Assembly: GCF_012972675.1 (NCBI RefSeq) | Contig: NZ_JABCRE010000002.1 | Location: 609,001-673,000, forward strand | From: Pontixanthobacter rizhaonensis | GTDB taxonomy: Bacteria > Pseudomonadota > Alphaproteobacteria > Sphingomonadales > Sphingomonadaceae | DNA: 64,000 nt | Reading direction: 5' to 3' | Notes under the pieces: generated by a model | Seen by the model: only the letters and a program-made list of their open reading frames with translations | Told to the model about the DNA's origin: nothing | The model's database searches: none | Translations under genes and position numbers: made by a program | Part shown: positions 1 through 64,000 of the stretch, piece after piece | Layout: each line of letters starts with the position of its first letter | How positions within the stretch are numbered: the first letter of the stretch is position 1

Positions 1-356
1 ACATTGAGAAGCGGATTTATGTAATAACCCAAACTGGCGGCATAGACATTGCCGTTCTGGATCGCCCAAACATAGACCAGCCAGTTAATCCCGATCAATG
101 TGGCACTCGCGGTCAGGATCAGCAGGCTGCGCTTGTCTTTCAGCGCGGCGATCAGGTCTTGTCCCTGTTTTCTAAGAAAGACGATCAGCAGGCAAAAGGG
201 CAGCGTCCAGATGATCCGCCAGCCGACAAATTCAAACGGGGGCACAGATTGCACTAAAATCAGATAAAGCGGCAGAAACCCCCACATCACATAGGCTGCG
301 AGAGCGGGAGGCAGCCCAGATTTGGGTGTTTCTAAATTGGAATCGGCTTGAGGCAC
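1..356 (-). CDS. rarD: EamA/RarD-type transporter, 3' end cut by window edge
   Basis: Reading leftwards from a GTG at 356-354, the frame is open to the window edge and encodes about 118 residues. After a short polar N-terminus come hydrophobic segments with the RarD-type landmarks MWGFLPLY, NWLVYVWAIQNG and ASLGYYINPLLNV, which belong to the first EamA repeat of RarD-like drug/metabolite-superfamily permeases. The remaining transmembrane segments would lie outside the window. The GTG is preceded by AAGGG at a workable distance, and no ATG lies between it and the first membrane segment. Substrate is unknown; RarD was named for chloramphenicol sensitivity in Pseudomonas but its physiological role is unclear. 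Identification rests on motif recall. Confidence 0.8.
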   Translation of the reverse strand, partial: MPQADSNLETPKSGLPPALAAYVMWGFLPLYLILVQSVPPFEFVGWRIIWTLPFCLLIVFLRKQGQDLIAALKDKRSLLILTASATLIGINWLVYVWAIQNGNVYAASLGYYINPLLN

Positions 357-770
357 CCGCTGCCCTTAGGCCGGGCATTATAGACCGGCAAGCGGCAGCT
401 AGTTGGCTGGTTGATCAAAAACTTTCCTACCGGATGCGATCCTGACGCTCCTGTTGCAGTCTATTCATAAAAAGCACTCTATATATGAACATCAAATAGC
501 GCTGGGAATTACAGTGAGGCGCATATCTTCGGCTGTTCCCACCGACAGCCAAGGCGCGGCCCCTATGGGTTGTGGAAGGGGCTTGGTTGTCAATGTTTGG
601 CAATCAGCCCCTTTAACGCACCCTTACAGCGCGGGGCTTTTCCAAAATTACCAAGTTAAGTTTTGGCTTGTTTCCTTCCCTAATCGGGACATCCAAAATC
701 TTAACTCTACCGTGCAATATGTCGTTAACTCTGCAGAGTGATGCAGGGATATCAATTACCGGAGTTCCCC
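357..770. other. Intergenic region between divergent rarD and lipoprotein genes
   Basis: About 410 bases with no convincing gene. A 95-codon open frame beginning at 454 (TTG) runs into the next gene, but it has no ribosome binding site, no recognisable motif and an irregular composition, so I treat it as non-coding. The stretch should hold the divergent promoters of rarD and the lipoprotein gene. I could not place a promoter with confidence. Confidence 0.5.
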
Positions 771-1487
771 ATGATCAAGCGTTCATCACTCTTCTTAGCG
801 ATCAGTCCAATTACCCTTTTGGCAGCGTGCAGCAGCGGCGCTGAGGAAGAGGTTGTGGGCGAAATGGATCCGGCGGCGGAGCAGGCGCTGAATGACCAGA
901 TTATGGTTGATCCAGATCTGGCCAACCAGAACGAGGCCAACGCGGTTCTCACCGGCGGGACGGATCAATCTATCCCGGCGGAGAATATGACGCCGGAGGC
1001 GATCAATGCTGCACGCGAAGCTGCCTTTGCGTTGGTTGGCGGAAGCGACGGGTTCAAGGAACTGCCTGCGGCCAAGGAGCTAGGTCAGACAATTCCTGAA
1101 GAATCAACATTGACTGCAGCAGCGCGGGCGGCAGCCACACCGGGCGGTGCAAACTGCGCCGAGCAGGCAGAGTATTCCGCAGCGTGGGCCGCGAAGTTAC
1201 CAGCCGATTTTCCTGTGTATCCGCGCGGAACCACCAAAGAAGCTGCAGGAACCGATGCGGGTGACTGTTCGCTCCGCGTGGTCAATTACTTGACGCCGGT
1301 ACCGCTTGATGATGTGCTGACTTTCTATCACAGCCGGGCGCTGTCTGCGGGCTATTCTTCCGAACATGTCTCATATGATGGTGACCGCATTGTCAGCGGC
1401 ACCAAAGGGCGCGGTAGCTATGTTGTATATGGCCGCCAGTTGCCTTCTGGTGTGACCGAGATCGATCTGATCACCAGCGGCAATTAA
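771..1487 (+). CDS. Predicted lipoprotein of unknown function
   Basis: A 238-residue protein starting at the ATG at 771, preceded by GGAG at 761. An in-frame upstream ATG at 738 lacks a ribosome binding site and would spoil the signal peptide. The N-terminus is a lipoprotein signal (MIKRSSLFLAISPITLLAAC) with the lipobox LAAC, so Cys20 should be lipidated. An acidic, low-complexity region follows, and then a more ordered C-terminal domain containing PADFPVYPRGTTKEAAG and two cysteines. I recognise no named family. It is convergent with astD, whose stop lies 9 bases downstream. Probably attached to a membrane facing the periplasm; function unknown. Confidence 0.8.
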   Translation: MIKRSSLFLAISPITLLAACSSGAEEEVVGEMDPAAEQALNDQIMVDPDLANQNEANAVLTGGTDQSIPAENMTPEAINAAREAAFALVGGSDGFKELPAAKELGQTIPEESTLTAAARAAATPGGANCAEQAEYSAAWAAKLPADFPVYPRGTTKEAAGTDAGDCSLRVVNYLTPVPLDDVLTFYHSRALSAGYSSEHVSYDGDRIVSGTKGRGSYVVYGRQLPSGVTEIDLITSGN

Positions 1488-1496
1488 GCGCAGGAA

Positions 1497-2951
1497 TTAA
1501 GACTGTTTCATGCCAACGCCGATAGTGGCACGTGGCTGGTCCATTTCCGTGCTTGCCACCGGATAAGCGCAATAATCCGCTGCATAAAACGCGGCCGGAC
1601 GGTGATTGCCTGATAATCCAATTCCGCCAAATGGTGCGTTGGAGGACGCGCCGTTGGTGGGCCGGTTCCAATTGATGATACCGGCACGAATATTAGCCCA
1701 GAACCGGTTATAATCTTGCGGACTGCCGCCAATCAGCGATGCTGACAAACCAAACCGTGTGCGATTGGCTTCGATGATGGCTTGATCAAAATCGTCTACT
1801 TTGATGACCTGCAACAGCGGCCCGAACAATTCCACATCCGGACGGTCTGGCATTGCTGTGGTGTCGATAATGCCCGGTGATATGAAGGGTAAATTATCGT
1901 TGGGGCGCTGCATATGACGGATGGCTTTGCCGCCATTTGACAACAGATACAGGAAGCTTTCGACCAGTTGGTCTGCAGAGGCGTTGTCAATCACCGGCCC
2001 CATAAACGGCGCGGGATCAGCAAAGGGCTCACCCACGATCAACCTGCCGACTGTGGCCTTCAGTTCTTCAATCACTGGATCGTACATGTCGGCTGTAATG
2101 ATCAACCGCCGTGCGGCTGTGCAGCGCTGGCCGGCACTGGTGAAAGCTGATTGGACGATCAGTGTAACAGCGTCGCTGATCTTGGGCGTATCGATGACCA
2201 CGATAGGGTTGTTGCCGCCCATTTCCAAAGCCACAATTTTGCCAGGATTGGTCGCCAGCTTTTTATTGATCGCAATGCCCGCCTGCGCAGACCCTGTGAA
2301 TAGTACGCCATCAACACCGCGATGGGCGACTAGCGCTTTGCCTTCTTCCGGCCCGCCGACAAAGAATTGGGCGACAGCAGCGGAGATGCCCGCCTTGCTT
2401 AGGCATTCCATCAGCAATTGTCCCACCGCCGGAGTTTTCTCGCTCGGCTTGAAGATCACGACATTGCCAGCAATCAAGGCAGGAATAATATGGCCGTTGG
2501 GTAGATGCGCGGGGAAGTTATACGGGCCCAGAACAACCATTACGCCGTGCGGCTTGTGGCGGACCGCGGCAGTCCCTTGCAGGGCACTGTTCAGTTTTTT
2601 CTGGCCAGTCCGCTCCGCAAAAGCTGTCACGGAAATATCGACCTTATTGATGACCGATTCAACTTCTGTCCGGGCTTCCCAAAGCGGCTTTCCGGTTTCT
2701 TTGGCGATTAATTCTGCAAGATTATCGGATTCCTTGCGCACTTCGTTGGCGAAGCGGCGGCACAGTTCAATCCGCGTCGCAAGCGGCTTGGCTGCCCATT
2801 CCGGCCAAGCACGGCGAGCACGATCAACTGCTGCGTCAACATCGCCCACTTTGCCACGCCACAGCTCTTCACCGGTCGCGGGTTCGAAAGAGATGATTTC
2901 TGTCTGCGCCACGGTGATATTCTCTCTCAGTGTCATGGGGGCCTGGATCAT
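1497..2951 (-). CDS. astD: N-succinylglutamate 5-semialdehyde dehydrogenase
   Basis: A 484-residue NAD(P)+-dependent aldehyde dehydrogenase matching AstD in length. AstD oxidises N-succinylglutamate semialdehyde to N-succinylglutamate in the AST arginine-degradation pathway. Seen here: the Rossmann segment PYNFPAHLPNGHIIPAL, FTGSAQAG, the general-base glutamate in ALEMGGNNP, and the catalytic cysteine in SAGQRCTAARRL (about residue 277). The C-terminal GASSNAPFGGIGLSGNHRP is typical of AstD. The start at 2951 has AGGA six bases upstream; a second ATG at 2936 is possible. No astA, astB or astE lies nearby, so the rest of the pathway must be elsewhere. A 13-base perfect palindrome covers its ribosome binding site (separate entry). 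Confidence 0.9.
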   Translation of the reverse strand: MIQAPMTLRENITVAQTEIISFEPATGEELWRGKVGDVDAAVDRARRAWPEWAAKPLATRIELCRRFANEVRKESDNLAELIAKETGKPLWEARTEVESVINKVDISVTAFAERTGQKKLNSALQGTAAVRHKPHGVMVVLGPYNFPAHLPNGHIIPALIAGNVVIFKPSEKTPAVGQLLMECLSKAGISAAVAQFFVGGPEEGKALVAHRGVDGVLFTGSAQAGIAINKKLATNPGKIVALEMGGNNPIVVIDTPKISDAVTLIVQSAFTSAGQRCTAARRLIITADMYDPVIEELKATVGRLIVGEPFADPAPFMGPVIDNASADQLVESFLYLLSNGGKAIRHMQRPNDNLPFISPGIIDTTAMPDRPDVELFGPLLQVIKVDDFDQAIIEANRTRFGLSASLIGGSPQDYNRFWANIRAGIINWNRPTNGASSNAPFGGIGLSGNHRPAAFYAADYCAYPVASTEMDQPRATIGVGMKQS

Positions 2952-2963
2952 CTAGGTCCTAGA
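2951..2963 (-). promoter_or_regulatory. Palindrome over the astD ribosome binding site
   Basis: A perfect inverted repeat, TCTAGG-T-CCTAGA on the plus strand, contains the AGGA Shine-Dalgarno of astD and ends on the first base of its start codon. It could act as an operator or as a short RNA hairpin that hides the ribosome binding site. It carries two CTAG tetranucleotides, a sequence usually rare in proteobacterial genomes. Function is inferred only. Confidence 0.4.
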
Positions 2964-3023
2964 CCCGGATCATACGACCAAAAATCATTGTTTCAAAGGC
3001 TTCTAGTGTCCCTTCCGCCAAGG

Positions 3024-4505
3024 TCAATTGCTGCGATCATCACCTGTGATATGGCCGCGCGGGGTTGGGGGAGTGCCATGCGCTTCGCCCATACGGCGCA
3101 GGGCTGCAATCTTGTCATTTAGCGGCCCCCAATCATCGCGTTCCGCAATAGCATCCCACAGGGTTTCAACTTCGTCGATCAACATCGTTTCTGGTGCGTT
3201 GTCAGTCCAATAGGGATGCGGATCATCCACAGCTTTGTAATTCCGGAACGCCTCTGCCAGCGCCCCCCGGGCATTTTGACCGCCCCGATGAGTGTAAAAG
3301 AAGCTGTCCGGCTGCTCTCCGCTGCTGCGCATGGCCTGTTCACAGACTGCAACCAGCTGCGCGTCTGTTTCAGCATCTTGTGAATGTACGCCCATCCGCC
3401 AACACCAGCGGCGCGCGATTGCCTCCATATAGAGGGGGCCAAAGCGCTCTAACGCAGCAATCAGTGGAGGGGCGTCTGCCAGCAATCTCAGCGCGACCGC
3501 AAATTGCCCGCAATTCCAATGGATAGCCTCCGGCTGGCGGCCAAATGCGTATAGGCCGGAGCTATCAAAATATGCGGCGGTGAAGCTTTGATCCCACTTT
3601 GGCAGCCAGCGCCACGGGCCATAATCGAAACTTTCGCCGGTAATATTCATATTATCGGTATTGAGAACACCGTGGACAAAGCCGGCGACCATATAGCTGG
3701 CGGCCAAATCTGCCATTCGTTCAACCAATTGGTGCATCAGCTGGACGGCGGGCTCATCACGGCCCGGCGCATCTTCAGGCGGCGGCGGCCCGGGGAAGTT
3801 TGCCAGGCAATAATCGACCAGCGCGGCCATATGATCTGGCTCTTCCAGCGCTAATAGCCGTTGAAAAGTCCCGATGCGAATATGACCATGACTGAGACGT
3901 ACCATGACTGCGGAACGCGCAGGAGACGGTTCGTCGCCGCGGGTCAATTCTTCGCCGGTTTCGATAATAGACAGCGTTTTAGAGGTGTTTACGCCCAGCG
4001 TTTCCAACATTTCGGTGGCCAGAATTTCGCGGACGCCGCCTTTGAGCGTTAACCTGCCATCACCCGACCGGCTATGCGGTGTCCGGCCAGACCCCTTGGT
4101 ACCCAGATCAAGCAAGCGGCCCTGTGCATCACGTAGTTGGGCGAACAAGAACCCGCGCCCGTCGCCGATCTCCGGATTATAGACCCGAAATTGATGGCCA
4201 TGATATCGGAGCGCAAGAGGCTGCGGTAGATTCTGCGACAACGGCGCGAATCGCCCGAAATGTTCTTCCCACGCAGCAGCAGACAGATCCCCGAGGCCAA
4301 CGCTGGCATCATGCAGATCATGACGAAAGCGCGTCTTGGTCATCGGAAAGTCTGCAGAAAGGACAGGATCACCCAACCAATCAGCCAATTCCAACAGTTT
4401 TGGGTCAGGCCTGTAGGCGGCGGCTTGCGGTTCGGCCTTCATGCAGCGATAATGGGGATAAGGATCGTTAGGCGCAAGGCAGCCAGCTAAGAGAAATAGG
4501 GACAT
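3024..4505 (-). CDS. selO: Protein adenylyltransferase SelO (YdiU family)
   Basis: Up to 493 residues, matching SelO pseudokinases, which transfer AMP from ATP to Ser/Thr/Tyr of target proteins. Family landmarks visible are YHGHQFRVYNPEIGDGRGFL, LDLGTKGSGRTPHSRSGDGRLTL, REILATEML and the metal-binding region HGVLNTDNMNITGESFDYGPW. The start is uncertain. The 4505 ATG gives an N-terminus that mimics a lipobox (LLAGC), which I think is accidental, while an internal ATG at 4442 (MKAEPQ) is the likelier family start. Neither has a strong ribosome binding site. It is divergent from the hydrolase gene at 4515 with only about 10 bases between the longest frames. SelO in bacteria is linked to redox protein modification. 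Confidence 0.9.
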   Translation of the reverse strand: MSLFLLAGCLAPNDPYPHYRCMKAEPQAAAYRPDPKLLELADWLGDPVLSADFPMTKTRFRHDLHDASVGLGDLSAAAWEEHFGRFAPLSQNLPQPLALRYHGHQFRVYNPEIGDGRGFLFAQLRDAQGRLLDLGTKGSGRTPHSRSGDGRLTLKGGVREILATEMLETLGVNTSKTLSIIETGEELTRGDEPSPARSAVMVRLSHGHIRIGTFQRLLALEEPDHMAALVDYCLANFPGPPPPEDAPGRDEPAVQLMHQLVERMADLAASYMVAGFVHGVLNTDNMNITGESFDYGPWRWLPKWDQSFTAAYFDSSGLYAFGRQPEAIHWNCGQFAVALRLLADAPPLIAALERFGPLYMEAIARRWCWRMGVHSQDAETDAQLVAVCEQAMRSSGEQPDSFFYTHRGGQNARGALAEAFRNYKAVDDPHPYWTDNAPETMLIDEVETLWDAIAERDDWGPLNDKIAALRRMGEAHGTPPTPRGHITGDDRSN

Positions 4506-4514
4506 CTCCGCCGC

Positions 4515-5387
4515 ATGGACACATTATACACCAGCCGTTTTTGGGAAAGCCCGGACGGTCTCAAGCTACATTATCGCCATTATGAGGCACGCAGCGGCAC
4601 CGGTGACACGTCACCGCCAATCATCTGTATGCACGGATTGACCCGCAATTCCCGGGATTTCGCGGTGCTGGCGCGGCACTTGTCAGAAAATCATACGGTG
4701 CTGGTTCCCGAAATGCGGGGCCGCGGGCAAAGTGAATACGCCAAGGATTTCGCGACCTATAATCCGCTCACTTATGTCAGTGATGTGGAGGCCTTGCTGG
4801 CCAAAGAGGGTATTGAACGTTTCATCGCGGTGGGCACGTCTTTGGGCGGTTTGATGACGATGTTGATGGCATTTGCCGATGCCAACCGGTTTGCCGGTGT
4901 TGTTCTGAACGATATTGGTCCGGAAATTGACCCCAAGGGGATTGAGCGCATCCGTGAATATGTCGGGCAGGGGCGCAGCTATCCTTCATGGATGCACGCA
5001 GCGCGCGCGTTGGAAGAGGAGCACGCATCCTCTTTTCCGGCATTTACCCTTGATGATTGGCTGGAAATGGCAAAGCGCGGCATGGTTGTTCAGCAAAACG
5101 GGCGCATCGCGTTCGATTATGACATGAATATCGCTGAACCGTTTCAGGATGATGATGGCGCCGCGCCGCCAAACCTATGGCCCGCGCTAGAGGCTTTGGC
5201 CGATACCCCGACATTGATTGTCCGCGGCGCATTTTCGGACCTGCTGACAGAAAAAACTATGGCCGAGATGTTGGCTCGCTTACCCAAAGCCACATCTGTG
5301 ACAGTGCCTGATATTGGCCATGCACCATTGCTGGAAGAAGGCATCGCAATCGCTGCTATTGATGATCTGGTGGCCCAAGCAGTATGA
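4515..5387 (+). CDS. Alpha/beta-fold hydrolase
   Basis: A 290-residue alpha/beta hydrolase. The oxyanion/HG motif is CMHGLTRNSRDF, the nucleophile elbow is GTSLGG (Ser), and the terminal histidine is in DIGHAPLLEE. The acid residue is probably Asp in the GAFSDLLTE segment. There is no signal peptide, so the protein is likely cytoplasmic. It resembles the broad family of esterases, haloperoxidase-like and C-C hydrolases, and the substrate cannot be told from sequence. Its last four bases ATGA are the start of the downstream glycosyltransferase gene, so the two are translationally coupled. Confidence 0.85.
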   Translation: MDTLYTSRFWESPDGLKLHYRHYEARSGTGDTSPPIICMHGLTRNSRDFAVLARHLSENHTVLVPEMRGRGQSEYAKDFATYNPLTYVSDVEALLAKEGIERFIAVGTSLGGLMTMLMAFADANRFAGVVLNDIGPEIDPKGIERIREYVGQGRSYPSWMHAARALEEEHASSFPAFTLDDWLEMAKRGMVVQQNGRIAFDYDMNIAEPFQDDDGAAPPNLWPALEALADTPTLIVRGAFSDLLTEKTMAEMLARLPKATSVTVPDIGHAPLLEEGIAIAAIDDLVAQAV

Positions 5388-6535
5388 CTAAGATCCCGGC
5401 GGCCAAACCGCGTATTCTGCATCTCCATTCGACATTTTCGGCGGGCGGTAAAGAGGTCCGTTGCGCGCAATTGATCAATGCGTTTGGTGGTGCATTTAGC
5501 CATGCGATTGTGTCAGCAATGCCTGAACGAATGGCAGCTGCTCAGCTTATTTCTTCCGGCCTTTCAGTTACCTATCCGCAAAACTTCCCATCGCTTAGCG
5601 GCCGGCCAACACCCGGTAGGCTGCACAAATTGGCGAGCGCGATGCGGGGATATGATCTGGTTCTGACATATAATTGGGGGGCAATGGATGCCGTTATGGC
5701 GCATACATTGTTCAGCACCATGTTAGAGTTGCCGCCGCTTATCCATCATGAAGACGGGTTCAACGAGGACGAGCAGAAAAAGCTTAAAGCCTCGCGAAAC
5801 CTTTATCGCAGGATCGCGCTGGGTAAATCATCAGGTTTGGTGGTCCCCTCCGAAGTGCTGGAAGAAGTGGCGTTGGACGTTTGGGATCAGCCGATGGGCC
5901 GTGTGAAACGTATTCCCAACGGCATTGATACCAAGAAATTTGCCAAGAAGCCCAAGCCTGACGCACTGCGCGGCATAGTGAAGCGGCCGGATGAATTCTG
6001 GGTGGGAACTCTGGCAGGGCTCCGGCCGGTTAAGAACTTGCGCAAATTGGTAAGATCCTTCGCTGGTCTACCAGCGGAATGGCAATTGGTCATCGTGGGC
6101 GAGGGCCCTGAAGAAGATGCGATCCGTGCGGAAGCTGACCGGCTTGAAATTGGTCACCGCGTCCACTTGCCCGGCTTTGCAGCCGATCCGGCACGGTTCA
6201 TCGGTCTGTTCGATATTTTTGCGCTATCTTCAGATACGGAACAATTTCCACTATCCGTCCTGGAAGCGATGGCAGCGGCAATACCCGTCGTGTCGACCGA
6301 CGTAGGCGATGTATCCGATATGGTGAGCGAACCTAACCGTCCGTTTGTGGTCAAAGAAAATGACGCTTCCAATCTGGCCAGCGCTTTGGAAGCCTTGGTG
6401 GCGGATAAAGCGCTCAGAAAATCTCTTGGTGAAGCCAACCGCGTCAAAGCGCTCGCGGAATTTGATGAAGCCCGAATGATAGATACCTATCGGCGGCTAT
6501 ACTCATCAGCAATGGGCGTCAGCGTTCGAAAATAG
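5384..6535 (+). CDS. GT4-type glycosyltransferase
   Basis: A 383-residue glycosyltransferase of the GT-B fold, probably family 4. The N-terminal acceptor domain contains HSTFSAGGKEVRCAQL and a HEDGFNEDE segment. The C-terminal donor domain contains GTLAGLRPVKNL, VIVGEGPEED, VHLPGF and the sugar-nucleotide motif SSDTEQFPLSVLEAMA, with the E-x7-E spacing of retaining GT4 enzymes. It starts at the ATG overlapping the stop of the hydrolase. Acceptor and sugar are unknown. Sphingomonads use such enzymes for glycolipids and exopolysaccharide, but no polysaccharide cluster surrounds it. A 133-base gap separates it from the next gene. Confidence 0.85.
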   Translation: MTKIPAAKPRILHLHSTFSAGGKEVRCAQLINAFGGAFSHAIVSAMPERMAAAQLISSGLSVTYPQNFPSLSGRPTPGRLHKLASAMRGYDLVLTYNWGAMDAVMAHTLFSTMLELPPLIHHEDGFNEDEQKKLKASRNLYRRIALGKSSGLVVPSEVLEEVALDVWDQPMGRVKRIPNGIDTKKFAKKPKPDALRGIVKRPDEFWVGTLAGLRPVKNLRKLVRSFAGLPAEWQLVIVGEGPEEDAIRAEADRLEIGHRVHLPGFAADPARFIGLFDIFALSSDTEQFPLSVLEAMAAAIPVVSTDVGDVSDMVSEPNRPFVVKENDASNLASALEALVADKALRKSLGEANRVKALAEFDEARMIDTYRRLYSSAMGVSVRK

Positions 6536-6668
6536 GGCGGCGTTTAGTTGGCTGCTTCACGTGATGTTCACGCTGCGGGGGACAGCAACGCAAACATGAA
6601 TTGCATCGCTTGGCTCATAGTCTAAAGACGGTGCTCCGACATTAGCAGATAAATGGGGTGAGCCACCC

Positions 6669-7457
6669 GTGGCCCTAACACCGACGACACCAAATTCACC
6701 GAGCAATTCCCGCCAAGAGAAAAAAGCGGCGGAGGAAGACGTTTTGATGCGGGAGGTGGACGAAGCCGTTCGCCAGGATCAAATGTCAGAATTTGCCGAG
6801 AAATATGGCAAGCCGCTGATCGCCGCCATTATTTTGGGTTTGGCTGTATTTGGTGGTTATCTGTATTGGGATGGTCTGCAGCAAACCAAAATGGAAGAAA
6901 ATTCCGAAGTGCTGACCAGTGCGCTGGATCAGCTGGAGGCTGGTAATCTGGAAACTGCGACTACAACGCTGGAGCCATTGATTGGCGAAAGCAACGGCGG
7001 TGCCAAAGCAGCGGCGCAATTGCTGCAAGGCGGCATTGCGCAAGAACAAGGCAAAGCTGAAGAGGCCGCACGGGTATTCGCCGCAGTCGCCGGCGATTCA
7101 GACGCCCCCGAAGTTCTGCGTGATTTGGCAACTATTCGTGAAATTTCCGCCACCTATGACACACGCGATCCGGCAGAAGTGATTGAGCGGCTGAAGCCGA
7201 TGGCAGTTCCTGGTAACGCTTGGTTCGGCAGCGCGGGTGAAATGGTCGCGATGGCTTATTTGGAGCAGGGCAAGCGGGCAGAAGCTGGTACGTTGCTGGC
7301 TGAAATCGCCAAGAATGAAGATGTGCCTGAAAGCCTCCGTTCGCGCACTCGCCAGCTGGCTGGGTTGCTGGGCGTAGATGCAATCGAAGACGTCGATGAA
7401 GTTCTTGAAGAAATTGGCGCGAATGAAGCGGCAGCTCCGGCTGCACCAGCGCAATAA
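6669..7457 (+). CDS. YfgM-like membrane-anchored TPR protein
   Basis: A 262-residue protein starting at GTG 6669 with GGGGTGAG upstream. A charged cytoplasmic N-terminus (about residues 1-44) precedes one transmembrane segment (GKPLIAAIILGLAVFGGYLYW), then a periplasmic helical region with TPR-like repeats and an Ala/Pro tail. This is the layout of YfgM/TPR_21 proteins, which associate with the Sec translocon and periplasmic chaperones. In many proteobacteria the gene sits directly before bamB, as here (33 bases), supporting the assignment. In E. coli der follows bamB; here der is absent and a methyltransferase gene follows. Confidence 0.8.
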   Translation: MALTPTTPNSPSNSRQEKKAAEEDVLMREVDEAVRQDQMSEFAEKYGKPLIAAIILGLAVFGGYLYWDGLQQTKMEENSEVLTSALDQLEAGNLETATTTLEPLIGESNGGAKAAAQLLQGGIAQEQGKAEEAARVFAAVAGDSDAPEVLRDLATIREISATYDTRDPAEVIERLKPMAVPGNAWFGSAGEMVAMAYLEQGKRAEAGTLLAEIAKNEDVPESLRSRTRQLAGLLGVDAIEDVDEVLEEIGANEAAAPAAPAQ

Positions 7458-7490
7458 ATTGCGCGGCATGGATAGGATGTTTCTTACACA

Positions 7491-8843
7491 ATGATTGGTA
7501 TTCATTTTGCTAGTTTTGGCCGCGCAGCTGCCGGCCTCGCGCTGATCGGCAGCTTGGCCGCGTGTAGTGGCGGTTTGTTCGGCGGTGGCGGAGACGAAAA
7601 AACCACACCGACTGTCGGTAATCGGGTTCCTGTCTTGTCGAGAATCGTCAATGGCGCTGCGGCTGACCCCGCACTTGCCGGTCTGTCGGTGGTGTTGCCG
7701 CCACCTACCGTAAATAGCGAATGGGCACAGGCAGGAGGCAATGCCGGGAAATCCAATGGCCATGTGGCGTTGGCAGAAAACCCCAAAATTGCCTGGACGG
7801 CCAATATTGCCGGCTCAACCAACCGCCGCCGGTTGGCGTCATCACCCGTAGTGGGTGGTGGTAAACTGTTCGCGGTTGATACCGGTGGTGTGGTCCATGC
7901 GTTTGACGCGCAAAGCGGCGCAAAAAGTTGGACGTACCGCATGACCGTGGGGGATGGTTTGGAATCATCCGCATTTGGCGGCGGGGCCAGCTATAATGGC
8001 GGGCGCATTTATGCGACCAATGGTGTCGGCGAAGTCGTCGCGCTGGACGCGTCTACCGGCACTGAAATTTGGAAAGCCAAACCGGCGGGTCCGTTGCGCG
8101 GTGCGCCAACTGTGGCATTCAATGCTGCATTCGTGATGACGCAGGACAATCAGATTGTTGCCCTCAGCACAACGGATGGAAGCAATCTTTGGTCTGAATC
8201 GGGATCAAGCACGCAAGCCGGCGTATTTGGTGTCGCAGCACCGTCCGCAGGGCAAGGTACCATCATTGCAGGGTATAGCTCGGGCGAACTCGCCGCATAC
8301 CGTTACGAAAACGGCCGGACATTGTGGTCAGACGCTTTGGCGCGGACATCAATCTCCACCGAAGTGGGTGCGCTGACGGATATTGATGCTGATCCTATTA
8401 TTGATCAGGGCCGTGTTTATGCTCTGGGTCAGGGCGGCCGCATGGCTGCTTATGAACTGGTTACCGGACAGCGGATTTGGGAAATTACTGTTGCTGGTAT
8501 TTCCACACCGGCAATCGCGGGTGAATGGATTTTCGCTTTAACCGATGATGCGCGGATGCTTGCGATTGCGCGCGCTACCGGGAAGATCCGCTGGATCACT
8601 CAGATGGAGCGGTTCAAGGATGCGAAAGACAAAGAAGGTCCAATTTTTTGGACTGGACCCGTCTTGGCTGGCAATTCTCTTTGGGCAGCGAGTACAGAGG
8701 GTGAGCTCCACCGGATCAGCATTGGCGAAGGGTCGAGCAGCTTGTTTATGGATATGAAAGAGCCGATTTCATTGGCTCCAATCGCTGCAAACCAAACGCT
8801 GTATATTCTTGATGATAGCGGGCGCATTACTGCACTGCGGTAG
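7491..8843 (+). CDS. bamB: Outer membrane protein assembly factor BamB
   Basis: A 450-residue lipoprotein. The signal peptide ends in the lipobox LAAC, placing the lipidated Cys at 25, followed by a Gly-rich spacer. The rest is an eight-bladed PQQ-type beta propeller with repeated GxVxALDAxTGxxxW units, for example VVALDASTGTEIWKAK, IVALSTTDGSNLW and MAAYELVTGQRIWE. BamB is the propeller component of the BAM complex that folds beta-barrel proteins into the outer membrane. Its place behind the YfgM-like gene is the classical context. The Shine-Dalgarno is weak (AGGATG, somewhat far from the ATG), which could mean coupling to the upstream gene. Confidence 0.93.
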   Translation: MIGIHFASFGRAAAGLALIGSLAACSGGLFGGGGDEKTTPTVGNRVPVLSRIVNGAAADPALAGLSVVLPPPTVNSEWAQAGGNAGKSNGHVALAENPKIAWTANIAGSTNRRRLASSPVVGGGKLFAVDTGGVVHAFDAQSGAKSWTYRMTVGDGLESSAFGGGASYNGGRIYATNGVGEVVALDASTGTEIWKAKPAGPLRGAPTVAFNAAFVMTQDNQIVALSTTDGSNLWSESGSSTQAGVFGVAAPSAGQGTIIAGYSSGELAAYRYENGRTLWSDALARTSISTEVGALTDIDADPIIDQGRVYALGQGGRMAAYELVTGQRIWEITVAGISTPAIAGEWIFALTDDARMLAIARATGKIRWITQMERFKDAKDKEGPIFWTGPVLAGNSLWAASTEGELHRISIGEGSSSLFMDMKEPISLAPIAANQTLYILDDSGRITALR

Positions 8844-8907
8844 ATTGCCCGCATATCTGCACCCGTTACCGATGAATTAACCGTTTTTCGGTATGCGATG
8901 GGGCATG

Positions 8908-10293
8908 AGCCAGACTGAACCTGAAACACAAGCGGTCGCCGTTCCCCGGCCACCCCAGAGCGATGTGTCCGCAGCTGTCGGATTTGTTGGTCTATTCGGA
9001 CTGATTGCGTGGATCATATTCTGCCGCAATTACGCACCGATTGCCGAGGCAATGAACCTGCCCGGACCGCGTGAGCCGCTGTCTGGTCCCTATGCCGCAC
9101 TGGCAGCGCTGTTGTTCTCGGCTGGCCCCATGATTTTGTGGTCATTGCTGGTGGACAAGGTGCACCGGAACCCTTCCACCGGGATCGACTGGGATAACCC
9201 GCGTCCAGCGTCTGCAATCAAAAATATCACAACGACCAAAATCGCCGGCCTATGGGCAACATGGGCGATTATCGGCTTTTTGTACTGCGTCGGGCGGTGG
9301 TATTGGGACGGCCAATATCTGTTTGCGATGGAGGTGATCGGCGCTGCCGCTATCCCGCTATTCGTGCTGTCTGTTCCTTACGTCCTGTGGATCGACCGTG
9401 TGATGGTCAATCCGCGTGATCACTTGTGGCACTTCGGTGCGATGCTGCTCGCTCGTGAAGCATACGACATTGAGGAAGTGAAAAAGCACTGGCGCGCGTG
9501 GATTATCAAGGGCTTCTTCAGCGCTTTCATGATCTCCATTTTGCCGGGTGGTTTCGCTTATGCGGTAACTGTCGATATGACCGGGGTGATGAGTGATCCG
9601 GTGCGGTTTGGCGGGATGATGATTGCATTCCTGTTCCTGATCGACGTGCAGATCGGTACGGTTGGATATCTGGTCACGGTCAGGCCGCTGGATGCACACA
9701 TCCGCAGCGGGAACCCGTTTTTGGCGGGCTGGGTTGCAGCGTTGCTGTGCTATCCGCCGATGGTGTTTGCCTTCATGGGCAATATTAACGGCCAGCTGGG
9801 CATGATTGCCTATGAGGTGAATACGCCGGGTTGGACCCATTGGTTCGCTGGCAATGGTGTGATGCTGTATGGCTGGGCTTTCTGGTTGATTTTCCTGACG
9901 GCAGCCTATGCTTGGGCGACCATCGCTTTCGGCCTTCGCTTTTCCAATCTGACCTATCGCGGGGTGCTGACCAACGGGCCATACCGTTTCACACGCCATC
10001 CCGCCTATTTGTCAAAAAACACATTCTGGTGGTGCGCAACCATGCCGTTCCTGGTGAACAGCCATTCCATGGTCGATGTCGTTCGTAACACCTTCTTCTT
10101 GGCGGTTGTCAGCGGGATTTATTACTGGCGCGCGAAAACAGAGGAAGCGCATCTGTTGCAGGAAGATCCGAAATACCGGGAATATCACGCATGGATGGAG
10201 GAGCACGGCGTTATCACCAGCCGCCTCGCCAAGTTGAAACGCGTGTTTCGCCCGCGTGGCCCGGTTATCCAGCAGCATCAACCGGCTGAGTAA
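8908..10293 (+). CDS. ICMT-family integral membrane methyltransferase
   Basis: A protein of about 461 residues with many hydrophobic segments. Its C-terminal part has the hallmark of isoprenylcysteine carboxyl methyltransferase/PEMT-like enzymes: NGPYRFTRHPAYLSKNTFWW and, near the end, EDPKYREYHAWMEEHG. These motifs form the S-adenosylmethionine site in ICMT-like proteins. The N-terminal 230 residues add several membrane segments, so the protein is larger than a minimal ICMT. The ATG at 8908 (MSQTEPE) looks better than the in-frame ATG at 8893. The acceptor is unknown; bacterial members act on lipids or small molecules rather than prenylated proteins. It is convergent with gshA. Confidence 0.8.
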   Translation, partial: SQTEPETQAVAVPRPPQSDVSAAVGFVGLFGLIAWIIFCRNYAPIAEAMNLPGPREPLSGPYAALAALLFSAGPMILWSLLVDKVHRNPSTGIDWDNPRPASAIKNITTTKIAGLWATWAIIGFLYCVGRWYWDGQYLFAMEVIGAAAIPLFVLSVPYVLWIDRVMVNPRDHLWHFGAMLLAREAYDIEEVKKHWRAWIIKGFFSAFMISILPGGFAYAVTVDMTGVMSDPVRFGGMMIAFLFLIDVQIGTVGYLVTVRPLDAHIRSGNPFLAGWVAALLCYPPMVFAFMGNINGQLGMIAYEVNTPGWTHWFAGNGVMLYGWAFWLIFLTAAYAWATIAFGLRFSNLTYRGVLTNGPYRFTRHPAYLSKNTFWWCATMPFLVNSHSMVDVVRNTFFLAVVSGIYYWRAKTEEAHLLQEDPKYREYHAWMEEHGVITSRLAKLKRVFRPRGPVIQQHQPAE

Positions 10294-10308
10294 ATCCGGC
10301 GGGGCTCG

Positions 10309-11679
10309 TTAGAAGCTGTATTTATACACCCGCTCAATATCGCCAGCCCATTCGCCATTATACCGGTCCAGCAGACGCTGTGCGGGGGCCTTGCCGCTAG
10401 CGACAATTTCATCCAGCGTTTCCAGGAAACCTGTTTCATTGTCACCACTGCTATTCAGCCGGGCGCGTGCAGATAGGCCAGATCGGGCGATCTTGAGCAC
10501 TTCCACACCCAGGTCACGCAGCGTGCCGCCGCCGGGCACGGGAGTGGCGAGGCCATGTTTGGGAACATCGTTCCGCAATGCCTCACGTTCTTCCATCGAC
10601 CAGTCTTTGACCAGATCCCACGCGGCATCGAGCGCGCCCTGATCATACAGCAAGCCAACCCAGAATGCTGGCAGGGCGCAAATGCGGCTCCACGGGCCGC
10701 CATCCGCACCGCGCATTTCAAGAAAGCTTTTCAAGCGTACTTCGGGAAATGCGGTTGAAAGATGATCCCACCAATCGCCTTCACGCGGTTTTTCACCGGG
10801 CAGGGCGGGCAATTCACCCTTCAAGAAATCACGGAAGCTCTGGCCCGCAGCATCCACGTATTTTCCGTCGCGGAAAACAAAATACATCGGCACGTCGAGC
10901 ATATAATCGACATAGCGTTCATAGCCGAAATCATCATCGAAAACGAAGGGTAGCATCCCGGTCCGGTGCGGGTCGGTGTCCGACCAAATATGGCTGCGAT
11001 AGGAGAGGTAACCGTTCGGCTTGCCTTCGGTGAAGGGCGAATTGGCAAACAGCGCTGTCGCCAAGGGTTGCAGGGCCAAACCAACCCGGAATTTCTTCGC
11101 CATGTCGGCTTCGGATGAATAGTCCAAATTGACCTGAATGGTGCAAGTCCGCAGCATCATATCGAGGCCAAGATTACCAACCGTAGGCATATGCCGCAGC
11201 ATAATACCATACCGCCCTTTGGGCATGATCGGCAATTCTTCACGGGTCTTGTCGGGCCACATACCAAGGCCGAGAAATCCGACGCCGCATTTCTCGCCAA
11301 TGGCTTTCACCTGATCGAGATGACGGCCTGTTTCAGCGCAGGTTTCATGCAAATTATCAAGCGGTGCTCCAGACAGTTCCAGCTGGCCAGCGGGTTCGAG
11401 GCTCACCGTTCCATCGGGGCCGCGCATGGCAATAACTTCGCCATTTTCTTCGATGGGTTCCCAGCCAAACTGTTGCAGCGCGAGCAGCAGATCACGGATG
11501 CCGCATGGTTCACCATGAGACGGAGCGCGGAAGTCTGTTTTCTTATAAACCAGCTTCTCGTGCTCGGTACCGATCCGCCAATCACTGACCGGCTTTTCGC
11601 CCGCCTGCATGGGTGCAACCAATTGGTCGCGGCTTTCGATAATGGGGTCAGTTGTCCCGGACTCGTCGCGCGTGCTCAT
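10309..11679 (-). CDS. gshA: Glutamate-cysteine ligase (plant/alphaproteobacterial type)
   Basis: About 456 residues of the GCS2/plant-like glutamate-cysteine ligase group, which makes gamma-glutamylcysteine, the first step of glutathione synthesis. Visible motifs are RIGTEHEKLVYK, DGTVSLEPAGQLELSGAPL, LGLGMWPDKTREELPIMPKGRY and MMLRTCTIQVNLDYSSEADMAKKFR, all typical of this group. The ATG at 11679 (MSTRDESG) is favoured; a GTG at 11709 would add ten residues. It lies about 50 bases behind rsmE on the same strand and probably shares its transcript. Cytoplasmic. Confidence 0.9.
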   Translation of the reverse strand: MSTRDESGTTDPIIESRDQLVAPMQAGEKPVSDWRIGTEHEKLVYKKTDFRAPSHGEPCGIRDLLLALQQFGWEPIEENGEVIAMRGPDGTVSLEPAGQLELSGAPLDNLHETCAETGRHLDQVKAIGEKCGVGFLGLGMWPDKTREELPIMPKGRYGIMLRHMPTVGNLGLDMMLRTCTIQVNLDYSSEADMAKKFRVGLALQPLATALFANSPFTEGKPNGYLSYRSHIWSDTDPHRTGMLPFVFDDDFGYERYVDYMLDVPMYFVFRDGKYVDAAGQSFRDFLKGELPALPGEKPREGDWWDHLSTAFPEVRLKSFLEMRGADGGPWSRICALPAFWVGLLYDQGALDAAWDLVKDWSMEEREALRNDVPKHGLATPVPGGGTLRDLGVEVLKIARSGLSARARLNSSGDNETGFLETLDEIVASGKAPAQRLLDRYNGEWAGDIERVYKYSF

Positions 11680-11760
11680 GCCAGTTGCGATAGGCAACGG
11701 AGGCCGCACTGGCCAGAGTTTTTCAATTGCCGGTGAATTTTTTGCAACCTGCTGGATGTC

Positions 11761-12504
11761 TTACCAATCACCGGCAACGCCCATCCATAACGAAATCGCA
11801 GCCAGTGTGGCGGTTTCACCGCGCAGGATCCGTGGGCCCAGCGTGATAGGTTTGACGCGGGGATGGGCAAGCAACATCTCTCTTTCAGCATCATCAAAGC
11901 CCCCTTCCGGCCCTGTGATAAGGGCTGCTGGACCGCTGATTGCACCAAATGTCTTGGCAGCAGGTGCGCCGCCATTTTCATCGGCGAAGAACAGCGTTCG
12001 ATTGGTCGGCCAGTCTGCCAACAGGCTGGATAGTTTTGCGACCGGAGACATTTCCGGCAGCGCAGTGCGCGCGCATTGTTCGGCAGCTTCGGTGACAAGC
12101 GTTTTGGCACGGTCTGCGTTGAGCTTATCCGCTACGCATCGCCGCGTCACCACCGGTCGAATGTGGCTAACCCCTAACTCAGTTGCCTTTTCCAGCACGA
12201 GGTCAAAGCGGTCCTTCTTCAGCAGCGCAGGGCACAGCCAGAAATCGGGCACTGGCTCACGCCCGCGCAGATGCTGCGTCGCTGTCAAGGTTGCGTCGCG
12301 TTTGCCGACGGCGCTGGCGGTGGCAGCCCATTCGCCTGTTTGATTGTCGCACAGGATCACGATGTCGCCTTCGCGCACTCGCATCACTTTGATCAAATAG
12401 TGCGCTTGACCTGCGGCAAGGGTAATATGCGCGTCAGCAGATAGGGGCTGCTCAACAAACAGGCGGGGTGCGCTCTTGGGCGGCCAGGCGGGGGTAGCGG
12501 GCAT
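11761..12504 (-). CDS. rsmE: 16S rRNA (uracil1498-N3)-methyltransferase
   Basis: About 247 residues of the SPOUT-class RsmE family, which methylates U1498 of 16S rRNA. Seen are the N-terminal PUA-like barrel (RLFVEQPL, AHYLIKVMRV), the helix DLVLEKATELGVSHIRPV, and the knotted SAM site LITGPEGGFDDAERE followed by LGPRILRGETATLAAI. I chose the ATG at 12504 (MPATPAWPPK); an in-frame start at 12528 would only add nine residues. It is divergent from the small membrane protein gene at 12542 and upstream of gshA. Confidence 0.92.
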   Translation of the reverse strand: MPATPAWPPKSAPRLFVEQPLSADAHITLAAGQAHYLIKVMRVREGDIVILCDNQTGEWAATASAVGKRDATLTATQHLRGREPVPDFWLCPALLKKDRFDLVLEKATELGVSHIRPVVTRRCVADKLNADRAKTLVTEAAEQCARTALPEMSPVAKLSSLLADWPTNRTLFFADENGGAPAAKTFGAISGPAALITGPEGGFDDAEREMLLAHPRVKPITLGPRILRGETATLAAISLWMGVAGDW

Positions 12505-12541
12505 GGATGAAGTGTTAGACGCAACCACGCCAAATCGCTAG

Positions 12542-12922
12542 ATGAAGCCTATGACAGTGCGGGCAATACAATATCTGATTGGTTCGGTGTTCCTGATTTT
12601 GGGGGGATGGTGCCTGCTATTGCCGCAATCGGTGATTGATCTGACCATACAGCCGGAATTTCACAGCCAAGATTACATCGTAACATTCATGGTGGCGTGT
12701 TTTGGGGCTCAAGCGGTGTTGTTTGGCATTATCGCATTTACGGCGACCTTTACCCGGCGCACGTTTCTGGCTCTGGGTTTGGCGTTAATCCCGTTCTTGG
12801 TCTTCAACTATTACTTCTACATCGTGGTGCCGGTATTATCGTTTGTCGGCCTGATTGATTTGGTCGGAAATCTTACAATGCTGGGATTGTGTTATCTTGG
12901 CTACCGCAAGGCGCCAGCGTGA
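12542..12922 (+). CDS. Small four-helix membrane protein
   Basis: A 126-residue, very hydrophobic protein with about four transmembrane helices (roughly residues 8-28, 45-65, 70-92 and 97-120) and no charged domains. I recognise no named family. The stop codon TGA at 12920-12922 overlaps the GTG start of ubiA at 12919, so translation of the two is coupled. This suggests a membrane partner of ubiquinone synthesis or simply co-regulation. Confidence 0.7.
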   Translation: MKPMTVRAIQYLIGSVFLILGGWCLLLPQSVIDLTIQPEFHSQDYIVTFMVACFGAQAVLFGIIAFTATFTRRTFLALGLALIPFLVFNYYFYIVVPVLSFVGLIDLVGNLTMLGLCYLGYRKAPA

Positions 12923-13836
12923 CTGACAGTTCTGAAACCATTGTACCCGACACCCAGCATCGCGGGATTATCGCGCGATTGCCGCAATTGCCGCGTGATC
13001 TTGCGCAGTTGGCCCGGTTTGACCGGCCCATTGGTTGGTGGCTGTTATTCTGGCCGTGTGCGTGGGGATTGTGGCTGACGGGCACGGGTGTGCAATGGCA
13101 ATTGCTGTTGCTATTTTTGCTTGGCAGCATCGCCATGCGCGGGGCGGGCTGCGTCTATAATGACATTATTGATGCGGAACTTGACCGCAAGGTTGCCAGA
13201 ACCGCCGCTAGGCCGGTGGCCAGTGGGCGGGTGAGCAAAACGACCGCTTGGTTGTGGCTTGTCGCGCTGTGTTTGATCGGCTTGGCAGTATTGCTGCAAT
13301 TGCGGTGGGAGGCTCAGCTGATTGCCTTGGCCAGCCTTGCGCTGGTTGCCGGGTACCCGTTCATGAAACGCATCACTTGGTGGCCGCAAGCGTGGCTGGG
13401 AATGGTCTTTACATGGGGCGCCTTGGTCGGCTGGTTTTCCATGCGTAGCGACCATTTGGATGCCTTGGCTGCGCTATACGCTGGTGCTGCGCTGTGGGTT
13501 ATCGGGTTCGACACAATCTATGCATTGCAAGACCGGGAAGATGACGCCTTGGTCGGTATCCGTTCCAGCGCATTGCGATTGGGCGGTAAGGTTCGCAGCG
13601 GTGTGGCGGTGTTCTATCTTGGCGCGATCAGCCTGTGGATTTTGGCGTTTTGGCTGCTGCGACCAGATCCGGTTGCGCTGCTGGCATTGTTGCCGGTGTC
13701 TCTGCATTTGCTGTGGCAGGTTGCCACTCTCGATACAGAAGACGCTTCCAACCCGCTCGACCGGTTCCGCTCCAACCGGTTCGCCGGGGGATTGATGGCA
13801 GCGGCGTGCTTCGTGGTCGGCAATGCAGGCGCTTAG
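12919..13836 (+). CDS. ubiA: 4-hydroxybenzoate octaprenyltransferase
   Basis: A 305-residue member of the UbiA prenyltransferase superfamily, an inner-membrane enzyme that attaches the polyprenyl tail to 4-hydroxybenzoate in ubiquinone synthesis. Both aspartate-rich motifs are present: MRGAGCVYNDIIDAELDRKVARTAARP and FDTIYALQDREDDALVGIRSSALR split across two loops, with about eight membrane helices. The GTG at 12919 is chosen because it overlaps the preceding stop (GTGA) and has AAGG upstream. The longer frame from 12889 would run well into the preceding gene. A polyprenyl diphosphate synthase that could supply the tail is encoded at 52894. Confidence 0.93.
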   Translation: MTDSSETIVPDTQHRGIIARLPQLPRDLAQLARFDRPIGWWLLFWPCAWGLWLTGTGVQWQLLLLFLLGSIAMRGAGCVYNDIIDAELDRKVARTAARPVASGRVSKTTAWLWLVALCLIGLAVLLQLRWEAQLIALASLALVAGYPFMKRITWWPQAWLGMVFTWGALVGWFSMRSDHLDALAALYAGAALWVIGFDTIYALQDREDDALVGIRSSALRLGGKVRSGVAVFYLGAISLWILAFWLLRPDPVALLALLPVSLHLLWQVATLDTEDASNPLDRFRSNRFAGGLMAAACFVVGNAGA

Positions 13837-13878
13837 CGGGGCCTCGCTGCGCGGGTCAGCTCCGCGTCACGCTTTAGG

Positions 13879-14409
13879 TTAGTTGCCGTCAGGCCCCAAT
13901 TCCGGATCAAGATCGCGGGGGCGTTTGAAATGTATCAAGCTGCCGCAATTGGACTTCAGGTCTGCCCAATCATCTATATCCAGCTCAAACACCGCCAACG
14001 TCGCAGTGGGATATTTTGTTGCCGCCGCGTCGAACAAGGCGTTTTCTTTAGCGGGCGGCACCAGCAGGAATAGCATTTCCTGCAAGCCGGGATTGTGGCC
14101 CGCGATCAGGACAGTGTCAGCATTCCCGGCATTTTCCTGGATCAGTTCAACAATGGTGTCCGTGCTGGCAAGGTATAGGCGCTTGTCGAAGGTCGGCTGT
14201 GCATCAGGCATCGCTGCCTCTAGCGTTCTCTGCACCCGTTCTGCCGAGCTCGCGAGGATTACATCCCATTTAGTGCCATATTCGCGGATATGCCGGCCGA
14301 TCAGCTTTGCGCCTTTACGCCCACGATCATTGAGCCCGCGATCGAAATCGCGCGTTCCAATATCGTCCCAGTCAGATTTGGCGTGTCGTAGAAGTGCAAG
14401 CGTTTTCAA
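13879..14409 (-). CDS. SixA-type histidine phosphatase
   Basis: A 176-residue histidine-phosphatase-superfamily protein with no signal peptide. The catalytic motif is LLRHAKSDW (phospho-accepting His9), the second motif GRKGAKLIG, and the distal histidine is in LIAGHNPGLQEM. This matches SixA-like proteins, which remove phosphate from phosphohistidine, for example on PTS or phosphorelay proteins. Its start ATGA at 14409-14406 overlaps the stop of the upstream helicase gene, so it is coupled to that gene. The natural substrate is unknown. Confidence 0.85.
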   Translation of the reverse strand: MKTLALLRHAKSDWDDIGTRDFDRGLNDRGRKGAKLIGRHIREYGTKWDVILASSAERVQRTLEAAMPDAQPTFDKRLYLASTDTIVELIQENAGNADTVLIAGHNPGLQEMLFLLVPPAKENALFDAAATKYPTATLAVFELDIDDWADLKSNCGSLIHFKRPRDLDPELGPDGN

Positions 14410-17144
14410 AACGGAATAGAATCCTCGTCAATGTCGATGGCGCCATAGGGCTGGGCGGTTTCCACAATATCCGAAACACCTTCTGCCACGCGTTGTAAAG
14501 CCTCCTCCAGCGTCAAACGTATAACGGGTGTCCCTTTTGGAAAGGCTGACAGCAGCCTACTGGGAAATGCGGAGGACAACACGACGAAATGCCCGCGGTC
14601 CTCTTTGGTGCGGATTAACCGGCCAAATGCCTGAGCAAGCCGCGCCCTGATCATGCGATCATCATAGGCGCTTCCACCGCCCGCGGCGCGGCGTGCGCGG
14701 TGCAGGATGCTGGGTTTGGGCCAGGGGACAGCTTCCATCACCACGCAGCGCAAAGATTCGCCCGGCACATCAACGCCGTCACGCAATGCATCGGTACCCA
14801 ATAAAGACGCGCGCGCATCATCGCGAAAAATATCAACCAATGTGCCTGTATCAATCGGATCAACATGCTGCGCGAACAGGGGCAGGCCCGCGCGGGCCAG
14901 CCGGTCGGCGATCCGCCCGTGAACAACCCGCAACCGCCGGATGGCCGTGAACAAGCCCAGCACGCCGCCGCCCGCTGCCTCTATCAACCGGGCATAGGCA
15001 CCGGCCAAACCGGCCAGATCGCCGCGCTTGATGTCAGTCACGATCAGCACTTCGGCGCGGTTGGCATAGTCGAACGGGCTTTCAGCCGCTGACAATTTGG
15101 GTTCGACATCCAGATGCGGCGTTCCGCTGCTGGCAATGGCGCTGTCCCACTGATCCCCGTCACGCAAGGTGGCAGAGGTCAGCATCACCCCGTGCGAGGG
15201 TTCCAACACCACTTTGGCAAAAGGTTTCATCGGGTCGAGCCAGCGGCGATGAATGCCGATGTCAAATTCTCTTGCATCGCCGCGATCAACCGCAAGCCAA
15301 TCGATAAATTCAGGGTCGGCGGGGCCGCCCATCCGGCTCAGCAGCGATTCCCACGCAAGCAGCAAATCCACGCGCCAGCTCAGCGAATGCCGCGCCCCTT
15401 CAATTCGCGCCCGGCCTTGCTGGTCGAGCCAATCGGGCGCGTCTTCAATCACCGCTTCCAGCCGCAAGCCCAGCTTGACCAAGGGGTGACGGATGGCACC
15501 CAGGGCGGCTTGCGCCTTGCCAGCGACTTCAATGAATTCGCCCGGCAATTGTGCGACTTCTGTTTCGATGCCGTAACCCGCTTCCTGCCCGCCGCTTTCA
15601 TCGCGCGCATAGGTCAGCGTGCGGACAGCCGCCAGCAGATGCTCTAACGGACCGGAGGCTTCGTTATCGTGGAGCCGCTGCAACCAACCATCAGAGGGCA
15701 GGGCTTGCGCCGCTTCGATGGCGGCCTCGATCGCTTCACCGCCATCGCCATCATAGCTGGCCACATCTGCCAACCGCGCGGCAAGGCCCCGCCGCCGGCC
15801 CTTCGATTTGCGTTCCGGCCCGATGATCCAGCGGCGCAGCTCGATTGCTTCCTGCCCGGTCAGAGTTGCTGCAAAAGTGGAATCAGCAGCCTGAAAAACA
15901 TGATGGCCTTCGTCAAAAATGATCCGGGAAGGGCGCTGTGCATGGTCGCGGCCTCTTGCTGCGTTGACCATGACCAAGGCGTGATTGGCAATAACCAGAT
16001 CTGCCTGAGCAGAGGCCCGGGCAGAGCGTTCGATAAAGCACTTCCGGTAATGCGGGCACCCGGCATAGACACATTCGCCGCGTTGATCGGTCAGGGCCGC
16101 AATTCCGCGTTTGCGAAACAAAGTGCCGAGCCAGCCGGGCAGATCACCACCGATCATATCCCCATCGCGGGAGAAACTGGCCCAGCGCGCCACCAGCTGT
16201 GCTAAAATCGCTGCCCGCCCGCCAAATCCGCCTTGCAGTGCATCTTCCAGATTGAGCAGACACAAATAGTTTTCCCGGCCCTTACGGATGACAACCGGAC
16301 GCGTGCCATCAGAACGCTGTTCAGGCCATGCTTTCTGGCTTTCGGATTTCAATTGGCGCTGCAAGTTCTTGGTGAACGTACTAACCCACACAGTTCCGCG
16401 TGCAGTGGCCGCCCATAATGATGCAGGCGCCAGATAGCCCAGCGTCTTGCCGATACCCGTGCCCGCTTGGGCGAGGAGAATATGGGGCCGGTTTTGTCCG
16501 TCGCGCGGGGCAAAGACTTGCCCCACTGCCTTGGCATAATGGTGCTGTCCGTCGCGCCTTTCTGCGCCGACACCGGTTAGATGGTCCAGTTGGTTCGCCA
16601 CCGCAGAATCATCGATTTGCACTTGGGCAGGTTGGGGGCGTTCGGGTGCTTCTTCCCACTCAGGCAGTTTGGTAAACAGCCATCGTTCTGCCTTTTCCGG
16701 CCGCGATATGTGCGATGCCAAAACAGCAGCCCATGGCCAGCGCATTTTGGTAAGCGATTGCAGTGATGACCACGCGCCATCGCGCTGCGCCCATGTGTCA
16801 CTTTCGCAATGGGTCAGCATCGCCGCCGCTGCTGTCTGTAACAATGCCGGAATGGCATCATCGCTTTGCGGCTCTTCCAAATCCAATGCGGCAGCCAAGC
16901 CCTTGGGGGTGGGCACGCAAAACCGTGCAGGATAGATGAATGCAAACAATTCCAGCAAATCAAGGCCGGACAGATCGGGATAACCCAGCCGTGTGGCAAC
17001 CAGCGGGGCATTCAATAGCAAGATCGGCGTGTCAGCCGCCGCCATGATTGCTTCCCCTTTGGATAGGCCGCGTGTGTTCCCAGACGCGTCACGCAGCCAG
17101 GTTCCAGCATGACTGGCGTGAAGGGCCGGCAGAGAGGGGAGCAT
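14406..17144 (-). CDS. DinG/XPD-like ATP-dependent DNA helicase
   Basis: About 912 residues of superfamily 2, XPD/DinG branch. Motif I is AQAGTGIGKTLGYLAP, motif II is IIFDEGHHVFQ (DEGH in place of DEAH). Between them, CVYAGCPHYRKCFIERS looks like the Fe-S cluster region, with cysteines suitably spaced, followed by ADLVIANHALVM. Motif VI near the C-terminus is QAFGRLIRTKEDRG. The frame is open to 17438, but the extra 98 residues cross the repeat-rich spacer and look non-coding; the ATG at 17144 has GGATGG upstream. Probably acts in DNA repair on 5'-tailed or structured DNA. The phosphatase gene downstream overlaps it. Confidence 0.87.
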   Translation of the reverse strand: MLPSLPALHASHAGTWLRDASGNTRGLSKGEAIMAAADTPILLLNAPLVATRLGYPDLSGLDLLELFAFIYPARFCVPTPKGLAAALDLEEPQSDDAIPALLQTAAAAMLTHCESDTWAQRDGAWSSLQSLTKMRWPWAAVLASHISRPEKAERWLFTKLPEWEEAPERPQPAQVQIDDSAVANQLDHLTGVGAERRDGQHHYAKAVGQVFAPRDGQNRPHILLAQAGTGIGKTLGYLAPASLWAATARGTVWVSTFTKNLQRQLKSESQKAWPEQRSDGTRPVVIRKGRENYLCLLNLEDALQGGFGGRAAILAQLVARWASFSRDGDMIGGDLPGWLGTLFRKRGIAALTDQRGECVYAGCPHYRKCFIERSARASAQADLVIANHALVMVNAARGRDHAQRPSRIIFDEGHHVFQAADSTFAATLTGQEAIELRRWIIGPERKSKGRRRGLAARLADVASYDGDGGEAIEAAIEAAQALPSDGWLQRLHDNEASGPLEHLLAAVRTLTYARDESGGQEAGYGIETEVAQLPGEFIEVAGKAQAALGAIRHPLVKLGLRLEAVIEDAPDWLDQQGRARIEGARHSLSWRVDLLLAWESLLSRMGGPADPEFIDWLAVDRGDAREFDIGIHRRWLDPMKPFAKVVLEPSHGVMLTSATLRDGDQWDSAIASSGTPHLDVEPKLSAAESPFDYANRAEVLIVTDIKRGDLAGLAGAYARLIEAAGGGVLGLFTAIRRLRVVHGRIADRLARAGLPLFAQHVDPIDTGTLVDIFRDDARASLLGTDALRDGVDVPGESLRCVVMEAVPWPKPSILHRARRAAGGGSAYDDRMIRARLAQAFGRLIRTKEDRGHFVVLSSAFPSRLLSAFPKGTPVIRLTLEEALQRVAEGVSDIVETAQPYGAIDIDEDSIPF

Positions 17145-17351
17145 GCTTGCCATCCAGCAGCTATGGAAACAGGGCGCTGTAAAGTAAACATGGAGAGCAC
17201 CAGTGCTGCACAGCCGGTGCCTTGCCCGTCCGCCAACGGACCCAAACTGTCCTACTTCATGGCTGGCGGATATAGGCCGGTCCGATGATTGTACCCCCGA
17301 ACCTGTTAGATGATGCGCCTTTCGGTATTTATGGTGTCGCAGCACCTCACC

Positions 17352-17450
17352 AAAGGTCACACATTTACCGCTGTAAAGGTCACAGTTTCGCTGTAAGATT
17401 GGCTGGCAATTGTCTGAAATATCGTCAAAAATACCCAAAGGTCACACATT
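17352..17450. repeat. Three copies of AAAGGTCACA between the helicase gene and lysK
   Basis: The decamer AAAGGTCACA occurs at 17352-17361, 17375-17384 and 17437-17446; the first and third copies extend to AAAGGTCACACATT. On the minus strand the first two lie in imperfect tandem units that each start ACAGCG and end TGTGACCTTT. All three point the same way in the roughly 390-base divergent spacer. They look like binding sites for a regulator controlling lysK, the helicase gene or both. Confidence 0.6.
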
Positions 17451-17472
17451 CAAAAAATGCCGAATGTGTACC
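17440..17472. promoter_or_regulatory. Inverted repeat upstream of lysK
   Basis: GGTCACACATTC (17440-17451) pairs with GAATGTGTACC (17462-17472), leaving one unpaired base and a loop of ten. The left arm includes the third AAAGGTCACA copy. It may be an operator or a leader hairpin about 70 bases before the lysK start. No T-run follows, so it is unlikely to be a terminator. Confidence 0.45.
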
Positions 17473-17540
17473 GGCCACGCTTCGTATGATTTTGCTGTTC
17501 GCGCTTGCAACATGACGCGAAGCGCGCAAAAGGCGTTGTC

Positions 17541-19157
17541 ATGACTGACAGCACATTGATCGATACCGCAAAAGCATCCAAGGCATGGCCATTTCAGGAG
17601 GCTCAGCGCCTGTTGAAACGGTTTCCCAATGGAAAACCTGATGGGTCGCCTATGCTGTTTGAAACAGGTTATGGCCCCTCGGGTTTGCCGCATATCGGTA
17701 CTTTTCAAGAGGTTCTGCGTACTACCTTCGTGCGCCGCGCATATGAAGCTTTGACCGGCGGTGCGCCGACCCGTCTCGTCGCATTTAGTGATGATATGGA
17801 CGGTTTGCGCAAGGTGCCGGATAACCTACCCAATCAAGCCATGCTTACCGAAAATCTGGGTAAGCCGCTGAGCCGTATTCCTGACCCGTTTGAGAAGTAT
17901 GAAAGCTTTGCCGCGCATAATAATGCGATGCTGCGGGCATTTCTTGACCGGTTCGGGTTTGAGTATGAATTTGTGGCCGGATCAGACCGGTATAATTCCG
18001 GCGCATTTGATGACGCGCTGAAGAATGTATTGCGCAATAATCAAGCCATCTTGGACATTATGTTGCCGACATTGCGTGCGGAACGCGCAGCGACCTATTC
18101 ACCGATTATGCCGATCAGCCCGACCACCGGGGTGGTCTTGCAAGTGCCGGTAGAGGTTGTTGATGCTGATGCAGGCATGATCCAGTTTACCGATGAGGAT
18201 GGATCGGTGATCGAGCAATCGGTATTGGGCGGCCAAGCTAAGCTGCAATGGAAAGTCGACTTTGCGATGCGCTGGGTGGCGCAGGGTGTCGATTATGAAA
18301 TGTACGGCAAAGATCTGACCGATACGGGTATCCAGTCGGGCAAAATTGCCAAGGTACTGGGCGGCCGTAAGCCCGATGGGTTGATCTACGAATTATTCTT
18401 GGACGAGAATGGCGAGAAAATTTCAAAGTCGAAAGGCAACGGCCTGACGATTGATGAATGGTTGACCTATGGCAGCGAGGAATCGCTGGGCTTCTACATC
18501 TTCCCCAACCCGAAAAGCGCAAAGCAATTGCATGTCGGCGTCGTCCCGCGCGCGGTCGACGAATATTGGCAATTCCGGGAACGGCTCAAAGATCAACCGC
18601 TGGATAAGCAGCTGGGCAATCCAGCGTGGCATTTGCTGCGTGCGAATTCCAAGATTGACGGACCCGATGCGCCAGGTGCTGGCGACAAGTTGCCTGTCAC
18701 ATATGGCCTGTTGCTCAATCTGGTTGGTGTTTTGGGTGCAGAAGCCAGCCGCGACCAAGTTTGGTCGTATCTTGCCAATTATATCGAGGATGCTGACCCC
18801 GCCAAACACCCATCCGTCGATGTACTGGTGGAAAGCGCGCTAGCATATAACCGTGATTTCGTCGCACCTACGCTTAAGAAACGGCCACCTGTCGCCCATG
18901 AAGCAGCTGCTCTGCGGGCGCTTGATTCGGCTCTGTCTGAAGCTTCAGCGGATGCGGCGCCTGAAGATTTGCAAACCATGATCTATGAGATCGGCAAAGA
19001 CGAAGAATTTGGTTTTGAAAATCTGCGAGATTGGTTCCGCGCGTTGTATGAAACACTTCTTGGTTCTGAACAGGGACCTAGAATGGGTAGCTTTATCGCG
19101 CTGTATGGAATTGAGAATTCGCGGCGATTGATTGCAGAGGCGCTGGCCTCACAATAG
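17541..19157 (+). CDS. lysK: Class I lysyl-tRNA synthetase
   Basis: About 538 residues of the class I lysyl-tRNA synthetase, the form found in archaea and alphaproteobacteria in place of the class II LysS of E. coli. The HIGH-type signature is GYGPSGLPHIGTF (His at about 51) and the KMSKS-type loop is KISKSKGNG at about residues 292-300. It charges tRNA-Lys in the cytoplasm. The ATG at 17541 (MTDSTLID) is chosen over a GTG further upstream because the intervening residues are not family-like. It ends two bases before the convergent 2OG oxygenase gene. Upstream lies the spacer with repeated AAAGGTCACA. Confidence 0.92.
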   Translation: MTDSTLIDTAKASKAWPFQEAQRLLKRFPNGKPDGSPMLFETGYGPSGLPHIGTFQEVLRTTFVRRAYEALTGGAPTRLVAFSDDMDGLRKVPDNLPNQAMLTENLGKPLSRIPDPFEKYESFAAHNNAMLRAFLDRFGFEYEFVAGSDRYNSGAFDDALKNVLRNNQAILDIMLPTLRAERAATYSPIMPISPTTGVVLQVPVEVVDADAGMIQFTDEDGSVIEQSVLGGQAKLQWKVDFAMRWVAQGVDYEMYGKDLTDTGIQSGKIAKVLGGRKPDGLIYELFLDENGEKISKSKGNGLTIDEWLTYGSEESLGFYIFPNPKSAKQLHVGVVPRAVDEYWQFRERLKDQPLDKQLGNPAWHLLRANSKIDGPDAPGAGDKLPVTYGLLLNLVGVLGAEASRDQVWSYLANYIEDADPAKHPSVDVLVESALAYNRDFVAPTLKKRPPVAHEAAALRALDSALSEASADAAPEDLQTMIYEIGKDEEFGFENLRDWFRALYETLLGSEQGPRMGSFIALYGIENSRRLIAEALASQ

Positions 19158-19159
19158 GC

Positions 19160-19828
19160 TCAGCCCCATTTACGCGTGCGGTACCATTTGGTGATGATGT
19201 ATTTGGTGCCTTCCTCGACCGGAGTGCCAGCATGCAGTGTCTTTTCATTGGGCACACCCGATGGGTCGGCATTGTTCCACGCCAGCAATACACCAGGTTG
19301 GGGGGCGATGTTCATTTGCAGAGTGGTGAAATGGGTGGAGCCACCTTTTTCGACCGCGTTAAGAAAAATCATCGCGGTCCAACTGCGTTGGCCACCATTC
19401 TTCCGTTCCATTTTCCAATATTCTTGGTCGGTGTAAAACCAGTCATTATGCGCCTTGAACTCTTGTCCGGGCAGATAGCGTTGCCCTTGGATCGCTTCGC
19501 CGCATTCCGCCTTGATGCCAAGGAAGTCATCAATTCGGCGGCTGATACCGGCCACAAAGGGATCGTGCGGATCAAGGTTGCCGGAAAACGAGGTGCGAAA
19601 GCCGGTTGAATACGCCTGATCATAGAGTTCGCTGGGCTTGGCCACCACGTCGATCATCGTGACCAGTCGGGTGCATTCTGGTGCTGTCAGAAAACCGCCG
19701 ATTGCATAAATCTCTGCCTCTTCCGTTGGTATTTTATAGGCCTTCGGATCGTCCTCTAATCGAGCTCTTACAGCGGCTCCTACACGTTTGAGGGCGTCAC
19801 GGTCGGGAATTGTTGCTGTCTTGGCCAT
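19160..19828 (-). CDS. 2OG-Fe(II) oxygenase, prolyl 4-hydroxylase-like
   Basis: A 222-residue non-heme iron dioxygenase with a double-stranded beta-helix. The iron ligands are in FKAHNDWF (HxD) and TLHAGTPV (distal His), with the 2-oxoglutarate-binding basic residue in KYIITKWYR. The segment RSWTAMIFLNAVEKGGSTHF is typical of the prolyl 4-hydroxylase alpha-subunit family. It has no signal peptide, so a cytoplasmic protein or peptide target is likely, but the substrate is unknown. A terminator-like hairpin lies between it and the upstream gene on the same strand. Confidence 0.85.
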   Translation of the reverse strand: MAKTATIPDRDALKRVGAAVRARLEDDPKAYKIPTEEAEIYAIGGFLTAPECTRLVTMIDVVAKPSELYDQAYSTGFRTSFSGNLDPHDPFVAGISRRIDDFLGIKAECGEAIQGQRYLPGQEFKAHNDWFYTDQEYWKMERKNGGQRSWTAMIFLNAVEKGGSTHFTTLQMNIAPQPGVLLAWNNADPSGVPNEKTLHAGTPVEEGTKYIITKWYRTRKWG

Positions 19829-19887
19829 GGCGGGTTTTTAGCAGGACTGATTGCTGCATCAAGCGTGGGATTTGCAGCCACTAACGC

Positions 19888-19920
19888 AAAACGCCCCCGC
19901 CAATTAAGGCAAGGGCGTTT
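19888..19920 (-). terminator. Rho-independent terminator after the RcnB-like gene
   Basis: AAAACGCCC pairs with GGGCGTTT across a short loop, with further pairing between CCGCC and GGC. On the minus strand it lies 20 bases beyond the stop of the RcnB-like gene and before the start of the next gene. T-tract is short on the minus side. Confidence 0.55.
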
Positions 19921-19940
19921 CATTTTTAGGAGTGACGAAC

Positions 19941-20933
19941 TCAGTAGAAGAAGTCGTGAACCACATCCAGCACTTCGCCAGTGTAGATATTCACCAACAC
20001 TACGTCGTCATAGTAGCGCACCCAGCGATAGGGGCCGTACACTTCTGGCAGGCGGTAGGTCCAAGGATCATTGACCCAATACCGGTTTCCGAAAAACACC
20101 GAGTCGAGGAAAAATCCAATATTCACTCGGCTATAACGGTGGCCGCGGAACGGTGCATAATAGCGACCAAGGCGGAATGTGTTGCGGTTATACCGGCGGT
20201 GGTTGTACCAGTTATACCGGCTGCTTTTACGCCATTGGTTACGGTTCCACCGGCGGTAATCGCGCCGTGTTTGGCTGCGATCCCTGCGGTAGTCGCGCCT
20301 GGCGTCTCTTCTATAGGTACCGCGAGCGTCTCTGCGTACATCCCGCCGAGTATCCCGTCTGGCATCGCGACGAGTGTTTCTGCGATCATTCCTCGCCGAT
20401 TGTTCGCGCACACGGTTGATATTTGCGTTATTTGCACGGCGGTTTGTTTGTCGCTGCGCCCGCCGATCTTGACGATTGTCGACGCGGTTCTGCCGTCCAT
20501 CCACCCTCCGCTCAACGCGGCGGTCACGGCGTTCAGTCGTCCGCTGTCTAACATTCTGGCGTTGAGCGTTGCGTTGGCCCGAATCTACACGGTTTTGGCG
20601 GCGCTCGGCCCGTTGGCGGCGCTCCGTAGGCACGACGGCATTGCCGCGCATGTTGCGTTGACCATCACGGGCAGCTTGACGGCCTTGTCGAATTCCTTGT
20701 CTTTGGCTGCGATTTTGTTGTCTAGCCTGCTGCCTCTGACTGCGATTCTGTTGTCTGGCTTGCTGGCGCTGGCCGCGATTGGCTTGGCGCGATTGCTGGC
20801 GATCACGATCGCCGCGTTCCGCGCGTTGGGTCTCAGCCGCAGCGGCATTCGCTGGGGCAGGGGCTGCGATCATTGCCATCGCCAGAGCGAGAGCTGAAGC
20901 GCTTCCTGCGGTAAGTAGTTCTTTAATAGTCAT
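19941..20933 (-). CDS. Exported RcnB-like protein with long Arg/Gln/Asn-rich region
   Basis: A 330-residue exported protein. It begins with a signal peptide ending near APANAAAA. The C-terminal 80 residues (RLGRYYAPFRGHRYSRVN to the end) resemble RcnB, a periplasmic protein linked to nickel and cobalt homeostasis. Between them, residues of about 35-245 form a low-complexity segment dominated by Arg, Gln, Asn and Asp, including two consecutive copies of QQARQQNRSQR and a series of RRDxRRD units. The result is an extremely basic mature protein, far longer than E. coli RcnB (about 110 residues). A terminator follows. No rcnA or metal transporter is adjacent, so a metal role is uncertain. Confidence 0.8.
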   Translation of the reverse strand: MTIKELLTAGSASALALAMAMIAAPAPANAAAAETQRAERGDRDRQQSRQANRGQRQQARQQNRSQRQQARQQNRSQRQGIRQGRQAARDGQRNMRGNAVVPTERRQRAERRQNRVDSGQRNAQRQNVRQRTTERRDRRVERRVDGRQNRVDNRQDRRAQRQTNRRANNANINRVREQSARNDRRNTRRDARRDTRRDVRRDARGTYRRDARRDYRRDRSQTRRDYRRWNRNQWRKSSRYNWYNHRRYNRNTFRLGRYYAPFRGHRYSRVNIGFFLDSVFFGNRYWVNDPWTYRLPEVYGPYRWVRYYDDVVLVNIYTGEVLDVVHDFFY

Positions 20934-21123
20934 GCGGCTCTCCGGTTCGTTGCCGCGCCCACCTTGCGGCCCTGTTGATGACTGTCTTCTAGTTCATCTA
21001 AACTGACCTGAAACTGAACAAAGTGTAAATGCTTATGTTAATTTTGAGGGCAATTATTCTGAATGATTCGATTGCTCAGCGGCATCATTGACTCTTCGGT
21101 GTTTGCTCTATCAATGCAGAATT

Positions 21124-21714
21124 ATGAACATGTCATTTGATACCGTTGTCCAAGATATACAGGACCGCTTGGGCGTTGCTGTGCGAAGCCGCAAGTCACC
21201 TATGCACACCCCCGTGATTGGAACGTCCGATGGTGATTTGAGGGTAATGGTGCTGCGCGAGTTTAATGCTGCCACCTATCAACTGCGCCTCCATACTGAC
21301 GCACGAAGCCCAAAAATCGGTCGTATCGCAAACGATCCGGCGATGGCGGTTTTGGCATATGATGCAGAAGCGAAGGTCCAAATCCGGGTGCGCGGTGTTG
21401 GCGCTGTCAAAACGACAGGGGCGGATATTGATGCTATCTGGGACGAGGCGACAAATTTTGCGAAGCGGTGCTATCTCGCCGAACAAGGGCCGAGCAGCGT
21501 AAGCGCGCGGCAAACCTCTGGATTGCCCGGTTGGGCGGAAGGCATCAATCCAACGGCTGACCAAATCGCGCCAGCACGGCAGAACTTTGCCGTTCTTTAT
21601 ATAACCGTCACTGAATTTGATTGGCTGTACTTAGCCAATACCGGGCATCGTCGTGCCAGGATCACCATCTTGCCAGATCGGGCTGGATGGAAGGGGGAGT
21701 GGCTGGTCCCTTAA
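21124..21714 (+). CDS. Pyridoxamine 5'-phosphate oxidase-like FMN-binding protein
   Basis: About 196 residues of the FMN-binding split-barrel fold, resembling the Alr4036-like group of PNPOx-related proteins. Visible are TYQLRLHTDARSPKIGRI, a barrel strand MAVLAYDAEAKVQIRVRG, and the C-terminal FDWLYLANTGHRRARI. It lacks the full PdxH C-terminal substrate signature, so it may not make pyridoxal phosphate; related proteins bind flavin, heme or F420. The ATG at 21124 (MNMSFD) fits better than a start at 21088. It is convergent with the CheY-like gene. Confidence 0.75.
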   Translation: MNMSFDTVVQDIQDRLGVAVRSRKSPMHTPVIGTSDGDLRVMVLREFNAATYQLRLHTDARSPKIGRIANDPAMAVLAYDAEAKVQIRVRGVGAVKTTGADIDAIWDEATNFAKRCYLAEQGPSSVSARQTSGLPGWAEGINPTADQIAPARQNFAVLYITVTEFDWLYLANTGHRRARITILPDRAGWKGEWLVP

Positions 21715-21741
21715 ACCGATCGCTTTCGGAAGCTATGCGAT

Positions 21742-22266
21742 TCAGGCAGCGCCGATATTCTCAAGCTTTGCCATCAAGCTGGCTTGATCGAACGGTTTGG
21801 TCACATATTCATCTGCGCCGACATTGATGCCCTTGTGAATTTCCATCGCGCCCGATTTCGTGGTGCAGAACACAACTTTGGGTTGCGAAGGCACATCCAA
21901 AGCGCGCAAGGCCGCAAGAAATTCAATGCCGGTCATCACGGGCATGTCCCAATCCAGAATGATCAGATCCGGCATCGCCATTTGGCACTTATGCAAGGCT
22001 TCTTGGCCATTTTCCGCTTCAGCAACTTGATACCCGCGCGCTTCGACGATCTGGCGTGCGACCTTGCGGATCATCCGCGAATCGTCGACCAGTAAGCAGT
22101 GGCGTTCAGGCCCTGCATAGGCAGCTGGACCAGCTGGCCGTGACGGTGAAGTCCGCCTGCCATAGTGCAGGGGCGGCTGCGGCGTTCCGGTGGATTGAGT
22201 GGCATTGTGCGTAGTATGGTTCGAGGCGCGGTTCTGCTCTGCTGCCGCCGGTGCCTTTAACGGCAC
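21742..22266 (-). CDS. CheY-like single-domain response regulator
   Basis: At least 174 residues. The C-terminal 120 form a receiver domain with the acidic pair in CLLVDDSRMIRK, the phosphorylation site in LIILDWDMPVMTG, the Thr in VVFCTTKSG and the Lys in YVTKPFD. The N-terminal 50 residues are a Pro/Ala/Asn-rich linker. No output domain follows, so it should act by protein contact, as CheY does. The start is problematic: the GTG at 22266 has no ribosome binding site, and the frame stays open upstream without another ATG, GTG or TTG. An ATT at 22350 lies seven bases from GGGGAGG (see findings). It follows a small gene on the same strand. Confidence 0.85.
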   Translation of the reverse strand: MPLKAPAAAEQNRASNHTTHNATQSTGTPQPPLHYGRRTSPSRPAGPAAYAGPERHCLLVDDSRMIRKVARQIVEARGYQVAEAENGQEALHKCQMAMPDLIILDWDMPVMTGIEFLAALRALDVPSQPKVVFCTTKSGAMEIHKGINVGADEYVTKPFDQASLMAKLENIGAA

Positions 22267-22337
22267 TGCAACGGCTGGTGCTGCGTCCGGCTGCTGGGCG
22301 TCATTATCCGGTTGATCCGGCAGGCCATTACGTTTGA

Positions 22338-22610
22338 TCAGATTGTGAATGGGACGACCTCCCCATGTTCTTTCACAGCGAGCGGCGAACCCGACAGTTC
22401 TTCCTCACCCTCTGTCTTGCGAACGTGCAGGAACGGTACCCAAACATCACCGTAATCAGCCTTCTGATACCACAGATCAAGCACATCATAAGACGCCCAG
22501 AAACCGTTTGGCCCTTGCAGGCGAACACCTTCCCCGATCCGGGGCACCACAGCGAACTTAAACCGCTCGTTGGTTTGGTGGGTTTCGTTCTGAATTTCGA
22601 TGTCGATCAC
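22338..22610 (-). CDS. Small conserved-looking protein of unknown function
   Basis: About 90 residues if the GTG at 22610 is the start (VIDIEIQNET...), with AAAAAGGGAC upstream. The frame is open to an ATG at 22739, giving 133 residues, but that extension lacks a ribosome binding site and looks non-coding. The protein contains FKFAVVPRIGEGVRLQGPNG and a aromatic-rich core WASYDVLDLWYQKADYGDVW, with no signal peptide or membrane segment. I do not recognise a named family. Its stop lies near the probable translation start of the CheY-like gene, and it supplies a strong GGGGAGG within its last codons, suggesting the two are translated together. Confidence 0.65.
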   Translation of the reverse strand: MIDIEIQNETHQTNERFKFAVVPRIGEGVRLQGPNGFWASYDVLDLWYQKADYGDVWVPFLHVRKTEGEEELSGSPLAVKEHGEVVPFTI

Positions 22611-22795
22611 GACCGTCGTCCCTTTTTCTAATGATGGTAGAGATAGGGTAAAATGCTTGCCGAAAAGCAAACAAAGTCTTGCGCCGCCATTAACCTTAAA
22701 TTGAGTATTTGGGTTGGTATGGCCCGGAATATCGGCCATTCATTCGGATGCCAGAACTGCTTGAGTTCCGGCGATGATATGGGCATTGGGGCGGC

Positions 22796-23182
22796 GTGAA
22801 CCGGTTCCCCGCCTTGTTGGCCTGCTTGGCTATGATTGTGACCACTTTGGTCCCGTCTGGCTTTATGGCAGCACAAGCAGCGGATGGCACGATCACCATC
22901 CGCGTGTGTAACGCAGGGGCTGCAAACAGTCCGAAGATTACACCTGATAACCCGCTCTATGAAACGTATCTGATGCTTCAGCAATCTGAGCATGGCAGCA
23001 GTGATACCGATCCTGATGAAGAGCCATGCGATATGGGCACCGCCCCGATTGCAGACATGGCGGGTTTCGTACTGACGCTGAAACAACCGGATCACCACAC
23101 ACCGCAAAGCGCGCCTACGAATATTTTGACGGGGATTTTCCCGTCCGGTCTGCCGCCATCCACCGGGCCGCCTGCTTCCTGA
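22796..23182 (+). CDS. Exported DUF2946-like small protein
   Basis: A 128-residue protein starting at GTG 22796 with GGGGCGGC upstream. It has a signal peptide (MNRFPALLACLAMIVTTLVPSGFMAAQA) followed by ADGTITIRVCNAG, which is the pattern of DUF2946-type proteins. Cys, Met and His are scattered through an acidic middle, and the C-terminus is Pro-rich. DUF2946 genes often lie next to copper-related outer-membrane genes, and here the next gene, 54 bases on, encodes a Met/His-rich beta-barrel. A role in periplasmic copper handling is an inference. Confidence 0.65.
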   Translation: MNRFPALLACLAMIVTTLVPSGFMAAQAADGTITIRVCNAGAANSPKITPDNPLYETYLMLQQSEHGSSDTDPDEEPCDMGTAPIADMAGFVLTLKQPDHHTPQSAPTNILTGIFPSGLPPSTGPPAS

Positions 23183-23236
23183 CACTTCGCATAATTCGGG
23201 CAGTTTGCCCGCCATTACGAATTTCAGGATTTTACC

Positions 23237-24331
23237 ATGACACACAGTACCCGTTTTGCGAGCGCGCTTGCGCTTGCCACCACGCTTATTCCCTTCACCG
23301 CCGCACAGGCGCATGATGTCTACGCAGATGACCATGCCCCGATCGGCGTTATGGCCGACCATGCGCATAAGAAGGGCGAATTTATGCTGTCTTTCCGCGC
23401 GATGCATATGGAAATGGAAGGCAACCAGATCGGCACCAATGATGTTGATGCCGATACCATCGCCACCACCATTCCCAACCGGTTCTTCGGCGCGCCAGGC
23501 CAGCCGCCAACCTTGCGGATCGTGCCCACCGAAATGCGGACCGATATGTATATGCTCGGCGCGATGTATGCTCCGTCCGATGCGGTAACGCTGATGGTGA
23601 TGGGCAATTATATCGAGAAGGAAATGGACCATATCACTTATCAAGGCGGTATGGGCACCACGCAGCTGGGCACCTTTACCACCAATCCCAAGGGCTTTGG
23701 TGATACGAAAGTCGCGGCGCTGTTTCCGCTGCTCGGCCATCCTGATGCCAAAGATGACACGCGCGACGAGCTGACCCTGAAAGCCGGTGTCAGCCTGCCG
23801 ACCGGATCGATTGAAGAAACCGCACAGATACTGACTCCGATGGGGGCAACGCCCACTGTGCGTGTGCCCTATATGATGCAGCTTGGCACTGGCACTTGGG
23901 ATGTGGAACCTGCGCTGACATATAAAGGCCGCCGCGGCAAAATGGGCTTTGGCGTGCAGGGCAGTGCATCGATCAAGCTGGGTACCAATGATGTAGGCTA
24001 TAGCTTTGGTGATATTTACGAAGGCACCGCATGGGTCAGCTACCGGCCTGCACAATGGGTCAGCCTGTCTGGCCGGGTAAAGGCGCGCACGATGGGGCAA
24101 GTGGAGGGCATCGACCCCAGCATTGTGGGGCCTGTGCAAACCGCCAACCCCGATTTCCAAGGCGGCGAGCGGGTTGATCTGATTGCCGGTGTCAACTTCG
24201 TTGGCACACATGGCGGGTTGGCTGGCCACCGGCTGGGTGTGGAATTGGGCAAGGCTGTTTATCAAGACCTCAACGGCCCCCAAATGGCGGGCGATTGGAT
24301 GCTGACTGTCGGCTGGCAGAAGGCGTTCTAA
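23237..24331 (+). CDS. Outer-membrane beta-barrel 'transporter'-like protein, Met/His-rich
   Basis: A 364-residue exported protein with a signal peptide ending near TAAQAHD. The mature part consists of alternating strands ending in a C-terminal aromatic (WQKAF), as in outer-membrane beta-barrels of the group often labelled MetA-pathway/phenol-degradation 'transporter'. The N-terminal third is unusually rich in Met and His (AMHMEMEGNQ, RTDMYMLGAMY, MVMGNYIEKEMDH), which suggests copper or another soft metal. It follows the DUF2946-like gene on the same strand and probably shares its transcript. Transport activity and substrate are unproven. Confidence 0.65.
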   Translation: MTHSTRFASALALATTLIPFTAAQAHDVYADDHAPIGVMADHAHKKGEFMLSFRAMHMEMEGNQIGTNDVDADTIATTIPNRFFGAPGQPPTLRIVPTEMRTDMYMLGAMYAPSDAVTLMVMGNYIEKEMDHITYQGGMGTTQLGTFTTNPKGFGDTKVAALFPLLGHPDAKDDTRDELTLKAGVSLPTGSIEETAQILTPMGATPTVRVPYMMQLGTGTWDVEPALTYKGRRGKMGFGVQGSASIKLGTNDVGYSFGDIYEGTAWVSYRPAQWVSLSGRVKARTMGQVEGIDPSIVGPVQTANPDFQGGERVDLIAGVNFVGTHGGLAGHRLGVELGKAVYQDLNGPQMAGDWMLTVGWQKAF

Positions 24332-24573
24332 TTCATGGTAAGGGCGGGGCGTTGCGTTAACCAATGTCCTGCCCGACACGTTAAGTGCTGTAGGGAAGGG
24401 ACACATGGGACACAGTCTAAGGGATATTTATTCTTGTAACCTTAGAACGGGATAAAACGGCAACGTATCGATAAGAAAGAGCGATTTTGAGAGTAGCAAC
24501 GGCGTTGATTGTAGGAAAATCACAGCGTTCTAGTGTCTAACAGCACAGCCATTGGCGCCAGCTTGCAAAAACG

Positions 24574-24587
24574 TGTTAGCGCTATCA
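24574..24587. promoter_or_regulatory. LacI-type operator upstream of the LacI-like gene
   Basis: TGTTAGCGCTATCA is a near-perfect palindrome centred on AGCGCT, with one mismatched base pair. It closely resembles the TG-TAGCGCTA-CA operators bound by LacI-family sugar regulators in Caulobacter, Xanthomonas and sphingomonads. It lies about 55 bases before the LacI-like start codon. Confidence 0.6.
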
Positions 24588-24600
24588 TACAGATCGTGAT

Positions 24601-24613
24601 GTGTCGCTGACAC
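24601..24613. promoter_or_regulatory. Short palindrome GTGTC-GCT-GACAC
   Basis: A perfect five-base inverted repeat between the LacI-type operator and the start codon at 24642. It could be a second regulator site or a small leader hairpin. The rest of the 310-base spacer from 24332 holds no gene I can support. Confidence 0.3.
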
Positions 24614-24641
24614 TTCGATACGGGGAAGGGGATAGTTCGCG

Positions 24642-25460
24642 ATGAGCCAAATTTTATTGCTGTCGGACAATGTCAGTAAAGATTATGTGGAACGTATTGT
24701 CACAGGGGCAGCTGGTCCGCTGGACCGTTCTCGATATTCGTTGGTCGCCCGCAATGTGTACGGTTCAGACGTTCAAGTTTCGGACTTGATTGACGATCAG
24801 CACGTATCTGGGGTTATTTTAACACCACCACTATCTGATTTGCGACCGCTGCTCAGTTTGCTGGAATCTCGAAAACTTCCATTTGTGCGTATTGCGCCTT
24901 TGCTGGATCTGGATCGTGGCTCATCAGTGACAATGGATGAATTCACTGCTGCAAACGCCATCGGGAAACATCTGATTGAGAATGGACATCGCAAAATTGG
25001 CTTTATCAGGGGGCCAAAAGAACATTTGGTCAGCATTCGTCGGTATAATGGCTTTGCAGGAGCCTTGGGCGGTGCCGGATTAAAACTGGATGAGAATTTA
25101 ATGAAGGTCGGAGATTTTTCGCGGCAATCCGGCCGTGAATTGGCAAGTAGCTTTTTTCAATCCGACGCAACCGCTCTTTTTGCCAGTAATGACGATATGG
25201 CACTTGGTGTTATGGATGCCGCACAGGCGTCAGGGGTATCCATTCCACTGGATATGTCGATTGTCGGCTTCGACGATAATCGTGAAGCCGCACGGGCAAA
25301 CCCCGGTTTGACGACAGTCCGTCAGCCATTAGGAGCGATGGGCGTACGCGCAGCAGAATTGATTATCGAACGATGCCAAGGCACCAATCTGTCAAATGTG
25401 GTTGAAGAAATTCCGTTTGAACTCGTCAAACGTGGATCTGTTGGCCAGGTCGAGAATTAA
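24642..25460 (+). CDS. LacI-family sensor domain without DNA-binding domain
   Basis: A 272-residue protein equivalent to the periplasmic-binding-like sensor half of LacI/GalR regulators. Family features are SGVILTPPLSD, the segment GSSVTMDEFTAANAIGKHLIENGHRKIGFIRGP, RRYNGFAGAL, ALFASNDDMALGVMDAA and VGFDDNREAARANPGLTTVRQPLGAMG. The roughly 60-residue helix-turn-helix and hinge helix are absent. An in-frame TAG at 24633 blocks extension, and GGAAGGGG precedes the ATG, so the short form looks genuine. I found no HTH remnant in other frames upstream. A LacI-type operator lies just upstream. It may be a stand-alone sugar sensor, a dominant-negative partner of a full-length LacI, or a decayed regulator. 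Confidence 0.85.
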   Translation: MSQILLLSDNVSKDYVERIVTGAAGPLDRSRYSLVARNVYGSDVQVSDLIDDQHVSGVILTPPLSDLRPLLSLLESRKLPFVRIAPLLDLDRGSSVTMDEFTAANAIGKHLIENGHRKIGFIRGPKEHLVSIRRYNGFAGALGGAGLKLDENLMKVGDFSRQSGRELASSFFQSDATALFASNDDMALGVMDAAQASGVSIPLDMSIVGFDDNREAARANPGLTTVRQPLGAMGVRAAELIIERCQGTNLSNVVEEIPFELVKRGSVGQVEN

Positions 25461-25481
25461 ATCCAACGCCTGGCCCCACCT

Positions 25482-27155
25482 TTACCTACTCAACTTCTTA
25501 TACGCCAACCGTGTAGGCCGATCCGCTGCGTCACCCAGACGGCGCCGCTTGTCTTCTTCATATTCGGCGAAGTTACCCTCGAACCATTCGACATGGCTGT
25601 CGCCTTCAAACGCCAGAATATGCGTCGCCAGACGGTCGAGGAAGAAGCGGTCGTGCGAGATAACCACGGCGCAGCCGGCGAAGTTTTCGACCGCGTCTTC
25701 CAATGCCCGCAATGTTTCCACATCCAGATCGTTGGTCGGCTCATCGAGCAGTAGCACGTTGCCGCCTTCTTTGAGCATCTTCGCCATATGCACGCGATTG
25801 CGTTCACCGCCCGATAGCTTGCCGACGACTTTTTGTTGGTCTGCGCCTTTGAAGTTAAACGCGCCGACATAGGCACGTGTGCTCATGTCGTGGCCGTTCA
25901 CTTTCATATAGTCGAGCTCGTCGCTGACTTCCTGCCACACGTTGTTTTTCGGGTTCAGATCATCGCGGCTCTGGTCAACAAAACCCAGATGCACAGTCTC
26001 ACCGATTTCGATGGTGCCGCTATCGGGTTGTTCCTGGCCGGTGATCATTTTGAACAGGGTCGATTTACCCGCGCCGTTGGGGCCGATCACGCCGACAATG
26101 CCGCCCGGTGGCAGCATGAAGGACAGGTCTTCAAACAGCAGCTTATCGCCGAATGCTTTGGAAATGCCCTTGGCTTCGATCACTTTGCTGCCGAGGCGTT
26201 CGGGCACTTGAATAACGATCTGTGCTTTGCCCGGTTTGCGGTCCTGCTGCGCTTCCTGCAATTGTTCAAATTTGCGGATACGCGCTTTCGATTTGGTCTG
26301 GCGGCCTTTGGTACCCTGACGGATCCATTCGAGTTCTTCTGACAAGGCTTTCTGGCGGCCGGAATCCTCGCGATCTTCCTGCGCCATCCGCTTGGATTTC
26401 TTGTCGAGATAGGTCGAGTAATTGCCCTCATACGGGTAATAGGAACCGCGATCGAGTTCCAAAATCCATTCCACCACATTGTCGAGGAAGTACCGATCGT
26501 GCGTGATCATCAGCACGGCACCGGCATATTCTTTCAAGTGGTTTTCCAGCCATTCAACGCTTTCCGCATCCAAGTGGTTGGTCGGTTCGTCAAGCAACAG
26601 GATGCTCGGTTTCTGGATCAACAAGCGGGTGAGGGCGACCCGGCGGCGTTCACCGCCCGACAGGTTCTCGACCGAGGAATCGGAAGGCGGGCAGCGCAGC
26701 GCCTCCATCGCGATCTCAAGCTGGTTGTCGAGCGTCCACCCGTCAACCGCGTCGATCTGCGTCTGTAATTCATTCATCTCATCGCCGAGCGCTTCGAAAT
26801 CGGCATCAGGTTCCGCCATTTGCGCGGAAACAGCATTGAAACGATCAACCAGATCGGCAGTAGCCCGCGCGCCGTCTTTCACGTTTTCGAGAACGGTTTT
26901 GCTGTTATCCAGCTCCGGCTCCTGCGCCAGATAGCCGACAGTAATGTTCTCGCCTGCCCATGCTTCACCGGTAATATCGGTATCCAGGCCGGCCATGATC
27001 TTGATCAGCGTGGATTTACCCGCGCCGTTAGGGCCCACGATGCCGATTTTCGCGCCTTGATAGAATTGCAGATTGATGTTCGACAGAACCGGCTTTTTCG
27101 CACCGGGGAAAGTCTTGGTCATGTTCTTCATGACATATGCGTATTGCGCGGCCAT
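25482..27155 (-). CDS. ettA: Energy-dependent translational throttle protein EttA
   Basis: About 557 residues, the same length as E. coli EttA. It is an ABC-F protein with two nucleotide-binding domains: Walker A GPNGAGKST twice, signatures ENLSGGERRRVAL and GKLSGGERNRVHM, and Walker B ILLLDEPTNHLD and VLLLDEPTNDLD. The inter-domain linker WIRQGTKGRQTKSKARI and the first-domain arm are typical of EttA. There are no membrane segments. EttA binds the ribosomal E site and regulates entry into elongation according to the ATP/ADP ratio. The ATG at 27155 (MAAQYAYVM) has AAGGA upstream and is preferred to 27179. It is convergent with the LacI-like gene. Confidence 0.93.
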   Translation of the reverse strand: MAAQYAYVMKNMTKTFPGAKKPVLSNINLQFYQGAKIGIVGPNGAGKSTLIKIMAGLDTDITGEAWAGENITVGYLAQEPELDNSKTVLENVKDGARATADLVDRFNAVSAQMAEPDADFEALGDEMNELQTQIDAVDGWTLDNQLEIAMEALRCPPSDSSVENLSGGERRRVALTRLLIQKPSILLLDEPTNHLDAESVEWLENHLKEYAGAVLMITHDRYFLDNVVEWILELDRGSYYPYEGNYSTYLDKKSKRMAQEDREDSGRQKALSEELEWIRQGTKGRQTKSKARIRKFEQLQEAQQDRKPGKAQIVIQVPERLGSKVIEAKGISKAFGDKLLFEDLSFMLPPGGIVGVIGPNGAGKSTLFKMITGQEQPDSGTIEIGETVHLGFVDQSRDDLNPKNNVWQEVSDELDYMKVNGHDMSTRAYVGAFNFKGADQQKVVGKLSGGERNRVHMAKMLKEGGNVLLLDEPTNDLDVETLRALEDAVENFAGCAVVISHDRFFLDRLATHILAFEGDSHVEWFEGNFAEYEEDKRRRLGDAADRPTRLAYKKLSR

Positions 27156-27300
27156 CGTGTCGGTCCTTCGGGGTAGCAACTAATCTGTTTGAATATGCTG
27201 GCCAGATAGGGATTAAGCGCGCTGCGGGCAAGCACGACGTGTGGGCTAAGCCACAAGCAGGGCTTGGCTTTGCAGCGGGGCGGCATTAGCACCTGCCGCT

Positions 27301-28722
27301 ATGACAAAAACACTCCTCGCGCTGAGCGCTGCCGCCCTTTGTTTCACCATGCCAGTTTTGGCCGCTGCGCAAGTTCCGGGGGGAGTGTATAAATACCCGG
27401 CGCAAGCCGAAGCAGATGCGGCGCTGGAATTTGATAGAGCGGCATGGGACTTTGTCGAAGGCGTCACGACCGAGGTCGGACCGCGTCAGGCCGGAACAGA
27501 GGCAGAGGCGCGCGGCCGCGACTGGGCGGTGAAATGGCTCAAGGCGCGGGGCTTCCAGAATGTTGCGGACGAGCCGTTCATGATGGACACGTGGGTACCC
27601 GGCGACACGCATAAGGCCGAAATCACCAGCCCGTTCCCGCAGCCTTTCGTAATCCAGCCACTGGGCGGTAGCGCTTCGACCGGACCTGACGGTATCGAAG
27701 CCGAAGTGGTGATGTTCAAAACGGTGGCTGATTTAAACGCGGCGCCTGCGGGAAGCCTAGAGGGCAAGATCGCCTATATCAGCCATTCAATGACACCAAC
27801 GCAGGATGGCTCCCAATATGGCTTCGCCGGGCCGGCGCGCTGGGTCGGGGCGGGGATCGCCAAGAATAAGGGCGCGATTGCCACTGTGATCAAATCGGTC
27901 GGCACCGATTATCACCGCAACCCGCATACTGGCGGCACAACTTTCCGCAATGCTGATGGATCGACAGATGTCGGCCGTGTCGTCCCGACACCGGCGGGCG
28001 CTTTATCGCTGCCGGATGCCGCGAATCTTGAACGGATGTTTGAGCGTGCCGGTGATCGTCCCATCACGATGAAACTGGTGCTGACGCCGGAGCGGCTGGG
28101 CATGACGCAAAGCGGCAATGTCGTGGGTGAGATTGTTGGTACCAACCCTGATCTCCCACCGGTTCTGCTCGCCTGCCATCTTGATAGCTGGTGGAATTCG
28201 CCTGGTGCTTTTGACGATGGTGCCGGGTGCGGGATCGCTGCCGCTGCGGCGTTGAATGTCCAAAAGCACGGCCAGCCCTTACGCACGATTCGCGTGCTGT
28301 TTGCCGGGGCGGAGGAAGTCGGATTATTCGGCAGCACCGCTTATTCAGAAGCGCATATCGATGAGCCCATTGGTGTCGCCTATGAAAGTGATTTCGGGGC
28401 GGACCGGATCTGGCGTTTTGAAAGCAACTTCCGCGACACCAACCCTGACCTTCATGCAGAGCTTGCCGCCTCGGTAGCGCGCTTTGGCGTTGCGGATTCG
28501 ACTATCGTCGCGCGGGGCGGGGCGGATATCAACATTGCCCGCGACCAGAAAACAGCGATCATCGATTTGCAGCAGGACGGCACCCGCTATTTCGACCTGC
28601 ACCACACGCCGGATGATACTCTGGACAAGATTGATCCGGTGCAATTGCGCCAGAATGTAGCGGTATGGACCCAGATCACCGGTATCCTCGCCAATTATGA
28701 AGGGTCAATTCAGGGTGACTGA
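27301..28722 (+). CDS. Exported M28-family zinc aminopeptidase
   Basis: A 473-residue protein with a signal peptide (cleavage near PVLAAAQ), then an M28 peptidase fold with a PA-like insertion (about residues 130-260). Probable zinc ligands are in LACHLDSWWNSPGAFDDGAGCG (His and Asp), AGAEEVGLFGS (Glu-Glu) and, near the C-terminus, DLHHTPDDTLDKID (His). This is the co-catalytic zinc pattern of M28 aminopeptidases and carboxypeptidases. The enzyme probably trims peptides in the periplasm. A strong terminator follows. It is a single gene divergent from ettA. Confidence 0.87.
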   Translation: MTKTLLALSAAALCFTMPVLAAAQVPGGVYKYPAQAEADAALEFDRAAWDFVEGVTTEVGPRQAGTEAEARGRDWAVKWLKARGFQNVADEPFMMDTWVPGDTHKAEITSPFPQPFVIQPLGGSASTGPDGIEAEVVMFKTVADLNAAPAGSLEGKIAYISHSMTPTQDGSQYGFAGPARWVGAGIAKNKGAIATVIKSVGTDYHRNPHTGGTTFRNADGSTDVGRVVPTPAGALSLPDAANLERMFERAGDRPITMKLVLTPERLGMTQSGNVVGEIVGTNPDLPPVLLACHLDSWWNSPGAFDDGAGCGIAAAAALNVQKHGQPLRTIRVLFAGAEEVGLFGSTAYSEAHIDEPIGVAYESDFGADRIWRFESNFRDTNPDLHAELAASVARFGVADSTIVARGGADINIARDQKTAIIDLQQDGTRYFDLHHTPDDTLDKIDPVQLRQNVAVWTQITGILANYEGSIQGD

Positions 28723-28768
28723 CGCTGTTGAACACCTGCTTTAATTTGCGGGCAAATCCACCGGATAA

Positions 28769-28805
28769 CAAAAGGCCAGCTTCTGTCTGAGAAGCTGGCC
28801 TTTTT
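28769..28805. terminator. Strong bidirectional terminator
   Basis: AAAAGGCCAGCTTC and GAAGCTGGCCTTTTT form a perfect 14-base stem around a seven-base loop, with T-runs on both strands. It sits between the convergent M28 peptidase gene and the small secreted-protein gene ending at 28837 and can serve both. Confidence 0.92.
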
Positions 28806-28836
28806 CTGTGCTTAGTGAGAGGAACTCACTCGGCGA

Positions 28837-29235
28837 TTATGGTGATACCGGCACGTCGTCATCATCATTTCCGCTAAGGGCAAATACGCCGCCTGCAATG
28901 GCAGCCAGACCGACGAGTATGGGCAACAGGTCAATTCCGCTACCGGCTTCTTCAACCACTGCTGGGGCGGCCTCTGCAACGGCGGGTGCTGTAGGCTGGG
29001 TAACAGGTGCAGTTGGTTGAACTGCCGGAGCGGGCGCTTTTAGAGGAAGCACGCATCCTTGCGCGCCAGAAACACAGGGGTTGCCCATCATCGTGCTTAT
29101 TTGCAGAAGCGACGGTGATGTAGCTGCGAATGAATAGGCCGGAGCGGAACTTGTTACGGTGTTCGCTTGTGCAGCAACTGAACCAACAATCAAAAACGAT
29201 GCCAATGCAGCGCTCGTTGCTTTCTTAAAAAACAT
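28837..29235 (-). CDS. Small exported protein with C-terminal membrane segment
   Basis: About 132 residues from the ATG at 29235, which has GAGGG seven bases upstream. It begins with a signal peptide (MFFKKATSAALASFLIVGSVAAQA), then a Ser/Thr-rich part containing one Cys pair (GNPCVSGAQGCVLPL), a Pro/Ala-rich stretch, a C-terminal hydrophobic helix (LLPILVGLAAIAGGVFAL) and an acidic tail SGNDDDDVPVSP. Similar short secreted proteins with Asp-rich tails ending in PVSP are common in sphingomonads, but I know of no assigned function. A 16-base palindrome lies 45 bases upstream. Confidence 0.7.
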   Translation of the reverse strand: MFFKKATSAALASFLIVGSVAAQANTVTSSAPAYSFAATSPSLLQISTMMGNPCVSGAQGCVLPLKAPAPAVQPTAPVTQPTAPAVAEAAPAVVEEAGSGIDLLPILVGLAAIAGGVFALSGNDDDDVPVSP

Positions 29236-29279
29236 AATAAAACCCTCAAAACACTTCAATAAAAATATCGACAGGTAAT

Positions 29280-29295
29280 ATGAACACTTGTTCAT
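29280..29295. promoter_or_regulatory. Palindrome ATGAACA-CT-TGTTCAT
   Basis: A perfect seven-base inverted repeat with a two-base centre, about 45 bases upstream of the small secreted-protein gene that reads leftwards. Its position and symmetry suggest an operator. It lies in an AT-rich spacer. Confidence 0.45.
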
Positions 29296-29456
29296 TTCAA
29301 ATTTATCATCAAAATCGAGATGTGGCGTATCTTATAGAGTGATTCGTTGGGCTCAGTCCATATGCAGAAGTGTAAACAATTGTTTTAGCATTCGTGTAAG
29401 ATGATGTATATTATCGCAAATAATTGAAAAATTACTTCTCTACAATTTGACAGACA

Positions 29457-29527
29457 TCGTGCGCAGGAACATTCCAGTAAAACGTGTGGCACGTATTCGT
29501 AAGTCAGTTTCAGTGCCCTGCGCACGA
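29457..29527 (+). promoter_or_regulatory. Nested inverted repeats, candidate structured leader
   Basis: TCGTGCGCAGG (29457-29467) and CCTGCGCACGA (29517-29527) are perfect 11-base inverted repeats, enclosing a smaller hairpin ACGTG-TGG-CACGT (29482-29494). Further on, GGCC-CTC-GGCC lies close to the AAGGAG ribosome binding site of the gene at 29568. Together these could fold the 5' leader of that gene. The surrounding spacer 29236-29567 is markedly AT-rich and has no gene I can support. Confidence 0.45.
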
Positions 29528-29567
29528 ATTTACGGCCCTCGGCCGGTTCATTATTAAGGAGCAAAAT

Positions 29568-29975
29568 ATGCGAAGTTTGATTGTTTTAACGGGATTGGTG
29601 GGCGCGAGTATCTCGCTTGCTGCACCAGCTGCAGCCCAAACAAACCTGTCTGGCGAGGAGCTGCGCGGGCAGACTGTTGACGTTCTGTTTTCCGACGGCA
29701 CGCGCAATGCAGTCTTTTTTGGCGGAGACGGTAATGCTGTTATCGCGGCGCCGTCAGGCTTGCGCTCAAACGGTACATGGAGCGCATCTGGCGGTAAAAT
29801 CTGTTTGAACGCAAGCGGCGCCAGCGAATGTTGGGGTTATGTCCGCCGGTTTACAGCCGGACAGGCTGTGACATTGAATAGCAGCTGCAACGAAACATCG
29901 CAGTGGACCGCACGGTCGGTCAATGCGCCGGTCCAGCAAGTCGCTCCTGCGATTACTCGCGGAGAGCGGGGCTAA
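29568..29975 (+). CDS. Small exported protein of unknown function
   Basis: A 135-residue exported protein starting at ATG 29568, with an excellent AAGGAG seven bases upstream. The signal peptide is MRSLIVLTGLVGASISLAAP with likely cleavage after AAAQ. The mature domain has a short beta-rich pattern (GQTVDVLFSDGTRNAVFFGGDG, GTWSASGGKICLNASGASECWGY) with three or four cysteines that may form disulfides. I recognise no named family. The stop lies six bases before the GTG of the L,D-transpeptidase gene, so the two form an operon and it may act at the cell wall. Confidence 0.75.
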   Translation: MRSLIVLTGLVGASISLAAPAAAQTNLSGEELRGQTVDVLFSDGTRNAVFFGGDGNAVIAAPSGLRSNGTWSASGGKICLNASGASECWGYVRRFTAGQAVTLNSSCNETSQWTARSVNAPVQQVAPAITRGERG

Positions 29976-29981
29976 GCATTG

Positions 29982-31190
29982 GTGAATACCCGTCTTGATA
30001 CGCGTATGTGTACGCTATTGGCCTGCGGGTTGATGGCTTTGCAGGCGCCTGCGGTTTTGGCATCTGATGGAGCATCCCCTTCTCCGTCGGGTGCCATTGC
30101 CGCCAACATTTCCGCGACTGGAACGGGCAATGATACGGCCCCTCAGCAAGTGGAATGGCCAGAGGTCAAGTGGGTCGCGGAAACCGAGAATTTTCTGCAA
30201 GTTCGCTTCCGCAATGCTGCCGAAAACTTCACGGCGGAATGGGGCAACCTGCCGCAAGAGCGCGTATCGCAGGGTGCGGTGCTGCGCGAAGGCAGTGCCG
30301 GACCCAGAGTGGTGGCGGTCCGCCGCAGGCTGGGGCTGCCCGAAGCCGGTATTTTCGACGCCAATTTGGGGGACAGAATATCGACCTATCGCGCGGCCCA
30401 TGATTTACCGGCGGGGCGGCATATTGATAATACGCTGATCCGCTCGTTCAATCTTGGCTTCGCGCATTACGCGCGGCTGATTGACCGCAATTTGCAGCGG
30501 CTGCGCCGATTGCCAGGGCGGTTGGGGAACCGCTTCGTATTGGTCGATAGCGCGGTACAGCAATTATCGATGTTTGACGGCCAGCAGATTGCCGGATCAA
30601 TGAAAGTCGTGGTGGGTAAAGCCAGCGACCAAACACCATCATTGGTCGGGGAAATCGACCGTGTGGTGCTCAACCCTTATTGGAACGTCCCGCCCGACCT
30701 TACACAAAGCCGGTATGCGGCACGCGTGCTGGATGGCGGTAAGCGGTATTTGGATACACGCGGGTTCGAGGCGCTATCGGATTGGTCCGATACGGCCCGT
30801 GTTCTGGGGTATGACGAAGTGAACTGGCGATTTGTCGCGTCGGGTGAGCGAGAATTGCGTCTGCGGCAGCGCCCGGGCCCTGGTAACGGCATGGGTACGA
30901 TCAAATTCATGTTCGCAAATGAGTATGGGGTCTATCTGCATGATACCCCAAGCAAAGCGTTGTTTGATAGGTCCAACCGCCTGTTTAGTGCTGGCTGTGT
31001 CCGGCTGGAAAAACCATGGCAATTGGCAGAATGGTTGTTCGGGTTTACCCCCACAACGCCAAGCTCAGATCCAGAGCAATCGGTCAATCTTCCCGAAACG
31101 GTGCCGATTTATATGGTCTATTTAACTGCCACACCCAGCGCCGACGGATTCGATTTCCGCAGCGATGTTTATGGGCGTGACATTCTATAA
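29982..31190 (+). CDS. L,D-transpeptidase (YkuD family)
   Basis: About 402 residues. A signal peptide (cleavage near AVLASDG) is followed by an N-terminal region with a peptidoglycan-binding-like helical segment (GPRVVAVRRRLGLPEAG) and a C-terminal YkuD domain. The catalytic site is YLHDTPSKALFDRSNRLFSAGCVRLEKP, with Cys at about residue 339 and the conserved SxGCxR motif. The enzyme forms 3-3 cross-links or attaches proteins to peptidoglycan in the periplasm. GTG at 29982 is chosen over TTG at 29979; the start is six bases after the preceding stop. Confidence 0.9.
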   Translation: MNTRLDTRMCTLLACGLMALQAPAVLASDGASPSPSGAIAANISATGTGNDTAPQQVEWPEVKWVAETENFLQVRFRNAAENFTAEWGNLPQERVSQGAVLREGSAGPRVVAVRRRLGLPEAGIFDANLGDRISTYRAAHDLPAGRHIDNTLIRSFNLGFAHYARLIDRNLQRLRRLPGRLGNRFVLVDSAVQQLSMFDGQQIAGSMKVVVGKASDQTPSLVGEIDRVVLNPYWNVPPDLTQSRYAARVLDGGKRYLDTRGFEALSDWSDTARVLGYDEVNWRFVASGERELRLRQRPGPGNGMGTIKFMFANEYGVYLHDTPSKALFDRSNRLFSAGCVRLEKPWQLAEWLFGFTPTTPSSDPEQSVNLPETVPIYMVYLTATPSADGFDFRSDVYGRDIL

Positions 31191-31309
31191 TTCTGGCGGA
31201 ATTGGGTCAGATATAAACTCCTCACCGCTTCTGCAGTGCGCCGGGGAAACAGGGTGCGCCCGGTTTACAGCCGTTCAGCCCCAAAAGATCTGCTGTTGCC
31301 CCTGCCAAT

Positions 31310-31339
31310 ACCGGTTCCAGAGAAACCGGTTCCGGAGAA
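31310..31339. repeat. Tandem 15-base repeat
   Basis: ACCGGTTCCAGAGAA is followed directly by ACCGGTTCCGGAGAA, one difference in 15 bases. It lies in the 257-base space between the L,D-transpeptidase gene and tRNA-Pro, where no gene is visible. Confidence 0.7.
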
Positions 31340-31447
31340 GTCGCCGGCATGAGGTCGTGCCCCTTGATACGGCCCACGTGCGATAGGTCCGGCTAAGCCG
31401 CGATAGATATCATTGTGTTGTGAGGCCTAACGGCCAGAATGAAATGA

Positions 31448-31524
31448 TGGTCGGGGAGACAAGATTCGAACTTGCGACCCCCTGTACCCAAAACAGGTGC
31501 GCTACCAGGCTGCGCCACTCCCCG
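31448..31524 (-). tRNA. tRNA-Pro(UGG)
   Basis: A 77-base cloverleaf on the minus strand. The acceptor stem is CGGGGAG/CTCCCCG, discriminator A, and CCA is encoded. The D-arm contains GGCGCAGCCTGGTAGCGC, and the anticodon stem CCTGT/ACAGG encloses TTTGGGT, giving anticodon TGG. The T-arm has GTTCGAATC. It reads codons CCA and CCG, and perhaps the other proline codons. Confidence 0.97.
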
Positions 31525-31573
31525 ACTCTATCATTTCATCAATTCCAATGAAGGAATTGAACCAGTTGGCATC

Positions 31574-31650
31574 TGGTGGGCCCGGAGGGATTCGAACCCC
31601 CGACCTAGCCGTTATGAGCGGCCAGCTCTAACCAACTGAGCTACAGGCCC
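31574..31650 (-). tRNA. tRNA with CAU anticodon, probably tRNA-Ile2
   Basis: A 77-base cloverleaf with acceptor GGGCCTG/CGGGCCC, discriminator A and encoded CCA. The anticodon stem GGCCG/CGGCT (one G-T pair) holds the loop CTCATAA, anticodon CAT. The acceptor stem and the GGCCGC-TCATAA-CGGCT arm match the pattern of tRNA-Ile2, whose C34 is converted to lysidine by TilS to read AUA, rather than elongator or initiator tRNA-Met. Confident as a tRNA, less so for Ile2 over Met. Confidence 0.93.
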
Positions 31651-31732
31651 ATAAGATGCCGTACAGCGTGGCAGCGCCTAGCGGGGGTATTCGAGCTGCG
31701 CAAGCCCGGAAATGCATCGATCCGAACAAAGC

Positions 31733-32731
31733 TTACTTTTCTACGGAATTCAGGACCTCTTTTACGGTTGTCGGCCGCACTCCGCGCATATCGAGATAGG
31801 AATAGATACGCGTCCACCAATCATACAGCGAATCCAGATCGTCTGCATTGTGGACGTAAGGCGTGTTGCCCGGCACGATTGAGGGACTGTGGAAAGACAG
31901 CACCAGCAGCGGCAAGCCGTCATCAATCGCAATATCAATACCGCGCAATGCCTCATCTGCAGTAACCCCCTCAGGTGTGAGAGAGATTCGTTCCAGCAAG
32001 CCGAGCTTGGATGCCAGACCCGTGAGCTGAGGCACCTTGGACAATAAGGGGTACAGGGTGCGCCCTTGCTTGCGCAATATGCCGAAATACACCGTTGTCA
32101 GCGGCAGCTCGAGCAGCTGCTTGGCATCATCAACCCAATAGGGTTCAAGCGGAAAGCCGCTATAATCCCTACCGCCCGCGGCCCGATAATCGAAATTGGC
32201 GCGCACGGAGCTGTCGACGGCAACACCGGCTTCTTTGAGCATTTCCCCGGTTGATGGGCCAAGGCCATACCGCCCGGCGCGGTAGATTTGCGGCTCGACA
32301 TTGAAATTCGCGCATATGGTATCGCGCAGGTTCAGGAATTTCTTCCGCTCAAGCTCGTGCGGCAGATTGCCAGCATAGCTATTATGCGCAGTCACTTCTT
32401 CGTCAAAAGGCGGGTTGACCCAAGGATGCAATTGTATGCCAACCTCCGCCTTGCCAGCAGCCAGTGGGCCAGCCAGTACGGCTTGCGCTTCTGTGGATGT
32501 CGCAATCGGCCAGTCGATGAGATATACTGGACAGACGCCAAGCCCTTCGCAAAATTCCTGAAAACGGGCGAGCTTGGCCACATGGCCAAGGCCGTGACCT
32601 TCCTTTTGAAAGGGCTTTTCCCAGTCAAATTCTTCTTCGGTATCAACCGTTAGCAGGGACCGTATGCCGAAATCCTGAGAGAATTTTGCTGCCGATCCAA
32701 GTTTGGGAGGTGTGGTTATCGGCCGGTCCAA
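31733..32731 (-). CDS. Polysaccharide deacetylase-like protein (WalW type)
   Basis: A 332-residue protein of the carbohydrate esterase 4/NodB-like fold. The first motif is SLLTVDTEEEFDW, where the usual TFDD is replaced by TVDTE. The metal/His motif is represented by GIQLHPWVNPPF and the later motifs by YRAGRYGLGPST and LLVLSFHSPSIVPG. This pattern matches WalW-like proteins associated with lipopolysaccharide or polysaccharide genes in alphaproteobacteria. There is no signal peptide. It lies 37 bases downstream of the histidine kinase gene and is likely co-transcribed. Confidence 0.75.
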   Translation of the reverse strand: MDRPITTPPKLGSAAKFSQDFGIRSLLTVDTEEEFDWEKPFQKEGHGLGHVAKLARFQEFCEGLGVCPVYLIDWPIATSTEAQAVLAGPLAAGKAEVGIQLHPWVNPPFDEEVTAHNSYAGNLPHELERKKFLNLRDTICANFNVEPQIYRAGRYGLGPSTGEMLKEAGVAVDSSVRANFDYRAAGGRDYSGFPLEPYWVDDAKQLLELPLTTVYFGILRKQGRTLYPLLSKVPQLTGLASKLGLLERISLTPEGVTADEALRGIDIAIDDGLPLLVLSFHSPSIVPGNTPYVHNADDLDSLYDWWTRIYSYLDMRGVRPTTVKEVLNSVEK

Positions 32732-32768
32732 CTGCTTGTGATCCCCTAAGTATACGTATTGTTCGGCG

Positions 32769-34520
32769 TCATCCCACAGCGCCGTTGAGTTGCTTCGGGC
32801 TAGGAGCCGATCCGGAAACGGTCAATAGGGGAAGGGATAGCAACAGCCAATCATCCACACGCACCAGATCGCCGCCAGCGCTGCGTGCCTCTGCGCGGGC
32901 CAGACGAAGGGCGAACCCCGCGCCAAACATACCCGCGCTCAACGCACCGCTAGCGGGCTTCATTGTGGTAGCGAAAATATCCGGCTTGCCGCTGAGGGAG
33001 GCAGGCAGTTCGCAGCACAGCCGGAGCGCGCCTGCATTTTCTGCAAGTTCAACGTGGATATGTTCACCGGCACCAACATAGCTGGCCAGAGTGGCGAGCA
33101 GCCGCCATGCCAGCGCCTCTGCTTCGGATTGTGCCAAAGTGACGTCTGACGTGTCGATGATCCGCAGCGCGAATTCGGCGGTCTTGGGTTTCAGAACATT
33201 TTGCAGTTGTTCTATTTGTCCTGAAATAATCGCTGCAAAGTCGCAGCGGCCGACTTCTACATCGAGAGCGCCCGTTTCCAGCCGGGCAAGGCGGTCGAGT
33301 TCATCAAACCCGGCGAGCATCCGCGCACTGTCACCAGCGATACCAGCGGCCAGCGCGCGATATTCATGCGGGGTGGGGCCGAATAATTGTTGCTGGATGA
33401 CTTCTGAAAAACCCTGGATCGCGTTGACCGGGGTGCGCAGCTCATGCAGCAATTGGCGCAGCCTGTCGGCCTCGCTTGAAACTTCATCTATGTCCGAAAG
33501 GTCGGCGGTTTCAGCGGCGCGGTAAAACCTTCCGGCATATCCGCGAAAATGCCCTTCTGGCTGTGCGAAGCGGGGCAAGGCATCCACGATCCAAGCACCA
33601 GTGATTGCCGGGGCGCCAACAAAATGCATCGGTTCTTTGCGGATCGGTTGGCGGAACCGTATCGCCATCTGCATGGGACCAGTGTTCAGGCGCGTACCGA
33701 TAATCGACGGGGCAATGTTGGTATCGGCCCAATCAACGCGGCCCGCCGGATCGCAGGTGAACGAAAAGCCGGTAATCGCTGGCTTGCCGTCATCATTGGC
33801 GATTTCGCCTAGCGGTAGGCGCGGATCGGTTGTTTCCAGCGGTTGGTTGCTACGCGCCTTGCGAAATTGCTCAATCCGTTCGACAATTGCCCCGATCGTA
33901 TCGTTGTCTCTGGCGGCAATCGGTGGTTCAATTGGCGGGTTGTCATTCTCTGGAAGCTCGACCGCTGGCAGCCCTGGCTCCGGGTCTGCGGTTTGGTCCG
34001 GTGCTCCGGCGGGGGCTGCTGTGACGGGCGTGTCAGGTTCCTGAGTCTCAAGCTCCTGAACTTCGGGTTCCTGTGTTTCAGGTTGAGGCAATCCGCGATC
34101 CAGAATGCCGAGCTTCGCCAAAATTGCGTTCGTGCTTGGCTCTAAATCTTTGCGCAGCCTTAGAAATCCGCGGGCGCGCACAGGCAAGCGCGGGATCAGG
34201 GCTTCCCAATCATCTTCGGTAAGATTGGCCCGGGCAAGGGCGGCTGCGGCAACTTCCGGTTCGTCTTCCGCCAAATGCGCGGCCAGTTCAGGGTTGCGGA
34301 ATCGCAGGCCCGGATCGTTGATCATAGCGGCGCGATCAGCCGCTGGAATAGTCTCGCTTAGGGCTGCCAGCCGGAGCCACGCTGCGGCCAGCAGGCTCTG
34401 GTCGCGGCCACCCCTTTGACTGCCCAACAGGTCGAGCAATTGCCGGAACTGCGTACGAGCCGCACGTTCGCCCGCTGCGCGGTGGCGCAACACAGTGGCA
34501 AGGCGGTCATCGAAGTGCAT
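32769..34520 (-). CDS. Atypical sensor histidine kinase
   Basis: A 583-residue, apparently soluble protein. An Ala/Arg-rich helical N-terminus (about 1-140) is followed by a Pro/Glu-rich linker (about 150-200), a PAS-like middle, then a dimerisation/phosphoacceptor helix with the H-box LLHELRTPVNAIQGFSE. The C-terminal ATPase domain is degenerate: I see no clear N-box or DxGxG, although GMFGAGFALRLARAEARSAGG resembles the G2 box. It may be a weak kinase, a phosphatase or a phosphotransfer partner. No response regulator lies next to it; the nearest is the unrelated pair at 50351. It precedes the deacetylase-like gene. Confidence 0.75.
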   Translation of the reverse strand: MHFDDRLATVLRHRAAGERAARTQFRQLLDLLGSQRGGRDQSLLAAAWLRLAALSETIPAADRAAMINDPGLRFRNPELAAHLAEDEPEVAAAALARANLTEDDWEALIPRLPVRARGFLRLRKDLEPSTNAILAKLGILDRGLPQPETQEPEVQELETQEPDTPVTAAPAGAPDQTADPEPGLPAVELPENDNPPIEPPIAARDNDTIGAIVERIEQFRKARSNQPLETTDPRLPLGEIANDDGKPAITGFSFTCDPAGRVDWADTNIAPSIIGTRLNTGPMQMAIRFRQPIRKEPMHFVGAPAITGAWIVDALPRFAQPEGHFRGYAGRFYRAAETADLSDIDEVSSEADRLRQLLHELRTPVNAIQGFSEVIQQQLFGPTPHEYRALAAGIAGDSARMLAGFDELDRLARLETGALDVEVGRCDFAAIISGQIEQLQNVLKPKTAEFALRIIDTSDVTLAQSEAEALAWRLLATLASYVGAGEHIHVELAENAGALRLCCELPASLSGKPDIFATTMKPASGALSAGMFGAGFALRLARAEARSAGGDLVRVDDWLLLSLPLLTVSGSAPSPKQLNGAVG

Positions 34521-34559
34521 ATCGGTAAATGTGGCTCCATTGGGGCGGGCAGGAATATG

Positions 34560-34580
34560 GACCGGAGAACACCTCCGGTC
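34560..34580. promoter_or_regulatory. Hairpin GACCGGAG-AACAC-CTCCGGTC
   Basis: A perfect eight-base stem with a five-base loop, 40 bases upstream of the histidine kinase start and inside the 250-base divergent spacer shared with the Lrp gene. No T-run follows. A leader hairpin or operator is possible. Confidence 0.4.
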
Positions 34581-34770
34581 GATGCGGGCGTATCAGTTTA
34601 ATGTGGGTAAGGAACGCGCTCAGCCGGAAGCGTTGCAAAGCGGGACAATTGCTGGCAACAATAATAATATTATGCAGCGGAGCGCGATCAGGCAGCTTTC
34701 ATTGCCCGTGATGCTGCGATTATGCGCTGAGAAGCGACAATAAATATACGGCGTTAGATACACAGGGACA

Positions 34771-35241
34771 ATGACAGTGGCCAACCTAGACGAAATCGAT
34801 CGTAGCTTGCTGGCAGAGCTGCAAGCCGAGGGCCGTGTTACCAATGTCGAGCTGGCGCAGCGTGTTGGCCTAACCGCGCCGCCATGCTTGCGCCGTGTGC
34901 GGGCGCTCGAAGATGAGGGCGTGATCAAAGGTTATCACGCTGATCTGGACGCGTCGCAGCTGGGCTTTGCAATTACCGTTTTCGCGATGGTCAGCCTGAA
35001 AAGCCAAGCCGAGAGTGCCTTGCGCGAATTTGAAGAGGCAATGCATGATCTGGCCGAAGTGCGCGAAGTGCATATGCTCAATGGAGAGATAGACTTTATC
35101 TTAAAAGTCGTCAGCCGCGATTTGCAGAGCTTTCAGGAATTTCTGACCAGCAAACTGACGCCAGCACCAAATGTGGAAAGTGTGAAAACGTCACTGACGA
35201 TCCGGACCAGCAAACACGCCCCTGGTGTGCCGCTGGGTTGA
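34771..35241 (+). CDS. Lrp/AsnC-family transcriptional regulator
   Basis: A 156-residue regulator. The N-terminal winged HTH is LDEIDRSLLAELQAEGRVTNVELAQRVGLTAPPCLRRVRALEDEGVI in segments, ending in GYHADLDA. The C-terminal RAM/AsnC effector domain contains VREVHMLNGEIDFILKVVSRDLQSFQEFL. Such proteins bind amino acids and form octamers. Starts at 34771 (ATG) or 34777 (GTG) are both possible. The target is unknown; the divergent neighbour is the atypical kinase gene. The PPCLRRVRAL recognition helix is typical of the Lrp subgroup. Confidence 0.9.
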   Translation: MTVANLDEIDRSLLAELQAEGRVTNVELAQRVGLTAPPCLRRVRALEDEGVIKGYHADLDASQLGFAITVFAMVSLKSQAESALREFEEAMHDLAEVREVHMLNGEIDFILKVVSRDLQSFQEFLTSKLTPAPNVESVKTSLTIRTSKHAPGVPLG

Positions 35242-35285
35242 TCGGGTTTAGCAGGCTGGCCGAAGGTTTAGAGTAAGCTGCCGAC

Positions 35286-35468
35286 ATGGACTCGCCGTGC
35301 AACACAATATGCAAGATTGATGACCGCACTGGTTGGTGCATCGGTTGCGCACGGCATCTAGACGAGATCGCGGAATGGTCTTCCGCATCACACGCGCGCA
35401 AACAGCAAATTCTCGATAGCCTTCCGGCGCGGCTCGCTGTCCTTAACGGGCCAGAATCGTCCGACTAA
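35286..35468 (+). CDS. DUF1289 domain protein
   Basis: A 60-residue protein with the DUF1289 cysteine pattern: [10 protein letters not shown], then [19 protein letters not shown], with the four cysteines spaced as C-x3-C and C-x2-C. The family is common in proteobacteria as tiny stand-alone proteins and probably binds a metal, though its function is unknown. It overlaps the end of the convergent accC by four bases (35465-35468). Confidence 0.88.
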
Positions 35469-36814
35469 CCCTCGCGCTTGTCCAAATATTCTTCCAGCCA
35501 TTTGATGGTGTAGTCACCGTTCAAAATGTCATCCTGTCTGATCAATTCCTGATGCAGCGGAATGGATGTTTTGACGCCCTCGACAACCATTTCTTCCAGC
35601 GCGCGGCGCAGGCGCATGATGCAGCCTTCGCGGTTGCGGCCATAGACGATCAGCTTGGCGATCATGGAATCGTAATAGGGCGGAATTTTATAGCCTGCAT
35701 ACAGCCCGCTATCGACGCGCACATGCATGCCGCCCGCTGCGTGGTAGGATGTGACTTGACCGGGTGAAGGCGCGAAGGTGAACGGATCTTCTGCGTTAAT
35801 CCGGCACTCAATCGCATGGCCGTTAAATTCGATCTCTTCTTGCTTCACAGACAAGGGTTTGCCGTCAGCAATGCGGATTTGTTCGCGCACCAGGTCAACG
35901 CCGGTGATCATTTCTGTAACCGGGTGTTCAACCTGCAAACGGGTGTTCATTTCGATGAAATAGAACTCGCCATCTTCCCACAGAAATTCGATCGTACCTG
36001 CGCCGCGATAGCCCATATCAGCCATCGCATCAGCGCAGATTTTACCCATGCGGTTGCGTTCTTCGGTGGACAATACGGGCGAGGGGGCTTCTTCAAAAAC
36101 CTTCTGGTGGCGGCGTTGCAAGGAACAATCGCGCTCACCCAAATGGATTGCGGCACCGTTGCCATCGCCAAATACTTGGAATTCAATATGGCGTGGATTG
36201 CCAAGATATTTTTCCAGATAGACGGTCGCATCGCCAAACGCTGCGGCTGCTTCTGTTCCCGCCGCCTGCATAAGCGGTCCCAATTGGTCTTCGCTTTCGC
36301 ATACTTTCATGCCGCGACCACCGCCGCCTGATGCCGCCTTGATGATCACCGGATAGCCGATTTCTTTGGCTATCTTGGCGGCTTCTGCAGGGTCGCTGAT
36401 CGCGCCGGCAGAACCTGGGACCAATGGCAGGCCGAGGTCACCAGCGGTCTTCTTAGCCATCACCTTATCGCCCATCGTCCGGATATGCTCCGGCTTGGGA
36501 CCGATCCAGCGTATGTCATGCGCTTCCACGATTTCGGCAAATTTCTCGTTCTCGGACAAGAAACCGTAGCCGGGGTGGATCGCATCGCATTGGGCAATCT
36601 CTGCAGCAGAGATAATCGCAGCCGTGTTGAGATAGCTTTCCGTTGCAGCTGGCGGGCCAATACAAACGGCATGATCGGCCAGGCGGACATGCATCGCATC
36701 AGCATCAGCGGTGGAATGAACGGCAACCGTTTCGATGCCCATTTCATGGGCCGCACGGTGGATCCGCAGAGCAATCTCGCCGCGATTGGCAATCAGAATT
36801 CGGGAAATACCCAT
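35465..36814 (-). CDS. accC: Acetyl-CoA carboxylase, biotin carboxylase subunit
   Basis: A 449-residue biotin carboxylase, the ATP-grasp enzyme that carboxylates the biotin on AccB for fatty acid synthesis. Features are [19 protein letters not shown], the glycine-rich loop [34 protein letters not shown], and [21 protein letters not shown] with the catalytic Glu/Arg residues. Its ATG overlaps the accB stop by one base (TAATG), so the two subunits are translated together. The gene order aroQ-accB-accC is standard for alphaproteobacteria. Length is normal. Confidence 0.96.
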
Positions 36815-37302
36815 TAGCCGATCACTACCAATGGTTGGTCAAATTCAACCGGCTGGGCGTTCTCGACCAAGATGGCTTTGATGGTACCGGTTTTGTCAGC
36901 GGTAATCGGGTTCATCACCTTCATCGCTTCGACGATGACCAAAGTGTCACCTTCTTTGACGCTGGCACCGACACTGATGAAGTCTGGCGCGTTTGGCTCC
37001 GGGGCGAGATACACTGTACCGACCATCGGTGATTTCAGCGCATCGGCATGGTTTTCCGCCGCTGGCGCAGCTTCTGGTGCGGGTGCCTGCATGGCGGGCG
37101 CCGGTGCTGCGGCGGCTAGCGGGGCAGGCGCGGCCACGGCGGCAACACCGCCGGCGCGGGACACGCGCACTTTGCGGTCACCATCTTCCACTTCGATTTC
37201 GGTAAGGCCGGTTTCACCCAGCATATCAGCCAGTTCGCGAACCAGCTTTGTATCAACATTCATGCCGGACTTGCGTCCGCTTCCGCCTTTGGATTCGGCC
37301 AT
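36814..37302 (-). CDS. accB: Biotin carboxyl carrier protein
   Basis: A 162-residue biotin carboxyl carrier. The N-terminal helical segment ([32 protein letters not shown]) precedes an Ala/Pro-rich linker (about residues 52-85). The C-terminal biotinyl domain contains [11 protein letters not shown], where Lys128 should be biotinylated by BirA. It shuttles carboxybiotin between AccC and the carboxyltransferase. The stop is fused with the accC start. The 125-base gap to aroQ could hold a minor promoter. Confidence 0.95.
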
Positions 37303-37427
37303 CTGCGCCTCATTATTGTTGTTGCCCCATGGTCAGGGCGATATCGTCAAATCACCATTGCCTATGCAAGGCATCGCAGTGAAGGGCAAGAGAAAGCGGC
37401 CTGTGAAGTTGTGATTATCTGCCGGAA

Positions 37428-37874
37428 TTACAGCTTTGCCGCAGCGTCAAGCGCGACACTGTAAGACTGCGCGCCAAAACCCTGAACAGTCTCAATCGCA
37501 GCCATTCCAACATAGGACAGATGCCGAAATTCTTCGCGTGTACTCGGATCAGATAGATGCACTTCGATCACCGGTGTGCGGATCGCCCGGATCGCGTCGA
37601 GTAGTGCAATCGACGTATGGGTATAGGCACCGGCGTTAAGCAGAACCGCCTTCGCGCCCTCTGCCTGCGCCTCGTGCAGCCAATCAACCAAATGCCCTTC
37701 ATGGTTGGATTGGCGTAGGTCGATATCCAACCCTAACTCGCGCCCGCGATCTTCCAGCATCCCGGCAATATCATCCAGCGTTTCGGACCCGTAAATATCC
37801 GGCTCTCTCATGCCTAGCAGGTTGAGATTGGGTCCATTGAGGACATAGACGGTATTGGTGATCGGTACGCTCAT
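37428..37874 (-). CDS. aroQ: Type II 3-dehydroquinate dehydratase
   Basis: A 148-residue type II dehydroquinase, which converts 3-dehydroquinate to 3-dehydroshikimate in the shikimate pathway. Motifs are VLNGPNLNLLGMREPDIYG (with the catalytic Arg and Tyr), DLRQSNHEGHLVDWLHEA, LNAGAYTHTSIALLDAI and VIEVHLSDPSTREEFRHLSYVG, with the active-site histidines in place. Subunits of this family form dodecamers. First gene of the aroQ-accB-accC group. A chorismate mutase gene occurs elsewhere in the window (52493). Confidence 0.94.
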   Translation of the reverse strand: MSVPITNTVYVLNGPNLNLLGMREPDIYGSETLDDIAGMLEDRGRELGLDIDLRQSNHEGHLVDWLHEAQAEGAKAVLLNAGAYTHTSIALLDAIRAIRTPVIEVHLSDPSTREEFRHLSYVGMAAIETVQGFGAQSYSVALDAAAKL

Positions 37875-38114
37875 GATGCTGGCTTAGCGGTTCGGATGGG
37901 GGACGGGAAGACTACGCTTCCTGAAAAACCCTAAGCAGGAAACTGTGAACTGGGGTGCGCAGCTCACATTTTCGAAAAGACCGGTGCGGCTTGGATGATC
38001 ACAGGCTTGTAAACCCAGCCGGTCATGCCCACTTTGGAGGTATCGAGGGGTCATCTACGTGCTCATCCTCGACTGAGAGACCACATCGCGCTCCCGCATT
38101 AGGGAGGAAGCACA

Positions 38115-38330
38115 TTGGATCTCAATAAACTCTTTTATGATCATCAAGCGGCATTGATAAGAATTGCCTTTGGCAGAAATGCAATGGGCGCGGGCACGGG
38201 TGCGATGTATGCAGAGGCGCTCATCTGGAGGGCTCGGCAAAAGTTAGGTGTCGCACAGTACCCTCCAGCCCATTTGCGGGGCCCCGAAGCTCGAATTCCT
38301 GTTCAAGCGTTTGAAAGGGTTTTGTTATGA
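38115..38330 (+). CDS. Small soluble protein coupled to SET-domain gene
   Basis: A 71-residue protein starting at TTG 38115 with GGGAGG seven to eight bases upstream, a better ribosome binding site than most in the window. The sequence LFYDHQAALIRIAFGRNAMGAG is reminiscent of small sphingomonad proteins that begin with 'LYxxHQ', whose function is unknown. It has no signal peptide. The stop TGA overlaps the ATG of the SET-domain gene (ATGA, 38327-38330), so the two form a translationally coupled pair. It may be a partner or regulator of the methyltransferase, which is inference. Confidence 0.65.
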   Translation: MDLNKLFYDHQAALIRIAFGRNAMGAGTGAMYAEALIWRARQKLGVAQYPPAHLRGPEARIPVQAFERVLL

Positions 38331-38860
38331 CCGCAACTGTGGAGCGCCGCGCTACGCCTGATCGAGGTGAAGGTATTTTTGCCCTCCAGCCATTCAAACG
38401 CGGCGAAATTCTTTATGCAGGTGTGCTTGATGGCGCTCCGGTCGACAATCATTCTCACGCGTCGCAAATAAGCAAAACGAAGTTTGGTTTTCACACAGGG
38501 CTTGGATCGATACTCAATCATTCCTGCAACCCGAATTGCGGTATTATCATCAACGAATCTGGCGCACATAATATTGTCGCCATGGAAGGTCTCGCAGCAG
38601 GAGACGAAGCAACCTATGATTACGCCATGCGCAACTACCGTATCGACCACTTTCCTAGTCCGTGCTGTTGCGGGAACACGAATTGTCGCGGCACAATAAC
38701 GGGTTGGATCGACTTACCCCAGCAACGCAAGGATGCCTATGCTGGTTTCGTGGCTCCTTATTTGCTCGAAATAGATCTAGAACAAGGGGTTGCTAGTCGC
38801 AAAGGGGTGGTTTCAAATCGTGTGCTGGCGGGTTTCAAAACCGCTATAGGACAATTGTAA
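38327..38860 (+). CDS. SET-domain protein lysine methyltransferase-like
   Basis: A 177-residue protein with a complete SET fold. RRATPDRGEGIFALQPFKRGEIL is the SET-N strand region, ILNHSCNPNCGIIIN is the pseudoknot NHSC motif, and ATYDYAMRNY is the catalytic Tyr motif. A cysteine-rich post-SET segment CCCGNTNCRGTITG could bind zinc. This resembles stand-alone bacterial SET proteins that methylate lysines of ribosomal or DNA-binding proteins; the substrate is not known here. It is coupled to the small upstream gene. Confidence 0.85.
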   Translation: MTATVERRATPDRGEGIFALQPFKRGEILYAGVLDGAPVDNHSHASQISKTKFGFHTGLGSILNHSCNPNCGIIINESGAHNIVAMEGLAAGDEATYDYAMRNYRIDHFPSPCCCGNTNCRGTITGWIDLPQQRKDAYAGFVAPYLLEIDLEQGVASRKGVVSNRVLAGFKTAIGQL

Positions 38861-38905
38861 GAGACATTCCCCTAGCCACCTATCATTCTCTTGACCCAGA
38901 ACTGC

Positions 38906-38998
38906 TCAGGGAAGCTGCCTATTCAGAGCCAAGGATACCAGCGTCGCAATTAGGATAAGAGTGATAATGAGAGGTGGGTTGTTTAGGATTTTCTTCAT
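38906..38998 (-). CDS. 30-residue single-pass membrane microprotein
   Basis: An ATG at 38998 opens a 30-codon frame ending in TGA at 38908-38906. The product begins MKKILNNPP, followed by a hydrophobic helix LIITLILIATLVSLAL and the tail NRQLP. That is a well-formed single transmembrane segment with positive residues on the N-terminal side. The upstream ribosome binding site is weak (GAAAGCG). It lies on the same strand as three other tiny genes, convergent with the SET-domain gene. Could be a chance frame; the helix and codon use favour a real gene. Confidence 0.45.
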   Translation of the reverse strand: MKKILNNPPLIITLILIATLVSLALNRQLP

Positions 38999-39064
38999 GG
39001 GAAACGCTTTCGTGGACTGTGAAGTTACGGGTGTTAGGATTTGAAGGGGCACGGCTTTTCACCG

Positions 39065-39184
39065 TTATTTGCCCGGCCGGTTTGGTCTTGATTTGAGGTA
39101 GCAGAAAATCCCGACCCCTAGGCCGATGAGCATGGCTGCCAGCAGCGCTGTCAGGCCGTAAACAATAACATCTCTAATTTGCAT
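39065..39184 (-). CDS. 39-residue single-pass membrane microprotein
   Basis: An ATG at 39184 starts a 39-residue product: MQIRDVIVYG, the hydrophobic segment LTALLAAMLIGLGVGIFCYL, and a basic tail KSRPNRPGK. This is a clean single transmembrane protein with a positively charged C-terminus. The start codon lies within the last codons of the next upstream frame (which ends at 39174), indicating translational coupling. Its function is unknown. Small membrane proteins of this size commonly modulate transporters or stress sensors. Confidence 0.55.
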   Translation of the reverse strand: MQIRDVIVYGLTALLAAMLIGLGVGIFCYLKSRPNRPGK

Positions 39185-39359
39185 CTTGGCTCTTCCCATC
39201 ATTCGCCTCGGCAGCAAATTCACGCGCAATCTCGGCATCTTCTTCGCTCAAGGGGGCTGGCACCTTGGCTTCACGCTCTTCTGCGTGGTCCGCTTCCTTT
39301 CCCCAGGCTTCTGCTGCTGCGGCGGCAATATTGCGGCGGTTTGGCAGCGGCTCCGTCAG
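39174..39359 (-). CDS. Acidic small protein of about 60 residues, start uncertain
   Basis: A frame on the minus strand encodes LTEPLPNRRNIAAAAAEAWG, then an acidic helix-like part ending SEEDAEIAREFAAEANDGKSQDAN, stop TAG at 39176-39174. The codon use and amphipathic pattern look genuinely coding. No ATG, GTG or TTG lies in frame before residue 30 or so; the first alternative is a CTG at 39359 with no ribosome binding site. The frame continues upstream into the preceding gene in another phase. Either a non-standard start, a frameshift or a sequence error may be involved. Confidence 0.4.
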   Translation of the reverse strand: MTEPLPNRRNIAAAAAEAWGKEADHAEEREAKVPAPLSEEDAEIAREFAAEANDGKSQDAN

Positions 39360-39424
39360 CGATAATTCTAATTGCCGCGCTTGTTCTGCGCGGCATATTG
39401 CTGCCGTCGGGCGGGACTGAGCGG

Positions 39425-39568
39425 TTACTTGCCGCGTCCGGTTTTCATGTGTTCCAGCCCCGGTATTACCCCAGCTTTCTGCGAAGGGTTCGAGGCATTG
39501 GTTTTGGCTGCTTTTTCCGCTTTTGGTTTGCGAATTTCACGCTTGGATTTTCTTTGTGATTTGGCCAT
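39425..39568 (-). CDS. 47-residue very basic small protein
   Basis: An ATG at 39568 with AAGGA eight bases upstream opens a 47-residue frame: MAKSQRKSKREIRKPKAEKA, then KTNASNPSQKAG, then a C-terminus ending KTGRGK. The Lys/Arg-rich N-terminus with a 'REIRKPKxEK' pattern resembles a class of tiny basic proteins widespread in Alphaproteobacteria, of unknown function, possibly binding nucleic acid or the ribosome. It is the first of the minus-strand small genes, and the next frame begins within it. Confidence 0.65.
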   Translation of the reverse strand: MAKSQRKSKREIRKPKAEKAAKTNASNPSQKAGVIPGLEHMKTGRGK

Positions 39569-39887
39569 CCGGGCATTCCTTAGGTGTTGCTTTCAGGAAG
39601 CCCAATTGAGCGGCGCCTGAGGGATCGCCCAGTTCGGTCTGTCGAACATCCGAACATGGCGATTGCTAATCCTGTCTCAGGAAAGCCAATCAGAAAAATT
39701 CTGATCGTGAAGAGACACCGTCAGACAGTGTTGCGGCTAACATGCCGTAACGACGTGGTAGTGATATGGGGACGCTTGGTAGTGATTGTAAGGCTGATTT
39801 CCTATTAGCGGCATTGCGGCAAACTTTTGGTCCGCAACGGCGGCACAAGCAGACATTTCTCTCTGCTGGCGGTGAGGCGCCCGCATT
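39569..39887. other. Intergenic region without a supported gene
   Basis: About 320 bases between the small basic protein gene and the holin gene. Two open frames on the plus strand (such as 39584-39808) lack ribosome binding sites and family features. The inverted repeat GTTCGG (39632-39637)/CCGAAC (39650-39655) could be a regulator site for the small-gene cluster, which starts about 65 bases further left. Otherwise I see nothing. Confidence 0.4.
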
Positions 39888-40301
39888 CTACCGATCTACA
39901 CCCTTTACCTTGCCCCATTGGCGCGCCGCCGTGTAACCGAGATAGCCAGTGCCGAACAACGCATAGAGCGGCTCTGGCAAACCGCCGAGATAGGCGTTCA
40001 TGCCCGATGCGATATCGGTTGCTGTGGTCGGGCTGAATGCTGCCAGAATGCCCATGGGTAGGGCGGTCAGCAGCAGCACATACATCACATAAAGGAAGCT
40101 GGGGCGGGCGCGGCTGGTCCACGGGTCTTTGGAATTGGCCTCTGCCACAATGGCGGAAAGGCGCGCTTCGATGGATTGCAGCTCATGCGTGCCTTCCAGT
40201 TTCAGCAATTCCAGCTTGGCTTTGGCGCGGGCATCTTTGTCAGGGATGATCTTGTCGATCAGCGATGCGATGGGGCCAATAAGGGATTCCAGTAATGCCA
40301 T
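39888..40301 (-). CDS. GTA-type 3-TM holin family protein
   Basis: About 137 residues from ATG 40301 with GGAG eight bases upstream. The soluble N-terminus (LLESLIGPIASLIDKIIPDKDARAKAKLELLKLE) is followed by RARPSFLYVMYVLLLTALPMGIL and further hydrophobic helices, and the C-terminus contains LFGTGYLGYTAARQWGK. This matches the 3TM holin of gene transfer agents and related phages, which lets endolysin reach the cell wall. There is no endolysin, capsid or tail gene nearby, so it is an orphan. In sphingomonads GTA lysis genes are often apart from the main cluster. It follows the CitE-like gene. Confidence 0.85.
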   Translation of the reverse strand: MALLESLIGPIASLIDKIIPDKDARAKAKLELLKLEGTHELQSIEARLSAIVAEANSKDPWTSRARPSFLYVMYVLLLTALPMGILAAFSPTTATDIASGMNAYLGGLPEPLYALFGTGYLGYTAARQWGKVKGVDR

Positions 40302-40374
40302 AGGGCGCGCTCCAGCGATATGATTCGCAGCGGTGCTAACCAAATGGGTTGGTGTAGGAAAATTATTTCACCAG

Positions 40375-41250
40375 TTAGGCGCTGGCAAGTAAGGCTTTCG
40401 CAAGATCGAGGTGAGGGCGGTCCAGCATTGCGCCATTTAGCCCGACTGTTCCGGCGCCGGAATCGGCATCAAATGCGGCAATGATGGCGCGCGCATGGGC
40501 GAGTTCTTCTTCGCTCGGCGTGAAGGCGTCGTTGATGACAGGCACTTGGGCAGGGTGGATGGCGAGCATTCCCCGATACCCTTGGCTGCGGACCATCAAT
40601 GCGCGTTCTTTCAGCCCATCCAGATCGCGGAAGTCGGACTGGATCGTCTCGATCGGCGCGGCTCCGGCGGCGACGGCACCAACAAGGCACAGGCTGCGCG
40701 CCAATTCAAAGGTCGGCATATATTGGCCGCTTGCTTGAAACTGTACCCGCGCACCAAGGGCAGAGGACAAATCTTCCGCGCCCCAGCTCATCGCGACCAA
40801 TCGCGGCGATCCGGCATATTCGCCGGTGGTAAACATCGCCTTGGGTGTTTCTGTGACCAAGGCAGCCACCTTGGTGCTGCCCGCTGCAATTCCGTGCTTG
40901 GCTTCAAGCTCGCTCAGCATCTGGTCGAGTGCTTCGACGTCTGCCTTACCTTCGGCCTTGGGTAGGAATATTCCGCCTGGCGCGGCCGGCATGATGGCTT
41001 CCAGATCGATCCGGGCATCCTCGCCCGATAGCGGGTTTATGCGGACCCATAGCCGGTGGCGATCGGCGCGCGATGCCAGAAAGGCATGAACCGTGACCCG
41101 CGCCGCAGACTTGCTTTCTGGCATCACCGAATCTTCTAGATCAAGCAGGACAATATCCGCTTCGCCATCTGCGGCTTTGCCCATCTTCTTTGCGCTATCG
41201 CCAGGGGCGAACAGCCACGATCGCGCTTTGATTAAAGAAGTTTCGGTCAC
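40375..41250 (-). CDS. CitE-like CoA ester lyase (HpcH/HpaI aldolase family)
   Basis: A 291-residue TIM-barrel lyase of the CitE/malyl-CoA lyase group. The start SWLFAPGDSAKKMGKA, VLLDLEDSVMPESK, RINPLSGEDARIDLEAI, GGIFLPKAEG and LAIHPAQVPVINDAF are typical, with Mg2+ ligands expected from the Glu and Asp of LEDSV and the later WGAEDLSSALGA segment. Such enzymes cleave malyl-CoA, citramalyl-CoA or related thioesters to acetyl-CoA plus glyoxylate or pyruvate. The exact substrate is not evident, and no citDF genes are adjacent. Cytoplasmic. Confidence 0.88.
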   Translation of the reverse strand: MTETSLIKARSWLFAPGDSAKKMGKAADGEADIVLLDLEDSVMPESKSAARVTVHAFLASRADRHRLWVRINPLSGEDARIDLEAIMPAAPGGIFLPKAEGKADVEALDQMLSELEAKHGIAAGSTKVAALVTETPKAMFTTGEYAGSPRLVAMSWGAEDLSSALGARVQFQASGQYMPTFELARSLCLVGAVAAGAAPIETIQSDFRDLDGLKERALMVRSQGYRGMLAIHPAQVPVINDAFTPSEEELAHARAIIAAFDADSGAGTVGLNGAMLDRPHLDLAKALLASA

Positions 41251-41388
41251 ATCAATCCTCTCAAACGGGCAGGATAGGATGGGTTGATGCAGCCCGCAAC
41301 CATGTAGAGTGCTATGCGATGCAAGGCATCAGCCATCATTGCTGTGCATAAAGCTGTGTATTTTGCATGTTCTTACACGGGGGTAAGA

Positions 41389-41428
41389 TGACGTTACATT
41401 TGATCCGGCGGAATTGATGTAATGGTCA
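41389..41428. promoter_or_regulatory. Inverted repeat upstream of the small gene at 41472
   Basis: TGACGTTACAT (41389-41399) and ATGTAATGGTCA (41417-41428) pair through TTACAT/ATGTAA and TGAC/GTCA with small bulges. They lie 44 bases before the start at 41472, consistent with a promoter or operator. Confidence 0.35.
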
Positions 41429-41471
41429 TTGTATTGGGGCGCTTGGTCCCCCGTTAGATGAGGTCTGCGAA

Positions 41472-41768
41472 ATGGTAGATGTGCTGATGATGTTTGGCTT
41501 CACCGTGATTGGATTTTACTCAATTGCGGTCTTGAACCATTCAATCAAGCTTGGATGGCTACGGTACCGCGCTTTGCAGCGGATCGTGTTTGTCTCCGCA
41601 GACAATGCACCAAAGCAGTCAAATTCAGACCGCTTCGTCCAACAACCGCGTATTGATCATGTAAACGCGCCAGCAGTCATGCAACTACCAATTGTCAGAG
41701 ATTCCGGATTGCGGCCGTCCGGCTATGGCATCGGTTCATCCCGATTGAGGCTACTGATTGCTAGATGA
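41472..41768 (+). CDS. Small membrane protein of unknown function
   Basis: A 98-residue protein with GAGG eight bases before the ATG. It has one N-terminal hydrophobic segment (VDVLMMFGFTVIGFYSIAVL), then a cytoplasmic-looking, basic and polar tail of about 75 residues. I do not recognise a family. It ends 8 bases before the 3' end of tRNA-Pro(GGG), which is on the other strand. The tail is of low complexity, so coding status is plausible rather than certain. Confidence 0.55.
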   Translation: MVDVLMMFGFTVIGFYSIAVLNHSIKLGWLRYRALQRIVFVSADNAPKQSNSDRFVQQPRIDHVNAPAVMQLPIVRDSGLRPSGYGIGSSRLRLLIAR

Positions 41769-41775
41769 ATTCCAC

Positions 41776-41852
41776 TGGTCGGGACGATAGGATTCGAACC
41801 TACGGCCCCTACACCCCCAGTGTAGTGCGCTACCAGACTGCGCCACGTCCCG
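41776..41852 (-). tRNA. tRNA-Pro(GGG)
   Basis: A 77-base cloverleaf on the minus strand. The acceptor is CGGGACG/CGTCCCG with discriminator A and an encoded CCA. The D-arm has GGCGCAGTCTGGTAGCGC, the anticodon stem CTACA/TGTAG encloses CTGGGGG (anticodon GGG), and the T-arm has GTTCGAATC. It reads CCC and CCU. It is the second proline tRNA gene in the window. Confidence 0.97.
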
Positions 41853-41941
41853 ATCCGGTGGAGCGCGGCCTATAAGTCCGACATAGGATTAGCGCAACAA
41901 TAATGGCGACAATTATTGCAAAGAAAGCCGATGCGGTGACT

Positions 41942-41977
41942 GCCCAAAAACAAGGGTGGGCCCAAAAACAGGGGTGG
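41942..41977. repeat. Tandem 18-base repeat
   Basis: GCCCAAAAACAAGGGTGG is followed at once by GCCCAAAAACAGGGGTGG, one difference in 18 bases, and a partial third unit begins after it (GCATGG). It lies in the spacer between tRNA-Pro and yajC, about 140 bases before the yajC start. Confidence 0.75.
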
Positions 41978-42117
41978 GCATGGATACACTTGGCGCGTTG
42001 CCCCCCTCTTGCATTGCTGCTAGGCGGCACCACTTAATTTCAGCGATGCACGCTGTGGGGCCGAAGAACCGGTCTGCACACAGCGTAAACAGAACTAATT
42101 AGGATACAGGCCAACCG

Positions 42118-42438
42118 ATGCTTAATCTTCTTACAGCCGCAGCAGGTGCTGAAGCGCCTCCGGGATGGATCCAGTTTTTGCCGCTCGTCGGTATGGGGCT
42201 TATTTTCTGGTTCCTGATTATCCGGCCGCAAATGAAGCGGCAGAAAGAGCATCAGGAAAAAGTATCTTCGATGAAAAAAGGCGACAAGGTCGTCACCGCC
42301 GGTGGCCTTATCGGCAAGGTAATCAAAGTCGATGATGACTATGCCGACATCGAAATTGCACAGGGCGTTAAAGTGAAAGCCGTCAAAAACACCATTGGCG
42401 ATATTATTCCGCCAGCGGGTAAAGCCGCAAACGACTGA
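42118..42438 (+). CDS. yajC: Preprotein translocase accessory subunit YajC
   Basis: A 106-residue inner-membrane protein with one transmembrane segment (GWIQFLPLVGMGLIFWFLIIRPQ) and a cytoplasmic domain: RPQMKRQKEHQEKVSSMKKGDKVVTAGGLIGKVIKVDDDYADIEIAQGVKVKAVKNTIG in overlapping parts. This is the standard YajC pattern. It interacts with SecDF. It is directly followed by secD and secF, forming the usual operon. ATG at 42118 with AGGA twelve bases upstream. Confidence 0.95.
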   Translation: MLNLLTAAAGAEAPPGWIQFLPLVGMGLIFWFLIIRPQMKRQKEHQEKVSSMKKGDKVVTAGGLIGKVIKVDDDYADIEIAQGVKVKAVKNTIGDIIPPAGKAAND

Positions 42439-42474
42439 TTGACGCGGCAGGGCCAGGGACGGGATTGCGTAAAG

Positions 42475-44073
42475 ATGCTTGAATTTCCAACGTGGAAAAA
42501 GGTTTGGCTTTGGGGGCTGACGCTGGCGATGATCGCAGCGGCGCTTCCTTCTATATTCAGCGCAGCGAATATTCGCTGGCCGGAAGCTTTACCCAATCCG
42601 ACCGTCAATCTCGGTCTCGATCTCGCCGGCGGAAGCCACATTCTGTTGGAAGCCGACCCGACCCAAGTTGCGGCGCAACGGTTGGAAAATATGGAAGAGG
42701 GTGTTCGGGCTGTACTGCGTCAGGCAGAGCCGCGTATCCGCTTTGGTGATGTGTCAACGCGCGATGGGCAGTTGAGCCTGTTGTTGGACAATGCAGCCGA
42801 TGTTGATCGTGCGCGCGAAGAGATTATGCCGCTCATGAATGGCACCGGGCTGATCCAGGAATGGACGCTGGAAGTCGTTGATGAAAGCCGCCTCGTACTG
42901 ACCCAGACTGAAGATGGTGCCGATAATGCCGTCACTCAGGCGATGGACAGCGCGACCGAAGTCGTCCGGAAGCGGATTGACGCATTGGGTACGCGTGAGC
43001 CGACAATTATCCGCCAAGGCGATACGCGGATCGTGGTCCAGGTACCGGGTCTGCAAGATCCGGATGAGCTGAAGAAATTGCTCGGTCAGACGGCCAAGCT
43101 TGAATTCAAACTGGTTGATCAAACGGCCCTTCCAACTGATGTTGCCGCCGGCATTGCCCCTCCCGGAAGCCAGATTTTCCCGTTCGCTGAAGGCACGCCT
43201 GGCGAAGGTGCTTCTCTGGCGGTTCGCCGTTTGGGCGGCATTAAGGGCGACAATCTCACCAATGCGCAGCAATCGGTTGATCCGCAGAACAATGAAGCGG
43301 TTGTGTCGATCCAATTTGACCAGCAAGGCGGCGCAAAGTTCGCGCAGTTGACCGAACAGAACGTCAATAAGCCATTCGCCATTATTCTGGACGGGAAAGT
43401 GCTTTCCGCCCCGAATATCAACGAACCTATTCGCGGCGGTAGCGCCCAGATTTCCGGCAGTTTCACGACGGAATCGGCCAACCAATTGGCAATTTCTCTG
43501 CGCTCTGGCGCTTTGCCGGTCGATTTGACGGTGGTTGAAGAACGCACGGTCGGCCCGGATCTTGGTGCCGATTCGATCAAGCGCGGTATGATCGCGATGA
43601 TGATCGGTTCGATTGCGGTTATTGCGCTGATGATTGCGAGCTATGGCCGGTTCGGCGTCTATGCGACGATTGCCCTGTTCTTCAACGTTTTGATGTTGCT
43701 TGGCATCATGGCGGTCGGCAACACCACGCTGACGCTGCCCGGGATCGCCGGCTTTGTCCTGACGATCGGCGCCGCAGTCGATGCGAACGTGTTGATCAAC
43801 GAACGAATACGAGAAGAGCGTAAACGCGGAAGGCGTGTGATCGCTGCGGTGGAAACCGGCTATAAAGAAGCAAGTCGGGCGATTTACGACGCGAACATCA
43901 CCAACTTTATTGCTGGTGTGCTGCTGTTCCTGTTCGGCTCTGGCCCGATCCGCGGGTTCGCGATCGTGCTGATCGTTGGGCTGTTCACCAGCGTATTCAC
44001 CGCAGTGTTCCTGACCCGGATGTGGGTTGCCGGATGGCTTCGTAAAGCCCGTCCGCAAGATTTGAACGTTTAA
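42475..44073 (+). CDS. secD: Protein translocase subunit SecD
   Basis: About 532 residues. An N-terminal transmembrane helix is followed by the large periplasmic region (NLGLDLAGGSHILLEAD is the D1 motif; RIDALGTREPTIIRQGDTRIVVQVPGL is also typical). Five more transmembrane helices near the C-terminus include GMIAMMIGSIAVIALM and the hairpin GFVLTIGAAVDANVLINERIREE, bearing the conserved Asp of the RND-like proton relay. SecDF uses the proton motive force to pull exported proteins out of the SecYEG channel. The start ATG at 42475 (MLEFPTWKK) follows the yajC stop by 36 bases. Confidence 0.95.
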   Translation: MLEFPTWKKVWLWGLTLAMIAAALPSIFSAANIRWPEALPNPTVNLGLDLAGGSHILLEADPTQVAAQRLENMEEGVRAVLRQAEPRIRFGDVSTRDGQLSLLLDNAADVDRAREEIMPLMNGTGLIQEWTLEVVDESRLVLTQTEDGADNAVTQAMDSATEVVRKRIDALGTREPTIIRQGDTRIVVQVPGLQDPDELKKLLGQTAKLEFKLVDQTALPTDVAAGIAPPGSQIFPFAEGTPGEGASLAVRRLGGIKGDNLTNAQQSVDPQNNEAVVSIQFDQQGGAKFAQLTEQNVNKPFAIILDGKVLSAPNINEPIRGGSAQISGSFTTESANQLAISLRSGALPVDLTVVEERTVGPDLGADSIKRGMIAMMIGSIAVIALMIASYGRFGVYATIALFFNVLMLLGIMAVGNTTLTLPGIAGFVLTIGAAVDANVLINERIREERKRGRRVIAAVETGYKEASRAIYDANITNFIAGVLLFLFGSGPIRGFAIVLIVGLFTSVFTAVFLTRMWVAGWLRKARPQDLNV

Positions 44074-44086
44074 GGGGAGAATGACA

Positions 44087-45067
44087 ATGAAACTGCTCAA
44101 GCTCGTCCCTGAAGACACCAACATTAGATTTCTCAAACTGCGGGTTCCTTTCTACGTTGTCAGCGTTTTGCTGATGATCGGCAGCTGGGCACTCGTGGCG
44201 ACACAGGGTCTGAATTACGGCGTAGACTTTGCTGGTGGACAGGAAATTCGCGCGACCTTCGTTGGCGAAGAAACCGCTCCCATTCCGGAATTGCGTGAAA
44301 CGGTTGGCGCATTGGAAGAAGTGGAAGACCCGGTTATCCAGCGTTTTGGCGCGGAAAATCAGGTGTCTATCCGGGTGAAACTCCCTGCCGAAGCGGAAGG
44401 CGATGCCGGTTTTGCCAATGCCATGACGGAGCGTATCACGCTGGCAATGAAAGAAGGCCATCCGGACGTCCGCATTGACGGCGTGGATTCGGTATCAGGC
44501 AAAGTTTCCGGTGAATTCCGCAACGACGCGGCGTGGGCATTGCTTGCCGCGATGATGATGGTGGCGCTGTATATTTGGATCCGGTTTGAGTGGCAATTTG
44601 GCGTCGGCGCGTTGTTCGCGCTGGTCCATGACGTGTCACTGACGCTTGGCTTCTTTGCTTTGTTGCAGCTCGAATTCAGCTTGCAGATTATCGCCGCGAT
44701 TTTGGCGATTATCGGCTATTCTCTCAATGACACGATCGTGGTCTATGACCGTATCCGCGAGAACCTGAAAAAGTACCGCAAGATGCCGCTGCCCGAATTG
44801 CTGGACTTGTCGGTCAATGAAACTCTGGCGCGTACGGTGATGACATCGTTGACCTTGCTGGTCGCGCTGGTGCCGCTGTTGATTTACGGCCCGACCAGCC
44901 TGTTTGGTCTGGTTGCGGCGATCACGCTCGGTCTGTTTATCGGTACGTATAGCTCGGTATATATGGCGGCGCCGATCCTGATTTGGCTCGGGGTGAACTC
45001 TGATAGCTTCGTTCCCGAAGAAACGGTGGCTGACAAACAGGAACGGCTGGCGCGCGGCGAAGCGTAA
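44087..45067 (+). CDS. secF: Protein translocase subunit SecF
   Basis: About 326 residues of SecF. After an N-terminal transmembrane segment comes a periplasmic domain (GLNYGVDFAGGQEIRATF), then five membrane helices, with GYSLNDTIVVYDRIRENLKKYR and the motif SLTLLVALVPLLIYGP. It pairs with SecD in the export motor. I prefer ATG 44087 because GGGGAG is better spaced than for ATG 44081. It follows secD by 13 bases and completes the yajC-secD-secF operon. A 6-base gap separates it from the convergent glycosyltransferase gene. Confidence 0.95.
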   Translation: MKLLKLVPEDTNIRFLKLRVPFYVVSVLLMIGSWALVATQGLNYGVDFAGGQEIRATFVGEETAPIPELRETVGALEEVEDPVIQRFGAENQVSIRVKLPAEAEGDAGFANAMTERITLAMKEGHPDVRIDGVDSVSGKVSGEFRNDAAWALLAAMMMVALYIWIRFEWQFGVGALFALVHDVSLTLGFFALLQLEFSLQIIAAILAIIGYSLNDTIVVYDRIRENLKKYRKMPLPELLDLSVNETLARTVMTSLTLLVALVPLLIYGPTSLFGLVAAITLGLFIGTYSSVYMAAPILIWLGVNSDSFVPEETVADKQERLARGEA

Positions 45068-45073
45068 GGCGTA

Positions 45074-46273
45074 TTAGCGGATGAGGCTGGAGTAATATTC
45101 AGCCAGTTTTTCGGCATGGCTGGACCAACTGAATTGGTCAGCCATTGCCGCCACCGCCGCGCGTTCTGGCGGATTGGCCAGAATCTCTTTCAGGCCAGCT
45201 GTCAAAGCGTCCAGATTACGGTCTACAATCAGCCCGGCATCGGGTGATGTTACCAGTTCGCGTGCGCCGCCCGCATCGTTGATAACGATAGGCGTGCCGC
45301 ACGCCAGAGCTTCCACCCATGCGTTGGCCAGCCCTTCATTCGCAGAAGGCAGCACCATCGCATCCGCCGCAGACAGGACGACTGGCAGCAGATCGTGATC
45401 AAGCACGCCGAGGAAATGGACACGGTCGTCCACTCTCAGGTCGATGGCCAGATTGCGCAAATGTTTCTCATCAGGCCCTTTGCCGACCAATAACAGCTTC
45501 GCATCGGGAATGCTGGGCAGGGCACCAATCGCCAGTTCCTGGCCCTTGCGTTCAATCAAAGCACCGACTGAAACAAACAGCGGCTTTTTCTCCGGAATCG
45601 AGATGTTCAAAGTGTTGCCCAGCATGGTGCGCAACCCTTCATGTTCCAGCGGCCGAAAGCGGTCGCGGTCCAGCCCGGTATAATGGACGGAAATCTTATT
45701 CAGCGGCATTCCAGCCCGGTCCATGTCGCGCGCCAAAGCCTTGGAAACCGCCAGCAAGCTCGTCGCCCGCTCGGCCGCCTCCAGCATTTGGTCCAGCGCA
45801 AAATGCTTGTGACCCCACAAGGTGATATCAGATCCGCGCGCTTTGATCGAACAGGGCAGACCGAGCTTTTCCGCTATCCAAGCCGCAGCGGGTCCGTCGG
45901 GATAGAAGAACTGGGCGTCGATCAGGTCGAATGGCTCAGTGGCGTGTAATCTTTGCACCAGCGGCAATATCTTGCGGCCAATCACGCCGGGATTAATCCG
46001 GGCGCCGATATTGGGTATCAGTGTAAAGCGGGGGCGATGGACCTCGACGCCGTTTTCCATACCATCCACCGCTGCTGCAACCAGCGGTTTGTACCGGCCT
46101 AGGGCCAAGGGCGGAATGCCGATCGGGTTGATCAGCGTCACATCCCAGTCATCGCGGGCGGCCAATCCCTCCAGCGATCGGGCAACAAAAGTCCCAAATC
46201 GAGGGGTATGGCTGTTGGGATACAGCGTGGAGATCGACAGTAAGCGCTTCCGCCGGGTGAGTGAGCCGATCAT
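45074..46273 (-). CDS. GT4-type glycosyltransferase
   Basis: About 399 residues (start ATG 46273, MIGSLTRRKRLLSIS). It is a GT-B enzyme: STLYPNSHTPRFGTFVARSLEGLA is the N-terminal domain, LPCSIKARGSDITLWG and SVHYTGLDRDRFRPL the middle, and PLFVSVGALIERKGQELAI, DRVHFLGVL and VLPSANEGLANAWVEALACGTPIVIND the donor domain, with the typical E-x7-E. The start codon overlaps the stop of the upstream regulator gene (ATGA), so the two are coupled. Sugar and acceptor are unknown. It may act on surface polysaccharide or a lipid carrier. Confidence 0.85.
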   Translation of the reverse strand: MIGSLTRRKRLLSISTLYPNSHTPRFGTFVARSLEGLAARDDWDVTLINPIGIPPLALGRYKPLVAAAVDGMENGVEVHRPRFTLIPNIGARINPGVIGRKILPLVQRLHATEPFDLIDAQFFYPDGPAAAWIAEKLGLPCSIKARGSDITLWGHKHFALDQMLEAAERATSLLAVSKALARDMDRAGMPLNKISVHYTGLDRDRFRPLEHEGLRTMLGNTLNISIPEKKPLFVSVGALIERKGQELAIGALPSIPDAKLLLVGKGPDEKHLRNLAIDLRVDDRVHFLGVLDHDLLPVVLSAADAMVLPSANEGLANAWVEALACGTPIVINDAGGARELVTSPDAGLIVDRNLDALTAGLKEILANPPERAAVAAMADQFSWSSHAEKLAEYYSSLIR

Positions 46274-46842
46274 AGCGGGCGCACCAGCATTTCGGCCACC
46301 GCAATCCACGGCGGATCATCCACCACTTGTTGTTTCTGGCCAATTCCCGGGGGAAGAAGACCGACTAAGCGACCCTGTCGGTCAATCAGCCGCCCAAACG
46401 CAAACCTGCCACCTTTTCGCGGGACCAGTACATCGCGATTGATTGCGGTATTGGCCTGTTCGGCGGGGAGTTGACGCATCCAGAGTTGATCACCTGATCT
46501 ATACTCACCCGCGCTTGCATGGATCGTCAGAACCATCATTTTTGCGTCGCTGGTCAATTCGGCCGGAGCCAACGCGTCGCGCGGGGTCTTGAGCGCCTCT
46601 GGCCCGGTTTCGGTCAATTGCGCCACTATTTGTGCAGGTTCGCTATCTTCAGCGCGCACCAATGTTTGCGGATCGATCGCCAGCGCCGCTGCAATCCGGT
46701 CCATCCATTTTGTGGACAGGTTGCGCATCCCGGTTTCAAGGCGGCCGATCGTCTGCGCGGTGGTCGGTGGGTCGCAGGCCTCTGCCACGTCGGCCAAAGT
46801 CATGCCCTTGGCTTTGCGAATGTCACGAATGCGGTTGATCAT
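46270..46842 (-). CDS. HTH regulator with C-terminal S24/LexA-like domain
   Basis: About 190 residues. The N-terminus is an XRE-type helix-turn-helix: NRIRDIRKAKGMTLADVAEA, with TTAQTIGRLETGMRNLS, which fits a Cro/C1-like HTH. The C-terminal 90 residues (MVLTIHASAGEYRSGDQLWM...PRKGGRFAFGRLIDRQG) resemble the beta fold of S24-type repressors, though I see no clear Ser/Lys autocleavage pair. ATG 46842 has AGAGAG upstream. A perfect palindrome (46860-46872) just upstream may be its own operator. It is coupled to the glycosyltransferase gene behind it. Confidence 0.75.
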   Translation of the reverse strand: MINRIRDIRKAKGMTLADVAEACDPPTTAQTIGRLETGMRNLSTKWMDRIAAALAIDPQTLVRAEDSEPAQIVAQLTETGPEALKTPRDALAPAELTSDAKMMVLTIHASAGEYRSGDQLWMRQLPAEQANTAINRDVLVPRKGGRFAFGRLIDRQGRLVGLLPPGIGQKQQVVDDPPWIAVAEMLVRPL

Positions 46843-46859
46843 TAGGCTCTCTTGCAAAT

Positions 46860-46872
46860 AACCATATTGGTT
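46860..46872. promoter_or_regulatory. Palindrome AACCA-TAT-TGGTT, candidate operator
   Basis: A perfect five-base inverted repeat, 18 bases upstream of the HTH regulator start and about 65 bases from the divergent DUF6456 gene. The position is right for autoregulation by the Cro/C1-like protein and for control of the divergent gene. Confidence 0.5.
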
Positions 46873-46936
46873 TTTTCTTTCCTACAGCCATTCCGATTTG
46901 GCAAGTGCTGATTCGTTGTGTTGTGGGAGTTTCTTT

Positions 46937-47413
46937 ATGCGCCGTGAGTTGATTGAACGTGAATTGACCAGTGAAGGACCCAAGCGAGAGGGTGGTCGCC
47001 GGTCCGGGCGGCGCAGCGTCTCGGTAAATTTGGCGGAATCGCCGCTATCCTGGTTGCACGCGCGCGGCCATATTGATGACCGGTTGTTCGATGCAGGTGA
47101 ACGGCTGCGGGCGGATTACGAGCGGGCGCAACTTGGTGCCAGTGTCACCATGCGCTGGGACGTGGTCCGTATCAGGGGGCAGGGCAGCGATAGCGGATTA
47201 TCGCCAACGGAACGGCAAATTGCTGCAAAGTCCCGTTTCGATGCTGCGCTGGCAGAAGCCGGATCGGGCTTGTCCGACATTCTCTGGCGGGTCGTTTGTG
47301 CGGGCGAGGGTTTGCCTGATGCTGAAAAGGCGCTGGCTTGGCCGGCGCGCAGTGGCAAGCTGGTTCTAAAGCTGGCGCTAGACCGCGTCGCTGGTTTTTA
47401 CCGGATCAACTGA
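46937..47413 (+). CDS. DUF6456 domain protein
   Basis: About 158 residues from ATG 46937, with GGGAG eight bases upstream. A basic N-terminus (RRELIERELTSEGPKREGGRRSGRRSV) precedes the domain SPLSWLHARGHIDDRLFDAGERLRADYERAQLGASVTMRW and the end GLPDAEKALAWPARSGKLVLKLALDRVAGFY. This matches the family often seen in Alphaproteobacteria as DUF6456; function is unknown, but homologues look DNA-binding. It overlaps the convergent UDG-like gene by 36 bases. Confidence 0.85.
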   Translation: MRRELIERELTSEGPKREGGRRSGRRSVSVNLAESPLSWLHARGHIDDRLFDAGERLRADYERAQLGASVTMRWDVVRIRGQGSDSGLSPTERQIAAKSRFDAALAEAGSGLSDILWRVVCAGEGLPDAEKALAWPARSGKLVLKLALDRVAGFYRIN

Positions 47414-48001
47414 GTTTGGTTTGAGTTTTGCCGTAATCTCGGCCCTCAGCCGCGGCAGAACTATTTCCCCGAACCAAGGGTTCTTCTTGGCCCAAATGGC
47501 GCTCCGCCATGCGGGATGGGGAAGAGGCAACATATCAGGCAAAAAGCTGTCAAACTGCCGCACACGGTTGGTCAACGACATCGACCGTGTCGCGGGGAGA
47601 TAATAAGCCTGAGCATAGCTGCCGACCAGCAAAGTGATGCGATCTGGCGGAAGCGTGGCCAATATTCGTTCGTGCCACTGCGGCGCGCATTCTTTGCGAG
47701 GCGGCTTGTCGCCGCCTGATGCCTTGCCGGGGTAGCAGAACCCCATTGGCATGATGGCGACTTTCGCAGGATCGTAAAGCTGCTCTCTGCTCAGGCCAGT
47801 CCATTCCCTTAGCCGGTTGCCGCTATCATCATCCCACGGGATACCGCTGGCATGGACTTTGGAACCGGGGGCTTGGCCGATAATCAGAACCCGCGCTGTG
47901 GCTGAGAATTGAACGACGGGGCGAACGCCGTGTGTAAGATGCGGCGCGCAAATCGTGCAGTCGCGGATTTCAGAGTGCAAGTCAGACAGCGGAGACGTCA
48001 C
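47378..48001 (-). CDS. Uracil-DNA glycosylase-family protein
   Basis: A 207-residue protein with the UDG-fold motif VLIIGQAPGSKVHASGIPWDDDSGNRLREW, which holds the loop that in family 4-6 UDGs reads GEAPG. The second motif is PLPHPAWRS. Unlike [4Fe-4S] UDGs it lacks the full Cys set, although DCTICAPHLTHG is similar to the N-terminal pair. The activity is not proved; some members are not true glycosylases. The start lies in ATGA shared with the stop of the ABC-F gene upstream. Confidence 0.75.
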   Translation of the reverse strand: MTSPLSDLHSEIRDCTICAPHLTHGVRPVVQFSATARVLIIGQAPGSKVHASGIPWDDDSGNRLREWTGLSREQLYDPAKVAIMPMGFCYPGKASGGDKPPRKECAPQWHERILATLPPDRITLLVGSYAQAYYLPATRSMSLTNRVRQFDSFLPDMLPLPHPAWRSAIWAKKNPWFGEIVLPRLRAEITAKLKPNSVDPVKTSDAV

Positions 48002-49791
48002 CCTTCGACCATCTCTGCCAGTTCCAGCCAGCGCTCCTCAGCACTATCTTTCTCGGCTCGGGCGTTTTCCACGCCTTTGCTGATGGTTGCGAATTTTTGC
48101 GGGTCGCTGGTGTACAAATCAGGATCGGCGAGAATGGTTTCGCCCTTTTGAATTGCCGCTTCCAGCTCCTCAATACGGGCGGGCAGCAGCTCGTAATCGC
48201 GTTTGTCCTTGTAGCTCAGCTTGGTGCTTTTTGGGGCCGCCTGAGATGGCGTAGGGGCCTTTGTCTCTGGTTTTGCGGTACGGGCTTTTGTCGCGGAGGA
48301 ACGATGCTGGCGCTTGCTCTCCCAGTCTTCATAACCGCCAGCCACAATATCGACGAAGCCGCTGCCGTCGAGGCCGAGCGTGAGTGTAACCGTGCGGTCC
48401 AGAAAATCGCGATCGTGGCTGACGATCAGAACCGTGCCATCATAATCGGCGATCACTTCTTGCAGCAGATCGAGCGTTTCCAGATCAAGATCGTTTGTCG
48501 GCTCGTCCAGCACCAGCAGGTTTGATTTCCGTGAAAATTCACGGGCGAGTAGCAAACGGGATCGTTCGCCGCCTGACATGGTGGAAACTTTGGTATCCAC
48601 CAATCCTGGGTCAAACAGGAATTCCTTGAGATAACCCTGGACGTGTTTGCGCACGCCGCGAACGTCAATCCAGTCGCCGCCTTCGGCCAAGACATCGCGC
48701 ACGGATTTGTCCGGCGTCAGCAGCGCGCGCTGCTGGTCGATCATCACGCCGGTCAGAGTTTTTGCGATGGTGACGGTGCCTGTATCCGGTTCAATTTCAC
48801 CGGTGAGCAGTTTCAGCAACGTCGTTTTGCCGGCCCCGTTTGCGCCGACAACACCAATCCGGTCACCGCGCTGGATGCGCAGCGAGAAGTCACGAATGAT
48901 GGTGCGGTCGCCATAGGATTTCGACACTTTGTCCGCGACCATGACCGCCTTGGATTTATTGCTGGAATCGCTTTCCAACCCCAATTTGGCAGGTCCGGTC
49001 GGGTTGATCATGGCCGCGCGCTGGGCGCGCATCTGCCAAAGTTTTTCAAGCCGCCCCTGGTTGCGTTTCCGGCGGGCTGTGACCCCGCGTTCCAGCCAAT
49101 GCGCTTCCAGTTTGAGTTTCGCGTCCAACCGGTGGGCAGCGCGTGCCTCTTCTGCATAGACTTGTTCTTCCCAAGCCTCGTATCCGCCAAACCCGACATC
49201 TTTGCGCCGCAGCATTCCGCGTTCCAGCCAGATAGTCGCATTGGTCAAACGCTTGAGGAAAGTCCGGTCGTGACTGATGACTACAAACGCGCCCTTATAT
49301 CTCTCCAACCAGCCTTCCAGCCAGTCAATCGCCGCAAGGTCGAGGTGGTTGGTCGGCTCGTCCATCAGCAACAGATCAGGGTCTTGGGCGAGGGCGCGGG
49401 CAATCGCTGCCCGCCGTTTCTCGCCGCCGCTGGCACCCTGTGCAGGGGTGGACATATCGATACCCAATTGGCCGGCAATGGCTTCGACTTCATATTCTTC
49501 CGGCGGAAATTCACCCGCCAGTGCGAAGTCCATCAGCGTGTCAAACGCTGCGACATCGGGTTCCTGTTCCAGAACAACAATTCGGGTGCCAGGTTTGACT
49601 TTACGTTCGCCCCGATCCGGCTCCAGCTGATCAAAGATCAGGCGGAACAAGGTGGTCTTACCCGCTCCATTGCGGCCAATCAGGGCCAAACGATCGCGCG
49701 GACCGATATGCAGATTCAGATCTTCAAACAGCCACCGGCCGCCTATTTGCAGACCGATATTTTCAAGACTGAGTACGGGGGGCTGGGCCAT
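47998..49791 (-). CDS. ABC-F ATPase, Uup type
   Basis: About 597 residues with two ATP-binding domains: GRNGAGKTTLFRLIFD and GANGAGKTTLLKLLTG, signatures GASGGEKRRAAIAR and STMSGGERSRLLLAR, and LLMDEPTNHLDL and LVLDEPTNDLDLETL. There is no transmembrane segment. The C-terminal region (after about 520) is a basic linker followed by a coiled coil (KRDYELLPARIEELEAAIQKGE), as in Uup. Uup binds branched DNA and ribosomes and suppresses precise transposon excision. ATG 49791 is chosen over 49827. Coupled to the UDG-like gene. Confidence 0.88.
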   Translation of the reverse strand: MAQPPVLSLENIGLQIGGRWLFEDLNLHIGPRDRLALIGRNGAGKTTLFRLIFDQLEPDRGERKVKPGTRIVVLEQEPDVAAFDTLMDFALAGEFPPEEYEVEAIAGQLGIDMSTPAQGASGGEKRRAAIARALAQDPDLLLMDEPTNHLDLAAIDWLEGWLERYKGAFVVISHDRTFLKRLTNATIWLERGMLRRKDVGFGGYEAWEEQVYAEEARAAHRLDAKLKLEAHWLERGVTARRKRNQGRLEKLWQMRAQRAAMINPTGPAKLGLESDSSNKSKAVMVADKVSKSYGDRTIIRDFSLRIQRGDRIGVVGANGAGKTTLLKLLTGEIEPDTGTVTIAKTLTGVMIDQQRALLTPDKSVRDVLAEGGDWIDVRGVRKHVQGYLKEFLFDPGLVDTKVSTMSGGERSRLLLAREFSRKSNLLVLDEPTNDLDLETLDLLQEVIADYDGTVLIVSHDRDFLDRTVTLTLGLDGSGFVDIVAGGYEDWESKRQHRSSATKARTAKPETKAPTPSQAAPKSTKLSYKDKRDYELLPARIEELEAAIQKGETILADPDLYTSDPQKFATISKGVENARAEKDSAEERWLELAEMVEG

Positions 49792-49929
49792 GCAGGCGCG
49801 CTTAGCGGCACGGCGCGGCACGGACAAGCGACTTGCCCTTTAAATACGGTCAGATAGGGTTGTACTTTAACGCAAGGTAGATGCCGTATTCACGGGATGT
49901 TCAACGGAATGACTTTAGGCAGGAACTTG

Positions 49930-50235
49930 ATGATCCGCTTTTCGCTCCTTTTTGGCCTGTCCGTGATGCTGGCTGTTGGTACGCCAACTGACGTTGCCCA
50001 CGCGCAAGAACGTGATGATCAAACCGAAGCGCGCAAAGAAATGCAGGCCGGTAACATCATGCGATCGCGCCAAATAGAGGCGCGCGTGCTGCCGATGATG
50101 CGGGATGCAGAATATCTCGGCTTCGCCTACGATTCGACCGCGATGGCTTACCGGCTGAAATTTATCCGGAGCGGGCGCGTCATTTTTGTCGATGTTGATG
50201 CACGCACCGGGCGGATATTGGGTCGCAGCCGTTGA
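49930..50235 (+). CDS. Exported PepSY-like protein
   Basis: About 101 residues from ATG 49930, with AGGAAC upstream. It has a signal peptide (MIRFSLLFGLSVMLAVGTPTDVAHA) followed by a PepSY-like domain (IEARVLPMMRDAEYLGFAYDSTAMAYRLKFIRSGRVIFVDVDARTGRILG in overlapping parts), with the ending DVDARTGRIL being the clearest match. Such small periplasmic proteins often sit beside a two-component system and modulate the sensor, as with FeuN next to FeuPQ in rhizobia. The response regulator starts 115 bases later. Confidence 0.75.
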   Translation: MIRFSLLFGLSVMLAVGTPTDVAHAQERDDQTEARKEMQAGNIMRSRQIEARVLPMMRDAEYLGFAYDSTAMAYRLKFIRSGRVIFVDVDARTGRILGRSR

Positions 50236-50350
50236 CGAATGGCTGTTTGAAGTACTCGATCAGTTGACGCATTTGGGACAAAAGACCACGTAACAAAGTG
50301 AAATTGATGTAAAGCGGCCTTTGGGGCAGCTTTCAGGGGACCTTAGAAAT

Positions 50351-51031
50351 ATGCGTATTCTAATTGTCGAGGATGAACCGACACTCGGCCAACAGTTGAA
50401 ATCCACGCTGGAACAAAACGGTTATGCCGTTGACCTGTCGACCGACGGGGAAGACGGGCACTTCCTTGGTTCGACCGAAGATTATGACGCGGTTATTCTC
50501 GACCTCGGCTTGCCTGAAATTGACGGTCTGACCGTGCTGGGTATGTGGCGCAAAGAAGGCCGGACCTTCCCGGTACTGGTTCTTACGGCGCGTGACAGTT
50601 GGTCTGATAAGGTTGCCGGTCTGGATGCGGGCGCCGATGATTATTTGGCCAAGCCATTCCAAACTGAAGAGCTGATTGCACGCTTGCGGGCGCTTATTCG
50701 CCGCGCGTCTGGCAATACCTCGTCGGAATTGACCGCGGGTAATGTGCGTCTGGATACGCGCTCTGGCCGGGTAACTTTATCGGGCGAACCGGTGAAGCTA
50801 ACGGCGCAAGAATATAAGCTGCTCAGCTATCTCATGCATCATAAAGGCAAAGTGGTCAGCCGTACGGAACTGATCGAGCATATTTACGATCAGGATTTTG
50901 ACCGCGATTCCAACACTATTGAAGTGTTTGTTACGCGTATCCGTAAGAAGTTGGGTGCGGATGTGATCACGACCATACGCGGTCTGGGATATAGTCTTGA
51001 CGATCCAGACGAAAAGCCACGAGCATCGTAA
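50351..51031 (+). CDS. OmpR-family response regulator
   Basis: About 226 residues. The receiver domain begins MRILIVEDEPTLGQQL, with the phospho-accepting Asp in AVILDLGLPEIDGLTVL, Thr in VLVLTARDSW and Lys in DYLAKPFQTEEL. The C-terminal winged helix contains GEPVKLTAQEYKLLSYLMHHKGKVVSRTELIEHIYD. It is PhoP/FeuP-like. Its stop is directly followed by the ATG of the histidine kinase gene. The gene set is PepSY-like protein, regulator, sensor. Confidence 0.93.
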   Translation: MRILIVEDEPTLGQQLKSTLEQNGYAVDLSTDGEDGHFLGSTEDYDAVILDLGLPEIDGLTVLGMWRKEGRTFPVLVLTARDSWSDKVAGLDAGADDYLAKPFQTEELIARLRALIRRASGNTSSELTAGNVRLDTRSGRVTLSGEPVKLTAQEYKLLSYLMHHKGKVVSRTELIEHIYDQDFDRDSNTIEVFVTRIRKKLGADVITTIRGLGYSLDDPDEKPRAS

Positions 51032-52444
51032 ATGAACGCGCCTGAGACCAAACTGGTCCCGGAAGGGCGCGTTTCATCCCCTTTGAATGAAGGGTTCGCA
51101 TCGCCAGATACTGGCAGCCTTTCGCGGCGGATGATGATCATTGCCGCCGGGTGGATTCTTGTTTTATTGCTCGCCGGCGGGTTTGCTCTAGACCGGGCGC
51201 TGACCAATCTGGTCGAACGCAACTTCGATGAGCAGCTCGAATATATGCTGACCGGCATGATCGCCTCGGCAGAGGTCGGGCCGGATGGCGAAGTGCTGTT
51301 TTATCGTACCTTGGGCGATCAAAAATTCCTGGAACCCAATAGCGGGCTTTATTGGCAAATTAGCGGTGTAGGGCATGAAGATTGGCCATCGCGCAGCCTA
51401 TGGGATCGGTCGCTCAATCTGCAGAAAGATACTTTTGATGCAGAACCGCATTTCTATGATAGCGATCAGTTTCCCCGGGAACCGCTGCGGATTGTAGAGC
51501 GCAGCATTATATTGCCGGGCAGTGAAACCAATTGGACCTTCGCGGTTGCTTCTGCCCGGGAGGATATCGATTCCCAGATACAGCAGTTTCGGTCTATTTT
51601 GATTTGGTCGTTTGCTGTGTTGGGCCTTGGTCTGTTCGTTATGGCGGCCTTGCAAAGCTATTACGGATTACGCCCGTTGCGGCGTATCCGGATGGCGATC
51701 CAACGGATCCGAACGACAGGCACCAACCGCGTAACCGACCCTTTGCCGCATGAGGTTCAGCCGCTGGTCGAAGAACTGAACATGCTGCTGGAACATTCTG
51801 AAAAGCAAGCGGAAGAGGCCAGAACACACGCAGGCAATTTGGCGCATGCGCTGAAAACACCGCTAACGGTTGTGAACAATGCGGCCACTGCACGGGCGGC
51901 GGATTTGCCTGACACTGTTATTCGCGAAGCCACCACGATGCGGCGTCATGTGGATCACCATTTGGCGCGGGCGAGGGCAGTGGGCCGCCGCGCTGTTGGC
52001 CTGGCCAGAACGCCTGTCTGTGACAGTGCGGAGGCAGTGCGCCGCGCAATTGAACGATTATATCCGCAAGTGCGATTTGACATCGATGGCAAGCGCGATG
52101 CGGAAGTGTCTATCGAGCGGCAAGACCTTGACGAAATCCTCGGTAATCTGATCGAAAATGCAGCCAAATATGGCGGCGGAAGTGTCTTTGTTACTGTTGA
52201 TGCAGAGGACACCGCCGATCAATGCGTCATTTGGGTAGAGGATGACGGGATGGGCATCCCCGAGGATAAACGCGTCGAGATATTTGATCGCGGCGCGCGG
52301 CTGGATACCGGAAAACCGGGGACCGGGCTTGGTCTGGCGATTGTCCGCGATGTGGCCGAAATTTACGGCGGCGGCGTAGAGCTTGATGAAAGCGAAGACT
52401 TGGGTGGCCTGCTGGTTAAGCTCAGCTTGCCGCGCCCGGTCTAA
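51032..52444 (+). CDS. PhoQ/FeuQ-type sensor histidine kinase
   Basis: A 470-residue kinase. Two transmembrane helices (about residues 32-52 and 190-210) flank a periplasmic sensor domain of about 130 residues. A HAMP-like linker (LRPLRRIRMAIQRI) and the phosphoacceptor helix NLAHALKTPLTVVNNAA (His in the AHALKTP motif) follow, then the ATPase domain with ILGNLIENAAKYG (N-box), WVEDDGMGIPED (G1) and GTGLGLAIVRDVAE (G2). It probably phosphorylates the regulator just upstream. The periplasmic PepSY-like protein at 49930 may act on it. The signal is unknown. Confidence 0.92.
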   Translation: MNAPETKLVPEGRVSSPLNEGFASPDTGSLSRRMMIIAAGWILVLLLAGGFALDRALTNLVERNFDEQLEYMLTGMIASAEVGPDGEVLFYRTLGDQKFLEPNSGLYWQISGVGHEDWPSRSLWDRSLNLQKDTFDAEPHFYDSDQFPREPLRIVERSIILPGSETNWTFAVASAREDIDSQIQQFRSILIWSFAVLGLGLFVMAALQSYYGLRPLRRIRMAIQRIRTTGTNRVTDPLPHEVQPLVEELNMLLEHSEKQAEEARTHAGNLAHALKTPLTVVNNAATARAADLPDTVIREATTMRRHVDHHLARARAVGRRAVGLARTPVCDSAEAVRRAIERLYPQVRFDIDGKRDAEVSIERQDLDEILGNLIENAAKYGGGSVFVTVDAEDTADQCVIWVEDDGMGIPEDKRVEIFDRGARLDTGKPGTGLGLAIVRDVAEIYGGGVELDESEDLGGLLVKLSLPRPV

Positions 52445-52492
52445 TCCGTAACGCCCCGCGTCCGTCCGGTCGCCACACGTCTCGCCGGTCGT

Positions 52493-52804
52493 TTATGCGC
52501 GGTCGGCTGCCTGTTGATGGTGCCGGATGACTTCATCGATAATGAAGCGCAGGAATTTCTCGCTAAATTCGGGATCAAGATGTGCTTCTTCCGCCAATCC
52601 GCGCAAGCGTTCGATTTGGCGGGCTTCCCGATCCGGATCTGCGGGAGGCAGCGTGACACGCGCCTTATACTCGCCCACAGCTTGGGTAATGCGAAAGCGT
52701 TCGGCCAGCATATGAATTAAGGCTGCATCGATATTGTCGATGCTGCGGCGGAACGATGCGAGTTGATCATCGCTGGCGGAATTGTTGTTATCTGTGTTGT
52801 TCAT
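52493..52804 (-). CDS. Chorismate mutase (AroQ class)
   Basis: A 103-residue all-helical AroQ-class chorismate mutase, cytoplasmic. The conserved residues are in FRRSIDNIDAALIHMLAERFRITQAVGEYKA (Arg and Asp near the first helix, Lys in VGEYKA), followed by DREARQIERLRGLA and an end FIIDEVIRHHQQ. It converts chorismate to prephenate for Phe and Tyr. The N-terminal 18 residues are Asn/Asp/Ser-rich and probably disordered. Divergent from the polyprenyl synthase gene with 89 bases between starts. Confidence 0.9.
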   Translation of the reverse strand: MNNTDNNNSASDDQLASFRRSIDNIDAALIHMLAERFRITQAVGEYKARVTLPPADPDREARQIERLRGLAEEAHLDPEFSEKFLRFIIDEVIRHHQQAADRA

Positions 52805-52893
52805 CGCGCTGGGTTATATCACGCTATTTGCAACGTTTCTACGCTGCTAAACTCTTGCCAATAGGTATCTACACGGTCATGTGCTGCACTATC

Positions 52894-53904
52894 ATGAGCG
52901 CAGACATTATTCCCTTGCCCAAAGCACGGCCCACGCTGGATCCGATGCTTGCATTAACCGCCCAGGATATGAATTCGGTCAATGCCGTGATTCTGGACCG
53001 GATGCAGAGCGAGATACCCTTGATCCCGGCTTTGGCAGGGCATCTGATTTCCGGCGGCGGCAAACGGCTTCGTCCGATGCTGACTTTGGCCGGAGCGGAA
53101 TTGGTCGGGTACCACGGTAGCCGCCATCACAAGCTGGCTGCTTCCGTAGAATTTATTCACACGGCGACTCTGCTGCACGATGATGTGGTGGACGGGTCTG
53201 ATTTGCGGCGCGGGAAAGCGGCCGCCAACATCATTTTCGGAAACCCCGCAACGGTTCTGGTTGGCGACTTTCTGTTCAGCAGAGCCTTTGAATTGATGGT
53301 TGAGGATGGCAGCTTGAAAGTGCTCAAAATCCTATCCGGTGCCAGTGCGATTATCGCTGAGGGTGAAGTCGATCAGCTTACCGCACAGCGCCAGATCGAA
53401 ACCAGCGAAGAACGCTATCTGAACATTATCAGTGCAAAAACGGCTGCATTGTTCGCTGCGGCCAGCCGTATTTCTGCTGTTGTCGCAGAATGTGACGATG
53501 CGCAGGAACGCGCATTGGATGATTATGGGCGCAATCTGGGGGTAGCCTTCCAGCTGGTTGATGACGCGATTGATTACGATTCCGATGCGGCGGAAATGGG
53601 CAAGGATCAGGGCGACGATTTCCGCGAAGGCAAGATGACATTGCCCGTTATTCTGGCCTATTCGCGCGGCAATGCTGCGGACCGTAAGTTCTGGGAAGCA
53701 GCAATCGCCGGGCATCGGTCGTCTGACGATGATTTGGCCGAGGCAATCCACTTGATCGCAAAATATGACGCGGTTGAAGATACGCGCCAGCGTGCGCGCC
53801 ATTATGCCCACCGCGCGATTGATGCGATTTCGATTTTCCCTGACAGTAAAGCCCGCCAAGCCATGGCGGAGGCAGCGCAATTCGCGGTGGCCCGCGGATA
53901 CTGA
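52894..53904 (+). CDS. Polyprenyl diphosphate synthase
   Basis: About 336 residues of the long-chain trans-prenyltransferase group (IspB/octaprenyl or decaprenyl diphosphate synthase). Motifs are SGGGKRLRPMLTL, the first aspartate-rich motif LLHDDVVDGSDLRRG, and the second AFQLVDDAIDYDSD. It adds isopentenyl units to make the ubiquinone side chain. ATG 52894 (MSADIIPLPKAR) is chosen because the preceding 46 codons in the frame look non-coding. The product feeds UbiA, encoded at 12919. Chain length cannot be set from the sequence by eye. Confidence 0.9.
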   Translation: MSADIIPLPKARPTLDPMLALTAQDMNSVNAVILDRMQSEIPLIPALAGHLISGGGKRLRPMLTLAGAELVGYHGSRHHKLAASVEFIHTATLLHDDVVDGSDLRRGKAAANIIFGNPATVLVGDFLFSRAFELMVEDGSLKVLKILSGASAIIAEGEVDQLTAQRQIETSEERYLNIISAKTAALFAAASRISAVVAECDDAQERALDDYGRNLGVAFQLVDDAIDYDSDAAEMGKDQGDDFREGKMTLPVILAYSRGNAADRKFWEAAIAGHRSSDDDLAEAIHLIAKYDAVEDTRQRARHYAHRAIDAISIFPDSKARQAMAEAAQFAVARGY

Positions 53905-53951
53905 GGGTCTGCCTACTTTGTTTGCGTTCTGTGCCGCGCTAGAGGGATAGC

Positions 53952-56381
53952 GTGGCTGATCTACCTATCAATGCTGTGTTGCCCGATCTGTTGGCCGCAT
54001 TGGATGCGGGCGGAACCGCTACGCTCATCGCGCCCCCGGGGGCAGGCAAAACAACGGCTGTTGCGCCGGCTCTGCTTGGCCAAGAGTGGTGCAGCGGGCA
54101 GGTTATCCTTCTGAGCCCCCGGCGCGTCGCAGCGCGGGCTGCTGCGGAACGTATGGCAGAGCTGCAAGGCGAGAAGGTGGGCCAGACGATTGGGTATGTT
54201 ACCCGGTTGGACAGTAAACAGTCTGCGGGCACCCGCGTGCTGGTGATGACCGAAGCGATTTTTGTAAGGCGCATTGTCGATGATCCCGAATTGCACGGGG
54301 TCAGTGCAGTCCTGTTTGATGAAGCGCATGAGCGCCATCTGGACAGCGATTTGGGGCTGGCACTTGCGCTCGAAAGCCGGGCGATCCTGCGCGATGATCT
54401 GCGCGTTTGCGTCATGTCCGCAACGATTGATGGTGAGCGGTTCGGGACGCTGTTGGGCGAACAATCAGCGATCATTGAAAGCGAAGGCAAAGCCTATCCG
54501 CTGCGGATTGAGTGGGTCGGCGCGCGTCCAGAAATTCCGGTTGAACAGCAGGTTTTTGAAGCCACGATTACCGCGTGGCGCGACAATGAAGGGGATGTGT
54601 TGGTCTTCCTTCCCGGTGTGCGGGAAATCGAGCGGCTGCGGGAACGATTGGAACAACGCTTTCCGGATACGCCGATACACGCCTTGCACGGGCAAGCAGA
54701 CCCCGCCAGCCAGCGCGCAGCGTTGAAGCGAAACCCGGAAGGCCTGCGCCGGATCATACTGGCGACCGCGATAGCAGAAACTTCGCTTACCTTGGACGGG
54801 GTATCGGTCGTGGTCGATAGCGGCTTGTCCCGGCGGGCAGAATTTGACCGTGCAGCAGGGACGACCCATCTTGTCACTGTCCGGTCGAGCCAAGCGGCAT
54901 CGGCGCAGCGTGCAGGGCGGGCCGCGCGCCAGGCGCCGGGCGTTGCCTATCGGTTGTGGACACAGGGCGGTCATGCTGGGCGCCCTCCCTATGACCCGCC
55001 TGAAATCGAAACCGCCGATTTGGCTCCGCTGGTTTTGTCGCTTGCGGAATGGGGAACGCAGGATGCCGGCTCTTTGGCATGGCTTGATGTTCCGCCCGAT
55101 GCATCGATTACATCTGCGCAGGGCCGGTTAAAACAGCTCGGCGCAGTGACGGAAACGGGCGCGATCACCGATTGGGGCCGAAACATAGCCTCTTTGCCAA
55201 TGGCTCCGGCACAGGCTGCAGCGGTTCTGCACGGTGCAGCGCAAGGGGATGCGGTTCAGGTGGCGCGGTTGGTCCTGTTGCTACAGGAACGCAATTTGGG
55301 CGGCCGGGGTGAAGACTTGCTGGGCCGGTTGTCACGGTGGAATGGGGACCGGTCCGCGCGTGCGGAGGCATCCAGAAAACTGGCAGATAATTGGACCAGA
55401 AAAGCGGAAAAACTGATTGATCGGGTATCGTCTGACGGGTGCGATCCGGCACTCAGCCTTGCTCATGCCATGCCGGACAATATCGCCAGGCCGCGCGACC
55501 CATCAGGTGAGAATTGGGTGTCGACCGGCGGGCGCGGTTATTGGCTAGACCCGGCATCACCCTTGTCCCGTGCGCAGTGGCTGGTCATCGGCGATGCGCA
55601 AGGTCATGCGAAGGGCGCGCGAATCACAGCCGCGGCGGAGCTGAGCGAAGCGGCGGTCGAGAGCCATCTCGGCCATTTGATGGAAACGCGTTCCGTGCTG
55701 AGCTGGAATGCGGCAGAGAGCCGGGCGGAGGCGAGGCTGGAACGGCGCATGGGCGCGATTACCTTGAAAAGCGGCCCTGACCCTGACCCTGACAGCGCCG
55801 CGATGACCGAATTGTTGGCGGTAAAGTTCTTCGAACAATTTGACCGGCTTATGCCGACCGGCTTGATGGCTAGAGCGCGTTTTGCGGGCATTGATGCGCT
55901 GTCCCGCGCGGCGCTTAAAGACACTGCCGCGCTGTGGTTGGAACCCTTGCTGGACGGTAAGCGAAAGCTTGACGTCAGCCCCGGCCAGATCGCGACAGCG
56001 CTTGTCAATATGCTGGGCTGGGATGACCGGCAACGGCTGGATACATTGGCACCGAAAGAGCTGGTTAGCCCGGCAGGCACGCATCATGTGATTGACTATG
56101 AAGGCGATAACGCCCCTTCAGTCGACATTCGTGTGCAAGCCTTGTTTGGTTTGGAGGCGCATCCGATGATCGGAAATGAGCCGCTTCTGCTGAACCTGAC
56201 CAGCCCGGCAGGACGGCCAATACAAGCCACCCGCGACTTGCCTGCTTTCTGGAAGGGGAGTTGGGATGACGTTCGCAAAGATATGAAGGGGCGATACCCC
56301 AAGCATCGCTGGCCGGATGAACCGTGGCGTGAAGAACCCAGCCTGAAAACCAAGAATGCCTTTGCACGCAAGGATTCCTGA
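53952..56381 (+). CDS. hrpB: ATP-dependent RNA helicase HrpB
   Basis: An 809-residue DEAH-box protein, full length for HrpB. Walker A is APPGAGKTT (residues 27-35), DEAH is in VLFDEAHERHLDSD, motif III is VCVMSATID, and motif VI is AQRAGRAARQAPGVAYRLW, preceded by ILATAIAETSLTLDGV. The C-terminal HrpB-specific domain ends with the region WKGSWDDVRKDMKGRYPKHRWPDEPW. HrpB has no fully assigned cellular role. GTG at 53952 is the start. An independent gene, followed 17 bases later by the NDUFS4-like gene. Confidence 0.94.
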   Translation: MADLPINAVLPDLLAALDAGGTATLIAPPGAGKTTAVAPALLGQEWCSGQVILLSPRRVAARAAAERMAELQGEKVGQTIGYVTRLDSKQSAGTRVLVMTEAIFVRRIVDDPELHGVSAVLFDEAHERHLDSDLGLALALESRAILRDDLRVCVMSATIDGERFGTLLGEQSAIIESEGKAYPLRIEWVGARPEIPVEQQVFEATITAWRDNEGDVLVFLPGVREIERLRERLEQRFPDTPIHALHGQADPASQRAALKRNPEGLRRIILATAIAETSLTLDGVSVVVDSGLSRRAEFDRAAGTTHLVTVRSSQAASAQRAGRAARQAPGVAYRLWTQGGHAGRPPYDPPEIETADLAPLVLSLAEWGTQDAGSLAWLDVPPDASITSAQGRLKQLGAVTETGAITDWGRNIASLPMAPAQAAAVLHGAAQGDAVQVARLVLLLQERNLGGRGEDLLGRLSRWNGDRSARAEASRKLADNWTRKAEKLIDRVSSDGCDPALSLAHAMPDNIARPRDPSGENWVSTGGRGYWLDPASPLSRAQWLVIGDAQGHAKGARITAAAELSEAAVESHLGHLMETRSVLSWNAAESRAEARLERRMGAITLKSGPDPDPDSAAMTELLAVKFFEQFDRLMPTGLMARARFAGIDALSRAALKDTAALWLEPLLDGKRKLDVSPGQIATALVNMLGWDDRQRLDTLAPKELVSPAGTHHVIDYEGDNAPSVDIRVQALFGLEAHPMIGNEPLLLNLTSPAGRPIQATRDLPAFWKGSWDDVRKDMKGRYPKHRWPDEPWREEPSLKTKNAFARKDS

Positions 56382-56398
56382 CTTAAAGGACCAGCATT

Positions 56399-56677
56399 AT
56401 GGCAGCACGCATTTACCAGATTCCGAAAAACGCTATGCAATCCGGCAAGGCCAAGGTTGATACTTGGATGCTGGAATTTGAACAGAGCGAGGCGCGTAAG
56501 CCGGACCCGCTAATGGGCTGGACCGGCAGCGGTGACACGCAGGCGCAAGTTCAGATCAAATTTCCTGATAAGGATGCCGCAAAAGCCTATGCGGAAAAAC
56601 ACGGGATAACCGCCCGCGTTTATGCCACACCGCCTAAATCGCTGAAGCTGCAAGCTTACGCTGATAATTTTCGGTAA
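56399..56677 (+). CDS. NDUFS4-like complex I subunit (ETC_C1_NDUFA4 family)
   Basis: A 92-residue protein of the mitochondrial-type NADH dehydrogenase accessory subunit family, which in Alphaproteobacteria is a peripheral complex I subunit. The features are ARIYQIPKNAMQSGKAKVDTWMLEF, the signature DPLMGWTGSGDTQAQVQIKF and the end PPKSLKLQAYADNFR. AAAGGA precedes the ATG by 8 bases. It is separated from the nuo operon. The SRP RNA gene follows about 50 bases later. Confidence 0.9.
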   Translation: MAARIYQIPKNAMQSGKAKVDTWMLEFEQSEARKPDPLMGWTGSGDTQAQVQIKFPDKDAAKAYAEKHGITARVYATPPKSLKLQAYADNFR

Positions 56678-56689
56678 GCACATCGTCTT

Positions 56690-56718
56690 TTGAAATAACG
56701 CCAAGATAACTTGATTAT
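56690..56718 (+). promoter_or_regulatory. Sigma70-type promoter of the SRP RNA gene
   Basis: TTGAAA at 56690-56695 and GATTAT at 56713-56718 are separated by 17 bases, the optimal spacing. The expected transcript start, about 56725, agrees with the 5' side of the SRP RNA stem. Confidence 0.6.
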
Positions 56719-56724
56719 CGGCAC

Positions 56725-56836
56725 TTGCTTCGCCATATGCGCGGCGGGAGTCGGGTGGACGTTTGCGTTCGCCAACCTGGTCAGGTCCGGAAGGAAGCAG
56801 CCACAACGATTTGCGGCGGGTCGCTCGGCTCCTATT
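56725..56836 (+). ncRNA. ffs: Signal recognition particle RNA, 4.5S type
   Basis: The universal SRP RNA core GGTCAGGTCCGGAAGGAAGC occurs at 56779-56798, including the GGAA tetraloop and the asymmetric loop that binds Ffh. Flanking GGAGTCGGGTGG and TCGCTCGGCTCC can pair, with G-U pairs, to close the long hairpin typical of the small bacterial form. Ends are approximate. SRP RNA and Ffh target membrane proteins to SecYEG. In sphingomonads and other proteobacteria ffs lies close to dnaX, as here. It is preceded by a good sigma70 promoter. Confidence 0.93.
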
Positions 56837-56846
56837 TCATCCAGAA

Positions 56847-57494
56847 TTATTCGGCGGCTTTCGCGTCGCTTGGTGCCAGTGTTTGGCGCGTGCGGGTACG
56901 ATTAAGTGCTGCAATCACTTCATCGTAATCTCTCTTTTTGAGATCAGCGCGAACACAATAGAGTGATACGCTTTCCAAACCGCCATCTGTAAATAGCAAC
57001 AGCCGTGTCGGCCCATCGCTGCTTTCCACATCTTTGCTCCATCTGCCGTGGTAACCAGCGGGCAAATCACTGCTTTGGGTGGACAATTGGTTCCAACCAG
57101 CGGCCTTGGCCATTGGCGCAAGCTGTTCAGCCAATGATGCAGCATTCAGAGTGTCGCTGGCGGGGGCCTCGTAACGCAGTGTATGAACGACCCGGCTTTG
57201 CTGTGTGAACCAAGTTTCGCTGTGAAGAAATGGTCCGATGGCGGGTGATAACGGGATGGATTTGTTCTCGTAACTGAGTGCAGCCTGAGCCGCGGTCTCG
57301 GCGGTGCCGAATATACCGGCATAGCCTCCTTCCGGGGTACAAAACTGTTCAAACACATGGTGATCCAGCGTTAGTCTGCCAGTTGCTTCCGCCTGAGCAG
57401 GTGCTGACAGTATGAAGGCCCCAGCCAACATTGAGAAAGCTGAGATCACCACAGATTGCGCGGCGTTTTGTCCAAGGTTGATTAAACGGCGCAT
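56847..57494 (-). CDS. Exported protein of unknown function
   Basis: A 215-residue protein with a signal peptide (MRRLINLGQNAAQSVVISAF... cleaved near APAQAEA). The mature part contains FEQFCTPEGGYAGIFGTAE, then WSKDVESSDGPTRLLLFTDGGLESVSLYCVRADLKKRDYDEVIAALNR in overlapping parts, with two cysteines that may form a disulfide. I recognise no family. It lies between ffs and dnaX, convergent with the RNA gene and divergent from dnaX by 52 bases. Confidence 0.75.
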   Translation of the reverse strand: MRRLINLGQNAAQSVVISAFSMLAGAFILSAPAQAEATGRLTLDHHVFEQFCTPEGGYAGIFGTAETAAQAALSYENKSIPLSPAIGPFLHSETWFTQQSRVVHTLRYEAPASDTLNAASLAEQLAPMAKAAGWNQLSTQSSDLPAGYHGRWSKDVESSDGPTRLLLFTDGGLESVSLYCVRADLKKRDYDEVIAALNRTRTRQTLAPSDAKAAE

Positions 57495-57546
57495 AGCGAT
57501 CTGTTCCCTTCGACAAGCACGGTAACTGCCCCTACATTAGCGGGCA

Positions 57547-59340
57547 ATGACTGATTCTGAACATAATGGCGACAATCAGGAAGAGGTCGCATCTGCGGCT
57601 GAGCTCGAAGCAGCGGGGCAGGACTCGATGTTTGGCGGCGCGCCACCAGAGCAAGCTGCGGCGTCTGTCGTGCCGGCAGTGGGTGACGGGGGAAGTTCTG
57701 ACGTTTCACCTGCGGAACCAAGCCAACCGTACCGTGTATTGGCACGTAAATACCGACCGCAAACTTTCAGCGAGCTGATCGGCCAAGAACCAATGGTGCA
57801 AACGCTCGCCAATGCGATTGAGCGTGACCGGTTGGCTCATGCCTTCTTGATGACCGGGGTTCGCGGAGTAGGTAAAACCTCGACTGCGCGCCTTATTGCC
57901 AAGGCGCTCAATTGTGTCGGTCCAGACGGGCAGGGCGGACCGACCATTGACCCGTGCGGCCAATGTGAGGCGTGTGTTGCGATTGCAGAAGGCCGCCATA
58001 TCGATGTGATCGAGATGGACGCCGCCTCCCATACAGGGGTGGATGATGTCCGCGAGATTATTGAGGCAGTGCGCTATGCTGCTGTCAGTGCGCGATATAA
58101 AATCTACATTATCGATGAAGTTCATATGCTGTCGCGCAATGCTTTCAATGCGTTGTTGAAGACACTTGAAGAACCGCCAGCCCATGTGAAGTTCCTGTTT
58201 GCCACGACCGAGGTGGATAAGCTGCCGGTGACAGTGCTCAGCCGGACCCAGCGGTTTGATTTGCGGCGGATCACGACTGAATTGCTGCATCAGCATTTTG
58301 CCAAGATTTGCGGGCTTGAAGGCGTCGAGGCAGAAGCAGAGGCGCTGCATATGGTTGCTGGCGCGGCAGAGGGTTCTGTACGCGATGGCCTGTCGATTCT
58401 CGATCAAGCCATTGCCCATGCGGATTTGGGCGGCGAAGGCAAAGTTACTGCTGCGCGTGTTCAGGATATGCTCGGTCTGGCCGATAAAGGTGCGCAAAGA
58501 CGGTTGCTGGCTCATCTATTTGAGGGCGATGCCAAGGCGCTGCTGTCATCCATGGATGATCAATATGCGCTGGGAGTAGAATCGCTGGCGCTGATGCGCG
58601 GCCTGATGGATTTGGTCCACCGGATCACTGTTAGTCAGGTAAGTGGCGGGGAGCCTGATGCCCCAACAGCTGAAGAGCGCGACGCGTTGAAAGACTGGGC
58701 AGGGCGCCTGTCTGCGTCTCAGCTCCATAGGTTGTGGCAATTATTGCTGAAGGGGCACGAGGAAGTCCGTCAATCTCCTGATCCGTTAGTCTCTGCCCAA
58801 ATGGCATTGCTGCGGGCGTTGCACGCTTCGGATATGCCGGATCCGGGCAAGCTCGCGAAGAAAATCGAACATCTGGCCGCAAATGGCGTTGCTGCGCCGC
58901 AATCTGCGGGTGGGGGAACATCCGGTGGAACGACGGGGGCCACTGACTGGAAACAGTTGGTTGCTCAGGTCGAGAATAACGGAAATCACCTCGCTGCGAG
59001 CATTATGAGATTGCAAGTCAGGCCGGTGTTGGTTGAACCCGGTACGCTCAAATTTTCCCGTGCCGCCCAGTTTAAAGATGACATCGTTCCGCAGCTGCGT
59101 GACGCGTTGATGGGTGCTACAGGCGAGCGATGGACGGTCGAGCAACTGGCTGATGGCGGAGAGCCATCCTTGGTTGAAGAGGAGGAGGCGCAAAGAGTTT
59201 CCGATTTGGAGAAACTTCGTGCCCATCCATTGGTTCAGGCAACAATGAAAACCTTTCCCGAAGCGGAAATGGTGGAAGAAGACATCAATGGCGCGGGGCA
59301 GAGTTCCCGGGGCCAAAACAATTGGAGTAAACGCGCATGA
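57547..59340 (+). CDS. dnaX: DNA polymerase III subunits gamma/tau
   Basis: A 597-residue clamp-loader ATPase. The first 60 residues are an acidic, non-conserved extension; the AAA+ core starts at PYRVLARKYRPQTFSELIGQEPMVQTL. Walker A is GVRGVGKTSTARL at about residue 104, four zinc-binding cysteines lie in CVGPDGQGG...DPCGQCEACVAI, and Walker B/sensor 1 are IYIIDEVHMLSRNAFNALLKTLEEPP and KFLFATTEVDKLP. The C-terminal part is tau-like. I saw no slippery sequence for the gamma form. Its stop overlaps the YbaB gene start. Confidence 0.95.
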   Translation: MTDSEHNGDNQEEVASAAELEAAGQDSMFGGAPPEQAAASVVPAVGDGGSSDVSPAEPSQPYRVLARKYRPQTFSELIGQEPMVQTLANAIERDRLAHAFLMTGVRGVGKTSTARLIAKALNCVGPDGQGGPTIDPCGQCEACVAIAEGRHIDVIEMDAASHTGVDDVREIIEAVRYAAVSARYKIYIIDEVHMLSRNAFNALLKTLEEPPAHVKFLFATTEVDKLPVTVLSRTQRFDLRRITTELLHQHFAKICGLEGVEAEAEALHMVAGAAEGSVRDGLSILDQAIAHADLGGEGKVTAARVQDMLGLADKGAQRRLLAHLFEGDAKALLSSMDDQYALGVESLALMRGLMDLVHRITVSQVSGGEPDAPTAEERDALKDWAGRLSASQLHRLWQLLLKGHEEVRQSPDPLVSAQMALLRALHASDMPDPGKLAKKIEHLAANGVAAPQSAGGGTSGGTTGATDWKQLVAQVENNGNHLAASIMRLQVRPVLVEPGTLKFSRAAQFKDDIVPQLRDALMGATGERWTVEQLADGGEPSLVEEEEAQRVSDLEKLRAHPLVQATMKTFPEAEMVEEDINGAGQSSRGQNNWSKRA

Positions 59341-59678
59341 AATCCATGGAAGAGATGATCCAAGCGGCGCAGAAAGCTGCTGAAACAATCCAGACGCAAA
59401 TGAACGATGTTCAGGCGAAGCTGGATGCGATTGAAGTGACCGGTGAAGCTGGCGGCGGATTGGTGAAGGTGAAATGTTCGGCCAAGGGCCGCGTGCTCGG
59501 GGTGAATATCGATGACAGCCTGATGAAGCTTGAAGAGAAGCAAATGGTCGAGGATCTGGTGACCGCCGCATTCAACGATGCCCGGGGCAAAGCAGACCGC
59601 GTTTCTGAAGAAGAAATGAAGAACATTAAAAACGGTATGGGGCTGCCGCCAGGCTTCAACCTGCCCGGAATGGGATGA
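59337..59678 (+). CDS. YbaB/EbfC nucleoid-associated protein
   Basis: A 113-residue protein of the YbaB/EbfC family. It has MEEMIQAAQKAAETIQTQMNDVQAKL, then EVTGEAGGGLVKVKCSAKGRVLGVNIDDSLM and LVTAAFNDARGKADRVSEEEMKNI, ending in the typical GLPPGFNLPGMG. The family forms tweezer-like dimers that bind DNA. The start ATG overlaps the dnaX stop by four bases (ATGA). The recR gene that often follows is not present here. Confidence 0.95.
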   Translation: MKSMEEMIQAAQKAAETIQTQMNDVQAKLDAIEVTGEAGGGLVKVKCSAKGRVLGVNIDDSLMKLEEKQMVEDLVTAAFNDARGKADRVSEEEMKNIKNGMGLPPGFNLPGMG

Positions 59679-59739
59679 ATGATGGTTACCACCGGGTTAT
59701 CGGTGAGTTAATCCGAAGATAAGGCTTTCTGTTTAAATA

Positions 59740-59762
59740 TCCCAGCTGATCAAAAACTGGGA
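59740..59762 (+). promoter_or_regulatory. Hairpin that covers the ribosome binding site of the SCPU gene
   Basis: TCCCAG (59740-59745) pairs with CTGGGA (59757-59762) around an 11-base loop. The right arm contains GGGA, the only Shine-Dalgarno-like sequence before the GTG at 59768. The structure could reduce or regulate translation. Confidence 0.45.
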
Positions 59763-59767
59763 AAATA

Positions 59768-60262
59768 GTGGGCGCACGTTTCATTCTTGGCATACTCGGC
59801 TGTTTAGCCGGGTTAGGCATTTCGGTGCCGGCTTCTGCCGATAGCGTTGATGCGTCTATGCCAGTGAGCGGCAGCGTGGTGAACCGTTGCGGGGTGCGCG
59901 CCACACCCATGACATTCGGCACTATCAATCCGCAAGGTGCAGGCCCGATTGACGCGACTGCCACTGTCACTTTGCGCTGCACCGTTTTTGAATTTGTCCG
60001 GATCACAATGGATAATGGCCAGAATGCCATTGGTAGCCAGCGCCGGATGGTCAATCAGAACGGTGAGTTTCTGGAATATCAGATATACGCCAATGCCGGC
60101 CGTACCCAGCGTTGGGGCCCCGGCGCCGGCGGTTTTCTGCTGCAAGGTTTTACATTGGGTGTGAACGATATTGATCTCACGGCATATGGCCGGATCCCCA
60201 ATATCTCACCGACGCTAACCGGTACCTTCAGCGACGTAATTACCGTCACCGTCGAATTTTAA
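59768..60262 (+). CDS. Spore-coat-U (SCPU) domain exported protein
   Basis: A 164-residue protein with a signal peptide (MGARFILGILGCLAGLGISVPASA) and a spore coat protein U domain: VVNRCGVRATPMTFGTINPQG, DATATVTLRCTVFEFVRITMDNGQ and a C-terminal LTGTFSDVITVTVEF. SCPU domains resemble pilin subunits of archaic chaperone-usher systems (Csu), but no usher or chaperone gene is near. It may be a fibre or adhesin subunit, or an independent secreted protein. GTG start at 59768; a hairpin covers the likely ribosome binding site. Confidence 0.85.
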   Translation: MGARFILGILGCLAGLGISVPASADSVDASMPVSGSVVNRCGVRATPMTFGTINPQGAGPIDATATVTLRCTVFEFVRITMDNGQNAIGSQRRMVNQNGEFLEYQIYANAGRTQRWGPGAGGFLLQGFTLGVNDIDLTAYGRIPNISPTLTGTFSDVITVTVEF

Positions 60263-60411
60263 GCAAGACCGCAGTCTAAGCCGCCGGGTCTTGGCGATAC
60301 CCGCCGTCCACAGCTCTGTCAGAATTTCCCATTGCAGGGCAGGGGCAGGGTACCCATATCAAACCTCCACCAGCGCACTATCGGGTTGCGCGGTATCAAT
60401 ACGGACTGGTT

Positions 60412-62799
60412 ATGATCACTTATCCTCTTCTTCCCCTTCGCGATATTGTCGTTTTCCCCGGCATGGTAGTTCCGCTGTTTGTGGGACGAGACAAATCGGT
60501 GGCTGCTCTCGAAGTGGCTATGGAAGGCAGCAAGGACATCTTCTTGCTGGCACAGCTTGACCCGTCTTGCGACGATCCCGAACGTGACGATTTGTTCGAT
60601 GTAGGTGTGGTTGCGCAGGTGCTGCAACTTCTCAAACTGCCGGACGGCACTGTCCGTGTATTGGTGGAAGGAACCAGCCGCGCAACGCTGAACAGCCTTA
60701 GCGATGTTGACGGCCATACCGTTGCTGATGTGACCGTGGTTGAACCTGTCACTGCTTCGGGGAGCGAAGTGACTGCCACCATGCGCTCTGTTGCGGAACA
60801 GTTCGGCGAATATGCAAAGCTGAATAAGAAACTTGGCGATGATGCCAGCGAAGAGTTGGGCGAAATTGATGATGCCGGCGCGCTTGCGGATGCGGTTGCT
60901 GCGGCAATCAACGCGAAAGTGTCGGACAAGCAAGGACTGCTGACGGAAACCGATCCTTTGAAGCGTCTTGAAATGGTTATGGCCTTCATGGAAGGCGAGC
61001 TGTCCGTCCTTCAAGTCGAACGCAAAATTCGCGGACGCGTAAAGCGCCAAATGGAAAAAACCCAGCGCGAATATTACCTTAACGAGCAGATGAAGGCTAT
61101 TCAGAGCGAGCTTGGCGGCGAAGCCGAAGAAGCCAATGAAATGGCCGAACTGACCGAGAAAATCGAGAAGTTGAAGCTTTCCAAAGAAGCGAAAGCCAAA
61201 GCCAAGAGCGAAATGAAAAAGCTCAAAGGCATGCAGCCGATGAGCGCGGAAGCCACGGTCATCCGCAACTATCTGGACGTGTTGCTGGGGCTGCCTTGGG
61301 GTAAGAAGAGCAAGGTCAAGAAAGACATCGGCAAGGCGCAGGAAATCCTCGATGCAGACCATTACGCGCTGGAGAAAGTCAAAGACCGCATCATTGAGTA
61401 TTTGGCGGTGCAGGCGCGGACCAACAAGTTGAAGGGACCGATCCTGTGTCTGGTGGGCCCGCCCGGCGTTGGCAAAACCAGCCTGGGTAAATCCATCGCG
61501 CGGGCAACCGGTCGCGAATTTGTGCGGCAATCATTGGGCGGTGTGCGTGATGAAGCAGAAATCCGCGGTCACCGGCGGACCTATATTGGTTCGTTGCCCG
61601 GCAAGATCGTGACAAATCTGAAGAAGGCGGGATCAAGCAACCCGCTGTTTCTTCTCGATGAGATTGACAAACTGGGCCAGGATTTCCGGGGCGATCCGGC
61701 ATCAGCATTGCTTGAGGTTCTTGATCCGGAACAGAACTCAAAATTCCAGGATCATTATCTGGAACTCGATTTAGACCTGTCGGACATCATGTTTGTCACG
61801 ACTGCCAACAGCCTCAATCTGCCGCAGCCTCTGCTCGACCGGATGGAGATCATCCGGCTGGAAGGGTATACGGAAGATGAGAAAGTCCAGATTGCGCAGC
61901 GGCACTTGATCGCGAAACAAATTGACGCGCACGGCCTGAAAGATGGCGAGTTTGAGCTGACCGAGGATGGCCTGCGTGACTTGATCCGTTTCTACACCCG
62001 CGAAGCGGGCGTTCGGACATTGGAGCGGGAAATTGCCCGTTTGGCCCGCAAAAGCTTGCGCAAGATTCTTGAGAAAGAAACTACCGGCGTTGTCATCACT
62101 CCGGACAATCTGGGTGAGTTCGCTGGTGTCCGTAAGTTCAAACACGGCATGTCCGATGACGAAGCGCAGATCGGCGCGGTTACGGGACTCGCTTGGACTG
62201 AAGTGGGCGGTGAACTGCTGACAATTGAAAGCGTAACCACACCCGGCAAAGGCGAGATCAAGACAACGGGTAAGCTGGGCGATGTGATGAACGAATCTGT
62301 CGCCGCGGCGTTCAGCTTCGTGAAGTCACGCGCGCCAGCCTATGGTATCAAACCGTCGATTTTCCAGCGCAAGAATATTCACATTCACTTGCCTGAAGGC
62401 GCCGTTCCAAAAGATGGCCCAAGCGCGGGTGTGGGCATGGTGACGTCAATCGTGTCTACGCTGGCTGGTGTGGCGGTTCGCCCTGATGTTGCCATGACGG
62501 GCGAAGTTACGCTTCGAGGCCGCGTGCTGGCGATCGGCGGATTGAAGGAAAAATTGCTCGCTGCTTTGCGGGGCGGCATCAAGACCGTGTGCATTCCGGA
62601 AGACAATGTGAAGGATCTGGCTGAGATTCCTGACAATGTGAAAGATGGTTTGGAAATTGTTCCAGTTGGCCATGTCGATCAGGTGCTGGAGGTTGCTTTG
62701 ACCGCTATGCCGGCACCCATTGAATGGACCGAGGCAGACGATCTGGCATCGCAGCCCGGATCTGCGACGGGTGGCTTGCCTGCTCCAACTGCGCATTAA
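60412..62799 (+). CDS. lon: ATP-dependent protease Lon
   Basis: A 795-residue LonA protease. The N-terminal substrate domain starts YPLLPLRDIVVFPGMVVPLFVGRDKS. The AAA+ module has Walker A GPPGVGKTSLGKSIA at about residues 349-363 and LGGVRDEAEIRGHRRTYIG, FLLDEIDKLGQDFRGDPASALLEVLDPEQN. The C-terminal proteolytic domain has the catalytic Ser671 in PKDGPSAGVGM and Lys in GGLKEKLLAA. Lon degrades misfolded and regulatory proteins. The ribosome binding site is poor. No clear heat-shock promoter was seen in the 149-base spacer upstream. Confidence 0.97.
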   Translation: MITYPLLPLRDIVVFPGMVVPLFVGRDKSVAALEVAMEGSKDIFLLAQLDPSCDDPERDDLFDVGVVAQVLQLLKLPDGTVRVLVEGTSRATLNSLSDVDGHTVADVTVVEPVTASGSEVTATMRSVAEQFGEYAKLNKKLGDDASEELGEIDDAGALADAVAAAINAKVSDKQGLLTETDPLKRLEMVMAFMEGELSVLQVERKIRGRVKRQMEKTQREYYLNEQMKAIQSELGGEAEEANEMAELTEKIEKLKLSKEAKAKAKSEMKKLKGMQPMSAEATVIRNYLDVLLGLPWGKKSKVKKDIGKAQEILDADHYALEKVKDRIIEYLAVQARTNKLKGPILCLVGPPGVGKTSLGKSIARATGREFVRQSLGGVRDEAEIRGHRRTYIGSLPGKIVTNLKKAGSSNPLFLLDEIDKLGQDFRGDPASALLEVLDPEQNSKFQDHYLELDLDLSDIMFVTTANSLNLPQPLLDRMEIIRLEGYTEDEKVQIAQRHLIAKQIDAHGLKDGEFELTEDGLRDLIRFYTREAGVRTLEREIARLARKSLRKILEKETTGVVITPDNLGEFAGVRKFKHGMSDDEAQIGAVTGLAWTEVGGELLTIESVTTPGKGEIKTTGKLGDVMNESVAAAFSFVKSRAPAYGIKPSIFQRKNIHIHLPEGAVPKDGPSAGVGMVTSIVSTLAGVAVRPDVAMTGEVTLRGRVLAIGGLKEKLLAALRGGIKTVCIPEDNVKDLAEIPDNVKDGLEIVPVGHVDQVLEVALTAMPAPIEWTEADDLASQPGSATGGLPAPTAH

Positions 62800-62840
62800 A
62801 CAGCATTGGGGCGATTCGCGGCGCTTGCTGTCACGTAAAA

Positions 62841-62908
62841 CGTCACAAACTGGTTCAGACTTGCCGTAAGGGAAAGTAAAAATACTGCAATTGAGCGTTT
62901 TTGTGACG
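62841..62908. promoter_or_regulatory. Inverted repeat CGTCACAAA/TTTGTGACG
   Basis: A perfect nine-base inverted repeat (62841-62849 and 62900-62908) with 50 bases between arms, just upstream of the HU promoter. Another partial copy, TGTCACGT, precedes the left arm. The arms could bind a dimeric regulator. Confidence 0.4.
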
Positions 62909-62936
62909 CATTAGGGCGCTAAACCCATAATTGCCT

Positions 62937-62966
62937 TTGACAGAACGCAGGAAATTCCCTTCTAAT
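62937..62966 (+). promoter_or_regulatory. Sigma70-type promoter of the HU gene
   Basis: TTGACA at 62937-62942 and TCTAAT at 62961-62966 are separated by 18 bases. The -35 is a perfect consensus and the position, about 65 bases before the HU start, is suitable. Confidence 0.6.
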
Positions 62967-63029
62967 CGCGCCTTTCGCAGCGCTGATTCACGGCTGCCGC
63001 GACCAACTTTTCCAAACGGGGGTTCCGGA

Positions 63030-63302
63030 ATGAACAAAAATGATCTGATTGGTGCAGTCGCAGAAACAAGCGGCCTTTCAAAAAGCGATTCAGCAGCAGC
63101 AGTGGAAGGCGTGTTTGATTCTATCACCAAAGCGCTGTCGGGCGGCGACGAAGTTCGTCTGGTCGGTTTCGGCACGTTCTCTGTCGCAAAGCGTAAAGCG
63201 TCCACAGGCCGTAACCCGCGCACTGGTGAGCCGATGACGATCAAAGCGTCTAACCAACCAAAATTCAAAGCCGGTAAAGGCCTGAAAGACGCCGTTAATT
63301 AA
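63030..63302 (+). CDS. DNA-binding protein HU
   Basis: A 90-residue HU/IHF-family protein. Motifs are MNKNDLIGAVAETSGLSKSDSAAAVEGVFD, EVRLVGFGTFSVAKR and GRNPRTGEPMTIKASNQPKFKAGKGLKDAVN in overlapping parts, including the beta-arm RNPRTGEP that grips DNA. It compacts and bends DNA and helps repair and replication. ATG 63030 has GGGGG upstream. It has its own sigma70-like promoter and a strong terminator. It follows lon, as in many proteobacteria. Confidence 0.96.
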   Translation: MNKNDLIGAVAETSGLSKSDSAAAVEGVFDSITKALSGGDEVRLVGFGTFSVAKRKASTGRNPRTGEPMTIKASNQPKFKAGKGLKDAVN

Positions 63303-63335
63303 ACCGCTGATTATCCGGCTGTTGGCCCGGATACG

Positions 63336-63378
63336 AAAAGCCCCGCCTGGCAATCTGCCAAGCGGGGCTTTTGCTTTT
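63336..63378. terminator. Strong rho-independent terminator
   Basis: AAAAGCCCCGC and GCGGGGCTTTT form an 11-base stem, extended inwards by TGGC/GCCA after one mismatch, around a five-base loop. T-runs on both strands suggest it ends both HU and the convergent partial gene. Confidence 0.92.
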
Positions 63379-63391
63379 CGGGGTGTACCGC

Positions 63392-64000
63392 TCAGCGACC
63401 CAGTTGGATCAACGCGGTTGGCGCGGCTTTGGTTCGGCTATCGATGTCCCAGCGCAATGCTTGCCCACCAGCGGCGGCTGCCGGACCTTCATCAGTGTTA
63501 TTCGCCAATATCTGGCCATCAGTGACGATTGTGAATGTACCATCCATTTTCGGAAAGCCGGGATCAAAGGCTTCTCCGCCTTCTTCGGCAGCAGCAAGGG
63601 CAGCCATTCCTGTCATGCCGCCCATCATTCCCGTCATTCCCCCAGCATTGTCCTGTGCAGCGAAGCCGGGCGCTTCCACGCGGATTTGGTTGCCGTCGCG
63701 CAAGATCAGTTGAACAAATTGGGTGGGCAATGGGAAGCCTTCCATCATCGGGAACACGAAATCGTGGCTCAATTGGCCTCTGGTCGAAAACTCGACATTG
63801 AACACTCCATTGCCGACGTGCTCAACGGAATGCCAACCGCGCTGGCGTTCCAGCTTGGCAGCCATTTCGGCGCCGGCTTCTGGATCGCTCAGGTCGAGCC
63901 CACCCATTAGCGCCCCCATTTGCTCAATTTCTTTAGCCGATGAAGCTGCGCGGGCATCCGCATTGGCATCCCACTCCGCCTTTTGTTCGGCAGTTTCTTC
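63392..64000 (-). CDS. Hypothetical protein, 5' end cut by window edge
   Basis: The frame is open from the right edge to a stop at 63392, giving about 202 residues without the N-terminus. It starts in a Glu/Ala-rich helix (EETAEQKAEWDANADARAAS), passes through a Met/Gly-rich stretch (GGMTGMMGGMTGMAALAAAEEGGE) and ends in a beta-rich segment. The middle shows strand-like repeats (GNGVFNVEFSTRG, TFTIVTDGQILANN). I recognise no named family. The Met/Gly pattern may indicate a flexible region. It shares a terminator with HU. Confidence 0.7.
   Translation of the reverse strand, partial: EETAEQKAEWDANADARAASSAKEIEQMGALMGGLDLSDPEAGAEMAAKLERQRGWHSVEHVGNGVFNVEFSTRGQLSHDFVFPMMEGFPLPTQFVQLILRDGNQIRVEAPGFAAQDNAGGMTGMMGGMTGMAALAAAEEGGEAFDPGFPKMDGTFTIVTDGQILANNTDEGPAAAAGGQALRWDIDSRTKAAPTALIQLGR

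Follow-up and report, generated by a model that had tools for sequence, protein, structure and literature searches.

Four short open reading frames lie on the minus strand between positions 38906 and 39568 of the window, the whole stretch of 64,000 nucleotides of Pontixanthobacter rizhaonensis DNA that was analysed. All four were located as a sequence-only reading of this DNA had described them, namely, four tiny genes on one strand, two of them coding for single-pass membrane proteins, the transmembrane (TM) helices being recognized from the sequence. The first gene (39425-39568, minus strand) codes for a basic protein of 47 amino acids, MAKSQRKSKREIRKPKAEKAAKTNASNPSQKAGVIPGLEHMKTGRGK, which is probably disordered, and the AAGGA site that had been pointed out for this gene is present about 9 nt 5' of its ATG. 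The next is an acidic frame on the same strand, whose conserved part spans 39174-39398 and which is open upstream to beyond 39452 without an ATG, GTG or TTG start. The third gene, TM39 (39065-39184, minus strand), codes for a 39-amino-acid protein with one predicted hydrophobic helix and its ATG falls within the codons that end the acidic frame (GATGCAAATTAG), an overlap that had also been seen earlier. The fourth, TM30 (38906-38998, minus strand), codes for a 30-amino-acid protein with one predicted hydrophobic helix and is the weakest of the four genes. When Pfam and NCBIfam were searched, none of the four microproteins of the window and none of their homologues scored above a curated cutoff. 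The flanking genes were taken from six-frame ORF lists and not from curated annotation. Upstream of the operon leader that is described below there is a gene for a GTA_holin_3TM family protein (PF11351, 102 bits; 39888-40343, minus strand), and in the relatives that were checked no such gene was seen next to the operon. A tRNA-Pro (ggg) gene is at 41776-41852 on the minus strand.

The gene order, 47-amino-acid gene, acidic gene and TM39, is kept in many Sphingomonadaceae genomes from several genera. At the 18 loci in a named genome collection, which include those of Parerythrobacter lutipelagi, Parasphingorhabdus flavimaris, a Sphingopyxis MAG and a Sphingobium MAG, the 47-amino-acid gene is immediately 5' of the acidic gene in every case (18/18) and a TM39 homologue is immediately 3' of the acidic gene in 13. 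In genome sets that are samples of species, and by searches whose first-look filters can miss short proteins, 209 of 398 genomes of the family were found to have the 47-amino-acid family and 67 the acidic one, and a sample of 190 genomes from across the class had the former in 24. The 47-amino-acid gene mostly occurs without the other three small genes and, therefore, has a role independent of them. In the closest pairs (against G004 and G150) its dN/dS was 0.01-0.10, the lower value being that against G004 with 18 synonymous changes and one non-synonymous change by the Nei-Gojobori method. The ratio for the acidic gene in the closest pairs was 0.14-0.18 (0.14 against G004) and that for TM39 against G004, G150 and G219 was 0.23-0.28 (0.23 against G004). 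With more distant genomes, saturation of the synonymous sites makes the ratios unreliable, and the ratio above 1 for TM39 in the close pair G206-G358 comes from nine changes only. We conclude with high confidence that the 47-amino-acid, acidic and TM39 frames are real genes. The proposal that gene order would be conserved and dN/dS would be below 1 is borne out for these three genes in the closest pairs. Lack of a conserved frame or start codon had been named as the outcome that would count against them, and both are conserved in all three except that the acidic start codon is absent in the window. Reading of the raw sequence can uncover genes that standard annotation probably leaves out.

The acidic protein of the relatives is about 72-85 amino acids long, typically 80, starts at ATG or GTG, and has a conserved N-terminus, MRVKAEICR and similar. 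The acidic frame had been put at about 61 residues, and while the frame is there this length is wrong, the conserved part in the window having at least 73 codons. An ATG, GTG or TTG was sought in the acidic frame upstream of the conserved part in the window and none was found. In G150 a GTG start overlaps the stop of the 47-amino-acid gene (GTGA) and the window reads GTAA at this place; in addition, the window and G150 have in common a one-base length difference beside the old start. It is possible, though we consider it the less likely case, that the acidic gene of the window is decaying after the loss of its start codon and that only the 47-amino-acid and TM genes are still made, and the missing start, the GTGA that has become GTAA and the length difference at the old start as in G150 are what such decay would leave. 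Against this, the conserved part has no stop and no frameshift, and the changes in the window lineage are three non-synonymous to six synonymous over 73 codons, which are small numbers. There are also candidate starts, namely, an ATA immediately ahead of the conserved Cys and the GTA overlapping the stop of the 47-amino-acid gene, at which ribosomes might re-initiate. Because of this count of changes it is likely that the acidic frame is translated currently or was so recently, perhaps from the ATA or by re-initiation. AlphaFold2 predicted three helices for the acidic protein with moderate confidence (pLDDT 79, pTM 0.34), and when a known structure was sought by sequence and by fold none was found, the best fold match having an E value of 7.1. 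In other genera the acidic family also has a longer form, with a conserved FSENPDRGF-like motif at its end (L036, L054, L060, L062).

Homologues of TM30, in a form of 50 amino acids and at the same position in the operon, were found only in G206 and G358, with 41% identity over 29 amino acids; the closer relatives G004, G150 and G219 gave none. Comparison with these homologues gave pS values of 0.79-0.88 and a pN value of 0.33, and no clear ribosome-binding site was seen by eye. TM30 is, as such, a candidate gene whose coding status rests on two comparisons, those with G206 and G358.

Upstream of the 47-amino-acid gene there are promoter-like boxes, TTACAA-N17-CATATC (39763-39791, minus strand), the second of which is TATATG in relatives, and their position and sequence are kept in relatives. 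In the window they match the sigma-70 consensus poorly and the promoter scan did not list them; they presumably act as the promoter. With the transcription start estimated from these boxes, the 5' leader of the operon would span 39569-39756 on the minus strand, a noncoding stretch that is common to the relatives. Within it is a structured RNA core (39668-39719, minus strand) in which a stem, UGUCUC/GAGACA, encloses a hairpin, GAUCAGA/UCUGAUU, and the internal loop carries the invariant GGCUUUCC. In an alignment of nine sequences 97.6% of the cells were paired and three pairs had changes on both sides, and in a sliding control in which the partners were shifted by one to three columns pairing fell to 32-43%. 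With 18 sequences the identical 14 pairs were predicted without a supplied structure. The covariation in the leader is real but modest; most pairs vary little. The leader has what is structurally asked of a cis-regulatory RNA, a conserved and covarying fold within a gene's 5' leader. A search of Rfam with positions 38000-42000 of the window and E values up to 5 left the leader unmatched, and only the tRNA was above its gathering score.

A model of the leader core scored 80 bits in the window, where it had its single match in that genome, and 57-76 bits at the other operon loci. Among 279 genomes of the family it gave 12 matches at E≤0.001, in 11 genomes. The strong matches are found only upstream of the 47-amino-acid operon or of a glycosyltransferase gene of the Branch family (PF02485), and the core is on the same strand as the gene and 60-180 nt ahead of its start codon. 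A weak match (24 bits) lies just 5' of the 47-amino-acid gene in G006, which belongs to the genus of the window, and in G141 and at second-type loci in G206 and G358 the operon has no leader directly upstream. The leader core precedes the PF02485 glycosyltransferase in G079, G169, G184, G206, G158 and a Sphingobium MAG (L098, L103, L125, L127, L128, L131, L132). This glycosyltransferase is usually followed by the 47-amino-acid or the acidic gene, it sits between the leader and the 47-amino-acid gene in G079, G169, G184 and the Sphingobium MAG, and it is alone in G158. The genome of the window itself gave no match to the glycosyltransferase in a search that was done without a positive control. 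That the leader precedes two different first genes, and that in G158 it precedes the glycosyltransferase without any of the small genes, could mean that it is a small RNA in its own right, placed only secondarily upstream of the operon. We consider this unlikely in view of its position on the strand of the downstream gene, 60-180 nt ahead of the start codon, and of the fact that no strong match was found away from the 47-amino-acid and glycosyltransferase genes in the 279 genomes. In many lone 47-amino-acid genes a short hairpin, for example GGGGCATTCCGCCCC, is directly before the ribosome-binding site (L010-L020), and this is a possible second leader type.

Three further proposals about the leader were examined and dropped. 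Sequestration of the Shine-Dalgarno sequence by a conserved CUUUCC loop was not supported, the longest pairing being about 6 nt on average versus 5.2 nt at other start regions in the window, and only G004 and G219 having a perfect pairing of 9 nt. A leader peptide in place of the RNA was rejected by eye, the candidate frames being broken by one-base indels among relatives. A further closing stem was predicted on nine sequences and not on 18 and it is not claimed.

Convergent with the operon is a gene for a SET-domain protein (38327-38860, plus strand), and its linkage to the operon, like the leader RNA, was absent from the sequence-only reading. The protein belongs by its features to the SET-domain methyltransferase family, having PF00856 above the cutoff (40.5 bits versus 22.4) and the NHSC and YDY motifs; in alignments its NHSCxPNC, TYDY and post-SET cysteine motifs are intact. 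The SET gene is rare, 10 genomes among the 398 having it, and seven of these ten (G000, G004, G079, G141, G150, G219 and G358) also have the acidic gene. In all seven the two genes are within about 1.2 kb of each other, in four arrangements: the SET gene is convergent with the operon in G000, G004, G150 and G219, it is upstream of the 47-amino-acid gene and codirectional with it in G141, it is directly before the acidic gene with a stop/start overlap, ATGA, in G079, and it is divergent and about 1 kb off in G358. G000 and G141 have in common the order accC-aroQ-SET with the operon inverted relative to SET (L064, L071), and inverted repeats flanking the operon that might explain this inversion were sought and nothing notable was found.

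This linkage raises the question whether the SET enzyme methylates proteins, with the lysine-rich 47-amino-acid protein as its substrate or the acidic protein as its partner, so that the operon and SET would form a methylation module. The canonical motifs, the pairing with the acidic gene in every genome that has both, the overlap in G079 and the varied arrangements, by which the linkage is more than one inherited order, speak for it. However, 209 genomes have the 47-amino-acid gene and 10 have SET, in three of the SET genomes neither the 47-amino-acid nor the acidic gene is nearby, in G079 the 47-amino-acid gene is located elsewhere in the genome, and the locus may have a common origin in the seven genomes, as the accC-aroQ-SET order of G000 and G141 indicates. 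We, therefore, regard such a module as improbable. The fuller form of it, in which SET would methylate lysines of the 47-amino-acid protein, itself like a histone tail, or work via the acidic protein, while an RNA switch not described before would govern the small proteins, is more improbable still.

The SET protein resembles SET-domain lysine methyltransferases in its PF00856 domain and in the motifs named above, and it differs from them in that it is short, bacterial and encoded next to an operon of small proteins. It also resembles BurB, a SET-domain methionine S-methyltransferase (PMC12542666), with which it aligns over most of the domain (residues 11-137, E 3.7e-8), the widest coverage among the matches, and which is of similar size. 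Unlike BurB, the protein of the window has as its best match a SET domain of the H3K4 type (E 2.8e-10) and keeps NHSCNPNC where BurB aligns LLHSCVPN. Since BurB binds Met mainly through main-chain atoms (PMC12542666), side chains decide little on whether the window protein is of the BurB type.

Two other explanations of the small genes were rejected: a plasmid-borne module, 72,556 plasmid records having given no match to the acidic protein and one partial match to the 47-amino-acid protein, and a toxin-antitoxin pair of the 47-amino-acid and acidic proteins, which do not co-occur as a pair would (209 versus 67 of 398 genomes, the 47-amino-acid gene being often alone).

Operons of small proteins that follow an RNA leader are a known kind of unit, and the protein families and the RNA of the present one are absent from the libraries searched. 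The nearest case is that of a DUF1127 gene with attenuation, a leader-controlled small-protein gene in Alphaproteobacteria (PMC12218461), which is alike in that tiny proteins are made behind a regulated 5' leader and in that the bacterial class is the same. It differs in that the four proteins of the window match neither DUF1127 nor any named family and in that several small genes follow one leader. FixQ/CcoQ (PF05545), a likeness suggested by a small single-TM protein with a basic C-terminus, was rejected, the best score being 22.9 bits versus a cutoff of 29 for one homologue only and the window protein giving no match. Nothing on these genes was found in searches of the literature on the small proteins of this group or on its RNA motifs and riboswitches.

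The best explanation, to which we give a probability of about 70%, is that the locus is a leader-controlled transcription unit that makes small envelope-associated regulators. The frames, their order, the selection on the frames and a covarying leader confined to 47-amino-acid and glycosyltransferase loci were computed here, so that the operon and its leader are well supported, and it is the function that we infer. Transcription would probably start about 190 nt upstream of the 47-amino-acid gene, and the transcript would pass through the structured leader RNA and then the 47-amino-acid, acidic, TM39 and TM30 genes. The leader would control expression in cis, and the overlap of the acidic frame with TM39 suggests that the translation of these two is coupled. 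The two TM peptides would be in the inner membrane, and the helical acidic protein and the lysine-rich 47-amino-acid protein would be in the cytoplasm beside them, where they may regulate an envelope process, for example, surface-glycan modification. This suggestion is made because in relatives the leader precedes a Branch-family glycosyltransferase and then the 47-amino-acid gene, and an envelope role in general because of the TM helices and the glycosyltransferase behind a common leader. The sequence-only reading had offered a stress or envelope module; its envelope half receives indirect support from the two TM proteins and from the loci with leader, glycosyltransferase and 47-amino-acid gene, and no link to stress was found.

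Four protein families and one leader RNA, all outside the libraries searched, are brought together by these results, and it is the genomes of many relatives that tie them to one another. The leader offers a handle on the signals to which the small proteins respond, and the linkage to SET is a testable lead on how a SET methyltransferase is used in a bacterium with no known host target.
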